64,000 nt of DNA from Asterella californica (taxonomy: Eukaryota; Streptophyta; Marchantiopsida; Marchantiales; Aytoniaceae). Positions 1 through 64,000 of the stretch are shown one piece after another. The translations under genes and the position numbers were made by a program. The stretch is taken from assembly GCA_036924285.1 (NCBI GenBank), contig JAYKYS010000016.1, forward strand, positions 4,402,001-4,466,000, read 5' to 3'. The first letter of the stretch is position 1, and every line of letters starts with the position of its first letter. The notes beneath the pieces are model-generated. The model worked only from the letters and a program-made list of their open reading frames with translations, was not told the origin of the DNA and did not search any database.

Positions 1-765
1 GATGCATTTTGTAAGTGTCATGCCAACAACTTCTATTATAGTTTGATCTAAACTATTAACTCCAAAGTAATATAATTAGTGGACAAATGTTGGCTTAGAT
101 CAACTATTTTACTTTAAGTTAATAGTTTAGATCAACTTGACAAATAAATATTAGTAAAAACTATAAAAGTACCGTAATAGTAGAAATTAAAGAGTTCTAA
201 AATAAAAGATAAAATATATATTTCAAATTATATATAAAATAATTTAATATAAATAATATATTTTAGAATTAATTCATTTAAAATTTTGCTAAAATCTATT
301 AAAAATACCGTATTTTTACTTGCACTCATTCTCAACGGAAAACAACAGTGAACCTCCGAGACCACAAGTTGCTTATTTCTCAATTGAGATAAAGTAGATG
401 AGAGATGGAGACTGAAATTTTGATATTCAGTATCAGATTAGTATTCAGTGTCTGATCTATGAGTATCTCAAAGAGATTAAAATATGGAGTTGTTGATAAG
501 TTTGACGACATGAATTTCATATGTGAAATCGAAATAAGGTTTTACCTTCTGTAAATTATTCATGATAACTTATGGATAGTCGCTACTGAGACTTGGAAGA
601 CATCCGCATCGAATGTTTATGAGGAATAGATAGACAAATAGGCACAGCAAGATCTGAAGTCCCTTGCTTTGTCTTAACATTCATGAAGGTTTCTCAGCTT
701 CTCCATTTTGACCAATAAGATGAAGTAGTCAGCTAGAGCAATGAAAGGCTCTAGATCTAGAAAAG
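1..765. other. AT-rich stretch without a recognised gene
   Basis: The first 330 bases are very A+T rich. No open frame of note and no recognised repeat was found. The mitochondrial similarity begins somewhere between about 745 and 780, but the exact junction cannot be placed by eye. Confidence 0.5.
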
Positions 766-769
766 TTGT

Positions 770-1072
770 ATGAGAAACCGCAAAAAGACGCCAGGATCCG
801 ATACGTCACTTCCGCTTATTCTGAGTGGAAGGGCGCCTTGAAACGGAAGCAGACCCCCTCTGTCCTCACCATTACAGTGCGCATCACAAGGGCCAGTTAT
901 CTGAGTCGGAAACGTTAGCAATGTCTTTGTACACGATCCATGGAGAGATGTTCAATTGTCAGATTGAAAGTTCATAGCAATAAGTGAAGACCGGAGTTGC
1001 GAGCCGTTTGAGGTGAAAACCTCACGTACGGTTCTGAGGGCAGCTGTGTTGAAAGACCTGACTTACCCCTAC
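770..1072 (+). other. 3' end of a group II intron (mitochondrial origin)
   Basis: Positions 1001-1038 form the characteristic domain V hairpin of organellar group II introns: GAGCCG start, GAAA tetraloop between complementary GAGGT and ACCTC arms, and a CGGTTC end. A domain VI-like segment follows and runs directly into cox1 coding sequence. In plant mitochondria this is the usual end of a cox1 group II intron. The 5' part and the maturase reading frame are absent, so it cannot splice. It is part of a nuclear mitochondrial DNA copy (NUMT). Confidence 0.8.
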
Positions 1073-1272
<200 letters not shown>

Positions 1273-1700
1273 AAAGCCGCAGCCCACCCCAAAAACTTCA
1301 CTATATGCTGGAAATCCTCTGGACTATCAGCAGGGAAGTAGAAAATACCTCCTCACAGACTATACGTGAAGCGAGCTTCCAGCTTAAAGAAATAGTCCAA
1401 GAGACTCCAGAAGAGTCTAGTTCGGGCAAATATCAGGCACCAGGCGATAAGCTTGATGCTTATTTGGCTGCTTTAATCAAAGGGGATGGTTCTCTAATAA
1501 CTCCTGAAAGTGATAGGGGCTGTGGGGGTCGGTATCCCAACGTGAAGATTGTGTTCCGGTGTGAAGATGAGCCCTCTCAAAAGCTTCGCACAAGGATTGG
1601 AGGTTGAGTGCTGAAACCCATCAAGCTTGATGAGGAGAGCTTCCACTTCCCAACGTTGAGGTGCAAGCTTGATATCTCGTACCTCTCTGATCGAGAGATG
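1273..1700 (+). other. 5' part of a cox1 group I intron
   Basis: The exon ends in GTGGGT and the next bases contain the complementary GCCCACC, giving a plausible P1 helix. Further on, GGACTA (about 1319-1324) and TAGTCC (about 1391-1396) can pair as P7, with the usual TCAGCAGGG context after the first strand. That is a group I intron core. It is followed by a LAGLIDADG reading frame. The intron 3' end and the next exon are missing. Confidence 0.7.
1305..1607 (+). pseudogene. LAGLIDADG homing endonuclease fragment, intron-encoded
   Basis: This 100-codon frame carries one LAGLIDADG-family motif, YLAALIKGDGSL, at residues 53-64. The first 45 or so residues are simply the intron core read in frame, as is common when such genes are continuous with the upstream exon. 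After the first motif the frame runs about 35 residues and stops. A complete single-chain enzyme of this family has two motifs within roughly 200-300 residues, so this is a truncated relic inside the nuclear mitochondrial insert. Confidence 0.75.
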
Positions 1701-1887
1701 GAAGAAATTTGTCTTGGTGGGTGAGGTTCAGCTCATAAACAACATACGCCAAACATTTCTCCTTTTGTGTTAGGTACGTGCAAATTTCAGTCTGGAAACT
1801 GAGTAAGACTAAAAATAATTTGAAGAAAATGAGTGCAGAAGATTCTATTGGGAGCTTGGAGATAAGTTAGTCTTCATCAGCATTATA

Positions 1888-4027
1888 ATGGTTGTGCTAT
1901 TCGATCTTCCAGATTCATTCCAGACATTAGTTGTGAAACTTGGTGTAAAGAAGCCAAAAGAGCTCATGAGCCAGAAGAGCTTACTCCATGAAGAATCTCG
2001 ACAAAGCAGAACTGGAGTACATGATACTCAAGATATCACGTTCTCTGTGACAAAAAAGCATGTTATCAAGAGAACAAGAAGATCTAGAAGTTTGGACATA
2101 AAAAGAAGAACAAGAATAAGATTGGAGGAAGGAAACCAGCTGGAACACTTATGGCAAGAAAGGTCATATCTCCTCACTGTAAGGATATTCAATCGAACAG
2201 ACGAGCATCTTGGTAAATCATACTCATAAAGCAAAGAAAAGGTGACAGATGAAGACCTTACGTAGTCACATTATTCATCGTAATGCCAAGAGTATGATTT
2301 CTGGTACATAGAATATGGGGCTTCACAACATATGACATGTCATGGAGGGTGGAATTTTCACTTACAATCAAGTGAAAGACATACTCCAAGGTTTATCTTG
2401 TGAATGATGTCGGCTTGGAGATAACTGGCAGAGGAACAGTCAAAATTATAAGCTTGACAAGTGTAGCAGAATATATTTTGTCGGTAAGTAAATGTAACCA
2501 TGCTTAATCAAGGGTATGCTATGCATTTTACTCCTACATAATATGTGATGAATTTTGAAACGATAGAATCAAGAGAGTGCGTTCTTGTTCAGTGTTCAAA
2601 CTGTTAGGTTTGACTGATTAGAATGAAATCAGTCAACCTCTAGCTATATGTGTTAGAAAATCTAACTATAACTTCCTGGTATCAGATGATGACCATGTTG
2701 GTATAACTGAAAATCTGAAGAGATTCAGTCAATAGTTGGTGTGAGATCTGCACCTCGATAGTGAACATCAAGATGTGTGAGGAGAGGGAGAACAAGGGAG
2801 AAAGAAACTTTTGAATCAAATTATTTTCATATCGAGGGAAAGTATGATATCAGGTATCAGGAACTGATATTAGTTAATTTTTCTTGATATCAGGAACACT
2901 AGGTGTTAATCTCTTAGTGTTAACTGTAATCATGTGAAATAGCAATAAATTGTTATTATGCATTTGACTAAAGTGATCGATGCGATGAAATGACAATAAG
3001 TTGTTATTTAACACCCACCGAGGTTGGCCGGATGTGTGAAGCTCACACTCAGTTACTCTAGCCAGTTGCGAGAATAATAACTTCTTGTTATATTCAAAAA
3101 TAGAACATCCAGCAAAGTCTGCTAAGCTATCAATACTTGACAACTCGGTTGAGTGTAAGAATAAATTCTTGATATCAGGTGAAATTTCAACAAATATTAG
3201 TAAATTTATTTTTTCTGATATCGCTTCAACACTCTTCCATATTGGAGCTTAAAGCTTCATACAAGTAGGACTGTTGGACTCAGCTATGCTTAGAGTTTCT
3301 AACAGTGACTTCTGAGTGAAGATTAGAGAAATTGAATTTTGTGGAAATTAACTGAAGAGTTGACTGAACAATTTTGGGGATTTTGGAGTGTTTAGAGTTT
3401 TCAATACTAAAAACTTTGACTTAAATTCTAAGTTGATATATATCAATGATCTGACAAAAGAAAATTGACAGTAACTTCTTGATGACGTTTGTACTTAAGG
3501 CATTTTAGGCTCTAGAATGCTGATTCCAACTTACGAGAGAGATCAAAACATAGCAGACTGAAATTGACAAAAAACTGAGTGTATTCTCCTGGTTTTGCTT
3601 GTATGAACAAGCAAAACTGGTTGTGGCCGACTTCAAATTTTAAGTCGATCACAGATAGAAGTTTTGCATTTTCTTCAAGAAATGTCTTCTTCATGATAAC
3701 GGTGAAAGTGATGAGATCAAATAAATAAAAATATGGACCTCTAAAATTTCAGGATTTTTTTATTGTCACAATATTGCAAGATAAATCAATACTCTTTTTA
3801 CACCATCATAGAATTTGGTGTTGAGAGAGGAAAATATATCTTTGGTCGAAAGTGCTAGATATCTCTTATATTATCAAGGTCTGAACAAATTCTTGTGGAC
3901 CAAGGTCATCTTTATAGTAAGTTATGTTCTTAACGATTCACCAACTACTGTAGTAAAAAGAATAGTCATCGATATGAGAGTATTTGAGAGTGAATGTTAT
4001 GCACTAATTCTTGGGCAAAAACTCTAA
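1888..4027 (+). mobile_element. decayed Ty1/Copia retrotransposon (gag, protease, integrase remnants)
   Basis: Three Copia landmarks occur in the right order and on one strand. Positions 1888-2229 encode a gag-like stretch (LPDSFQTLV and a later HEESRQSR block, as in UBN2-type gag). Around 2310-2350 a reading gives WYIEYGASQHMT, a mutated form of the Copia protease motif WYxDSGASxHMT. Positions 3815-4027 read as the end of the integrase core (LVESARYLLYYQGLNKFLW, then YVLNDSPTT and MRVFESECYA). Frames are broken in between, no reverse transcriptase is visible and no LTRs were identified. The mitochondrial insert lies immediately upstream. Confidence 0.7.
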
Positions 4028-4074
4028 TCAAGGGCAAAAGGGCAAGGAGTTCAATATGAAGTCCATTAAATACG

Positions 4075-4356
4075 TTAGTTTATTGCCTGGTCCTTCTTGT
4101 GAAAAAGGTTAGACAATAAATTAGTGAGTTTGCTTGCCTCTTCCATCTTGGAAAAAGATGAATATGCATGCTTTGCAAAATGCTTCCCAATATCCTCTCC
4201 CACAGCTTCTACATATAACTGTTGCTCATTTTCTATCATTGAAAAAGTGTAAGTGTTTAGAAATTCTGAACTAAGTTGTGGTGAAAAATAGAATTTATCT
4301 CTCACTACTAAATGATAACTAAACCTGGACTTGCAAACAAATCCGAACAAACCCAT
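4075..4356 (-). repeat. dispersed AT-rich repeat, copy 1
   Basis: The minus-strand translation resembles that of 9055-9252: both contain a block read as R(F/L)(S/G)YH followed a few residues later by DK(F/I)YF and QLS. No protein function is implied; this is more likely a shared transposon-derived repeat. The remainder of 4357-5770 shows no gene. Confidence 0.4.
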
Positions 4357-4359
4357 AAA

Positions 4360-5770
4360 TCAATCGCAGACTCCACGTGCTGCCAAAAATTTAACTGCGA
4401 GGACCTGCCAACAAAAACACATAATTCAATCCAGCCATTAATTTATTCCATAACTTCCAACCGGAATAAATATCTGTAAAACAAGTGAATATCCTTAAGT
4501 AGAAAAATATAAGGGAAAAGAGAAAACATTCGAATCGGAAAAAGAAATTTGAATGTGAAGGTTTCACGTTATAGATTCAAATGTTTCTTGGATTCGTTCC
4601 GATTGGAATGAAACTTAGAATGCCTCATTACAATCTTAACCTCTCATGTCAGATATATGTGATCTCCGGGTTACTCAGTTTCACTAGCACCCAGTCGAGT
4701 TTAGCGGAAGTCGAGAATGCATATCTTTATAATTCTGAAGGATTCCCGATACTCCCCGACAGAGTCATTCAACGACTTGGGTTACCACATGCATGCCGGA
4801 GGTCACTTCATACTCGACGGGAGAATCGAACCCACGACCAGCTCTCAGTGGCCGCAAGCTACTATAATAATAACTCAGCGTATACAGCGGAAGCTTATAA
4901 TTCTGTTGCATGCTACTAATATCATTCAATTACCGTATGTATTTCCTTTGCAAAATCCAAGTTTAAAGTATTAATCTCATAGATACTGAATACAAATATT
5001 CTAAATTGCGACTCGAGTGGCTTCTGGAACCTGGGTGAGAACGAAAGGAGGAAGGGATAAGAAACCCTTCTGAACTTTCTGAACTTTTAAATATACTTTT
5101 CCAAAGCCATTTACTTTTTACATTGAAAAATATACATAAATGCAAACTGTATTTCCCGCTATGGCCAGCAGGAATCGTAGACGAACCACGTACGGCTAGT
5201 AGCTATGCCCTAACATAACCACGCAACTGGATGCGGTAGAAGCCAGTCTCACTCACTGTAGGCTTAATGAATTGTTTCCTTCCGTTTTCGATTTCTCTAC
5301 AGCCCTCCCAGCCGTTTGTGACATGTCTACCTTTACCTTCTGACTCTTGAGTACGTCGAAATCCACTTCGAACTCCAAATCCATTTCGAACTCTAAGCTC
5401 AGATGATAAAGTGACCCCCGACCATCTACACTACCCTTTTCTTTTCTCTTCTTTTCTTCTTTCATTCTCTCTTCTAAACCGACCACCTAGGGTGAATCAG
5501 CCAAGGACTTACCCTTCCATCTGTAGAGCAATATGATATAGTCGTGATGTTACTCATCAGATCTCCCATACTCTAGGTGATCATGCGATCTATCTACCTC
5601 ACATGACACACAACTCGATCTATTCCGCCACAATGCATCAGTTCGAATCTGGGACCACGCAGGACATTGCCAACCACGATTCGATATGGTCGGATTTTAC
5701 GTTGCTGCTGGACCATCTGGAACACAAAGCTCTTAGAAGGCAGATTCGACTGACGACATGCCCTAACTCA
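4360..5770. other. intergenic, no gene seen
   Basis: Short overlapping frames exist at 4581-4974 and 5253-5486 but show no recognisable domain and no splice pattern. The 5.3-5.5 kb part is rich in TTCGAACTC-type short repeats. This is the 3' flank of the first GDSL gene. Confidence 0.5.
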
Positions 5771-5773
5771 TCA

Positions 5774-7652
5774 TCATGCAATGTCTGCTTCGTGTTCGAG
5801 AGCCGCAAGCTCCTCCACGGTAAGAACCGAGGAAGTGGCGTTCGACGTAGAGCTGTGAGTCGAACTCCCAGTGGGCAGGTCGAGACCTGAGAAGACTTGT
5901 CTGGCGATGAAATAGTTGGCCCGATGTGACGGATGATATTCATCCCACCAGACGTAGTCAGATGGATTCTCACACACTAGTAGCGGGTTCCGGCAAGTAT
6001 CCGCACCTCCGTATTTCCCTGCTCCGCAGCATGCCGTGTCCCCGTTTTGGAAGCCTGCCACACCAGAATAATGATACATCAGGTCTGTCTAAAGCTCGCA
6101 AGCGTCAAAATTAAAGGGCACAGATGCTTCTGCTTTCGTCCGAAAATCTGAATGACGGCCGGAATGAGATCGAACGGTATGAAAAGGTACCGAATTCAGA
6201 AGGGAACTTGCACATTCGGTAGACGATGCTCATGATATCTCGGTACAGGAAATGCGCTCCTTGGTTCTGCTCATTGAAGAGCACGAGCATCATTCTGAGC
6301 GCATCGTTGAACTCCGAGATGTAGTGATTCACCCCCTCCATACACTCAGCCGTGGTAGTCCTGGACAGCCAGAGAAAGTGGGGCGCACATCCCACAGGCC
6401 CCACGCTAAGCACTGCAACTTTTCTCGCCCCGGCATCGTACAGCATCTGCACATTCGATCACCATGCATCGATAGGCAAGCAGTGAAGTTGTGGCCTTTG
6501 AATGGTCCCCGGGACTGTCAGCATGGAGGCATGAGTTTGGAAGTCTAACCTGTAGCTGATTCTTGAAGGTCGTCAGGAGTACTTTGGTGAACTGATCGCG
6601 GGGTAACCTTGCCGAATCCGTGTCGTTGATGATCCAGCTGTGGATGTAATCGTTGCCGCCCGTCGAAAAAAGAAACAGTGATGTCCCCAGATGTCTAGCA
6701 GCAGCACGTTCCCCCAAATCCACAATCAACTCGTTTCGCTTCAGCAGGAAGAGTTCTATCTGCTGCCAACCTGTAAGTATCTGTCCCTGCGCACTCACAC
6801 GTCCATGCAATCAAGTCATTTCTATGCAATTCAATTGACTAGATTGCCTAACTATGGCCAGGAAATTTATTTCAAGGATTACTCATTACAACTCCAGAAG
6901 AGTACGTGCAAATTGTTAAACCCGTTCATTCCTCGCAGATCTAGATATGTATATAGTAATAGGAGATGTCCTTGAGCAGTGATTCCGAAAAGGTCGTTCG
7001 ACTATCGATATATACCAGCACTCTCCCAGTCCTGTTGAGAATCCCAGCCCCAGCCGAAGCGAAGTTGGCTCCTTGAAAGCGATACATCTGCGCTTCAGGG
7101 CTCAAATATGCCGGCGAAATTGGGATTCGCAAAAACTCCGCTGCATAGCAGTGAAATGGGAGTGAGTAAGTAGGAATCTTTCAAGGCAGCAGTGTCATAA
7201 CCTCCAATTCTGACTTTTAGGAGCTCTGCGTCGGACCAGTTACACGAGCACTCACCAGTCAAAAGCAATGTTCTACTCGGGTTCGCACTCCTGCTGTACT
7301 AGCTGCTCTACTCACTAATAATTGATCATGAGCAGTGTAAGATCTAGAGAGATTATGAGAAGAGAGTACTGATCCAGTCGGACGTCATCCTTCCGTTGGT
7401 AAACCTCCCCGTCGCAAGGCGGGTGTCGAAATCTCGGCCATAAGGTGGGTAATTGGAACGAGAAAACGTGTACAGTCGATTGTTGTTCCCACTATCAACA
7501 GTTGAGTCCCCGAAAACATACATCGCTGGAACTTTCCAGGTTAATGTTTTGGAACCGACCTGCCCATATATGCCTTGAATTCCCCACCCCCAATGAACAG
7601 GAGTCAGAAAAATGACAATAACTAACGCCGATAGTTGACACAGTCTGCCCAT
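5774..7652 (-). CDS. GDSL esterase/lipase (SGNH hydrolase), intact, 5 exons
   Basis: A five-exon gene can be assembled: exon 1 7652-7370, exon 2 7140-7016, exon 3 6786-6550, exon 4 6446-6191, exon 5 6054-5774. All introns are GT-AG and phases agree, giving 393 residues, a normal length for plant GDSL proteins. Residues 1-27 look like a signal peptide, so the product is probably secreted. Block I is [12 protein letters not shown] with the catalytic Ser at about 50; block II is [11 protein letters not shown]; block III is GGND at 179-182; block V is WWDEYHPSH with Asp338 and His341 completing the triad. The family hydrolyses ester or lipid substrates, often in the cell wall or cuticle; the substrate here is unknown. 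It has a sister at 15452-17421 with the same exon lengths except the last, and a broken relative at 18975-20821. Confidence 0.92.
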
Positions 7653-7910
7653 TCTGATGGTGTAGATAGAGAGGGGATGAAAATTGACGAGTTAGTTGAC
7701 TGCAGCAAGACCACTCGAGATGTGGCGAAAACGATAAAAGCTACGAGAAGAGGCATACGGATCAGAGGCGCGAGAGAACATGGATCAAGTGATCCCCAAA
7801 ACTCAGCTCTAACTGCTCCCAGCTTAGCTGCTGTACATTGGGAGAGAAATGGAACAAGCACGATCAGATACCGCCAGTTCAAACGCTGAGATTATGATCG
7901 TCAGTGACTC

Positions 7911-7918
7911 CTTTTATA
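7911..7918 (-). promoter_or_regulatory. TATA box of the first GDSL gene
   Basis: TATAAAAG on the minus strand, about 260 bases before the ATG. The bases that follow (GGAGTCACTGA and then ATCATAA) align with the corresponding region of the second GDSL gene, where TTTTAAAG stands at 17684-17677. Conservation between paralogues supports a real core promoter and a 5' leader of about 230 bases. Confidence 0.6.
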
Positions 7919-7919
7919 C

Positions 7920-8701
7920 GTATATGATAAGTTCAGCCACTTCCCCGGCCGATTTGATATCGTCTTTTTAATCGGCTCGATCCACTCGGTGATCCTAATT
8001 AACCTGCACTTGCTCGAACGTTCTGGGACCAGCACTTAAGCTTTTGCAGCGTCTCGAAAGACAGCTCAAGCTTTAGACTGTTGCTGCAGTTGGAAGCCAT
8101 GCATTCTCCTAAATGCATGGCAACGACTCTTCTCATGTTCAGTTTCGAGATCCGCTGTGAGAACGTCTTCTGGACGCGACCTGTTTTCGAATAAGGAGCA
8201 TAACACTTTCAGGAGCTCAAGGGCGCGGATGGTACACTCCGTCCGTCACTTCAATTTCAAATTCAGCCATGCTCTTCTACATTTTGAGTTGACATGATAA
8301 TTTCATTCTTCTTGATGTGATTTACAATATTCCTGATTAGAGCTGAGTACAGACTCTGATCATGATCATGAGATGGTTCCAGATGGTATCATCATTCCAA
8401 ACGAACGATCATGAAGCGACGGTCAGGCGATGGTCACGATCATGAAGAGGTGGTCAGTAGATACCGTAGTAACCATCGAATACGCGCGGTTGATTTTTCA
8501 CGCGGTTGATTTTTGATGATTTCTCGGTGTTTTGTCACGAATTAAGTATTTGCGTGAATGAGTGAATATTAAATGACGCATATTCGATTTAGACAGAGGA
8601 AGAGATATATTTAAAAATCTGAATATTATAATTTTGAGATACGGAATGGATTATTATGAACATAATGGTGCGTAATTATTCACGGATTGAATGGTTATAA
8701 T

Positions 8702-8705
<4 letters not shown>
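7920..8705. other. upstream region of the first GDSL gene
   Basis: No gene. Positions of about 7976-8100 share short stretches (AACGTTC, AGCGTCTC) with 17780-17860, upstream of the second GDSL gene, so the duplication that made the pair included promoter-proximal DNA. An imperfect repeat of ATCATGA/CGATCATGA motifs lies around 8340-8450. Confidence 0.5.

Positions 8706-8758
<53 letters not shown>
8706..8758. repeat. (TA)n microsatellite
   Basis: An uninterrupted run of about 26 TA dinucleotides. Its length is likely to be polymorphic and is prone to assembly error. Confidence 0.97.
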
Positions 8759-8761
<3 letters not shown>

Positions 8762-9054
8762 GCCTCATTAATACTACAGTAGCTTCTTTATTTGTTGATA
8801 ATTAATATGTGATTTTCGGAAATGTTATCACTGTAGAAAATAAACCAGAAAGATATGCTGGACCACGTATAAAATGGGATCCCCGCCACTAGCAGATAAA
8901 AAGGACTTTGAATATTTAAACTTATATGAAGTACATTTTTCCTTGGAGAAACTGGATCAAATTTTCTTTAAATGTTATGTGGTGATTAAGTATATTTGCA
9001 TCTTTAAATACATAAGGGCTCCTGGCCTCCGGGAGCCCCATTTATCCAAACAGG

Positions 9055-9252
9055 TCAAGAGCCCTTATTATCCAAATTGAGCAGACACAAACACAGAATA
9101 TCCTCCCACGGTCTTGTACTTTTAACTGTTCTAATTTTTTTCCAAAAAAGATGTACAAATCTTATACTAAGTTGTTCTGGAAAATAAATTTTATCTCCAA
9201 CTATTATATGATAACCTAGCCTAGAATTGAGCACGATAAGCAAGACGAACAC
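9055..9252 (-). repeat. dispersed AT-rich repeat, copy 2
   Basis: Related to 4075-4356 through shared minus-strand blocks such as YHIIVGDKIYF and EQLS. An exact palindrome-like GGGCTCCTGGCC/GGCCTCCGGGAGCCC pairing stands just before it at about 9017-9041. Function unknown. Confidence 0.4.
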
Positions 9253-9294
9253 TTAAGCTGCTAAGAATATATACGTCCCAAGCGTCCCATCGGA

Positions 9295-9503
9295 GAATGC
9301 GAGAAAGAGGACGAGCGGGCGTAACGGCCAAGAAAATCAAAGGGGCCGATTGGTTGAGAGGGGGGCCGCGCCTTCGCTTCGCATTAAATGTATTGTAAGC
9401 CGGTGCGTGCCAGCCGAGAATGAATGAGAGGAAGAGAGCGAGGTGGTGTGGGCAGGAAAATCAAAGATGGCGGTTGGGGGAAGCGCGCCTTCGCTTGCAT
9501 TTA
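9295..9503. repeat. two-copy GC-rich tandem repeat upstream of the Replitron-type gene
   Basis: Two units of roughly 90 bases, at 9295-9387 and 9416-9503, share GAGAATG at the start, AAAATCAAAG in the middle and CGCGCCTTCGCTT then ATTTAA or ATTAA at the end. The abrupt rise in G+C at about 9290 relative to the A+T-rich flank suggests an element boundary nearby. Confidence 0.65.
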
Positions 9504-10763
9504 AGTAGATTGAGTAGGTGGCTGTGCATTATTCTTAATAGCCTGCTAGGTTAAATAGGCGGCTGGGGTGACGGGGTGAGGCGCTGTCGATTGTGGTCAA
9601 ATTTTCTCGCTGCTTCCTCGCTACGGTCGCGGTCGATGGCTGCTCGCTGGTGTGCTGGCTAGAGTGGACCGCTGCTGTGGATGGTTGTTTTTCTGAGAGT
9701 GGGACGAGACGGACGACGTGTGATATTCGTTGTTGAGTTGATTGAGTATGGTCGCGGAGTATGGAGGCAGTGTTCTCGTCTTTGCCTTGCTGGGAATGGG
9801 GGCAGCCAGCGAAATGAGATCCTCTGCTCAGTTTCGTGTCTTGCTGGGGATGGGCGTAGAGGCGAAGCACGAACGGGAGAATTTCCTCTTCTTCAATATG
9901 TTTATGCTCATTTGCTCATTCGCTCAAGTTATGTTGGCTAGCGCGCTTGGATTTCGTCTCGATTGCAAACCGCGATGTCATTTCTCGGGTCGTTTTGGCT
10001 CCTTGACTTCGTTTTGTCTGTGTTCGTTTCTGATTTTCTCTTTCTGTGACTGAGGTGGAGGCAGGCCATGTGTCTTCAGTAAAATCTTTTGTCACGCTCG
10101 TTTCTCGTGAGGAGACTGCCACGATGGAGTGGAACGGGTGGGAGAACGTGCAGCAACTTCTTAAGATAAGTTTTCCGTTTTGTGTTCTCCATCTTAGTCT
10201 GTCAACTATGGAGGACTCAGATATTGCTGTTACTGCTGAAGCGATAGAAAGTGAGATTCAGCTATCTCCAGAGAGTTGTGGTACCGTGGAACCATCACAG
10301 ATATTTCCCTCTTTGCACTTCTCTCCTATAGTTCCTCGTTTCCCTTATCTGTCCATCCGCGAGCCTTGGAGATCATTCTCGGAAGACAAGCTTCTGTTAA
10401 CACGGACTTATTGTTATTTAGACATCGTTTCTTCTCGACAAATTGTCCCGTTTCTGTTCAAGTTCGATTATGTGAAAATCAGAAAAACTTGTTTTCCATG
10501 CCTTGTGCACTCTATTCCTCTACAGTGGCTTGCAGGCCCGTATAGATTTTTTTCATACTCCTCTGATAATCTGTCCCTTTACTTGCAGGATCGCAGGTTT
10601 CGTTTGTTTTCGTATCCTGCGTTCTTCAATCGTTCTGAGCACATCTTAGAGTCTACTGTGTCTTCTTTATACAGGACGCACTCCTTACCTTGTTTGTGCA
10701 CTATCTTGGACCCGTTCGAATTCAGTTTTATTTGTCATCACTATCCTTGCTTATCGCGAGATA
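9504..10763 (+). other. leader region or 5' part of the Replitron-type element
   Basis: Several open frames overlap here (for example 10046-10840 on the plus strand) but none shows a recognisable domain. The base composition is like that of the Rep gene that follows and unlike the A+T-rich DNA before 9240. It may be the untranslated or poorly conserved 5' part of the same mobile element. Confidence 0.35.
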
Positions 10764-11675
10764 ATGTCTTTGAGGAGGGAGGCGAGGGCGAAGAGACCGA
10801 GCCTCGAAGCGTCAGTGACAGTTTGCAGGACCGGGACTGACCTCGATATAGCGTTGTTCTCGTTGCTTTCTGACTTCCTTCACGCATAATGTCTATCAGG
10901 AATATTTTCGGTCGAGCGTGGAGGCAGCCTCCTCCACTTGCATTTTCAGGGGGTCATCTGCATCTACTCCAAATCTTGTATCGATATCAAGAAACGTCTG
11001 CTGCGGGCTCTTGGCTGGGACCAGAGCAAACCTGTTGGTGGAGAGCTGTGTGTGAAGTTGTTATCGAAGAAAAGGTTGCACACGTTCGTAGGTATGGTAG
11101 GATACTGCCTTAAGGATGACCAAGAGCCGCACCATGTAGCTGCGATGAAGAATATCAGCGGGGCGATTGTTGCTGACGGGAAAGAGCTTTTTATGCTGCT
11201 TGGCGCTGCGGACACAAAGAACCGAGTAGAGTTGATGTATTTCAACATACTGCAGAGGGCTCTTCAGTACAACAGGTACAAAAGCACCCATCCGCTGTCA
11301 ACAACATTTTCACGCTGTTAGCGCGCCATGCTTATGTCTGGGAAGTATATGCCGTCTCCTAGGTGGCTTCTTCAACATGGTATACACAAGAGGCGTGCAG
11401 ATGCGCTGTGGAGTTCCCTTGTGAGTCCTCGGGACGTCACTCCCGAAGACATAGATGAGATATTCTTTTTCAGGGAAAACCAGCGCTGCCCACGTTGTAG
11501 TCACAGATACTTCCAGTACACAGAAAAGCAGGGCGATGAGGAGCATGCACCGGAAGTACCATCGGAACCAGACGTGCAACCTTGTCATGATAGTCCTCTG
11601 CCGGTGTATATACCGCTTGCAACAGCGCTCCTGCGGTCCACTGGCTCCGATAGATGTTTTCTGATTACAGTTTGA
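10764..11675 (+). pseudogene. Replitron-type Rep/HUH transposase with two nonsense codons
   Basis: One continuous frame of about 303 codons, interrupted only by TAA at 10887-10889 and TAG at 11319-11321. Motifs follow the single-tyrosine Rep order: a motif I-like beta strand (EASVTVCR) near residue 18; then FSVERGGSLLHLHFQGV, with the metal-binding HUH-type His-Leu-His at 10935-10943; then VGMVGYCLKD with the candidate catalytic Tyr at 11103-11105 and Lys three residues on. A conserved-looking second domain follows (NRVELMYFNILQRA, then SGKYMPSPRWL). CRESS-DNA virus Reps share this motif order, but there is no helicase domain, and the Rep plus adjacent domain fits Replitrons, a transposon group reported to be abundant in non-seed plants. 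The ATG at 10764 is the first in frame. The two stops make this copy inactive unless read through. A virus-derived Rep relic is the alternative. Confidence 0.8.
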
Positions 11676-11711
11676 GGCTGATGTACTTCAGACATATGGT
11701 TTCTTCTTGTA

Positions 11712-11911
11712 CAGAGCTAGAAATATATATATGGTTCGTGGAGTGTTTATTGAAAAGTACTGGCTTTGTTGTTTGTGATTATGCTTCACAGACGGTTGTA
11801 GTTGAGTATATGTATGGTTCACACACAGCTAGAAATATATGTGAACCCTGGAGTGTCTACAGAGAAATAGTGCCTTCTTGTCTGTGATCATGCTTCACAG
11901 TCGGTCTGTAT
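11712..11911. repeat. two-copy imperfect tandem repeat after the Rep gene
   Basis: Units at about 11712-11797 and 11825-11911, period about 112. They share AGCTAGAAATATAT, TGGAGTGT, TTGTTTGTGAT or TTGTCTGTGAT, and ATGCTTCACAG. They directly follow the Rep frame and may belong to the 3' untranslated or terminal part of the element. Confidence 0.65.
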
Positions 11912-14900
11912 GTCTCTGGTATTCTCTGCTATGAGTTCAATGAAGTAAAGTTGGCCTTCCCAGGTCGAGCAGTTTTCGTAAAGTCTATGTTCGTCGTCGG
12001 TTTCCATCAAATCCATGTGCGCGATTTCAATGTGCCTGATAAAACTACTATCAAAGCTATCTTGCCAGCCGGAAAGAACGTGGAACCTATACCGGCCGGT
12101 TTCGAACGAAGTCGGCGGTTCAAAGAGGGACATAAATTTTGTCGGTACCGGTTTCGGAAAAGTGGACGGCGCAGAACAATGCGAAAGGAATGCTGGTCCA
12201 ATGCAACAAATAATTAATTAAAAACCGCCAGCACGCAACGAACTTCACAGAGGTGAATATACATGAATTTAAGCACTTTCTGTATGTTACTCGCAAAGTA
12301 ATATAGCTTCGCATGGCCATGATTTATCTCTCGATAAGGTGAAGATGGAACAGAATTTGATTTCAGTCTATGCTGTTGTCAAATTTGAAATTATATTGCA
12401 GCATGAGTTATTAAAATAGTTAAAATTGAAATTCTTATTTAGGGCTCGAGGCTCAATATCCTTACACTTAGATGTTAATCAATACAAAACCATAGAATGT
12501 CACGTTGTGCATAGACATAACCCGAGTTGAACATACATGTATGATCCAAGAACCAGTAGTAAAATGATTCTTAAAGTGTACTTTAATTTATGACTAACTT
12601 TTTCACAAAGAAAGGTTTGGAAATAATAAACTCTTAGTATTTTTTCCTCTCTATCTTCACATGGAGAGGCGAATATACAAAATCGTATGATAATATAGTT
12701 AATGGGTAACATGGATTCGGCAGTTAATATCGTAATCCAAGCAAATCCAAACAAGTAATTTCGTGTGTTCCTTGATTGATTAATGAATTAATTAATTACC
12801 AGCTGGGAAATTCAGCCTTCTTTACCTTACTCCTCGTCCTCCTCTTCCTTCTTGTGCCCTTGGGGACATGTTAGTCTGGCCAAGATCCACGGCCGACCCA
12901 ATAGTAATTAATGACAATATTATACGTAATGACTACTATATCTTTTTGTAATTTCCAAAATTATGACACCGAAGTGGACGGCGCCTCTTCCCCCATGAAT
13001 TTTAAGCTTGAATCCGGTGGTTCAATATTAACTGTTACTTTACGTGTTCTCTTCTGTACAGTGTCACGATCATCTGAGCTTATTTTCTGGAGGACAAATA
13101 CGGTAATAATTATTGATTTAATATACAATTTAGTGAATTCAATAATTTGAAAATAATAATGATTTAATACCATAATAAAGATGATACTAGCTAGAAATTT
13201 AGAAAACTCATTTCGAGATAAATATGTGATATTCATGTCACCTGCTTGGATTTACATATTCAATTTGCTGATTGGTGATTGGCTCATGGATACTAGGATT
13301 TTAGTTTCTCTAATGTATATTAACGGAATAATATTTCCATAAAATTCAATATCGATGAATATCTCATGAGGATAGGTATTCCATTACGTCTATTACATGT
13401 AGATTTGTTCACCAGTACTGTCGGTATCTTACTGATAAACTACTACTCTACGGAAGTAATTATCGGCATAATTATCATCATGCAAAACTAACCTTTCCAG
13501 TATCCAGTGATTATATTCATACAGGAATTTGAATATTTTCGTAAGACCTCCCTGCACTTCTAAACTAGTGAAGTATTTTCTAGTAAAACATTATCTTATA
13601 TGTCCGATGTACGTAGCATAACTTTGCTATGTTGATAAAATTTACGTCTTGAACTAAGATGAATATAAATATCAATTTTGTCATAACGTTCATTTTACAA
13701 CAAATTACAAATTTACCCTTCTTCAAGTTTGCTCTTTTTCATATATATATATATATGACATTGGTGTACTTTGCTGCATACCTCGATCTCTTTCATTGAA
13801 TTTTTAAACTGCCATTTAACTGCCATGACCCTTCTTAGAACATCTTTATCGGGGAGCGCTATATCAGCGAAGCAAAATTGAATATAGCGAAGAAAGCATT
13901 TTTCTAACGAGTTTTCCATCAACAGTATTATCTGCTACACAAGCTATTTGCTTTACACATCATTTACTGACATTTAGCGAAAGGATTCATTCAATTCCAT
14001 TGCAGTAGCTCTTCAATTATTGCTTTATATATGTATGCAACATTAGTTTTTGGTGGTAAAGAAGAAAAGGACGAACACACATTAAGACCGGCAACCAGAT
14101 TTAATACCGGTAATCGCATACTCTAAAGGATTTTTGTGCGATTATCTCAAAAGTAATTGAAGAAGGATGTTCAAGATGAATGTTTAAATAAGAAAGAAAA
14201 ATAACTGAAGTTAATTCAAGTTTTAAATATTTAAAGACGAAAAGTAACCAAAAGATAATGTTAAACTAAATATTTTATATATAAAATATAAGTTACATAA
14301 ACAATGAAGAAACCCAATGAGAAATAACGAAATAAAGTTTAAATTTACCTTTGAACCTTTCGACGAGGAAAGAAGAAACGAAACTTCATTCTCAATTTCG
14401 AAACATAGATAAACATGGAATGCTACCTTTGCAAAGAAAAGAGAAAAAAACTCTGAACAGAGTATAAAGAAGTGTTCCCAATTCTGGGATAAAATTCCAC
14501 TTTGGAACAAATGATAATCCTCATTTTTAGTTTCACTATAATTTAAAACTGCATCTTTGATGATAAAAGTTTCAATAACAAACTTAAATTACTGATATAG
14601 AGACTGAAAACTAAAACCTTAGGTACCGAGAGGAGTATAATCGAATTTTTATCCATCATATTAGAAAATTATGCAAAACTAAAAGGTTCAATACTAACGG
14701 TAACTAACATCGAACGATAACTAGGTGATTTTATTATGCATACTCATGTGAAAACTACCATACACTATAAAACAAGGCGAAAACACCCTACTCGGAAATA
14801 GTTCTGGGTATGGCGCGCGCGGTGGCCGGGCCGGGTATGCTCTTGCACACTACACACGAAACCACTTTACTCTTCCCTTGCTAGAACAGTCTCGGGCAGG

Positions 14901-15451
14901 CCATTTCCTTAGCTACAGTGCAGTTAGACGACAGTTTGGCTTGACCGCAACTTCCATAACGGGAAAATATTGGAGAATGAATGATATGCCAGTTGTCACA
15001 TTGCATTGAAGGACAGGATGTTAATTCAAAAAAGTATTTCAGTTCGATTTCTCTCAGCCTGTTGAGTGTTTGGAACATGTCTACCCTTTTCCGATTGTAA
15101 ATTAAGTAGCCATTCCTAACTCTTGCCGCAGTGATGATTATTATAATGATCAACCACTAAACCAGTCATCTATACTTAAGGACTTACTTAAATAATTCTA
15201 TGCACACTAGTAAACCAACAAGCATCTTATTCAAACCAGTCTGACCTCAGTTCGGATGTACATAACAACAACATCAGGCACAAATCTAGATCTATCTATT
15301 CTGCTCCATCCATAATATATCTATCTATAAATATGTGGAGAGAGTGCCACGTCGGCACTGAGCCATGAGATGACCTGGACGTTTGCTGCTGGACCAGAAG
15401 ACAAGTATCTTCAAAGGCGCGCAGATTTGTTTGTCTGATATGCATCCTCAA
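11912..15451. other. intergenic, AT-rich, no gene recognised
   Basis: At 11888-12217 overlapping frames on both strands lack recognisable domains and may be the last part of the Replitron-type element. From 12220 onward the DNA is A+T rich with scattered short frames. A short (TA)n run lies at 13741-13757 and a small GC-rich patch at 14812-14840. Nothing here can be supported as a gene. Confidence 0.5.
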
Positions 15452-17421
15452 TCAGTCCGTTAGAGCCAGAGACGCAAGCTTCTCAACAGTAAGGAAACAG
15501 TAAGTCGCGTTTGGCGGGGAGCTGAAGGTTGTAGTAGAAGGGTCGAGACCCGAGAAGATTTGTCTGGCGATGATATAATTGGCCAAATGTGAAGGATGAT
15601 ATTCATCCCACCAGACGTGTGTAGTTGGCTGTGCACACACTTGCAGGGGGCTCGCGCAATGAAACGCGCCTCCATAGCGTCCTGCTCCGCAGCATGCCTT
15701 GTTTCCATTCAAGAAGCCTGCCATAGATATTCCAGACTCGATCAGATACCTGAAACCGAGGAACTTGGATGTGTCTGTTTTCTGAAGCAAGGCCAGGAAG
15801 CTTCGAAATCAAACGGCATAGATGCGTCTACTTTTGGTCTGAAATGTACGTGATGGAATGGAAGGTACCTACCATATTCGCCAGGGAACTTGCACAAGCG
15901 GTAGACGACTTTCATGATATCTCGGTACTCGAAATGAGCTCCTCGGTTCTGCTGATTGAAGAGTACGAGCATCGCCCTGAGCGCATCGTTGTACTGGGAG
16001 ACGTACTGATTCACCGTTTCGATACAGTGGGCCGTAATGGTTCCGGACAGCCAGAGAAAGTGAGGCGCACATCCGACAGGCCCCACGCCGAGCACTGCGG
16101 CCTTTCTCGCCCCCGCATCGTACAGCACCTGCACAGCCACCATCGATCCATCGACCGGCAACCAGTGCAGTTGTGAGAACCTTAAACGGCAATGAGGATA
16201 TAAAACAGTATGGAGGCATAATTTCCAGAGTCTAACCTTCAGCTGATCCCCTACGGTCGTAACAAGTAGGCTAGTAAAATTCTCGCGGGGGAGGAATGTC
16301 CCATCAGTGTCGTTGATGATCCAGCTGTGAATGAAGTCGTTTCCGCCCGTTCCCAAATAAAACAGTGAATTCCTCAGATGCAGAAGAGTAGCCTCTTCTC
16401 CCAGTTTTGCAACCAGATGGTTCCGCTTCTCCAAGAAAAGCTCTACCTGCTGCCAACCCGAAATGATTTCTCCCTGCAGCGCATTCATGATCAAACACAT
16501 ATTAGCAGCATTATACTACTCGATGACGAGGAAAGGATATTTATTAGCTGCCTACAACTCAAAAACTGATCACTACACATTGAAGTTGTAACCACTAACA
16601 GTGCTGGCAGGAACATATTCATGATCAGGAAACGTCATTCATCAACTCTGATTCCGAAAGGGATGTTTCGTTATCGACAGTACCAGCACTCTCCCAGTTC
16701 TGTTCATAATTCCAGCCCCAGCCGAAGCGAAGTTGGCCCCTTGACAGCTATAGGTCTGCGCTTCGGGGCTCAAATATGGCGGCGCCACTGGCATGCCCAA
16801 AAACTCCGCTGGATAGCAATGAGACGTGAGTGAGTAACGATAAACTTAGCCAACAGTATATTCAACGGAAAGGTGACAGTATAACCTTCGAATCTTACGG
16901 TCGCATGCACAGCTCTGAGTCAGACCAGTTATGCAAACACTACCGTAGCTACTAAGTCCGCACATGGTGAGAAGCAGGGGCAGTACAAGCAGTTGGTAAT
17001 GTTGTAAGTTTCCACAGATCGAAAGGACCCCACTGAAAGGCAATTTGCTGCTCGATCAAATGCATCAGTTTCTGCTCGGGTTCCTACGTCTGTGTTACTA
17101 GCTGCTCCGCGCAGTCACTGAACAACGGAAGAGCTTACCAATCCAATCGGACGTCATCCTTCCATTGGTGAACCTCCCCGTCGCAAGGCGGGTGTCGAAG
17201 TCTCGGCCATAAGGTGGATAATTGGAACGAGAAATCGTGGCCAGTCGATTGTTGTTTCCACCGTCAAGAGTTGAATCTCCAAAAACATACAACGCGGGAG
17301 CTCTGCAGTTTGCTCCTTGTGGTGAGACCTGCTCATCAATCCCTTGAATTCCCCAAGCCCATGGAACACGAGTCATAACAATGATTGTGACTAATGCCCA
17401 TAGTTGACACAGCCTGCCCAT
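15452..17421 (-). CDS. GDSL esterase/lipase (SGNH hydrolase), intact, 5 exons
   Basis: Exons: 17421-17139, 16808-16684, 16473-16237, 16128-15873 and 15717-15452, giving 388 residues. The first four exons have exactly the lengths of those in the first GDSL gene (283, 125, 237, 256), which confirms both models. Residues 1-27 are a likely signal peptide. Key residues: FGDSTLDGGNNN with Ser at about 50, [31 protein letters not shown], and WWDEYHPSH with Asp338 and His341. The start was chosen by alignment of MGRLCQL with both paralogues; the open frame extends further upstream to an alternative Met, but those residues are not shared. A secreted ester hydrolase of unknown substrate. It is oriented head to head with the broken third copy. 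Confidence 0.92.
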
Positions 17422-17676
17422 TGTGATGTGTGTACAGAGGAGATGAAAATCGATAACTTGAGAAGAAGAGCACTCGACGAGGTGCGGTGAGAAGGATACA
17501 ACTCGGAGAACAGGCAAAAGAAGGAAGTCGCAGAGAGGACATATATCCAAAGCTTAACTGCTGAGTCGATCTTCACACCTGCAGTACTAGTCTTCAGTTC
17601 CTTGATCATGACCTTGAACGAGGAGCACGTATGATACCGTAAGCTCAGAATCTGAGGTTATGACCATCACTGACTC

Positions 17677-17684
17677 CTTTAAAA
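17677..17684 (-). promoter_or_regulatory. core promoter of the second GDSL gene
   Basis: TTTTAAAG on the minus strand aligns with the TATAAAAG of the first GDSL gene at nearly the same distance from the ATG (about 260 bases), followed by the shared GGAGTCAGTGA. A T-to-A change makes it a weaker TATA element than that of its sister. Confidence 0.5.
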
Positions 17685-17689
17685 CCAGT

Positions 17690-18974
17690 GCAGAGGCCTC
17701 TTCCTGTCCTAGAGCTATCAGCCGCGCGCTTCCCCGAGTTGGAAGGTTGACGAGAACGTATCCTTTGCATCAGTTCGACTTCTGCGATGTTAAACTTGCT
17801 CCAACGTTCGGGACGAGCGCTCCCCAGCGTCTCAAGTTCTGGACTGTTGGAACGGATACCAGCGTATGGCGTGGATTCAACAATTCTTCCCATTTTCAAG
17901 TTCGATTTGCTGAACGGAAACTAGAACTGTTCAGAATCTAGCGACTGAGTCTGGAGACGAGAAGCATTAACTGTTTCAAGACTTACTTTCAGTTATATAG
18001 TCCACAAAACTTCGAATTCAATTCGCCACTGCTCTACTCTACATGTACGCGTCTTCAAGGTGTGAAATCTGCAACTCTGCAGAAATCAAAGCACCAGCGT
18101 TTTTCTTGAGGAACAGATCCTGGGGGTGAAAGAGTCCTGTACCTTGGCTAATTAAGCAAGTAGACGCTCCTTCAATTCCAGGTTGTGTACGTAGAATTCA
18201 GTCGATCCTGTATGAGCGTATGTTACTAACTGTGACTAACATCGTTACTCTGCACAGTAACTGGGAAAGTTATTTGTTAAACTGATAGTCTTGCAGCGGA
18301 GTCGCGGGTTTCGCACGGCAAAAGGGTGGATGGTAAAGCATAGAGTTCGATCTCGAAGTTACAGAGAAACATTAACGTTTGAGTTTTTGAACCTATGTTT
18401 TGAGCCGATGTTTCTCCTTCTCGAACTCAGTCGCTTGAAACATTCTTAATTTGTTTCAGTGACGGATCCGGAGTTCGGAAGTGAGAACTACTGTTCCAAC
18501 AGTCTAATATAAACGGACAAGTAGTTCAAAGAATCTTCAAAATTAGTTCGAGGCGCTGCGCAAGCCCTTGTCCGGAACGTTGGAGTTAGTGGAGTTCAGC
18601 ATCATGTAAAAGTGTACGTTCATGTCGATCGCCCAGTTGGCGGGGCAGCTCACTGAAGATATAAAAAGTGTCTTCAGTCTGAAGACAATCACTGATTGTC
18701 ATAGTCTCAGCTCATCAGCTTGTGGTATCAGATCGTTTCCATATTCTCTGATTACCAAGGTATGCGCTGAACTGACCATGATAATGTGAGATTGATGCTA
18801 GCAGTTGAATCTTGAGCTCTCCGATCCTACTCCTTGTTCCCTCTCAAACCTCCGTTGCTGATCTTCTTGGTTCTTCTCTCTGTTTCATCCTTTCCACAAC
18901 ACCTCGAGTGATCGATCTTCTGGTCAGGTTATTTACTTTCATCTCCTCCTAGTCTTTACACAAGTACTAGGAAA
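17690..18974. promoter_or_regulatory. divergent intergenic region between GDSL copies 2 and 3
   Basis: About 1.3 kb without a gene. On the plus strand TATAAAAA at 18660-18667, followed by an ATCACTGATTGTCATA block like that after the other GDSL promoters, marks the core promoter of the third copy about 310 bases before its ATG. Positions 18231-18290 recur at about 21985-22050 (shared TGTGACTAACATCGTTACTC). Confidence 0.55.
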
Positions 18975-20821
18975 ATGGGCAGACTTTGTCAACTATCAGC
19001 GGTATTCACAATCACTCTTCTGATTCCCATTCTATGTGGGTGGGGAATTCAAGGGACATATGGACAACTCTATCCACAAACACGAATCGGCAGAATTCCC
19101 GCGTTGTATATTTTTGGGGATTCGACAGCTGATAGCAGAAACAACAATCATCTGAACACGATTGCTCGTTCCAATTTTCCACCCTACGGCCGTGATTTTG
19201 GCTCTCGGAATCCCACGGGGAGGTTCTGCAATGGTAGGATGGCGTCCGACTGGATCAGTAAGCTCTTCCGAATTTCCCTCCTGCCTCATTCGATGACTGC
19301 AGCAGCTAGTAAAGCAGTAGCTCGTGCGAGACCGAGTAGAGTGAATGCATGTGGAAGCAGATTGTGTTTGAGTGTTGCCTGTCGATAAGTAAAATTTCAT
19401 CACGGCCATTACCCGTTCTCATTCCTGCCCGTTCGAATTCTGTTTGCGAACTTAATTGTGTTTGCTAGTCTCATGCATAGCGCTTGCTTCGGACACGTAC
19501 CAGTAGAAGGTTACAGTTTCTCCACTCGCTTGAGAGTTCATTGTTACTAATTCTGAGTCCATCGCTATGCAGCGAAGTTTTTGCAGCTCCCCTTGGTGCC
19601 GCCATATATCAGCCCCAAAGCGCAGATGTATGGCTTTCAAGGGGCCAATTTCGCGTCGGCTGGGGCTGGAATTCTCAACCGGACTGGTGACGTCCTGGTA
19701 TGGATACTACACTTTCCTTGTGCAGTGATGTCTCTAAGTATGTCTACCTGCAGTACTTTAGGGTTAACGATTTCAGTGCTTCCTCAGGTTTCAGTTAATT
19801 TGTAAGCAGCGATAATTGCCTTGCCGCAGGGTTGCCGAAACCTTCCACCAAGTTGAGGGTCTTTCTGCTATCTGCGTGGTGCGCAGGGACGGAAACTTTC
19901 GGCTTGGGATAGACCTCTTCTTGGAGAAGCGGAATGATCTAACTGCAAAAATGCGATTAGTCCTTGCTTTATATCATATAAAGAATTCAATCCTCTATTT
20001 TGCAACTGGCGGAAACGACTACATTCACAACTGGATCACCAACGACACTGACGCGGCATTATTACCCCACTATGAATTCAATACTCCTGCTTAGAACATT
20101 CCATCAGCAGCTCAAGGTTAGACTCTAAACTCATGCCTCCATACCTTAGGACGTCCCTATTCCCGGTGAATTCCAGAGTTCACAGCTTTACTGTCAACGT
20201 TGCCAATCATGGTGTAGGTGCTGTACGCGGCGGGGACAAGAAAGGCCGTAGTGCTTGGTATCGGGCCTGTTGGATGTGCACCCCACTTTTCGTGGCTGGC
20301 TTTTTGAGTGTCTGGACTTGGTTAATCAGTACGTGTCCGAGTTCAACCATGGGCTCAGGACGATGCTCGTACTCTTCGCTGCGGAGAACCGAGGAGCACA
20401 TTTCATATACCGGGATATTTGGAACATCGTCTACCGCTTGACAAAGTTCCCCTCTGAATATGGTACTTTCCTCGAACAGATTTCAGACAAACTAAGGAAG
20501 AAGCATAAATCTGGTGCTCTATGAAGGTTCCTATTTCTCGATACCAGATACATTCGATTATGGCTTGCTGCAGGCTTCGGAACTGGAAACACGGCATGCT
20601 GCGGAGTGGGCAATTACGGAGGCGGGAAACGTTGCCTGAACTAGCCGATGGTGTGTGACGATCCTACTCCATACGTATGGTGGGATGAATATCATCCTTC
20701 ACATGCGGCCAATTATTTCATCGCTATACAAACGCTCTCCGGCCTGGACTCGTCGACTACAACATTGAACAATACATCAAACGTCTCTTACTCTTGCCTT
20801 CTGACTGGAAGTAGAGTGTGA
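18975..20821 (+). pseudogene. GDSL esterase/lipase pseudogene (third copy)
   Basis: The five-exon pattern of the two intact genes is visible: 18975-19257, 19573-19697, 19887-20116, 20218-20462 and 20574-20821. Exons 1 and 2 are intact (283 and 125 bases; MGRLCQL start, [24 protein letters not shown]). Exon 3 is 7 bases shorter than in its sisters, with a 5-base loss near its start, although GGNDYIHNW is still readable. Exon 4 has lost bases after the GPVGCAPHF block, shifting frame. Exon 5 has a TAG shortly after GGGKRCLN and then still reads [11 protein letters not shown]. Splice sites look usable. The protein cannot be made in full, so this is a recent pseudogene. A secreted N-terminal fragment is the most it could give. 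Confidence 0.88.
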
Positions 20822-20902
20822 GATGCATGTCTGACTCAGTCAGATCAGCCGTTGAACAGCTGTGTCTCGTGGTCCGCAACAAGCTGACATCCGCAGCTTG
20901 TG

Positions 20903-20970
20903 GTCCAAGCCATGCACGACAGGTCAACGAGGACACGTGTCCTCGTTGACCTGTCGTTCATGGCTTGGAC
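20903..20970. repeat. near-perfect 68-bp palindrome without spacer
   Basis: Arms 20903-20936 and 20937-20970 are complementary over 34 bases with one mismatch (C at 20914 against the expected A), centred on ACAC|GTGT. It lies about 80 bases after the GDSL pseudogene. In RNA it would form a long hairpin with almost no loop; in DNA a cruciform. Confidence 0.95.
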
Positions 20971-23341
20971 TTTGATCCACATATCATCATATATAATATA
21001 AGTGTGGGTGGCAGAACAAATAAGACTTGTGCCTGTGCCTGAAGCAGAATCTCTTGTTGACAGTAACTTAAAAAGTATGAGAACATAGAATCTGATATGA
21101 AAGGTATATCGTTTATACGCAGATAGGATCATCACAGTATAGGAAATTCGCTTCCACCCACCTTTCGAAGCTTTTCTAGTTCGTTTAGTGTGCACCTTTT
21201 GTACTCCTTCCTTACAGTTATCTTTTATGTTAAACAACCACTTCAGTGCGTTGTTTGTTTTCGTATATCATCACATACTGTGCGTGTGATGATATACTTG
21301 GCCTACTTCCCTAGTCCTTGAATGTAATTCTCCTTAGCAAAACACCTGGTCGGTGTTCAAGTTGACAGCATAAGAGGACGAGAAAGATGCATAAGAATGT
21401 ACACAAAGTAGATCCAGTTGCAAAGTTGATCATGAGGGATTTAAGATTCAGCAGGCTATACCTTGGAGACAGATGACTCCCGCTTCAGACAGAAAACGTT
21501 ACAATGAGTGCTGAGTCCACATGCATATGAATGTCAAACCGGTCTGCTCATCAAACTTGAGATTCTTGTTCCCAATAAGGACGAAGAGAATCGCGATTTT
21601 GATCATTGTTGCACGACGGAAATGCAGCTTAAACCATGCGAGACCGAGTAGCTTGAATGAAGCAAGGCATAAGGAGCAGCTGTAGTCTTGGCAAGCGCAA
21701 GCGCGCGGAAACTGTTTCAAACGTGATAATTCAAACTACTGACATGAAGCTGTAAGTACGTTGGGTGCAGAGGACGCCCGTGTTCTCATCGTTGGAGACG
21801 AACGGTGAGTTGTTAGAGGGCATGCATGGATCGTCGATTTTGAGTCTGAGGTTACGCGGATAATTATTCCGATGTTCAAAATCTCCTACCGAAGCAGCGA
21901 CTACCAGTTTAGATCTAGAGGAGTGCGTCAATCCAAGATCTGGTTCCCTAAGAAGAAATTGTGAGCTGGAAAGTGTTTTGAGCTAACTGTGACTAACATC
22001 GTTACTCTTCACAGTAACTGAGAATGTTATTTGTTAAACTGATATTTTTGGCGCTCTGTCTCGTGTAAAGTTCCCTCAGTAGTAGATTGACAATTACAGG
22101 ATAGGTTTAAGAGCATGTTTAATTCATTAAATAATGTTTTTGTCAAGATACTCTGTCAAAAAGTGCATGACAGAAATATTTGACCAGGATTCTTTTGAGT
22201 TCTTCCATGACAAAGTAGATCTCAGGACACAAAAACTAACTGTAAACTTCCAGATCCGGCATGTTTATTATATCCATCTCAATTTCGGTTATAACGTCTT
22301 ATCCAAGTAAGCATTATCAATTATAATAGTTAATTAACTGTGTTATTAAATAATGTTTGTTTATTATCTAAACTTTTACTCTGTAGAGTAGATTGTCCAC
22401 CAGTGCGGTCTCACATCGAAGTAAAATAATGATAGTTAATCAATTGTGTTATTAAATAATATTTATTTATTATCTAAATTTTTACTCCGTCTAGCAGATT
22501 ATCTGCCAGTGAGATCTCATACTTGTTTTGTACAGTAACTCGCCGTTAAATCTGCTGAACCTGCAGATGCCAGTCCTAAGATCAAGCAATGCACTCCTAA
22601 GAGGAATGGGTCAATTTCAACAAACCTATTAGTGAGCGGTCTATTAATTTCTACGATATAGTTAACTTATCATCATAAGCGTTTGTTTGTTTTTTATCTT
22701 TATTGGTTTTAAGAGTTGTTTCTGCCACGGAGCTTTGTTTTCTTACACGGATTACACCACATCTATATATGTACATGCCAAGAAACATTACGGGCCGGTA
22801 ATCAATGGAGATCGAAAGTGCGGTAGGAAGTTGTTGGCGGATAAGCACGTGCACGAAACAAGAAGCGAGAGCGGGGAGAACTTTGAGAACGAGCAAAGAA
22901 ATGATCAAAGCGATGAATGACCAGTCGTAAAGGCAGCCACCATGGGCAATCCGTAGCTCGATACTGAAAAAGAATGAAGGCAACGAAAATGCTAATAAAG
23001 CTGCCAAACCTGTGTAAGAAGTAGTACGAGTGCAAAGTGTGAGTGAATTTGTTTGATGAGGGTCCAGAGCAAAACCGGAGGAGTAAACCGTGCATGAGGA
23101 AGTTCAGCAAAGAGAAATTGAACTGAAACCTCGAAAGTGTGGACCAGAGGGGCCTCCACCGTGAGCAGGGAAGTGGTGGCATGCATTGGGGTCTTTCAAA
23201 GACCCAAGCATGAAGTATAGGTCCCCGTGGCCTGAGAGACCCCCTAGCTGCCCTCAAATGAATAACACGTGGTACAGCAGTCGCCATAGAAACACACGCT
23301 CCGTGCGGTGGAAAATAGCATGCCATATATAAAGAAAGATA
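20971..23341. other. intergenic repeats, no gene
   Basis: Contains a second copy of the sequence at 18231-18290 (at about 21985-22050), and a two-copy A+T-rich repeat at about 22325-22420 and 22433-22520 sharing GTGTTATTAAATAAT and TTTATTATCTAAA. A 202-codon minus-strand frame at 22802-23410 has no recognisable domain and runs into the SINE. Confidence 0.5.
21263..21297. repeat. inverted repeat GTATATCATCACA / TGTGATGATATAC
   Basis: Two 13-base perfect arms separated by 9 bases. Possibly a small hairpin or protein-binding dyad; no associated gene. Confidence 0.85.
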
Positions 23342-23540
23342 GCCAACAAGCAATAGCTTGTTGGCTACCCCGTCCGCCTGTAGCCCGGCGTCGTGGGGTC
23401 GAGTCCCCATGGCGGGGGACTCATGCTATGCAAGGGCAGCAGCATACGGCTGCAAGCCGTATGCGAAAAGAGCGAAAAGAGCGAAAAGAGCCCACAGCGA
23501 AAAGAGGCCTAAGAAAAACCAAACAAAAAAAAAAATATGT
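23342..23540 (+). mobile_element. tRNA-derived SINE, copy 1
   Basis: The unit starts with GCCAACAAG, holds a pol III A-box-like TAGCTTGTTGG at 23354-23364 and a B box GGGTCGAGTCC at 23396-23406, 31 bases apart as in tRNAs. It ends in an A-rich tail. The 9-base repeat AGAAAGATA flanks it (23333-23341 and 23541-23549), consistent with a target-site duplication. A second copy with its own duplication is at 49950-50118. Three GAGCGAAAA direct repeats stand near the 3' end of this copy only. Confidence 0.88.
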
Positions 23541-23549
23541 AGAAAGATA

Positions 23550-24337
23550 ACATCTGCGAGTGGATCAGTTGAGTCATTATCATCATTAAGTCGGGCCAAG
23601 CGTGTTGGGGGTTAAATAGCTCAGTAACGTAATCATGAAACAGTCGAACTGCAGTGAGTCATGAAACACCAGGGACATTCATCCAAGACCATGCAGTTGA
23701 AGTAGTCAGCGCATCATTCGTGATTTTCAATGCTGAACTGAGTAAAGTGAGAATAGAATGAAGACCGGATGCTGAGCGCATTGAGAAAGACTATGCGTTG
23801 CTACCAGAGATACTGGACAATGATGAGAGATTGGCTCAACTCTCGTAGGTTGAATGGGTTGATGCAGAAGGCATGCATCATGAATGCTACTACAGTGTAT
23901 GAATCTGCAGATGTGTTAGCAGAACACAGATATTCCCTTCGGTAAGGAATTATGAAGATCACAGGAATCTCCAATAAACAATTTCTGTGGAAGCAAGAAG
24001 ATTTTAGGTGACAGTAATAACAAATGACTAGTGAAAGCTCGATACTTTACACTTTTCAACTGGGCATACAAGTTTTCTGCGTTGATTTGTATTCTACATA
24101 CCATCCTGTTGCTCTTGTACAATTTCTACATGTCCTCTGCTACCTAGATAGACCTGTTCACTTTTTAAGTTAAACTAACGTTGATTCATCCGAATATTTA
24201 TTTCGCCTCCTTCTCGGGCATTCTATGGCCACAGTTCGATTTTGAAGACTAGTTTTACTCTCCCCGTACAAACACATCTTTTATTTTACAGCAGTACAGA
24301 AACCAGTGTCTACACCAGTCTATGCAGCGACTCCGTC
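23550..24337. other. 3' flank of the dioxygenase gene, no other gene
   Basis: Only short frames without recognisable domains. The part closest to 24338 is presumably the 3' untranslated region of the minus-strand dioxygenase. Confidence 0.5.
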
Positions 24338-26199
24338 TTAGATGACAAGAGCATCGTAGTGCTTCCTCGTCTTCTTGGCGAAGCAGATCGGAAGGTAATC
24401 TTTGAACGTGTAGTTACGGTACTTTGCTGGATTCTCCGCGCTCAGCAATTCAGGCGCTGGCCCCATTTGAGACATAGAGTTAGGGTTTGCGAATGTGACG
24501 AGGGATAGACGGGTCTGAGATGAGTTCACAACAGCCTGATGCTCCACGCTGCAGTACTTGGCATTGCTGAGGATCTACAACCACCACAAATGTTCGCAGT
24601 CGAAGTTGGCTTAGATTTTGCGGCGCAAATTCGAGAACAACAAAGCAAATTCAGTCTATACTTTCGAACTCATTCCTTTCGCCGTAAGCGTTACTGGTAA
24701 GCGTTACTGAACAGTAATCAACATGGTCAAGTCATGGACGGAACCGAAATCATGCAGTTTAGGTAAGACGAGTACTTGGATCTGATCTCCCAGATTGATG
24801 ACCAAGGCGCCAGGGATGGGCTCCACGGTGACCCATTTGTTTCCGTCCTCCTTGTAAGCCTGCAGCCCGCCGACTTCATCCTGCTGTAGAACCGTAATCG
24901 TACCGTAATCAGTGTGACTGCGAAGACCCAAGGTCAGGTCGGGCTGTGGGCACTGCGGGTAGTAGTTGAATAGGATTTTCTGCTCGGCGTCTTCACCCCC
25001 GACGGCATTCTTGATGTAATTCGTTTGGAGCCCGAGACTATCCGAAATGACACCCAACAGTGAAGTCACTAGTGTGTCGATGGTATCACTATACTCGGCG
25101 AGTGTTTTCCTGGGCACCCAACACCAAACGTCAAACTATGACGTGTCTCTGCCACGAGCCTGCAACTGCCAATCTACTAGTGATAGATCCGCCGCATGCC
25201 TCAACAGAGGAAACTTCACTGACGTCAGAGACTCGAATTACTAACGAATCCGAACAGGAGTAGCATGGGCGCGAGGCACACTTTTGAGTTCCCAAAGACA
25301 ATCTACACAGAGGTCACTGAGTCAAGTTAAAGCTGAACACTACAACAGACATATTCGGAGGTACTCTATTCCATGCCAGGAACGAGCTCGAGCTACTGGC
25401 TGACCATCAGCTGGATGATCTTAGCCAGTGCCGGGCATAAGTCGGGATGAAGAATTGCATCCAGCTCCGACTAGGCCTCGCTGCTTTCAGCTAGTTAATT
25501 AACAACAGAATGTAATTTTTCGACAGAGTCTAACGAGAAGGGCAAGAGAAGAACACTATAAGGCATCTGCTGGCAGTACTCTGTCTACCAACTGGACTCC
25601 TTCACCTAATTAATTCTCACATTCGCATTGCCGACCGGTACCATGACTGACTTGCGATACTGGGCGGCGGAGAGATTTGCTTACTTGTACTCCTGAGGCT
25701 TCTCAGGCCAGATGCTGACATCGGTCTCGCGAACAGCCGTGGGCAAGCACCGGTGCACCATGAGTTCTCTCCAGTCAAGAATGTCATCATCAGCTCGGTG
25801 GCTCCCACTCGCGTATCCGACCGGGAAGCCTCCAGGCTTAGTCGCGTACTTCAACTTCTCTTCCAAGGGAAGCTTGAAGAATTGCAAAGTGCTGTCCATC
25901 ATTCTCTTCAACAGCTCCGCAGAAACACCATGGTCGACAACTTGAAAGATTCCCCATTCAGCGCATGCACGGCCAACTTCACCGACAATTCTTCCGCGCT
26001 CGCTCTCGGAATCGATCCCCTTCAGGCTAATGACAGGAATCTCCTTACAGAAGTCGTTGTGAGCTACGTTAGGACGCTCGCCCTCGGCCTTGACGAATTT
26101 CTCAGGCAAATCTGTCGCGTCCATAGCCAACTTCATCACGCTCACTGGGACAACGCGTTCCGTTCCAGGAGAAACTTCCACGGCCGCTGGGGGAGCCAT
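24338..26199 (-). CDS. 2-oxoglutarate/Fe(II) dioxygenase, flavone synthase I / flavanone 3-hydroxylase-like
   Basis: Three exons, 26199-25685, 25109-24776 and 24574-24338, joined by GT-AG introns of 575 and 201 bases in agreeing phase, give 361 residues, the normal size for the plant DOXC class. The N-terminal half has ERPNVAHNDFCKEIPVISL and WGIFQVVDHGVSAEL; the C-terminal jelly roll has NYYPQCPQPDLTLGL, then HTD (iron ligands His237 and Asp239), His295 in EHQAVVNSS, and RLS at 305-307 that binds 2-oxoglutarate. The phrase pattern is closest to flavanone 3-hydroxylase and bryophyte flavone synthase I, which convert flavanones to dihydroflavonols or flavones; which of these cannot be decided here. 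Cytosolic, no signal peptide. It could instead be a related DMR6-like oxidase. Confidence 0.9.
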
Positions 26200-27813
26200 C
26201 TTTCGTTTCTCGAGCCGAGTTCAAAAGGTGATAACAGGCCTCAAGAATTGTCCTCCTGTACTCGGGAACTTGGGCCCCGTCCCAGCTTTAGTCTCGCTTG
26301 GCTTTCGAAGACGGGCCTCGTTGAAGGAAACCAGCCAACCGTCACTGCGGAATGTGACGGCCTGTAGTGGTATATATTGCGGAGTTTGCCACGAACGCAC
26401 GTAGCGTGGAGACTCACGGCTTTACACCATGAGCGTTTGAATTTTGAACGATACTAATCTGGCCACGCCTACGACGAGAGCGACTGCGTCAGGTGCGACG
26501 ACTCCAGACAATAGCCATCAGATGCAGCATCGACGGCGGAACCTACAGGTTTCTTGCTGTGCGACGACCGCAGTTCAGCCGCGAATCCTGTATCCGTAAC
26601 TTGGTCATGCCGGAAGTACAAGAGAATGCATTCTTCGGGATTAGGCGTCCGGATTCGCGCACCAACAACCACTAGACTTCTTTTCTTGCGTGTTCCATGC
26701 AGTTCCCCCGGCTCATGATTGACTTGCGTGTTGCTGTTGTTGGTAACTTGGTACCATGAGCCCTGGCGAGTCAATACTTGCTGCCATCACCCGGACCCAT
26801 GCTGCCAAGGTCAATAACGCTGTCATTTGTGTTTTTATGACCGGCACTTTCACCGTGTCGACCTGATCTCACCCTCCGTGTGGAAATAACAGGTAGATTA
26901 TTCAACCTTCCCTTCCGGTGACGGTATGTTGTGCTGGTGTCAGGTGCCACGCGGTTCCTTCATCATGCATTTGTATTTGTATGATAGTCCGCCTGAGAGC
27001 CTTTTTGTGTCAGTATTTTCCCGACTTTGTCTGAAGTTTCCAGGACTGAGTGACAAATATAACTACGAACTATAGGGAAAAAATTTAAACATAGTAACCT
27101 TAGCATATTCAAATTCAAGTTTTCCATAGATTAAAAAGAATATGCATGCTCGATGCATTTCTGGCCCATACTAGAAAGAAGAGAAATGATAATATAGTGA
27201 CAATCATTTTCACACATGGTTGACAGACACATATAATTGAAAGATAATGAAATAAATATTTTTCATGAGAATCGATTTACACGATGCGCTACAGCAAAAA
27301 TTGCACAAGAGGAAGCAAATGCATTGAATGTTAAAATATAATGTACTAAATTTAAATAATTATATTTTATGTTCTAACTTCAGTAAGTTATAAATGGAAA
27401 AAGTTACATTATAGTTGACTTACAAAGGCCAAAACAGTTATACAAAGTCTAGCCCGTATGTGTTTATAGGTCACACATTCTTGTCACACTTGGGCATCTA
27501 TGATCATAAACTTGTATGTGAAAAGTGTGATAGGCTCACCCTTTCATAGTATAAACAATCGTAGTCGAATAAACAATTATATCTATATTAATTCATTATC
27601 TTTCAATGGAGAGGGTGAATATGCATGCTTGATGGAGTGAAGTCACCATCTTTCACTAATACGTGATTATACTTGGAAACTTTGTTCAAGAAATAAAAGG
27701 TTTTCACGTTCTTGGCCCATTCTACTTTTCATGAACTTGTAGTTCCCTACAAGTATGATAGTATAATCATGGGCTTTTGATAGCTTAAAATATATTCATC
27801 AAATTTTATGTCC

Positions 27814-27839
27814 TCTTTTAGAAGAGATCTTCTAAAAGA
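27814..27839. repeat. hairpin with 12-base perfect arms
   Basis: TCTTTTAGAAGA and its complement are separated by two bases. AT-rich setting; no associated gene. Confidence 0.85.
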
Positions 27840-28080
27840 ATCGTTCTCAGTGAGTTGTTCATCAGAATATAATGGAATTATAGTGTAATGCACTATATGA
27901 TTCTGTTGCAATCAATGACAAATTTCATCCTCTAATTTATTTTTGATGTACAATTTTCTTTGGAGAAGGTTTACATGTACAGTTAGATCTCCTTGAAACA
28001 TGCATAGAGTCTAGTATGAAAGTAGGCTTTCTCTACGTCTTTTTTCTGTACTCTAATTGTTTGTTAATCTACTTATTTTA

Positions 28081-28115
28081 TTCAGTAGATCTTTGTCTAG
28101 CAAAGATCTACTGAA
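28081..28115. repeat. hairpin with 15-base perfect arms and 5-base loop
   Basis: TTCAGTAGATCTTTG at 28081-28095 pairs exactly with 28101-28115 around the loop TCTAG. No U tract or gene end adjoins it, so a terminator is not supported. Confidence 0.9.
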
Positions 28116-29413
28116 GAAATTATTCTGTTGGGACCTTTTCTGTCTGTACCAGCAGCGGAGTGAGGTTGAGTCTCTGCTGCGGGTTTCAACACGTGTATGG
28201 ATGGCAATTACCGGCCGGTTGCAAACAACCCACAGCAAAACTTAGGCCAAAATAGAGTTGTGTGGTGTGTTGCCTTGGAGAAGAGCCTTCTGCCAAGGGG
28301 AAAGAAGATTATCGTTTCAAGAAAAGATAAAAGTGCCATAGTCTCATTAGGCTTCAAAAGTTGACGAGGTTCATTGTATCAAACTTCATAAGATTTTCTT
28401 TGTGACAAAAAGAATTCTCATTTTAAAAACTGATAAAAATGCCTCATTAGACTTAAGAAATGGATAGATTCATTCACTAGAAGACGTAGACCCTATCCAT
28501 ATCAAAAGACCATTTAGGAAAAGAAAAGAGTCTCAGATTGATCTTTTTTGGGGTCTTTATTACGGATTTGGTGTCTACTTCGGGTATTGGATACAATTCT
28601 CTCTATACTGCTAGCTACGTGGGCTACACTTAAGATCCTCATTTGGGTTAAGGTGATCTAACAATCGAGCTAATGTATATTGAACATGATGGTGGTGTGA
28701 TTTTAGTATTGACATCGAGTTGCATTCTCTATATTGTTAGTTACATGGGTTGCACTCACGACCCTCAGGTTAAGAAGATCTTACCATTTGGGCTAGTGAT
28801 ATACTGAGCGGCACCGTCAATACGATGATGATATGCAATTGTTATGGATACATAGGGTATTCAAGGGTTTGGGTTCAAAGACTGGATTAAAGATTTGAGA
28901 TATAGTTTACCGACAATATGTGTTTGTTCCTCAGTTTTGTAAGATACTACGGAAGTGTACATAAAGTGAGGTTGGATATCTAAAGGACTTATTCTCGTGA
29001 TTGTGTGTTTTTCTCTCGTGTTTTGTCCTTGCACATGATATATCTACAGTCATATATCTCACGTATTCTTAGATAACTTTCACACGACAAATTCACATAA
29101 ATTTCATACAACACGATATGGTAGTGAACTCGACGTGAAATTCCAAGATGGAGAGATCATGCAAGGAGGAGAAACAGGAAGCAATCATGAGTGGAGACGG
29201 AGCTAGCGTTAGTGATAATCCGAGACACTATCAAAGGTGCAGCTGGGTCTGATGATAACATCTATGTTTCAAACGTTCACGTTGTTCTTGCAGCAACAAT
29301 AGTCCAATGAACGCAAGAAAGCATTGGCTACAAAAAGCCAATGCTTCATAACCACCATTCCATGTAGTGGTTACGAAGGTTGATCAATTCGACAGGAGAG
29401 ATGTCTCAAGTAA

Positions 29414-32400
29414 TTGAGGCATTATACTAAAGAGATAGAGCTGAACAAATTTTTGAATAAGGAGATGGTGGAAGCTTTTCTGTTGGTTGTGGTGTCAGAG
29501 ATCAAGGAGCATGTGAAGGGCATCATGGAACATTCGAGACAAGATTGGGAAGAGTTTTCAAGGACGATGAGAAAAGAATATTTCATAGAAGATTCAAAGA
29601 AAGTTACTAGACCTTATTGGTATGGGTGGAGTGACCCGACAAAGAGTTGTAAGCGACTCTATTCTTGAAAGAGTTCAAGAAATAGTTCTAGAGACTCACA
29701 GTGATGGAGAAATTGACATTACAAGATAACACAATGGGACTATTTCTCTGAGTTGTTGACGAAAAGCTACAAGAGAAGTTGGAGGTGTTGCTGGAGGATA
29801 AGGAAGAGGATTAAGGGTTGACGACGAGTTGGAAGGAGGTTTAGGAAGCAGTTGGACTTCTTAAAAAGAGAGAGAGCGAAGACAAGCGAAGATTCCCATG
29901 AGGATATTTGTACCAACTCCGGTTACTACAACATCACCTCCTATCATGCGACTCCAGTGATACCGATGCTCGTGGCTCCAGCTCCTATTGTAGCTCCCAA
30001 GAAGAAGACTTCGGACTTGATGATATCATGTGAGGAATGAGAGATCTCTAGATCAAGCTCACGAAGCTTGATGAGAGAGGAACAACGGAGACCTATGGTT
30101 AAGTAAGCATGAGTGCAACAATGCATCTGGTGTGATAGCATTGATTATCCTCGCAAGGATTGTGGTGACTTCGTCGAAACATTACGTTGAGGAATCATAT
30201 TTTCGAAGGGTGGGAAGGTTACGTTCAAGGATACGTGTGATCTTTTTGAAACCAATTTCAAGAAGAGAGGTATGAAGAAGTTGGTTGACGAATATCTGAT
30301 AATGCATGATGTTGCAATGATCGATGCTTCAACTTATGGCGTGAGGGTTGAAGATCGAAGGATGGATTTGATGACCATGTAGAGATAAACAGACTTTGGT
30401 CGTCGGAGATCTCTACGCAGCAGAAGGAAAAGATGCCAAGGTAGGCATTGTTGATCCCGACAATGACTATTCGAGAAGCTATGGGATGACAAGATCAGGT
30501 CGAGTCATTATCAATATATGCTTATATTGCAAAAAGTCAAAATAAAGTGTTGGTGGAAGAAAAATGAAGATAGGAGGCAGAAGACACAAGAAAAAGTACT
30601 TCGGCTAAGAGATAGACTCGAGGAGAGAAGTCCTGAGAGACTAGTAGCCAAGATTTATCTATAGACGATGCTTCTTCAACATCGAATGAGAAGGAGAAGG
30701 AGCAACCAAGGGAGAAAAGTAAACATGCTGCATACAAATTGCAAACAAACATCGATGCTACTACAAATGTAAAAGGAGTTCTCGAGGAGAGAATTCTGAA
30801 CACAAAGGTTGAATTTATCTTGAGAGAGGCTCTCGAGATTACGAATCAGGAGTCATGATCTCATATTCGACATCATAAAACACAAACGATAAATGATTGG
30901 AGAAGCAGTACTCTGACATGCACTTGACACAAAGGTATCTTCTAAAAAGGAGAGAGAGCTTGTGAAGTGCAATACAAAATCGACAGAGGAGGAGAATGAT
31001 CGAAGTCGAAAGGTGTATTTTGAAGACGATGACAATGTCACAAAGTAAAGCTCGAATAACTACAATCATAGTTAATGGGCTCGTGCGACAAAGGAAACGC
31101 TCGTGAGAATTAGAGATCTAGAGGAGCACATTGTTGCTCTGATCAACCATGGATCAAATATTAATATAATGTCAAAGGATTTATACAAGAGAGGGAGATT
31201 ATCTATCGACATAGAGCATGGGTGGGTGATCAAGATGGTGAACAACACTCGTGGAGACTTATACATGATGCTTGTCTTGACGTCAAGATACGGATTAGTC
31301 ATGTTGCAACGGAGAAGAATTTCATCGTGCAAGAAGTGACATCATATACGCTTATTCTTGGACAGCCATACATCACTTTGATGCGAATGGAGATAAGGTT
31401 ACTAGAGGACAGATCAGCATATGCATGAATCTGGAGTCAAGATGGAAAGAGAGCAATGCTATTCTTATTGTATCGACTAATCACGAGCGAAACAGAGATC
31501 GTTTGAGAGATAATCTGCTGTCGAAGGTGAGTGAAGAGTTCAAGGATTTTTGGAGGAGGTCATTATAGAACGAGATTGTAGTGGTGCAAAAGAGATGATA
31601 TTCTCATCTGAGTATGGAAGAGAGAGGATAGATGAGCTTGATTACATAACTTGAGTAAAATCAAATGATCCTACAACTCATGCAATGGATTCAAATTGAA
31701 AACTGGAGCAATATTTGGTTTGGAATGGTCGGATCTCTTTAATACATATGCTAGAAGTATTTGGATTTTGAGTGGAATTCCTCTAACGAAGAAAGGAGAT
31801 GGAAAATATATCGACATGATCAAGTAAGGTCGTGTCGTCAACCAGATTCATCACGTGATTCTCTTTTTGAGATGATGATTCTATTCTGACACAAGCTCAT
31901 GCTATCACGGAGAAATTCAGTTTAAACAAAATGCGTAGAGATGTTCAATAAATTGGATTCTATACGAGAAACATTAATGCAAGACACTGCAGATCTAGAA
32001 AGCTCTGCTTGTCCGGATAGCACAAAGTTAGATCTAGATGGTGATATGATGATACTTATGATATTATAATGTTGGAGATGAACGATCATGTACTTCGTGA
32101 GACACGTAAACCGTTACATACAAATGTAAAGATTTTATCTCTCGGCTTTGTGATGATGTTCTTAAATACTTCTAATCAGCACCGCATATCAAACATTATA
32201 GTCGATGAACTTATGAAACTTTTGAAACAACAAGCGCTTCTGAAAGAAAATGAAGTATTACCAAGCTAGTTGGTTGTATCTCAATTTGGGTTAGATTATC
32301 ATATGATTTATGCTTGTTCAAGATATTGTATGCAGAAGCTCAATCATGTCTGAAATGTAGCAATGAAAGATATGCTACAGTCGGTAGAACGCAACAACCA

Positions 32401-33300
32401 AGAAAAATTTTATTTCATTTTTTATTATCTCGAGACTAATCTGTATGTTCACAGTGAGAAATATAGCCTCTCTTCTAAAATGGGCAGGGAATAATCAATC
32501 TAGAGATGGATTAGTGAAACACGCAAGAGATTGTAAAGCTTAGAAGTACATTGATAGGTTATATCTAGATTTGTGTGGAGAGCTTAGGAACGTGAGATTT
32601 GATTGGCGCTAGATGGTGTGAACATATTCTCAAAAAGAACACCACTTGGTCAACATGGCCAATATAGTTGATTAACTATAATCTTCTTCTTTCAATATGC
32701 ACAAAGAAATTCTTCAACTCTTCTTATCTCCGAAAAAGAGTCAATTATAAGAGATAATATCGATGTGTTTGCTCCTTCATTAGAAGAGCTTCAACCGTTA
32801 TGGACTGGATTAACTACCCACGACATTAGTTCACCAGATGTTAGGGAACGATTTAAGTGAGGGTGATGCTACTTTGGACATCAATGATTATCATCTCCTT
32901 AGAACCATATCTGGACAAAGAAGTAGCTAAGTTGAGTGGTATGTGGATCAAGAGTGTGTAGTGATTACTCTATCCACTTATACAAGCGTGATTCACGTAG
33001 CATAGGAGATGGTTACTTGAAGATCATCATTACCAGAGTACTCGTTATGACCATCACTTTATCAAACGCAGTGAGACTGAAGGTCCTCCATCAAGAGATA
33101 TTGTAGACTAGATTTTGGTATGGGTGCGGCTAAAAGCATAGTATGATCAAGATGGTGGTAACAGAAATCTGCCTAAGGATCTTTACAAAAGATTTCAAGG
33201 TAAAACAAAAGTCCATTTTGTTTGAATTATCATACTGAAAAGTAAGTAGACCAAGGTGGTAGTTAGGTATTCAAGTGCACATGGTGCAGCTTTGCCCGAA
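29414..33300 (+). mobile_element. heavily decayed Ty3/Gypsy-like retrotransposon
   Basis: Scattered plus-strand fragments follow retroelement order. About 29414-30040 resembles gag. About 30115-30170 reads CIWCDSIDYPRKDCGDF, a zinc-knuckle-like segment whose His has become Tyr. About 30255-30300 reads ETNFKKRGMKKLVDEYL. About 31115-31420 is a retropepsin-like domain: ALINHGSNINIMSKDLY, where the usual catalytic Asp is Asn, then HGWVIKMVNNTRGDLY, and after a frame change LILGQPYITLMRME. Later frames are too broken to assign RT or integrase. LTRs were not identified. Confidence 0.6.
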
Positions 33301-35178
33301 GGACTTCATGGAAATATCCTATATATTCTACCTCCCGAGATGCATATGAACCATGTGATTCTGCTATTGATCGCTTTCTGATGAAGAGAAGTTTCTGATC
33401 AACGAGTGAGTGATCTCAGCAGAACACTGGTACCGACTCGACAAACAAGTAGAACATGATGTCCCACACATAACTATACGTATCCTTCTTGACCATGGCA
33501 TCACATCGGTACGAGATGAAAGTTTCTCTCACAGAAGAAGAGTGACTTGGATAATCAGCCGCAGAGTGGAAGTAGTGGCAGTGACATCGTGCAAATTAAG
33601 TCATGACATTTACATGAAGTCGTCTACACAAGAAGCTCAGGAGGCCTGATAAGCCTTTGGAAACTCCTTGGCCCAATAGACATTCACGTGAAGTCTACTA
33701 TTACATGCGACACTGTCTCCTTCCTTAATAAAGCTTAGTACTGGGCTTGAGAAAAAAAGACTTAAGAATAAAACTTCGGTATGAACAAACCCGCTTGCTA
33801 TAGAGACCTTGGCTTCTTCAAAGATCCCTCCATCAGTGGATTTTCTTCCATTGAACTTCAAAATACTCATATGCTCCCACATACCGCTCCATTCAGTACT
33901 CCAACGCCAAATTTTGCTACAGTGCATAGCGAAAGCACAAGTTCTTAGATTTGAATTTACATTATTTGCATCAAAAAGCACACTGCATACAACAACTGTT
34001 AAACTGTTGGCTCCCATACATGATGAATAGTGACTTTCGTTTCCATGGTGACAGCTTGTTTATATTCTCGATCTCTACGAAAATTAACGGAAGAATGCAT
34101 GTTCTCCCATGTAGACAAAACAATATCCTACGCAGCAAAAGTTGCCATTTTATCAAAAAAAAGTTGTTCTGACTCAACTTACATTGATTGATTTGAGTGC
34201 TACATGATTTGAGCTATTCATCTTTCATTAGATGGCTAATTCTACACTAGGTTCGAGATTAATATCCATTGATGGTTTGCTGTGGTTCGTACCTGCTTTT
34301 CTGCATTCGCTCTCTCTCACTATTTATAAACCCTGCAGTAACCTAAGTTTGAGATCACTAGTCATGATTACCCATAGTACTTTCAAGAAGGCCACAAATA
34401 GCTGCCATTGCAAAGGTAGTAATTGTACTGCCAAGGGTTTTTTACTGCTTCGTGAGAGGCGCAAGACAACAGTGTGAACTGCCCGTCCACTATGAACCAA
34501 TCTATTAACAAGTACATGTCCCTCCTCATCCACATGCCCATCAGTCTACCTGCAGAACAACGAAATATGCGATCAACTGATAACAGTGACTTCACCCTTT
34601 CTAAATTGATTGCCTGTTTGTACCCACTGCATTAATCTTCTTCCGATTCCTGTTCTTAAATATCATGTTCTTGATCGATAAGAAGCGGTACGAAGGGATT
34701 CTTTTCGGGACAGTCGGAGCACGTAGATACGCTCACACGCACTTCTGTCTCTTTTCGTACAGTCTCGAGGTCTGTGGTCGAAAGTCTTGGACATGCAATT
34801 GCTAATGAGTACAATCTCCCTCGCGTCTCTGTTTCGAATTCGACTTCCGTTGCGTATTCCTTGCATCTACTGGACCTTATCTTGCCTACGATGGAGGGAC
34901 TGGGCGAATAGCACATGATGTATGTAGAGTTGGCTACTTGTTCTGTTGTGAGTCAAAGCCTCCAAAACAGGCAAAGGCTGTGAACAGCTAGTTTATATTT
35001 CGATTGTATAGAGACATTTGCCCTTCTGTCGTGGCTGCTGAAGTGCTACTAAAGTTGCAACAATAGCCAATCACCTTCTCTGACGGATGAATTGGACTGT
35101 CACTACTCCGTCGCTGGTACCCACTGCTCGCTGCGGAGCAACAGTTTGAATTCCTTCTCACTACTTTCGGTGGACTTA
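33301..35178. other. intergenic and 3' flank of the ATPase gene
   Basis: A minus-strand frame of 126 codons (33637-34017) and several at 34232-34916 show no domain I recognise. They could be exons of an unrecognised gene, but nothing supports this. The last few hundred bases before 35179 are probably the 3' untranslated region of the ATPase. Positions 35001-35090 recur inside ATPase intron 7 at 40101-40190. Confidence 0.4.
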
Positions 35179-38100
35179 CTACGCTGTCTTCTCGCAATAG
35201 GGATGCACTGCAACACTTTCGTAACCGTCTGGAACTGGGAAGGTGAGGGATTCCTGCCTTCTTTCTTGGGGGTTAACAGACTCGTGTCGTCGGGTTGGTA
35301 CTTCTGAGCCGCATTTTCTGGCGGAATCTGGTCCTGGGCAGCACTTTCCAATGCTTGGAGTAGTTTGTGTATCGCTATAAAGCTTTTTATCAACGGAGCA
35401 TTTCGTAGCTGCGACTGCTCCTGTGCAGCATTTTCTGGCGGCCCCCAATTTTGAATCTGACATACCTTTGCTCCCTGAGACACATTCTGCAGTACTTCTG
35501 GCCGAATCTGGTCCTGGGCAACACTTTCCAATGCTTGGAATAGCTTGTGTATCGCTATAAAGCTTTTTATCAACGGAGCATTTCGTAGCTGCGACTGCTC
35601 CTGTGCAGCATTTTCTGACCGCACACAATTTTGAATCTGACATACCTTTGCTCCCTGAGACACATTCTGCAGTACACATACTGATTTGCTGGGTACCGGT
35701 TTCTTGCCCGCATGCGTTCTTTCGCACTGCTTTAGATGATGTGCAACATTTCTTGCTAGAACAAGATTTCTCTTTCTTTTCACGGGTATGTTGTCGACGG
35801 GCCCAGCAAGGAACTTTTGCACCGTGATGGTGATGACCATGGTGACCTCTGCCATGTTCTTCATGGTGATGATTGTCGGAATACCCTGTGTGATTATGGT
35901 CATGAGCATCGCCGTCTTTCTTGCCAGGTTCGTGGTGATGACCGTGGTGATCATCCTGCTCGTTTGCCTGATGGTGATGCTGACGAAGAAGGTCATCCTC
36001 GCTATTGCCCACCTCGTAGTGATGATGGTCGTGGCCGTGATTACGAAGCTGTTGCTTCGCTTTCGCCTCGAATTTGGGCAAAACCACACCTCTCTTCCTG
36101 TTAAGAAGCCGCATGCTGTTCAACATTACCACCAGGCAAGTCCCAACATCTGCAAGTACTGCGGCCCAGAGAGAAGGATATCCTGCAGCGGCTAGTATAA
36201 TGATTGTGATTTTGGTTAAGAAGGATAGAGATATATTCTGTACGATTTTCCATCTGCAGTTCTTTCCCAGCTCTATTGCCACAACAAGCTTCCGAAGATC
36301 ATTTGTCATCAGCGCTACATCGGCTGTTTCCATAGCAACAGCTGAGCCCGCCACTCCCATTGCAAGGCCAATATCTGCCACTGCCAAAGCTGGTGCATCA
36401 TTTATACCATCCCCTACCATAGCAGTTACACCACCAGTTTTGAGTTCCTTGACCAGATTCACCTTATCCTCGGGTAAGAGCTGAGAGTGAACATCTATGT
36501 CACCAAGCTGTATGAACAACACATTTCTCATCAGTGGGGAAGTTTGGTGTTCGAAGCCAACCAGCACTGAATGAAGCATAGCATGAAACAGACAATGAAC
36601 GGAATCGAAGGGCAATTCAACCACCTTGTTATGCACAGCTGCAGCAGCGGAATCACTATCACCTGTCAGCATTACAACCTGTACACCCATTTTCTGCAAA
36701 ACCAAACTGAGTATGTTAGGGGACAAGCGACAGCAACTGGAGTGTAAAGTTCATATTGCAAAGCTGTGTTGGAATCTATCTCTACCTTCAGCCTGGTAAC
36801 AGCCTCCACTGCTTCAGGTCGAAGAGAGTCAGCCACTCCGAAGATACCTAGTGGTTTCTCGTTGACCACGACCCATCCAACAGTGGCACCCTGGCTACTC
36901 CATTGCTCCACACTAGCAGTAGATTGAATATCTGCAAACCAGGTAAGGTTTCTTAACTTTCTGGCCTGAAATGGTTGCTAAGCAGTTTGTAGGATGGAAA
37001 TTGCTGACAACCGTAAGATATAAGTACTAAGACCAGATAATCACCTTGGAAACCACTGGATTGTGAAGCCAGACGGGCGTTTCCTATCTTCACCTGCTGA
37101 CCATCAACTATCGCGGATACTCCCTCTCCTGGGATTATTGCAAAATCTGTCACATCCCCTGTCGGTTCTACTCCAAAGAGCCGAGCGTAGCCAACGAGAG
37201 CGGGTGCGAGGGGATGGCTCGATTTGTTCTCAACGCATGCAATCCTGGAAATGCCACCAACTGAGAAACTTATTTACCTTCTGGAACACTGGACTTCTCT
37301 ATGCTGGCAGTCATGCCGGAGCAGATTAGTCACGTCAAGGACTGCCTATCGCAAAATAGGCAGCTCCGTCGATATAAAAAGAGGCAATGTTTTTGTTAGG
37401 TTCAAGGTCCGATGCAAGAGGTACTTCTACACCTTGAGCGTCCATGATCAAGATAAAGCGGACAAGCTCAAGCAATCCTTACCCCTTGCTTTGACTGTCC
37501 ACGATCGGAGAGGGAAAAACATTCCTAGGTATCGGATTAGTTGCTTTTCTAGACCCGGAGTCGGTAGGAGTGGTAACGGCTTATCACAGAATATTCAGCA
37601 CACTCTGGGACTGAAGTACTCGGACAGCATGGCAGACTCCAGAGCTCGTCGCCGTACCGCAAAATGTTCAGGTCCAGTAACTGGTCTGAGTTACTGGACC
37701 TGAAGTTATTTTTGATTACATCTTTGAACTTGGCATCTGTGCTCTCTGTGTTGTTACTCGGTGCCGTAATTCAGCAGGGAAGTATAGGAACGATTCTCCC
37801 CTACTCTATCATGGCCAAAAGTTAGTGAATTTGATTGTGGAAGACATTCAGCTTCCCACTAATTACAACGAATCAAAGGAAGTATCCGGTTCTCCGGTTC
37901 GGCTGTTTAAGTAGCAATTTAAAAGAACCTAATATTATGGTAGTAGGAAGTCGATGCGAGATAGTAAGAGCAAGCGACCATCAGCCAAAAGCTAAGTTAT
38001 TGCAACAGGTTTCAGTTTTTAGGACGACTTCTCTGCGGAGCTATACAACACAAAGCTATGAAAAGACCAATAAGTATAAAGAATAATTATCCTTTTTCCT

Positions 38101-41100
38101 TTTTGACGGATAGAAACTGGCATTTATTGACAGCTAGCGAACCGCAAAAGTACACACAAAACATGGGCCACGTCAGCTAGTTCAAACAGATTCCCGTCCT
38201 CCTTTGCAAACTTTGTCCATTTAGCTGGCAGGCCCATCCACTCGTAGCCGGGGTGGCGTGGGGTCGAGTGCCGAGGTGGCGTCACAGTCTGAAAGGGCGC
38301 ACCACCCATTCTCCAAAAGCGAAGGCAACCTCAAAAAGAGGTCTAGAGACAAAAACTTGAGAAGACGAAGTGAAAGCTATTCCAAATTTCTATAGAGACG
38401 TCACAGTCTGAAAAGACGCACCATCCACTTTCCAAAAGCAGAGACAAGATCTTTTGACCCTATTTACGCAATTTCCACAGAAGAATCTATTTTCAAAGAC
38501 TTGAAAGCTTTTGAAAAACTTTCAAGTTTTTGGAAGTCATTATGGACTGAAGACGATGGTGAAAAAAATATTAGATGCTGACTACTGATGATCAACCATA
38601 TATAAAGACACATTTCAGAAAATCCAAAAACGTGATATATGTCAAAAGATGAGAAAACCTACAACTATCACTTGGTGATCTTTTATTTTCATTTTGTCTT
38701 TAATATTTTTTGAAAAATGGAAAATTGATTTTGTTGGATCAATCGTTCTTGCAACTAAATGAATTCGAGCACAGTATATATTGATAATTATAGATTACGT
38801 CACAAAAATGATAGAACATAAGAACACAAAAAAGAAGGTTGTTACAATAGTTATGAAATTTTTTTAACACAACATCATCACTTGTTATAAATGTTTGCTC
38901 GAATTGATTTTAAACAAAAGAATTTATTTTTTGAATGAAACCATTATTTTCTTGATATATTTAAAATCAAACATTAAAAAATGACATAATATAATTTAAA
39001 AATTAATAAATTAACAAAAAAGTAGAATGATGTTCTCTATAATATTTTGAAGAACATAATTGTAAATCATATTTCTGATTGAGTCACTAAGCTATGATCT
39101 GTGTTAAAAACTTTTCAGACTTCACTTAAGGTCATTTTTCAAAAGACACTTTTCTATTTAATTTATGCAATGATATTTGTTATTCTCATTGAATTAAAAA
39201 TCTATATTTATAAATTAGTTGTTATCGAACTTAATGAAAAAGAAAAATCAAGAGTAACATCTTTTCAATTTTGTGAAATTAGAGACAGACAAGAACACTG
39301 TTCTCAAAAAAACTTACGAAATACAAACACAACAAAAAGTTAATTATGCAGCAAATTGAAAAAGATATCTGTAGAAGGATAAAAATCTGGTTCTTCTATA
39401 CGATAACATGTTCTCCTAAGAAATTTCGTCTTCGCTAGATGGATCTTTACATAGTTTTGAAAATCTTCGACAATAATTCTTTACAATGGGAAGAACTAGA
39501 TGATATCTTGATTACCTTGGGTGACATGTCAAAAAATATTAAATTTAAAAAATAATTTCAATGTTTACAAAAATATAAAACATGTAAAAGTGAACATATC
39601 GAAAAAAAATCAACACTTGAACACAAAAACAAACTCTGTCTATTTCTCTCACTTCCAGTAGATGACTTGGGCATCAAGAGACATACCAATAAAGTAATCG
39701 CATTACATCGGTGCAATCCTCCACAGGTTGGACACTAAGAACCCGAAAGTGGCCCTCAGTCAATGTTCCAGTCTTATCCATAGCAACCTTCTTAACCTTT
39801 GCTAATAATTCCAAGTAGCTCCCTCCTCTCACTAGTAGTCCTGCTCGAGCAGCCTGAGCAATGCCACAAGTTGTTGTCACTGGTGTTGATATAACCAAGG
39901 CACACGGGCAAGCCACAACGAGGAGCACGAGAGCCAAGTACACCCAATGCTTGTGGTTACGCACACCTACGGCCCAAGGAATGGCCGCAACAAGCACCGC
40001 AGCTACCACGATCACTGCAGAATAATAGACATCATTATTTCAATGTAAGTTGACAAGATCGTTGTTAAACACATACCCTCCCGAATTCAGTAAACAGATA
40101 CGATTGTATAGAGACATTTGCCCTTCTGTCGTGGCTGCTGAAGTGCTACTAAACTTGCAACAATAGCCAATCATCTTCTCTGACGGATGACGAGGTCATT
40201 ATTTCAGTACAAGTTGACAAGATCGTTGTTGAACACATAACCTCCCGAATTCAGTAAACAGATACCTGGCATAGTCAAATGTTGTACGTTCTACATGCCC
40301 AAGTTAAACATGTTGTACCGGAGAAATATATCTTTAGCCTGGTTTCTTCAGGAGTTAAATGAGTATACATGGTACATGCACGTCAAGCGAGAAGGTTTGA
40401 GGCCTACGTGGAGTGTAATACTTTGCGATCTTTTCCACTAGCTGCTCTGTGCGAGAATGTTGATTTTGAGCATCTTCAACGAGTCGCACCATCCTAGAAA
40501 CTGCCGAGTCCTCGGCCAGGGCAGTAGTCTTGACGGTCATATAACCTGCACAACAGCATTGTATTTAATACATGTAACTGCCTGTCCAGTACTTCCCGCA
40601 TGTTACCGTTCAAAATATCATGAAACAGTCGAGTGAGGTTTACCGTTTACCTGAAAGATTCGTTGTGCCAGCCCATACCAGAGCTCCTGCAGCTTTTTCT
40701 ACTGGCCTGGATTCACCTGTTACATTGCTTTCATCTATGGAGCTTTTCCCTGAAACTACTACTCCATCGATGGGAATAAGTTCCCCTGCTTTCACGGCAA
40801 GTAATGTGCCTATGAGTACATCCTCCACAGCAACTCTTTGTCCGTCCATCAGGACAGCACTCTGAGGTGCAAGATCGGCCACAGTCGATATAGCCTCTCG
40901 AGCCTGCAGTGAAGTTCGCCGAGATTTAACAGAAAGACCTATTAAGAGTCGTACAAGAGAACAAGTGTGTCTATAGATACATAAAGGTCAGTCCCTTCAT
41001 ACACCGTCTAGGACAACTACGCCATTTTCTCAAAGGACATATGACCTCAAGCTCTTACCTTATCGCTTGACCGGGATTCCAACCAGTCTGCGATGGTGAA

Positions 41101-43373
41101 CAGGAAGGTAATAGAGCCGGCTTCCAAGTAGTCGCCCAAGGCTATTGCTCCACCAACTGACGAACGTACAATGGGAACAGTATCATATCGACTCTAATTT
41201 AGGATCTTAAATTTCAGCATCTGGGCATAAGCATTTTTCTACTGGTCGAGGTTCATCTTCAATTCCTCTATACACCGGCAGGCGCAAATATTTGATATAG
41301 GTAAACATCCCAGATAAAAAAAGAATCTAATTTGAAAGTCGACGAAGGCAACAGAATGATTCGAGTAAGTGAAGTCTCAACATCCTCCGACATTAATGGC
41401 AACTTATCACGGAAGAAATTTCCAGCGGGGAACTGACTTTGTAAAGAGTTGAAACAGCGCTGTCATGAGCTGGACTAGGTTAACGAAAGGACGGATGAAT
41501 GCCTGGATAACTCAGAATATTTCGAGTTCCACTTGCCTGCTATCAGCATCAAGCAGTTGATGTCCAACACAAATCTGCGCAAGGCGACAAAGCTGCGGAC
41601 AACGATGGGAGGAGCTGCGACGGCCACGGACCCTAGAGCAACCCATTTCAAAGGACTCCAAACGTAATGGAAAAACGCCACACAAATCAGAATATTTCGA
41701 GTTCCACTTGCCTGCTATCAGCATCAAGCAGTTGATGTCCAACACAAATCTGCGCAAGGCGACAAAGCTGCGGACAACGATGGGAGGAGCTGCGACGGCC
41801 ACGGACCCTAGAGCAACCCATTTCAAAGGACTCCAAACGTAATGGAAAAACGCCACACAAATCAGAAGGCCCGAGCCAATGGCCCACGGACTCGGCCATC
41901 TGTGAGTCATCCTTCTGACACCACGCTGATGGATAGTAGCATCCAACCTCGCTTCGTTCAGAACCTTCACTGTTTCAAACTCACAAAAGTGTGTAGGTGA
42001 GCATTGTAGTCTGTTGAACTTTAAATAATTTTCGAGCTAGAAGTTCTACCAGAATACCATGAATGTGTGTTCCGACTAGGCCAGAACCTAGAATCTGGAA
42101 CAGCTAGCATGTGCATGTGACAAAGAATTTGAAGTAATCGTCTGAAATCGTACCAATTTGCACATCTGCCACAATAGTAGGATCATGGACTACGGTCACC
42201 GTCTTGGTTGTCGGATTCACCGAAACCTCTCCAACACCTGGTAAAGGCTCCAAGATCTTTTTGACAAGAGGGACCTCCGATGGACAGCAAATGCCCATCA
42301 CATCAAACGTTGTTTTAATCATTCCCGGGGCCTTGAAGCCTCTGGGTATACTCAATTGAACCATTTCCTCCTGTATAACTGGGGGAGCTCTTGGAGAAAC
42401 TAAGGCCATGCAGCCATGAGAGGGTGACTTAACAATTGCTACAATATCTTTGTCGTTGATTGGATTTGTTGGTGCGGTTGGAAGACTTTCATAGCCTTTT
42501 CTTTTGGGCCCCTCGTAGGTGAACAGGTCCACTAGCTGCTTGGGCCTCCGTTTTAATTTGCCGAGTGATTCACCTACTTTCACAAGCCTGCCATGTTCTA
42601 TAAACTGAGAACCACCTTCAACCGATTCTTGCGCATGGCTCAAGACATATGATCCATCCTTGAGGGGAATGAGCCAGTCATAGTGATCACCGTGAGCTAT
42701 TTTGTTATGGCCGCATCCTTCCTGATGTTCATGATCTGACTCGTCACCGCTAGAAATTGGAGTTAAAATGCTTCCAATATCCCATGATACTGGAAGAGCA
42801 CACCCTGCTTCTTCCATACACTGTAGACAATCAAGAAATCAACCCATCAGGAAGTTAGTATGTCTTCTAGTAGAAGGTTAACGTGTTCAAGTTGGAACCA
42901 ACGACAGCAGCCAAAGATCACGGCGAGAGTTCTTAGACTGATAGGTTGTAACGCAGAATGCTCAACACACGAAAAGCGGATCAACTTCAAACTGTTGAAG
43001 AACAAGTAGAAAGATATTAAGGTACCTGCTCAAGGAGAATATCTTCTGTGATTTCACCGTGGTGAACATGGGCATGCACGTGACCCGAATCCCGTAAACA
43101 GCACATGTCAGATCTAGACAAGGAATCCGATGCCTCTCTGCGGTGATCCAAGAAGCAAAGCTTCTTATCCTCTGCCGAGGGAGATGATAGGAGCGGAGGC
43201 ACGGAAAGGTAAGTGAATCCATTGCCTTCGAATACCAGCAGGTGTTCGTTATCGTTATGTGTTCGCTGTCATCGCAACACAACATCCACTTCAGAAGCGT
43301 TTTATACAGATAAATACAGAAATGTACCATTCGAATCACAAATCATGGAAGCAAGAATGACTCGCGGTTCCAT
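35179..43373 (-). CDS. P1B-type heavy-metal ATPase, Zn/Cd transporter of the HMA2/3/4 type, 12 exons
   Basis: Exons by splice sites and phase: 43373-43328, 43171-43026, 42820-42154, 41969-41712, 41156-41059, 40903-40651, 40545-40408, 40014-39687, 37244-37045, 36931-36786, 36693-36625, 36507-35179; about 1,225 residues. In order: a Cys/His-rich N-terminal extension; a metal-binding HMA domain with GICCPSE at about 240-246, typical of plant Zn/Cd pumps; transmembrane helices; the A domain (DESNVTGES); the ion-path motif CPC at 571-573; DKTGT with phosphorylated Asp615; the N domain (SSHPLAP, GEGVSA); GDGINDAP at about 815-822; and a long tail with His clusters, Cys-Cys pairs and two 60-residue repeats. 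Plants use such pumps to export Zn or Cd to the apoplast or vacuole; the tail probably binds metal. Exon 1 (46 bases) is the least certain. The intron after exon 4 starts with GC, and that after exon 11 is frame-preserving. Confidence 0.9.
35317..35676 (-). repeat. tandem 180-bp repeat in the ATPase C-terminal tail
   Basis: Two copies with a period of exactly 180 bases encode two nearly identical 60-residue blocks. Each carries [33 protein letters not shown] and [13 protein letters not shown], so each adds two Cys-Cys pairs plus single Cys. Divergence is a few bases, so the duplication is recent. Confidence 0.95.
36508..36624 (-). other. 117-bp intron of the ATPase that keeps the reading frame open
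   Basis: Alignment to plant HMA proteins requires a jump from AVHNK to [15 protein letters not shown]. The DNA between starts with GT, ends with CAG, is 39 codons long and has no in-frame stop. If retained it would add 39 residues between the P-domain TGD motif and the LLPEDK motif. It therefore behaves as a possible exitron. Confidence 0.7.
37313..37508 (+). pseudogene. RPL38: ribosomal protein eL38 (RPL38) retropseudogene, antisense in an ATPase intron
   Basis: Starting at ATG 37313 the translation begins [12 protein letters not shown], like the eL38 N-terminus. After a frame change it continues [36 protein letters not shown] and LTVHD, covering the whole of this protein of about 70 residues. 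There are no introns, the copy is frameshifted between residue 12 and the SVDI block, and many positions differ from the conserved family. This fits an old processed pseudogene. No poly(A) tail remains visible. Confidence 0.88.
37667..37704. repeat. hairpin with 16-base perfect arms and 6-base loop
   Basis: Arms 37667-37682 and 37689-37704 (TTCAGGTCCAGTAACT and its exact complement) flank GGTCTG. It lies in the long ATPase intron, after the eL38 retropseudogene, and would be transcribed with the ATPase pre-mRNA. Confidence 0.92.
40030..40266. repeat. filler insertion in ATPase intron 7
   Basis: A 90-base block at 40101-40190 matches 35001-35090, beyond the 3' end of the same gene, with only two mismatches. 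It is flanked by two direct copies of about 70 bases (about 40030-40100 and 40194-40266, sharing GTTGACAAGATCGTTGTT and CTCCCGAATTCAGTAAACAG). The intron still has good splice sites. Confidence 0.92.
41512..41861 (-). repeat. perfect 175-bp tandem duplication across an ATPase exon/intron border
   Basis: Units 41512-41686 and 41687-41861 appear identical. Each carries the end of exon 4 (through [14 protein letters not shown]) and its splice donor G|GCAAGT. Only use of the upstream donor at 41712 keeps the frame, since 175 is not a multiple of three. Use of the downstream copy's donor would shift the frame and give an early stop. Confidence 0.95.
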
Positions 43374-46164
43374 GCTTCGAAATCCGTGAGCGGAGACACC
43401 TTACACCTATCCTCGAGCTTTTGCAGTAAATCTGCATTTGCATCCACAGTATGTCCTTGCTAGATGGTGAGATGCCATATGCAATGCTGAGAAGACCACT
43501 GATGAAGGAGTGGAAAGGTGCTGGTGCTGGTGTTGGCGACCAGAACATGTGAACGTGAGAGAAACTAACAGGTAAGTCTTCACTTGTCGCGTCCCAGACA
43601 GCTTGAAACTGAGAAACATTTTAAGCGACGGTATCTTAAGGGCTCACCACGCCTGGGTTTGTACGCGCTCCTGCATCCTCGCCCTGTTACGTACTCTTTT
43701 ATTCTCTCAAAAGCTTACTTATCCCATTTGGTCCACCGCGACCCCACAACAGTCCGGAACAATTTTGGACGCGATTCATCCTCCATGCCCGGAACCAGGT
43801 CATGATTATGTTCCTAACTGACACGAGAATGAGTCTTGTGCGTAAATGCATGGTGCGGAATACGCAGAGAGGGTTCAGGATGACATCGGGTCACAGAAAG
43901 ACCCATGAACATGCATATATTTTGTCTCATCATGTTCGGGAGAAAGATTGAGATGTCACCGGAAGTGTTGAAGCAGACGTAGTACTCCCACTCTTGGGCG
44001 GGGAGACCTCCCGAGGTGTTGATGTGAGCTCCGAAAGCTCCAAGTTTACGCCCGGCATGGTGCTACCCAGATCTTCCCTCGGCGAGAGAATTCGCTCTAC
44101 GTCGCTGAACGAATTATCTCACCCCGCTAGTTAATATTTCGATCTTGATAAACAGAGTGGCTACATTGTCTCTGGTGTCTTTCCCGCCGCCCTCACAGTT
44201 GTTGATCTGAAGCTTCCATAGCTTTGGATAGTTTCCAAAGCATGATTCGCGGTATTGCATTCCCTGCAGCAGTGAAGTGATTACCGCGGCTGATAGTCCT
44301 TCACATTCCTCATGCGCTCATGTCGCGGACTTGCTCCGCCCTGCTTCAGCATCGTCAGAGATATTTCAATCAAGTCAGATGCAGAAGAGAAGACTCGTAG
44401 CTAGACCGCACCAGGATTTCAAGACGGCTTGGACTTCGCATGTGTGAGACTAGGTTTGCAAACATTAGTCACATTTTCCGTTTTGTCGAGGATAGCGGCC
44501 GTGCTGTACTCTTTCAGCTTTTCAGGAGAGAGCGGGAGAAAGGGCTTGCAGAGGTTATTGTTAGAGTTTAGAGGCACGAGATTTTCTGTTTCACACGAGG
44601 GAGAGATAGTTCATTCCGCCATGGAGTTTCAGCTTCACATAGTGGGATAGTTTGTCTCGTCATGGAGTTGAGGTCCATATTTCATAATATCTGGGATAGT
44701 TAGTTTCGTCACGGAGTTGAGGTCCATATCTCGTAAAAAGATTTTGAGTGCACGATGGTGCGTTTACGAGTTTGATGGCAAGAGTTTGAGAAATTTTTTG
44801 ATAAATTTTCTAAGCTACAATAGTTTTCCTGCACTGTCATTCATTCTCGCTCACAAAGACTATGCTATTCTAGTCCATGTGCGGGGTGTGGAGCTTCATA
44901 GCTGTCATTTTGATAATACATAAACAGAGCATTAATAAACACGTGTTCGAATTACATATCTGAAAGGCTGTTCACTCATACATCATATTTTATTGATATT
45001 TTAATTTATTAAATTTTTTTTTAAAAATAAATTAAGTGATAAATTAAACCCTTATATATATAGCATCCTCCATCAGAAAATGGACGAGATGATATGGAAA
45101 GAATAATAGAAAACCCACTCCAATCGATGTGAAAGCAACAAGTCAGTTTTTACAAAGTGTAAAGTTTACGGTTGAGTTGTCTAATTAGAGAATCCAAACC
45201 TCATCCTATGAAAATGAACTCGAGATTAAAGCTTAAACCCATTACCAGCGGCTATGAGAATAAATAAGCATTCCCAACGGACTTGTACAATCAATTTCGT
45301 TTTCTCTTATCAGAAAACGTCTAAGTGTTATAAATATATTTTCGAATTAATTATAATAAAAAATTAAACTTATTTGTAAATATTATATGTTAATTTCTCC
45401 GGGAGCAGCTAATTGATCCAGACAGAACCCATAAGTGAAGAGTGGGTTGAAACGTTCTTGGGGGTATAAATCCAGGACTGGAATTATCAATATGCGTCAT
45501 TTAACAGAGGCATTTAATATATATCCTAACCCTTTCCGTCGGAAAGATTAAGATAAATATTAAATCCCATGTACATTCCAGAGTGTACATAGGTGAGAAA
45601 AGAAAATTACGACCATTATACTGCTTTGGTCCATTTTAGAAAATTGGTTACAGGTTATATCTTTCTTTCTCATAAAACACGGAGAAACCCGAGCCCACAT
45701 ACCCTTCTAACGAGAAAAAACGACCGCGAAAATACAAAGTAAAAATAATCCCAATTCAGTTACACCCAAAATTACACAGAGTATCTCCAGGGGAACCCCA
45801 TTCAGTTACACCGGAAAACTACATAAAATCCTCTACTGGAACAACTGCGGCAGATTACGGAGTGAAGTTTGATACGCCTTAAATAAATATGCATGCAACA
45901 TGAACTTTCTGGGAACTTTTGTTCTTCTTTTGTTAGCAGAGAATTACATAAGTATTAAATAAAATATATGTACTAAGTAGATGTAAATAATTAAAATATT
46001 CTATGGACGTTATTTGTTAGCTCATGCCTGGAAACACACGGAGAGCAAGAAAAAACCAATAAGTGTTGACTGGATTGTCGCGCTTCAGGAGGTACAAGTC
46101 CGGGGTCATGTAGTCATAAATTACATAACTTAATGAGATATCTAATATTTAATACCTAACTCTT
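43374..46164. other. ATPase upstream region and AT-rich intergenic DNA
   Basis: No gene recognised. 43374-44420 is of mixed composition and presumably includes the ATPase promoter; no clear TATA element could be tied to a start. From 44930 the DNA is A+T rich. Around 45400-45620 there is text (CCTAACCCTTTCCGTCGGAAAG) related to the palindromic edge of the inverted unit at 46165. Confidence 0.45.
44609..44741. repeat. three-copy minisatellite of about 45-50 bases
   Basis: Three successive units start with GATAGTT, then T(C/T)CGCCATGG- or TCGTCAYGG-like text, GAGTT and a CATAT or CATAG end. They lie in a frame (44429-44650) without a recognisable domain. Confidence 0.75.
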
Positions 46165-47386
46165 CCGGTCGGAAGGGTTAGGTATTAAATTAAATGCACA
46201 TGCATTTCCTCCTCTTCCAAACTCGGAAGAGGATGACTATGCATGCTTAACATGCTTAAGAGCCCTTCTGCACCTGCATTTTTGAAATTGAATTATTCAC
46301 AGTTTCTCACATTTTTGTTACAGTTCAGTTTTGCCAATCCTGTTACAGTTTCACATTAAAGTCACATTTTGGAAGATTATCTCCAAACTGCACTCTGCAG
46401 TTTCACTACAATTTCGTGGTTTTGCTACTTGGGACTGCTTGAAGCTGTCACGGCACTTTCGCTCGTGTGATCTCAAAACTGAGAACATGAAATCTCCAAG
46501 GACCCTGTCTCAAACCCATCTCCTAAACTGTGGGAAACTATACTTTTCTGCTCCAACTCTGTTCGCACGTCCGAAACTGTACACAGTCCGGAGATGTTAC
46601 TTATTATCAATCCTATCTCGCATGCATCAATAGTCTATTTTCAGTTTCAGAACTGCAGGTACAGAGAGGCTCTAAATATACATGCAAACGAGCCTTCGTG
46701 AAATTATGAGGAAGATAACAAGCTCCACGTGCGGGGAAAATTTTATGGAATGGATTGGTTCTTCAGCGACTTAGAATAGGTTTGGATGCACGAACGACTT
46801 ATTCTCCTCTAAAGTTGGAAGAGCAGATGCAAAAAGATTAGCAAAGAGATCTAGAACTGCTGAAATCAAAGATGAGAGAACTTATTGCTAGCATTTATGA
46901 AAGCTTACAAGAAAATGACTTAAAACAAAAGTAAATTGAGAGTTTCTTATATAGAAAAATCTAGAATCTACTACCTGTCAAAATTCTATGAAAAATAAGA
47001 ATCCGGTCAGATTTTATGGAGAAGCTGACCGTATAAAAATATAATAAATAAAACTACTATCTATACAAGAAATATGTAATCGGATCTATGAACCAAACCA
47101 GATTCTATTATTTGAACACTTTACCGTGAAAAATTAAACCTATAAACAAGACAGTACAAAGAGCTCAGCTTGGATGATAAGCTCTGCTTGTCAAGAAATA
47201 AAATAATCTTTTCTTTGTTTTTTTTTACTTATGACTAAACTATGAAAGGTCTTGTAATAGAGTTCCGAAAAGTAAAATCTGGATAATTTAGAGGGTTCTG
47301 GAGAAATAACTTGCGTGACAAAAGTATGGCAGCCGTTCCAACTCAGTATACACTAATAATGTTTATTTATTTTTCTAACAACGATA
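46165..47386 (+). repeat. 1.2-kb repeat unit X, left copy
   Basis: This segment recurs in opposite orientation at 59373-60507 with high similarity throughout. Shared text includes CACATTAAAGTCACATTTT, CCTCTAAAGTTGGAAGAGCAG reverse-matched at 59938, and TGTTAGAA at the far edge. Its outer edge is a self-complementary block around CCTAACTCTTCCGGTCGGAAGGGTTAGG, followed by a CCTCTTCCAAACTCGGAAGAGG hairpin. No coding capacity recognised; a non-autonomous transposable element is plausible. Confidence 0.85.
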
Positions 47387-47950
47387 GAACTAGGACCACT
47401 CAAACCTACGCTTTACTGCTTTACAACTGTTTATGTAAATCTTTTTACAGTCTTTTTCTTAGATATAAATGTTATGTATCATCTCTAGAGGTGAAAGTAA
47501 AATCTTTACATCGTAACTCCCATAAATATAAATTTTTGTAATTTCTTTAAATATAATATAATTTCATTAAAAAATTAACCATTCTCCAAGAAAAGTGAAA
47601 CATGATGCGTATTAAACATTTTGCAGATTGAATACAGCACGGAACACATGCAAAGGAGAACCATCTCTACTAAGTGTGTTTGGAATTAGGCTTTACAGCT
47701 TCTACAGTGAATTTTTAGATCTTACAACCAGTTTTGAAAGAGGACTTAAACAGGGCCCTATGTGCATTCACATTTTAGAAGTTAACACGCGTGAAATCAA
47801 GACAGGTGGGAAGGAGAATCGGACAAAAGATCTGGAGATGGAATAGGGTTTGTTTATTAACATACGTGAGAGCATCTTTGTCAGGACCATACTGTGATGT
47901 CACACATTAACAAACTAATGTGCACTTAATTACGAACCAGGCGTGTGAGA

Positions 47951-48820
47951 GAACCCTACAGTAATGTTACATATTAGAAAATTAATGCAGCGTCGCTCGT
48001 GTCAGCTTAATTGCAGCACGCACGAATCCGGGTAGGCAAGAGAAAAATTCGGACAGGAGATGTGGAGATCGAGTAGGAATCTTTTATTGCTGTGTGAGAG
48101 AGAATCCTGTCATCACCTCGTCGCAGCGTGGTGGTGAGAGCTCGGTAGTAAGATGGTGAGGTCTTGGGTTCAATCCTCTCAATGATCATTTGGCCGCTAC
48201 GACTGCAGGCCGCGGTCTTAGGGTCCTTGGAGAACTACTGTGCGGTCTCCGGCCGCAGGCTTAGGATCAATGTCTTAGAAAAAAACCCCTTCCCTCGAGG
48301 TTTAGAAAATAGCGAGCAGCTCCCCATCGCGTGCACTGGCAACTCTTTCTCACACGGACTCTACAGTGATGTCACATATTAGCAAACTAATGCGCACTTA
48401 ATTATGAGCCAAGCGTGTGAGGAGGAGCTGTCAGTGCGTGCGACGAGGATCTGCTTGTTATTTCTTAAACCTCGAGGGAAGAGGTTTTTTTTCTAAGACA
48501 TTGACCCTAAGCTTGCGATGGGAGACCGCACAGTAGTTCTCCAAGGACCCTAAGACCACGGCCTGCAGCCGCAGCGTCAAAACGATCATTGAGAAAATTG
48601 AACCCAGGACCTCATCGTCCTACTGCCGAGCTCTCACCGCCACGCTGTCACAAGGTGATGACAGGATTCTCTTCCGCACAGTAATAAAAGATTCTCACTC
48701 GATCATCACATCTCCTGTCCGAATTTCTCTCTTTTCTATCTGGATTCGCGCATGCTGAAATTAAGCTGACACGAGAGACATTGCATTAATTTGCTAATCT
48801 GTGACATTACTGTATGGTTC
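47951..48820. mobile_element. foldback element with tRNA-like boxes in its arms, copy 1
   Basis: Arms of about 361 bases (47951-48311 and 48459-48820) are inverted copies of each other around a 147-base loop. Each arm carries a tRNA-like head: AGCTCGGTAGTAAG as an A-box relative at 48139-48152 and B-box GGTTCAATCC at 48167-48176 on the plus strand, with the complementary set around 48590-48650. The structure resembles two SINE-like units inserted head to head. Confidence 0.8.
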
Positions 48821-49949
48821 TTTTGTCATGTTTGTGATAGAATAGTTATGAGAAGATGAAATTAAGAGCAATAAGTCTATTGCCTGATTTTCTTCAGGTC
48901 ATTTTTACTGCACGGCTGCATACTTAGATTGCTTCATGCCCTACCGTGCGGCCGCCAGCTTAAGGTGCTTGGTGCCCTCTAATGCCCTCTAAGGCGTAGC
49001 TCCGAGTCTGTTTGAATGGGTAAGATTTAGAGAAAGGTCAAAGCTTTGGAAAGTTTATGCGAAATAGATTCCAGCATGCATAGCAGATAATACCCTAGGT
49101 CGAAAACATGTTAAGATAAACTTTTCTCTGCAGTAATTTCCAAACTATATTCATATTTGTTCTAAAAATATTGACTTGTCAAGGTGTGGGGATCAGTGGT
49201 CGAAGTTACTTTTCAGCGGATACTTTTCAGCGTTAGATACTTGAAACTATCTGACGGTAATGAGAGAGCGATCGCCTATCGGTTTTTTAACAAATAATGA
49301 ATCATTATTTGATATCTTTTCCTGTAAGAAGTCTGCTACACACAATTTGAACTCTACTGTTTGGCTTTATTTTATAAAGCCATGGGCATCGATCTGAAAA
49401 CTCTCATTCTTACGTGAAAGTAATATAAAAATAACACATAATTGGGAGTGGAGTAAAAGTACAAAGGATCCCGGGACATGTGAAAAACATGTCCAATCAA
49501 TCATGTTTTTCTTTTGAAGTAAATGAAAGTAAGTAATTTAATAGTAAAAATAGTTATTGACTTAGAATAGCGACTACTGCTGCAATGCAGCAACCTTGTT
49601 AGAAGTCCAGCCCGTTGAAAACACAAAGAATTTCGGTTAGCCCCGAGCACTGGGGAATGCTCTAAAGAGAGAATAATCGCTTCAAGGCTTTTTTACCGGT
49701 CGGAAGGTGGCATGGATCCTGGAACTCGGATTGCCTTTCTGGAAAGTGGATTCAGATGTGTTGGTGTGATGAGTGGTATACCACACACTTGATTGGGAGG
49801 ACATGACTATTTCGCTTGTCATGCGGCTTTGCTTTCGCTAGAGGCTACGCAGGACTGGAACATGAAAGCCGACAGGATTCCACTTTCCTACATGTTCCAG
49901 CCGACAGGATTCCACTTTCCGGTGGTTGTTTAGTGGTTTGGCTTGTATT

Positions 49950-50118
49950 GCCAACAAGCAATAGCTTGTTGGTTACCCCATGCGCGTGTAGCCCGGGCGC
50001 CGTGGGGTCGAGTCCTCCTGGCGAGAGGACTCATGCTGTGCAAGGGCAGCAACATACGGCTGCAGAAAGCCCCACAGCGAAAAGAGGCTTAGGAAAAAAT
50101 CCAACAAACAAAAAAAAA
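49950..50118 (+). mobile_element. tRNA-derived SINE, copy 2, with 14-base target-site duplication
   Basis: Same family as 23342-23540: start GCCAACAAGC, A-box-like TAGCTTGTTGG at 49962-49972, B box GGGTCGAGTCC at 50005-50015, and an A-rich tail. TGGTTTGGCTTGTA is present on both sides (49934-49947 and 50119-50132). The equivalent place in repeat unit Y's second copy (about 62093-62106) has this site once, without the SINE, which proves insertion. Confidence 0.95.
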
Positions 50119-50439
50119 TGGTTTGGCTTGTAGCGGAAGAACTTCCCATAATCCACTCCGCGAACCAATGAATAGCAAACGAACAGCAAACGAACAGGAA
50201 GACCTCATCAAGCCTTACAAGGGAAAGAAAGATTCAAAAGGTCAAGCAACAACCACCCCGAAAGGAATAACAGCGGGGCTAAGCCCCGCTATCAGTAGCT
50301 CTAAAATCGGTTGTCGCACCTATAATATCGGAGACCAGAAAGTCAGTATGTCTGCAAACAACTGGTGCACCTGAAGAAACATCACCTACTGCGATTGCTC
50401 TCTTGTGAACGGCGCCTGCTAAAGCTCTCTGTAGAGCAA

Positions 50440-51466
50440 TGAAAACCCGCTACCTAAAAAACATGGTGCAGAAAGAAAGAGAAAGTGGTATCCCGTGGCG
50501 CCTCTCTTGATAAGCTCTGGTACAATCTCTCAGAAAGACGTCGAACTCCAAGCCTGTCGATCCGTATATCTCCAAAGCTAAGGGGATGAAGCGATGTCTC
50601 ACTTGCATACTCTTATACTTGGTCACCTTCGCTGCTGCCGCCACGCCTGCAGCTCATCCTGGGAGATGGGTTATCACCTGTGTCGTCACTGAGTCTCATG
50701 TCGGATCCGTGACAACCACATCAGCCACTGAGATCTGATCCTCCTTCATCATGTACAAGTCAGCTCTCAATGATCCTCCTGTCTGAAGGACATACCAACA
50801 CTCTCTCCACGTGCTAAGACAAACACGATGTCTCTGATGACATCGTGGGTAGCTATCCGCTGACCGCTCTCTCGTGCTAAGGTAAACACGAAGTCTCTGA
50901 TGGCATCATGGGTAGCTATCCGCTCTCCATCATGAGGACATCGAGCAAGATGACGATCCGATGTGTCGAGCGAGACATCGTACTCGCAAGTGGATAGTGC
51001 TGAAGCAACAGGCTGGACCAAGCTTAGACGGAACCTCATCGCTGTAGGGAAAATAGTCGATGCGAGTCGGTACGCTCTAATGCAAGGTCGAGCTATGAGC
51101 CAAGAGCCTGCGCCCTTGTCCGAACAAGAGCGGAGTCGAGCTCTAGTATCCCGAGAGATGGAAGCATCCACTAAGAGCGCATGGAGAACCTGCTGGAAGT
51201 GGTGTCCCGTCAGAGAAGACTGTAGTCCGTGAGATCCATCGGTAGCTAAGATATCGAATCGAGGGTGTGCCTCACGTGCCTCAAGAGTCAAACTATCTCT
51301 TGTCTCATGGAGACACGTCTGTAGTGGGTAAGAACCATCCTCCACTTCTGTCACATAGCTCTCCAGAATAGATCTATCTCGCACGAGAAAATGACAACAG
51401 AGCCAAGGTGCTGAGAGGGCCCAACTACTCAAAAAGACTGCCGCAGCAGTCTCCTCCATGAATAAT
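50440..51466 (-). pseudogene. LINE-like reverse transcriptase element, C-terminal part
   Basis: On the minus strand 51459-50767 reads as the end of a non-LTR RT polyprotein: a helical segment (ALSAPWLCCHFLVRD), SDKGAGSWL, then the Cys/His segment ending RCPHDGERIATHDAIRD. Further on, ADVVVTD (about 50725-50705) and AAAAKVTKYKS with HRFIPLALEIYGSTG (about 50640-50550) resemble the restriction-like endonuclease tail of such elements, with stops in between. A 63-base tandem duplication repeats the RIATHD(A/V)IRD block (about 50813-50932). The N-terminal part lies at 57430-57760, across the GAAGAC-rich segment. Confidence 0.65.
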
Positions 51467-53394
51467 AACTTGTTTGTATAACTGAAGAAGCGTTGTTACT
51501 TAAGGTTACGTCTCCCTTAGCAGGAAGATGATCTTAAGAGTTGTTTGTAATAAGAAGTTGACTTCTTCGGAAGACGACCGTCTTCGGAAGAGCGTCTTCT
51601 CAGTTGCGTCTTCAGAAGACGAGAAGACGGCGGAAGATGAGAACACGGCGGAAGACACCTGTCTTCCAGAAGACATCGACCGCGAAGGCCCAACCATGAG
51701 TTTTCGGGTAAGACAGTAGGTGTACCTACTGAGGCGCACCGAATAGGTAGGTAGGTCGAGGAAGACACCTAAGGTCAAAAACCCCTAATCTGCGGGGAAG
51801 AGACGTAAGGAAGTGCATTAGGCACATTCCAACTTCCCGCAGCACAGCGCTTGAGAAGATCGATTGGAGATAGTGAGCTTCGCGAGTTAGCTTTGAGAGA
51901 GGAATCGAGTGAGGACATCGAGGTAGGAGAGAATCAGTTGGCAGCTAGGCGAAGGGCGAGACTGAATTGATGGAGCACCAACGGCAGAGAGCGAAGGCGT
52001 TTCTGTGAGCTCCCGAGAAGCTGACATTGAAGAGTAGCGAGTAGAATCGAAGGTGGGATCGAGGCGTGACCAAGAGATTGACAGCAGGCGCAGTCGTGAG
52101 GAGTCGCATTGGAGCTAGGACCAGAGCCAAGAAGCGCGCGGAGGTCGAAGGCAACTCGGGGAGCAGAAGAAGACTGTAGAGGTTCTTTCCCTTGTTCTTT
52201 CCCCTTCCCACTTCTTCTCGTCTTTTCCTGGTATTCCCCGCGCTTCCTTGGTTGTGTGCAGGCAGCCTGATCGATTATCCTACCCCCCATTCTTTCTATT
52301 GAGACATTGGGCGCGGAAGCGCTGCCCAATTTCTGTCAGACATCTCTTTACTTCTTCCCGAGCTCAATTCGAGCTTCCCAACTCCTAGCCCTCAAATTGG
52401 AGATCCCAGCTATCAATTTCCCTACCCTACTACCTCTCTACCCCCGAAACTTGGAATAGAAGACGATTCGGAAGATGGGAACATCTTCGGAAGACGCTTC
52501 TTAAACTTGACTGTCTTCGGAAGACCGTCTTCGGAAGACCGTCTTCGGAAGTCGACTGAACACAATTCGTATCAAGAGTGGATTTGCTTTGCTTTTGTGT
52601 TTAGAGAGACTTGGTACGAATCCTGAGTGGTGTGGTTTATTTTGTTATTTCGAGAAGTTGGAAGTCGGGAACTAGGCCTGTGCCTCCCGGTCTTCCAAGC
52701 TTCTCAACTCCCCATCTTCCTAGAGAGACTAGAAGACTGGAAGGCTGGCAAAATGAGCGAGAAGACGTGAGGATCCATTCGGGTCTCTTCTGTCCGATCC
52801 ATAGCAGCCGTTCCTTCTTCTTCCCGAACTTAGAAGAGAGTCGTGAGAATACTTGCTGGCAGAATCTGGAGAGAATGGTCGAGGGTCATGTCTTCCCAGT
52901 GAGCAGCAAGCTTCTCCTGAGTGCATATGAGAGGTGAGAAGTCAGAAGAACAGAGTGCAATTGTCTTGAGTCTGTTGTGAGGATAGATTACGTGTAAGAA
53001 GACGAAGACATGTGAGACTAGTGAAGGGAAGTCTGACTTCGGGAAGTCTTCCGAGAAAGACATTGAATCGGAAGCTGTCCCGAGTGTCTTCCCAGAGACC
53101 GCTGTCACCGCAGGAGCCCGCAACCATCTTCTGAACTTGTCATGCACTATTGTTTTGCGAATCTTGTATCTTCTGATAGGAAGTAGGATGTAATGCAAGG
53201 TGGGTTGTCTTCTTGGTAATCCATGCGAGGTCTTGCTTAGATAGGATTGTTTAGATATAGCTCGAAAGACGAGAGCTATCTAGGAAGTACTGTTAGAATC
53301 CCGGAAGACGGAGTAGTTGTCTTCTGGAAGACTAGTTTCGTCTTCTGAGAAGTAGAAGCTAGACTGTGGGCACTCGGGAAGAACTGAGCCTTCA

Positions 53395-55737
53395 GCTCAT
53401 AGTAGGTGCTTGTGGTTTAGTGCAACAGATCTTCCAGGTATGTCGATGCATCCGCGAGACTTGGTGTTACCAGCGGCAGAATTGGCCGAGGCCACTCTTT
53501 TCCTCAAGGAGTTGGGTCTCGACTTCTTCCTGTGGGATTGGAACCTCGCAGATCAAGGGCTTCTGGAGGAGGTGTGGGCAGCGTTGTCGCCTCGTAACCG
53601 TGTACCTGCGAAAGCAGGAGTAGCTCGAGGAAGACCGTCTTCCTGGACTGAAGATTGGTGACGCAAGGCTTTTCACAGGCCTGAGTCCGAGAACCGAGGA
53701 TATTGGTACGAGAAGAAGATCTTGCCTAGGATCGTGAGTTCGTGGCATGTGCCTGGGAGCACCACCTGCCTTTTCGTGGAAGACAGGCAGGGGAGGAACG
53801 GTTGGAAGATCGAATCTTACCGGGAGCCGAAGAAGCGACTTCTGGCGAAGTTGTTTCTGCATCTCTTGCCCAAGGGGAAAGCGCAAAAGACAAGGTACTT
53901 AGGAGATCAGGACGTGGAGTTCCTAGAATCAGTGTGGGATGACGAGTGCCCATCTACTGGGGCGCGTACATCCACAACTATGTACAGACGGAGCTAGCAT
54001 ACTTGGGTACCCCGGAGAGAGGACACTTGACGGCCTTCCTCTCCTACTTGTATGTAGCCATGGGGGATCTTAGGGAAGATCAGCTGGCAGGGTATGGGCC
54101 AACGGAGCGACAGGAGATGAAGGAAGAGACCTCGAAAGATGATGACCGAGCGGCAGCCGCAACGTCCCTTCCCACTCTGATGCCACAGCTGAGGCCCGGC
54201 TCTCACAGAAGACGTTTCTGGTGAGGAAAGACGAGTCTAGTGGGTCGGAAGACGCCACGCCACTGAGGAAGATGGGTCCCAGAAGTGTACCGAGGACACC
54301 CATCTCCCTCATTCATTCAGGATCAGAGTCCGACTCGGAAGAAGACCTGCTGAGTACCCGATCAGAGCAGAAGACTGCTTCTGTAACGCCTGGGAGTCTT
54401 TCGAAGACTCCAGAAGACGAAGGATGGATAGGCGCTCCTGCTGCGATACGAGGAAGCGCAAAGAAGAGAGCCGCTCTTACCATGAGGAGTCTTCCACCCC
54501 GGAAGATGAGAAGAGTAGCTTCTTCTCGTGCGCAGAAGATGAAAGCCGTAGTGGTAGAAGAGGCTTCCTTGTCTCTGGAAGACGAAGTCGACACCGCGGA
54601 GCGAGTGGTGGAGATGAACTTGTCTTCCGCAGGAAGACGACTGGAGGAGTTCAGTCCCTACTTCCAGAAGGAGATCCAACCAGCTATGGAGTTGCTGGAG
54701 AAGAGAGCGAGGGCACAGGAGAAGTCCTTACAACCTGGATTCAGCCTGCGCACCTTGCTGCGACAGGGAGAAGACCAGAAGAAGACGGAGTCGCTGGAAG
54801 CTAGTCTCCGCACCACGGAGAAGCTTGCAGCCAGGTACAAGGCGGAAGCAGCCACTTTTGCGAAGGAGCTGGTGCAGCTTCGGAAGAGCAACCAGGAGTT
54901 GCAGGCGCGGGTACAGCAGCGCAATCAGGAAGTCACCCGAGTGCGGGAGAAGATCACCGCCCTCGTAGAAGAGCAAACCATATGGAAGACGCAGCGAGAA
55001 GCCGCGGAAGCGCGAGCTGCAGTTGAGAAGACGCAGCGGGAAGCAGCAGAGGCCCGTGCACAGAAGATGTTGGCACAGTCGGTGGAAGCGCTTCGGAAGA
55101 AGTTCAACTACACCGCGGGTAGGAAGTTACTTACCTTAGCCAGAGGATGGGACAGCGAGTCCAAAGCGATGTTGATGGAATGCCGGGAGAGCATGTTCAA
55201 GTACTTGGATAGACAGATAGAAGGAGTGAAGACACTTTATGGTCTTCCCTCGCTTCCGACACCTGCAACCGCATCTTCCCACGCTCCAGCACCATCGACT
55301 GGATCCGGAATGGAGAAGGAGGAGTTCGACCTCGCTGTGCACTTGGTGGTGACAGCGTTGGAAGCCGAGAAGACTCCAGAAGACGCCCCGGAAGACAGGA
55401 AGACGAGCCGTCTTCTCAGGTATTTCGCGTGGAGGAAGCGACTTCCCCGGATCCCCATGAGGTCCCCATGGTCCCTAGTCCCGCACCCGTGCCTCAGAAG
55501 ACGGAAGAAGCACCGGTCGACTCCGCTTCTCAGAAGACGCTTCTGTCTTCCGAAGCAGAAGCCGAAGCCGAGGAAGACGTAGCAGCAGCGACAGCAGGGC
55601 CAGCAAGAGACGATGAAGAGGAAGCCACCTCAGTGACACCCGAGGTAACTGCAGGGCTTTCTAGCTTATCAAAAGCCGCGTTAGGAGCTCCGATAGGAGC
55701 AGATCAGATAGAGATTGCCTCCGTGCAATCTGAGTAG
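53395..55737 (+). pseudogene. frameshifted ORF of the GAAGAC-rich segment, coiled-coil protein
   Basis: Frames join into one protein of about 780 codons with breaks: one frame from 53395 (HPRDLVLPAAELAEATLF) has TGA after TEDW at 53659-53661 and then resumes to WDDEC; the next frame carries YWGAYIHNYVQTELAYLG and LTAFLSYLYVAMGDL; a third (from about 54190 to 55420) is acidic and then a long coiled coil (about 54620-55110, with EKTQREAAEARA-type repeats); the last (to 55737) is a Pro/Glu-rich tail ending EIASVQSE. No family was recognised. The layout (globular N-terminal part, coiled coil, acidic tail) would suit a gag-like or DNA-binding accessory protein of a mobile element. Confidence 0.6.
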
Positions 55738-56020
55738 TTAGTAACTCCATTAACAATTCCAAATATAGTAAGATTGAACATGCTATCTTAAGGGTGGCAG
55801 TTTTTCCATGTAATATTAGTTAGGACACCATGTGGCAGCATAGGTAGCGTAGGAAAGACAAGGCAGATGACCAATTCGGGCAGGGGAACCGCTTGCATGT
55901 GAGGTGACAACCTCCTGTCAGCGCCTCTCTCTCCCTGGTGGTCGCCTCCCCTGGTTCTCATGGCGGCAACATAAGTAGGATCGTAGAGTAGGAAATTGGA
56001 CCTGTGTGGAGAATTGAGTT

Positions 56021-56138
56021 CTGCACACACATTCTAATCGTACGGTGCAGACAGATTAGACACACAGGGGAGTCTTCGAAGAAACTGGCTGCCTGCACAC
56101 ACATACCAATCTTACGGTGCAGGAGACAGATTAGACAC
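56021..56138. repeat. two-copy repeat with CTGCAC/GTGCAG dyads
   Basis: Units at 56021-56062 and 56093-56138 share CTGCACACACAT, a variable centre, ACGGTGCAG and ACAGATTAGACAC. Each begins and ends its first 30 bases with complementary hexamers, so each can form a small hairpin. Confidence 0.8.
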
Positions 56139-57429
56139 TAGAGGTACACAGTGTACACTACACTCGATGTTGGAATAAGGAGATAACGCATGAAGAAGTC
56201 TGCATTCTCTTACCACCAGCAGCGATTCGGAGATGTAGATGAGTAGTGGGCAGTCTAGGAGCAGGAAACGGCATCCTCGTGCAGTCCTGCTGGTTAGATT
56301 GATGTGTCGAGGAGTAGACGCAGGAAGTAGAGGGAGTGAGCTTCCCAATGCCATTGTGACTTCTTCTCGGGGAATAGATTGTGGATTTGAGTGCAGAAGC
56401 TTCGTTCATGTCTTCTGGATGGTGGGTTCCTTGAATTCGCTCCCAATTGTGCATGGGAAGTGTTCTTCTTGAGTGGCGGTGACTGTCAGCTGTTGTGGAA
56501 GTGTAGCTTGACTCGTTCAGTAGAGCACTTGGGATCTACGTACGAACGGTCTTCTGGATAAGGGATCCCAGAAGACAGAGCAGTCAGAGCAGCGAAGTGA
56601 AGAAGAAAGAAGCCTTCTTCCCGCAACAGAAGACGACATCCTCGAGTAGAAGACGGTGCAACAGTACTCACGTTTGTTGTCTTCCTCCCCAAACTATTAC
56701 AAGCAGGGATGGCTTGTTAGTCAGGATCCGGACTAGAAGCCTATCGGAATCTTAATTTACTATTTTCATCTTGTTTTCTCTTGTTTGGACTTTCTCTTCT
56801 TCCCCATCTTCCCTCATCTTCCCCATCCTCTTACCTTCTTCTAGTGAGCTTCCGAGACTTCTATTGAGCTTCCGTGAAGGTGAATGTCGTTGTAGTGTTG
56901 CAGGAAGACCATTTCCGTAGGCAGAAGCCTGGGAAGGCTACAGGGGGCATACACCCTGTGATTAATCTAACCCGTTGGAATGTGAGTGTGAGAATAAGGT
57001 GTAACGACCGTTGCTAGTCGACTTCTGCGAAGCAGGACAATCTTCTGGAGGTGTGAGAAGACGAGCTGAACCCCCAGAAGACGAGAATCGCTTCGGGAAG
57101 ACGGTATCGAGAAGACCGGAAGAAGCAATCTAGAAGCAGGAAGATCGTCTTCTCGAGCTTCTCTGTGAATAGTTGTGTGATATTGTAATTGGTAGTTGTT
57201 TGTTTAGTTCCAGAGCACCATTTGACGTGTCTGGAAGACGTGTAGTTTTGTGTGGTTTTGTGAGAAGACGAGATTTTTGAGCAAAACTCGTGTGTTTGTG
57301 TGTTTGAACAGATCCTAGAACTTAGAGCAGCGATTACTTACGTAAATCCTCTGTGGGAACGATATCTTGTATACTAAATGGGCAAAAGGAGTAATCCTGC
57401 GTCACTACAACTCACAACCTCCCGATGTC

Positions 57430-57900
57430 GTAACTCCAAACTGATGTGGGTAAGGTGGTCTTGAAAAGTATCTCGAAGCTGAAGGACAATGGTACAACTG
57501 ATAAGTCGTAAGAGAATCTCACCAATGGCTATCAGTCGAATGTCTCCTCAATCCTTCGTCATGGTCAAAAGTCTAGCTGTCCTTAGTACCTGAACTATAG
57601 ACTGAGGAATATGTCCCTGAGCTACTGCTGCCGCTACTTGAAAATTCTCCGTGAAATCACTAGAGGAGTCGTCTGTCTGGAAACAATCCCGTATGTGCTC
57701 GTACATCATTCTAGACAAACCTCCAAAAGATAGACGTGGAGCTGTACACAAGGCCTGGGCAAAAGATCTATCGAGACATAATGGCTCCTCAGGCTGATAG
57801 TCCTAAACCTCAGGTGGTGAGAGATCACCCGGTGAGGGATGAAAGAAACGCAACGCACGATATGGAATATGGTTGAACCATATGAAATATGGTTGAACGA
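57430..57900 (-). pseudogene. LINE-like reverse transcriptase element, N-terminal RT block
   Basis: On the minus strand from about 57700 the translation shows FQVAAAVAQGHIPQSIVQVLRTARLLTMTKD, then a TGA (57548-57550), then GDIRLIAIGEILLRLI. This is the first RT block of LINE-like polyproteins (ARL, KxDGGxRPIAxGE). It stops near 57430 where the GAAGAC-rich segment begins. About 250 residues including the YxDD core are missing between this and the downstream part at 51466. Confidence 0.7.
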
Positions 57901-59372
57901 CACTATAACATCTGTCGGTTGTAATAGATAAAGTTGTGGTGATTGGATTGAGAAGTAACTAGTGCAGTTGGAAAGCTATTGCAATCGTAACGCAATTTCT
58001 ACAACTTATACATATTCTTTGGATCATAGCTAACTTTAATCTTGAATCGAGGAGTACAAGGTCACTTTGCTAGAATATTAGACAGAGAAACATTTGGGTG
58101 GAAAGATCGAGATTTAGAGTCAACTTATTCAACCCACGTATATTTACACAGCCATATACCTAGTCTTTTCATATATAGAAAAACACGTAATATGATAACA
58201 TCTTAGCTACGTCTGTACTTGCATTTTGATCCATTTTCATACTTGCCCTCTTAAGTCAACATTCGTCTAGGATTGTCTTGGGATAGGTCCATATGTCCTA
58301 CTTTGGTTCGATGAGTTGAGAACAGATGAACCCTAAGTGATTCTCTGAATCAAAGTTGACTCATACGTCCTACTTTGGTTCAGAGAATCAACTATGTTCT
58401 CAACTCACCAAGTTGTCTTTTCAACTCCAAGAGTTCGACTTGATTGAGTCGGTAAGGAGCATTGGAGGGTGGTTATGACCTTGACAAGACCTCGATCTTG
58501 TGGACTGCATTGAGAGACGAGCATGCCTTGACTGTCGCAGTGCTTGGTTGAAAAGAGTTCAAGGAGTTGCTCACAAGACGATTCACTCTAGAGTATCAAA
58601 AGAAAAGGAGGTGGAAAGTATCCCTTATCTCTTTTTTTACTTGATATTAGTGGTGGGACTAAAATTATGGACTTTGGGGGCATTAAAAACAAGAAGAGAT
58701 TCCACATGACTCCTTTTTCGTGAGTCCTAGTGTAGAGGAGGTGGAAATTCGAGATTCCTTGAGAATATTTCAAAATCCTTCTAGAAGTTGTTGACTTTGA
58801 AGAAATAAGCCCATATGATTCATGCTTTTATCTTAAATAATATCTTAGTAAAACTCGGTAAAAATAGTTACGGTTGAGTTATCGGAGGGTATCAATATAA
58901 AAACCTATAATGTATAGATAGAGGAGTAGAGAAGAGCTCCTCATCCTTATTTTCACATAGTCGTAATGACAAGTTGAGCAATATAGAGGGTGTGAGATTT
59001 TAACATGTGAGAACTTGAGACACGTCATTAGAATGAAGAATTTTAGTTAATGAATTTATGGGTGTGTGAAGGATTGAACTTAACATTTTTCCTTCAAATT
59101 AATGATGTGCTTCCATCAAAGCCATTAGAGATGACTCATGAGTGAGAGACATACCCGACATGTTACATGTTGATCAATGACTATCGTGGGGGTTGAGAGA
59201 TTAGGAGATAGTGATCGATAGGACCGTTGAGGATTTACATTTTTGGTTCTTTTACCGAGACCTCACTTGCAGAGATCAATGAAAGGATATTTAGAGTTCA
59301 GTTTTACATTCGACAGAAGGAGATCATGATTTAGTCATGATTTACCGGGTTCACCGACCCTAGGTCCAAACC
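57901..59372. other. AT-rich intergenic DNA, no gene
   Basis: A stem-loop with interrupted arms is present at 58311-58355 against 58374-58408 (GAGTTGAGAACA and GATTCTCTGAA parts), overlapped by a direct repeat of TCCTACTTTGGTTC. Near 59361 CCCTAGGTCCAAACCTTAGGG can fold. No coding signal. Confidence 0.5.
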
Positions 59373-60507
59373 TTAGGGTCGTTGTTAGAAAAAAAAATAA
59401 ACATTATTAGTGTATATTGAGTTGGAACGGCTGACATACTTTTGTCACGAAAGTTATTTCTCCAGAACCCTCTAAATTATCCAGATTTTACTTTTCGGAA
59501 CTCTATTACAACACCTTTCATAGTTTAGTCATAAGTAAAAAAAAAACAAGAAAAGATTATTTTATTTCTTGACAAGCAGAGCTTATCATCCACGCTGAGC
59601 TCTTTGTACTGTCTTGTTTATAGGTTTAGTTTTTCACGGTCAAGTGTTCAAATAATAGAATCTGGTTTGGTTCATAGATCCGATTACATATTTCTTGTAT
59701 AGATAATAGTTTTATTTATTATATTTTTATATGTTCAGCTTCTCCATAAAATCTGACCAGATTCTTATTTTTCTTAGAATTTTGACAAGTAGTAGATTCT
59801 ATATTTTTCTATATAAGAAACTCTCAATTTACTTTTGTTTTAAGTCATTTTCTTGTAAGCTTTCATAAATGCTAGCAATAAGTTCTCTCACCTTTGATTT
59901 CAGCAGTTCTAGATTTCTTTGCTAATCTTTTTGCATCTGCTCTTCCAACTTTAGAGGAGAATAAGTCGTTCGTGCATCCAAACCTATTCTAAGTCCCTAA
60001 AGAACCAATCCATTCCATAAAATTTTCCCCGCACGTGGAGGTTGTTATCTTCTTCACAATCTTCACGAAGGCTCATTTGCATGTATATTTAGAGCCTCTC
60101 TGCACCTGCAGTTTTGAAACTGAAAATAGACTATTGACGCGTGCGAGATAGGATTGGTAATAAGTGACATGTCTGGACTCTCAGTTTTGAGATCACACGA
60201 GCGAAAAGTGCCGTGGCAGCTTCAAGCAGTCCCAAGTAGCAAAACCACGAAATTGTAGTGAAATTGCAGAGTGCAGTTTGGAGACAATCGTCCAAAAATG
60301 TGACTTTAATGTGAAACTGTAACAGGGTCGGCAAAACTGAACTGAATCAAAAATGTGAGAAACTGTGAATAATTCAATTTCAAAAAATGCAGGTGCAGAA
60401 GGGCTCTTAAGCATGTCAAGCATGCATAGTCACCCTCTTCCAAGTTCGGAAGAGGGGGAAATGCATGAGCATTTAATTTAATACCTAACCCTTTCGACCA
60501 GACCCTA
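59373..60507 (-). repeat. 1.2-kb repeat unit X, right copy (inverted)
   Basis: Reverse complement of 46165-47386, from the GTTGTTAGAA edge at 59373 to the TTAATACCTAACCCTTTCG edge near 60495. Here it abuts unit Y directly, whereas on the left about 520 bases separate X from Y. Confidence 0.85.
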
Positions 60508-60517
60508 GTGGTTTACC

Positions 60518-62121
60518 TAACTCAAACTAATGTGCACTTAATTACGAGCCAGGCGTGTGAGAGAACCTTACATTGATGTCACAGATTAGCAAATTAATGC
60601 AATGTCTCTCGTGTCAGCTTAATTTCAGCACGCGTGAATCCAGATAGACAAGAGAGAAATTCGGACAGGAGATGTGGAGATCGAGTGAGAATCCTTTATT
60701 ACTGTGCGAGAGAGAATCCTGTCATCACCTCGTCGCAGCGTGGTGGTGAGAGCTCGGTAGTAAGACGGTGAGGTCTTGGGTTCAATCCTCTCAATGATCA
60801 TTTGGACGCTGAGACTGCAGGCCGTAGTCTTAGGGTCCTTGGAGAACTACTGTGCGGTCTCCGGCCGCATGCTTAGATCAATGTCTTAGAAAAAAAACCC
60901 CTTCCCTCAAGGTTTAAGAAATAGCGAGCAGCTCCTCATCGCGCGCGCTGGCAACTCTTTCTCGCACGGACCCTACAGTGATGTCACATATTAGCAAACT
61001 AATGCGCACTTAATTACGAGCCAGGCGTGTGAGGGGGAGCTGCCTGTTATTTCTTAAACCTCGAGGGAAGAGGTTTTTTTTCTAAGACATTGACTCTAAG
61101 CTTGCGGCGGGAGACCGCACAGTAGTTCTCCAAGGATCCTAAGACCACGGCCTGCAGCCGCAGCGTCAAAACGATCATTGAGAAGATTGAACCCAGGACC
61201 TCATCGTCCTACTGCCGAGCTCTCACCGCACGCTGTCACGAGGTAATGAAAGGATTCTCTTCCGCACAGTAATAAAAGATTCTCACTCGATCATCACATC
61301 TCCTGTCCGAATTTCTCTCTTGTCTATCTGGATTCGCGCGTGCTGAAATTAAGCTGACATGAGAGACATTGCATTAATTTGCTAATCTGTGACATCAATG
61401 TAAGGTTTTTTTGTCATCAGCTTGTGGTAGCATAGTTATGAGAAGATGAATTAAGAGCGATAAGTCTATTGTCTGATTTTCTTCATGTCATTTTTACTGC
61501 ACGGCTGCATACTTAGTGCGCTTCATGCCCTACTGTGCGGCCGCCCGCTTAAGGTGCTTGGTGCCCTCTAATGCGTAGCTCCGAGTCTGTTTGAATGTGT
61601 AAGTTTTAGAGAAAGGTCAAAGCTTTGGAAAGTTTATGCGAAATAGATTCCAGCATGCATAGCAGATAATACCCTAGGTCGAAAACATGTTAAGATAAAC
61701 TTTTCTCTGCAGTAATTTCCAAACTATATTCATATTTGTTTTAAAAATATTGACTTGTCAAGATGTGGGGATCAGTGGTCCAAGTTACTTTTCAGCGGAT
61801 ACTTTTCAGCGTCAGATACTTGAAACTATCTGACGGTAATGAGAGAGCGATCGTCTATCGGTTTTTTTAACAAATAATGAATCATTATTTGATATCTACA
61901 CACAATTTGAACTCTACTGTTTGGCTTTATTTTATAAAGCCATGGGCATCGACCCCACACACTTGATGGGAGGACATGTCTATTTCGCTTGTCATGTGGC
62001 TTTGCTTTCGCTACAGGCTACGCAGGACTGGAACATGAAAGCCGACAGGATTCCACTTTCCGGTGGGAAAAGAATTTCCGGTGGTTGTTTAGTGGTTTTG
62101 CTTGTAACGGAAGAACTTCCA
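60518..62121 (+). repeat. repeat unit Y, right copy (SINE-free)
   Basis: Direct copy of 47905-50146 lacking the roughly 395-base segment and the SINE. It contains a GTGGGAAAAGAATTTCCGG stretch where the left copy has a duplicated GACAGGATTCCACTTTCC. Confidence 0.88.
60563..61408. mobile_element. foldback element with tRNA-like boxes in its arms, copy 2
   Basis: Arms 60563-60923 and 61048-61408 are inverted copies; they match each other better than the arms of copy 1 do. B-box GGTTCAATCC at 60779-60788 on the plus strand and its complement near 61185. Same structure as 47951-48820. Confidence 0.8.
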
Positions 62122-62846
62122 GCTTCCAGACAGTAACGGCCGTGTGACGGAGTTTGGCTTCACATGCCTTGATGGGGTCTTCCCATACGTTGGTTAGTCA
62201 TTGCGTGCGTTTTTCTCTTTTATCCGGCGAGAAGCTTTTCTATTGGGCACTGTAGATTAGGAGGGGAACATAAACTCTATTGGTTGCATTTTTCTTGCTT
62301 GAACATTATTGTGAAATTATCTTCACTAGCTATCCAAACTGAGTATTGTTTGGTCGGGTCTAACAAAGTCATTGTCATGGACCTCTTCGACTTCAGCTGC
62401 AGCAAATATTTTGAGCATAGCTTTTTTGAAGGTGCACTCACATCGAGAAAGTTCTCTGGATTACAGCGGGGTTCCGGAGAATAATGATTCCTTCCGGAGA
62501 ACACTCAATTGTTTAGATTACCGGCTTACGTAAGTTAGAATGTTGTTACATACCGGATATAATAAGTCAGGGTGCTTCAAGAAATGACCGGAGTGAGCGT
62601 GCTCGATGAAAGTCTTCTCTTGTTTTAACAGTTAGTTCCCTTGTTCAGGTTATAAGAAATATGAAGATACTACCTGCACCAAGGTGCACAAACAATCCAG
62701 ACCAGAACCAGAATTTCTCCAGTCCATGTTTGCTTTTGAATATTTCGACTTCTTGACGGGAGAGGTGAGATTGGCCGCTGGTGCTTGTAGACTGCTTTCG
62801 GCTCCTCTTCACGGATTGCATGTCGTAGCCTTTCGAGCATAGACTC
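62122..62846. other. no gene seen
   Basis: Short frames on both strands between the end of unit Y and the Copia LTR have no recognisable domain. Confidence 0.5.
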
Positions 62847-63103
62847 TGTTAGAATACTGTACAAGTATGAAACCCATTTACAGTAACCAGTTCAGGTTAT
62901 TAGCTAGTGACCCTTCGTAAGGTCATCAAGATCAAGATCAAGAGTATATTATCCAGACCCAAGGCCATTGTACATTATTGAGTAATCATTTACTTGGTTT
63001 TGCCCACACTCTCTTGAGGAGCTGTCTCACACTCTCATACTGTCCTTATGCAATGACTTAGAGTTTTGCCTTAGCCTATTCTACCAGTAGTTCATTTCTA
63101 ACA
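62847..63103 (+). mobile_element. 5' LTR of a Copia retrotransposon
   Basis: A 257-base LTR that starts TGTTAGAA and ends TTTCTAACA, the inverted TG...CA ends of an LTR, with the primer-binding site directly after it. The 3' LTR lies outside the window. Confidence 0.85.
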
Positions 63104-63116
63104 TGGTATCAGAGCT
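63104..63116 (+). promoter_or_regulatory. primer-binding site for initiator tRNA-Met
   Basis: TGGTATCAGAGCT immediately follows the LTR end and is complementary to the 3' end of plant initiator tRNA-Met, the standard Copia primer. Confidence 0.9.
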
Positions 63117-63287
63117 TTGCTTTGTTGATGCACTAGCACAATAGCATAGGCACTATGTAGACCTTCGGCCCTTAAGTGAGAGCAGTTGGAGGACGCTTCA
63201 GCTGCTGCGAGAAGGACACTTCACGCACTGAGATTCTGTACCTTCGCTAACAGAACATCATCGTTCTAGCAATCATTCTGATACAGA

Positions 63288-64000
63288 ATGTCTGTCCCCT
63301 TTGACACCAAAGGCTGGGCTAAGTTCGAACGGCACATATTTCACGCTTTGGAAACACAAGATAACCTTCCGGCTCAGGGCCCATGGTGTTCTTGATATCG
63401 TGGAAGAGAACGTGCAGAGACCACGTGCCACTACACCCGGAGGTACTGCGGTATCCATCCCTCCTCCTGCTACTGGATCCGACAGCATCGCAGATTGGGA
63501 TCAGCGTGATGTTAACGCGCTCGCAGCGATCAACGAATGCTGCGAGAACAGTGTGACAGGACATCTAATGTCCTGCACCACATCGAACGCTGCATGGTCC
63601 ACCTTGACCAGACACTTTGCCGGTCAAGACATGGTGATCAAGATGCACTTAAGAAAGAAGTTGCGGGTTTTAAAGATGAAACCCAACGAGATTGTCACCC
63701 AACACGTGAACAACTTCAAGTCTCTCATCCAGCAGATGACTTCAGCTGGATTGATAATTACCAACGAGGAGCAAGTCCTCGCATTGATGAGCAGCATGCC
63801 CAACAACTATCATTTATTCTTGCAGGCGATGAGAACAAACCAAATCTCTCGCTATAGGACCTCATCACCTTCCTCATCCAGGAGGAAACGATCGGGCGCA
63901 AGTTATCGATGAAATCATCTACTGCTTTGTTTGTAAGACGCCGACAGGGAGACGCAATGGTAACAACCGGCGCAACAATGATGGCAATCGACTAGGCGGT
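63288..64000 (+). pseudogene. Copia gag (UBN2 type), frameshifted and cut by the window end
   Basis: From ATG 63288 the frame reads MSVPFDTKGWAKF. After a shift near 63330 it continues in another frame with NGTYFTLWKHKI, AAWSTLTRHFAG and LALMSSMPNNYHLFL, the UBN2-type gag core that forms the Copia capsid. A second shift near 63850 is needed to keep the DLITFLIQEE block in frame. The zinc knuckle would lie beyond the window. The intact LTR ends and recognisable gag suggest a fairly young element, but this copy is not coding-competent as read. Confidence 0.85.

Follow-up and report, generated by a model that had tools for sequence, protein, structure and literature searches.

A truncated solo LTR and its family

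The window, the whole 64-kb stretch of Asterella californica DNA that was analysed, carries at 51460..57409 (+ strand) a solo LTR that has lost its 5' end and belongs to a Ty3/gypsy-type retrotransposon; 5,950 bp remain, with 74 copies of GAAGAC or GTCTTC, as established by family alignment, by the ends and target-site duplications (TSDs) of other copies and by counting. The segment aligns to copies of its family at 92-96%. An earlier note on this DNA had proposed a mobile element at 51467..57429, and the sharp borders and TSDs of the family copies bear this out; its exact limits had to be shifted, as the alignment to the family begins 7 nt ahead of the proposed edge, at 51460, and other copies end at the position matching 57409.

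The 3' terminus CACTACA (57403..57409, + strand) is intact and is the same in the listed copies reaching that end, except L009 (CACTATA). It is followed by ACTCA (57410..57414), the right copy of a candidate 5-bp TSD. The putative left copy of ACTCA (51427..51431) lies 28 nt outside the remaining LTR and could be a chance match. Comparison with copies that start TGTGGTGCCCACA revealed that this LTR lacks its initial 47 nt, in whose place stand 28 nt of unrelated sequence (51432..51459).

When other copies were aligned for termini and target duplications, as the note had suggested, common ends and 5-bp TSDs were recovered. Both LTR ends were kept at 12 of the 20 places examined. Perfect 5-bp TSDs were found in six of these 12, that is, in all those without an adjoining PBS or PPT side; four others continue into the primer-binding site (PBS) and two are preceded by PPT-side sequence. 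The termini are TG..CA, apart from one start TATGG and one end CACTATA. The shared sequence 3' of the LTR contains the PBS, TGGCGCCGCTGCCGGGGA, which we take to be of the tRNA-Asp type, and the sequence shared before the LTR (PPT side) is GAGGGTGGGCGTA. Genome-wide, 2,921 LTR starts were counted versus 390 LTR-PBS junctions (≤3 mismatches).

In the family, LTRs of ~5.9 kb enclose a gag-pol interior of ~6.5-6.7 kb with Pfam matches to Retrotrans_gag, zf-CCHC, RVT_1, RT_RNaseH, H2C2 and rve, arranged along two copies (L038 and L032) as gag, zinc knuckle, RT, RNase H and then integrase; a protease match was found only below its cut-off. The kinship with DNA transposons that had been suggested was not upheld, as TG..CA ends, 5-bp TSDs, PBS, PPT side and gag-pol are those of a retrotransposon. 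Domain content, rather than phylogeny, likens the element to the plant non-chromovirus Ty3/gypsy group (Ogre/Tat/Athila, OTA), with which it shares the domain order, the 5-bp TSD and the lack of a chromodomain match in the pieces searched. In the parts consulted of a survey of such elements, tRNA-Asp is listed among non-chromovirus primers and extra ORFs are described in most OTA elements (PMC6317226). The element differs from OTA in its ~5.9-kb LTRs, in a constrained frame inside the LTR and in a motif that fills the element, and no plant mobile domain, Transposase_28 or (in nine pieces) Athila ORF1 was matched in the pieces searched. A second RNase H and a chromodomain were likewise absent from the matches in those nine pieces.

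GAAGAC along the whole element

The window contains 115 GAAGAC/GTCTTC in total, 74 of them in the segment (12.4/kb) and 41 in the 58,050 bases outside it (0.71/kb). GAAGAC is the top hexamer of the segment, in which 200 first-order Markov simulations matched for dinucleotide content gave 6.7±2.5 copies and a maximum of 14. The strong excess described in the earlier note (about 70 copies) stands, at about 11-fold relative to composition and about 17-fold relative to the remaining window; its figure of roughly 25 times chance is somewhat high. Equal density in unrelated DNA was ruled out by 0.85 motifs/kb in non-family DNA (111 in 130.8 kb of overlapping loci, with some bases counted twice).

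The limits of the word itself are less sharp. A fourth-order model already predicts 63.7 of the 74 copies in the LTR segment, so that the excess is present in the sub-words GAAGA (138) and AAGAC (84). As AGAAGA (75 and 70) also outnumbers GAAGAC (57 and 51) in the two interiors, the exact word is uncertain, and the enriched unit is GAAGAC plus a GAAGAN shoulder, not the hexamer alone.

In the LTR, 51 GAAGAC and 23 GTCTTC were found versus 4.3 and 2.1 expected (11.8x and 11.1x), and the two gag-pol interiors carry 43/14 and 35/16 versus about 6/2 expected. GAAGAC thus saturates the element along its full length, with a similar fold excess on both strands. The proposal that the motif stops at the borders of the segment holds for the sharp element borders but not for a confinement to 6 kb, as the gag-pol interior is filled too. 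Both orientations and all reading frames are used, as had been claimed (plus-strand copies by frame, 18/16/15). Saturation beyond codon preference was confirmed by synonymous-codon shuffles of eight frames that overlap in family position: gag-pol and the LTR frame carried 8-25 copies versus 2.5-9.3 (2.5-3.5 fold), a count never reached in 1,000 shuffles for seven frames and reached in 8 of 1,000 for the eighth.

Motif spacing is irregular, with a slight period of 7 only, internal repeats are few and short, and no head-to-tail unit runs across the segment, which rules out satellite DNA. One mini-array, located from motif positions and the alignment (52513..52547), has GTCTTC and GAAGAC alternating every 7 bp in a 14-bp dyad unit; its copy number varies among family copies (gapped, variable alignment columns 248-309). 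Inverted pairs with 1-nt spacing (-+ or +- at distance 7) occur 3 + 3 times in the segment, four of the six within this array, and their genome-wide counts mostly reflect copy number, with no extra pairing. An analysis of helical phasing of the motifs gave nothing informative. RNA folding was unremarkable (mean z of -0.79 sense, -0.78 antisense and -0.45 in the interior; -0.39 and -0.13 in two background stretches).

In a related family, 78% identical to this one, each of the two copies compared carries 14 motifs per 1.61 kb, a lower density than here (18-27 per ~1.6 kb). Three of these 14 occupy positions where all 14 copies of the present family lack the motif, and at several sites a motif still intact in the present family has decayed there through a C-to-T or G-to-A change.

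The LTR reading frame and substitutions in the motif

The LTR of the family carries a frame of ~700 codons, with an N-terminal domain without known relatives, an acidic/serine-rich middle and what was judged by eye to be a coiled coil. In the window it is decayed (53440..55737, + strand): codon 74 is a stop (53659), and a frameshift lies further on. Among 86 scored matches to the first 496 residues, 25 are stop-free and 61 contain a stop. The median dN/dS was 0.30 (19 copies) and 0.16 for codons 1-230, ratios which indicate that the frame has been under purifying selection, so that the ORF pointed out in the note shows constraint at the protein level. Searches with its product found no relative in Pfam or PDB, and no DNA-binding domain was recognised in them.

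Substitutions in the motif were followed with polarised tests and, as related copies share branches, with counts of unique events instead of totals. An unpolarised loss test (losses 0.39 of expected, 'gains' 3.3-fold) was discarded as evidence: once one of the copies is required to bear the motif, the branch is cut in half, and losses and gains come to mirror each other. Outside CG/CHG positions, 28 motif substitutions were counted versus 53.4 expected (P 1e-4; polarised, de-duplicated, trinucleotide-matched), 9 versus 23.5 in the 5' non-coding third. The deficit was clear for sense GAAGAC (11 versus 31.7) and not significant for GTCTTC (17 versus 21.7); sense GAAGAT (6 versus 14.7) and GAAGAA (3 versus 7.8) were conserved too. 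A lower rate ratio than that of GAAGAC was found in 6 of 78 words, with small counts, and mutation that depends on sequence context may therefore account for some of the deficit. When CG/CHG positions were included, the deficit was mild (62 versus 85.6). CG/CHG transitions within motifs were as frequent as elsewhere, and by this measure no protection of motifs from methylation was visible in these copies. Polarised gains of new sites were not in excess (6 versus 12.2 expected).

Possible meaning of the saturation

The leading reading, unproven and given a probability just short of one half (about 0.47), is that the motif serves as a recognition code, spread over the element, for a DNA-binding protein. 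It draws on the whole-element excess in both orientations, the codon shuffles, the deficit of substitutions outside CG/CHG positions, the motifs of the related family and the constraint on the LTR frame. A sequence-specific protein would read GAAGAC on double-stranded DNA, and this reader could be the LTR-encoded protein or a host factor. An oligomer that reads many sites could well be built on a coiled coil, and binding at such density would tag the copies as the element's own; most plausibly this would protect their transcription from silencing, as VANC proteins do for VANDAL transposons. The word would have spread by point substitution, synonymous gag-pol sites included, and have been retained by selection on the active lineage, while dead copies would now lose it mainly via C-to-T changes at CG and CHG. 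The fuller version, in which a self-code in LTR, gag and pol and an LTR-encoded coiled-coil reader mark or de-silence the copies, as an independent class I counterpart of VANDAL/VANC spread by point substitution and not by tandem duplication, is tentative and on balance rather unlikely. Both readings lose some strength through the genome-wide pair counts, which are mostly a matter of copy number, and through the fourth-order expectation, which makes the exact hexamer less certain. The weak conservation of GTCTTC also counts against a pure double-stranded code, which would not predict a sense bias. Further points against the code are the lack of a recognised DNA-binding domain in the searches, polarised gains that are not in excess, the mild deficit once CG/CHG positions are included, the 6 words with a lower rate ratio, CG/CHG decay as fast inside motifs as elsewhere, and the stops in 61 of 86 scored copies.

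The best-surviving alternative, though an unlikely one, is that the motif is a relic: a neutral or drive-like process, working through biased mutation, recombination or gene conversion, would have favoured GAAGAC in the past, and the copies of today only decay. Uptake words saturate some bacterial genomes in a comparable way. The shortage of polarised gains, the decay and lower density in the related family, and the largely ascertainment-driven loss deficit of the unpolarised test all fit such a relic. It does not account for the controlled tests in which motif positions outside CG/CHG changed only half as often as expected, or for motifs in gag-pol and the LTR frame beyond protein and codon-usage needs, and pure decay would require a still denser ancestor (about 16/kb by a rough hand estimate).

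An RNA-level function, in which sense GAAGAC is bound by Gag or host SR-type splicing factors for packaging, splicing or export, appears improbable. A GAAG-type enhancer motif is associated with SR-type factors, and the surplus of GAAGAC over GTCTTC in the LTR (51 versus 23), the stronger conservation of the sense word and that of sense GAAGAT and GAAGAA would all be expected; against this, the composition-relative excess is alike in both orientations, GTCTTC is unaccounted for and folding is not marked. Repeated activator sites are common in LTRs, and the conservation in the 5' non-coding third, the strongest observed, would suit enhancers for a host activator with a GAAGAC-like site, with the LTR protein unrelated to the motif, but one would not expect enhancers all along the coding sequence of RT, RNase H and integrase, and we consider this quite improbable. 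That the count reflects nothing more than base composition, codon preference or a simple tandem satellite can practically be dismissed, since the purine-rich, E/K/R-rich coding sequence and one short 14-bp array (52513-52547) are outweighed by simulations and codon shuffles that do not reproduce the count, and by irregular spacing with few short repeats.

Among known systems, En/Spm also has repeated short sites, read there by an element protein, TNPA; they are subterminal only and belong to a DNA transposon, with no sign of kinship to the present element. VANDAL elements likewise carry many copies of one short word, whose element-encoded reader is shown there and supposed here, and a short variable-number array is present here too. 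In the portions of the VANC21 studies consulted, the motif is 9 nt long, mainly non-coding, same-orientation and often tandem, and coding probes were bound much more weakly (PMC5735166; PMC10398659). In the present element, a retrotransposon and not a Mutator-type DNA transposon, the word is used in either orientation, and the coding DNA of gag-pol holds it too. Membership of VANDAL/VANC was rejected on this element type, this arrangement of the motif and the lack of a Pfam match for the LTR protein, rather than by direct comparison with VANC. The rice elements Retrosat2, RIRE3 and RIRE8, also plant LTR retrotransposons that have long LTRs (at least about 3 kb) as well as an additional ORF, differ in that this ORF0, of unclear function, lies upstream of the gag-pol ORF and the LTRs are about half as long; the excerpt consulted mentions no saturating hexamer (PMC3485330). 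A literature search, not queried by the hexamer itself, found no LTR retrotransposon saturated with a hexamer, although absence from print is not claimed.

To our knowledge, sequence-specific anti-silencing is known only from VANDAL-group DNA transposons. If the recognition code is real, this family would add an independent example of a mobile element that recognises itself, its whole body written in one word and its constrained LTR protein without relatives. Thousands of natural copies at different stages of motif decay would make the relation between motif dose and methylation testable, and the code might explain why the LTR remains 6 kb long.

The repeat and its copies

When copies of the segment (window 51460-57409) were compared, the repeat was found to be the LTR of a retrotransposon with the Ty3/gypsy domain order. 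In other copies, this LTR starts with TGTGGTGCCCACAAATTACAG and ends with GCGTCACTACA, with small variants, and both ends were kept in 12 of the 20 places examined. Six of these 12 loci (L003, L007, L009, L011, L015 and L017) had identical 5-bp flanks, four (L002, L004, L005 and L014) shared a sequence with TGGCGCCGCTGCCGGGGA after the LTR, which we take to be a tRNA-Asp type primer-binding site (PBS), and two (L006 and L016) had GAGGGTGGGCGTA before it. The same PBS and PPT-side sequences are carried by the one-ended copies L012 and L020. On two contigs, another LTR follows 6.5-6.7 kb after an LTR end, and Pfam matches were obtained to Retrotrans_gag, zf-CCHC, RVT_1, RT_RNaseH, Integrase_H2C2 and rve, in the order of Ty3/gypsy elements.

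In the window copy, 47 nt are missing from the LTR start, and the remainder begins with GAATAAT at 51460 after an unrelated 28 nt that separate it from ACTCA (51427-51431). This ACTCA recurs as the 5 nt immediately beyond the right end (57410-57414), and the pair is a plausible TSD. At 55997-56197, about 200 bp could not be aligned to most other LTR copies, which have about 150-175 bp in this fast-changing spot flanked by two well-conserved parts.

A search of the 516.7-Mb assembly at the DNA level gave at least 46 matches (best 19 of 10,390 candidates scored); 15 places including the window span the query unbroken from position 1 to about 4530 or beyond, the other 14 at 92-96% identity. Allowing up to three mismatches, a 51-nt piece close to the start of the LTR occurred 2,921 times in the genome (1,437 + 1,484; reversed control, 0) and the LTR-PBS junction 390 times (175 + 215). 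Therefore, most family LTRs look solo. At about 5.95 kb each, the 2,921 occurrences could total up to 17 Mb, many copies being partial. In one cluster (L037-L039, C419:31930500-31960200), three LTRs share one orientation: fewer than 200 bp separate the first two (93.2% identity), and an interior and the third LTR come next (92.9% for the pair flanking the interior). The solo LTR L003 is nested, in opposite orientation, in an LTR of a 78%-identical related family (L040/L041, about C1:44844040-44849963).

Elsewhere in the window, positions 999-1072 matched Rfam Intron_gpII (63 bits, E 5e-10), perhaps a piece of organellar DNA within the nuclear assembly. Open frames at 35106-36750, 25684-26220 and 15745-16515 (- strand) presumably resemble a heavy-metal ATPase, a flavanone-3-hydroxylase-like dioxygenase and a GDSL-type lipase, respectively, and would thus point to the genome of a land plant.

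Motif density across the element

The earlier note had estimated about 70 GAAGAC or GTCTTC in 5.7 kb, and the exact count bore this out: 74 within 51460-57409, of 115 in the window, with 41 in the 58,050 bases outside. The sampled non-family DNA contained 111 in 130.8 kb (overlapping loci, some bases counted twice). From the segment's own composition, 6.7±2.5 were expected under a first-order Markov model, whereas a fourth-order model gave 63.7; therefore, the excess is already present in the sub-words GAAGA and AAGAC. GAAGAC is the commonest hexamer of the segment, ahead of all one-mismatch words, led by GAAGAA (27), GAAGAT (23), GAAGTC (17) and GAAGAG (14).

By orientation, the LTR contained 51 GAAGAC and 23 GTCTTC against 4.3 and 2.1 expected, and a second LTR 51 and 24. 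Two gag-pol interiors contained 43/14 and 35/16 against about 6/2 expected, and the fold excess was alike for both orientations. AGAAGA outnumbered GAAGAC in both interiors (75 and 70). Synonymous codons were then shuffled in eight frames, with protein and codon usage held (the frames were taken from different copies and partly cover the same family positions). Motif totals of 19, 25, 8, 8, 22, 9, 17 and 11 were observed against 7.5, 9.3, 2.5, 3.1, 6.3, 2.8, 5.9 and 3.7 expected; on average, the shuffles gave fewer motifs in all eight frames, so the earlier claim that codon preference cannot explain the motif held. The excess over the shuffles argues that point changes in the DNA itself, going beyond protein requirements, wrote GAAGAC into the element.

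The related family (78% identity) gave at least 41 matches, at 82-89% to its query besides the query's own place. Each of two related-family copies had 14 motifs per 1.61 kb against 18-27 in 14 own-family copies, and three motif positions common to both relatives were missing from all 14. Its motif density is several times above background and below that of the own family, at partly different positions, the change being unpolarised.

Conservation and decay of the motif

An unpolarised comparison of losses and gains looked dramatic but was biased, and it was dropped as evidence. With direction set by a sister and an outgroup copy, 71 motif losses were found against 102.8 expected, and 6 gains against 12.2. 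A breakdown by context accounts for these totals: inside motifs, C-to-T changes at CG and CHG positions ran at the general rate, while A/T positions (0.0052 versus 0.014-0.018 outside) and CHH cytosines (0.0074 versus 0.021-0.023) changed less often.

In a refined test, counting every event once and taking expectations from strand-specific trinucleotides, non-CG/CHG changes were 28 against 53.4 expected (P 1e-4): 11 against 31.7 on the + strand and 17 against 21.7 on the - strand. By region, they were 9 against 23.5 in the 5' non-coding third, 10 against 16.6 in the coding part and 9 against 12.0 in the 3' third, the last two not significant. For all positions together, 62 changes were found against 85.6 (events once). 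With repeated events kept, GAAGAC had the seventh lowest rate ratio among 78 words, yet the most sites, the others being variable, and a local-flank control gave 33 changes against 67.0. These comparisons point to a conservation of the motif that is real but moderate, to which context-dependent mutation possibly contributes.

The LTR protein and a possible reading of the motif

The LTR encodes a frame of about 700 codons, in which an N-terminal domain precedes a part rich in serine and acidic residues and a coiled coil (judged by eye). In the window copy, codon 74 is a stop and a frameshift follows further on. Of the 86 scored genome matches to residues 1-496 (each covering at least 495 of them, at 93-100% identity), 25 were stop-free, the query's own place counted. 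Median dN/dS was 0.30 (range 0.20-0.75) for the frame and 0.16 for codons 1-230, both from 171 non-independent pairs of 19 copies; in the last 290 nt or so, two frames fit about equally by dN/dS, only one being stop-free. Residues 1-496 had no Pfam family even at E 10, a PDB search gave no relative, and weak matches were confined to the coiled-coil part.

The motif could be read in RNA, as its conservation is biased to the sense strand. However, a double-stranded DNA word is favoured, because the excess is similar on the two strands, a folding calculation on the element gave nothing notable and the motif has also spread into gag-pol. Inverted motif pairs at 1-nt spacing numbered 3 + 3 in the segment, four of the six within a mini-array of a 14-bp dyad (52513-52547; alignment columns 248-309) whose copy number varies among LTR copies. 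Genome-wide pair counts (9,966 versus 29 and 3,868 versus 68 for the controls) mostly mirror copy number and lend the dyad no separate support.

Long LTRs and extra ORFs have already been described in plant Ty3/gypsy elements, in the available parts of PMC6317226 and PMC3485330. Literature searches that were not hexamer-specific listed no retrotransposon filled with a single hexamer over its whole length, and unpublished status is not claimed.

The closest working model for a motif-saturated element is VANDAL/VANC, for which the available parts of two sources (PMC5735166, PMC10398659) describe a 9-nt word concentrated in non-coding DNA that is frequently tandemly repeated, and a loss of methylation induced by VANC21. 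Membership in VANDAL was rejected, as the present element is a retrotransposon with its word in both orientations, coding DNA included. The mini-array at 52513-52547 is the only spot at which tandem growth of the VANDAL kind may take place, and the LTR protein, from its presence, constraint and coiled coil, would at a guess be the reader of the motif.
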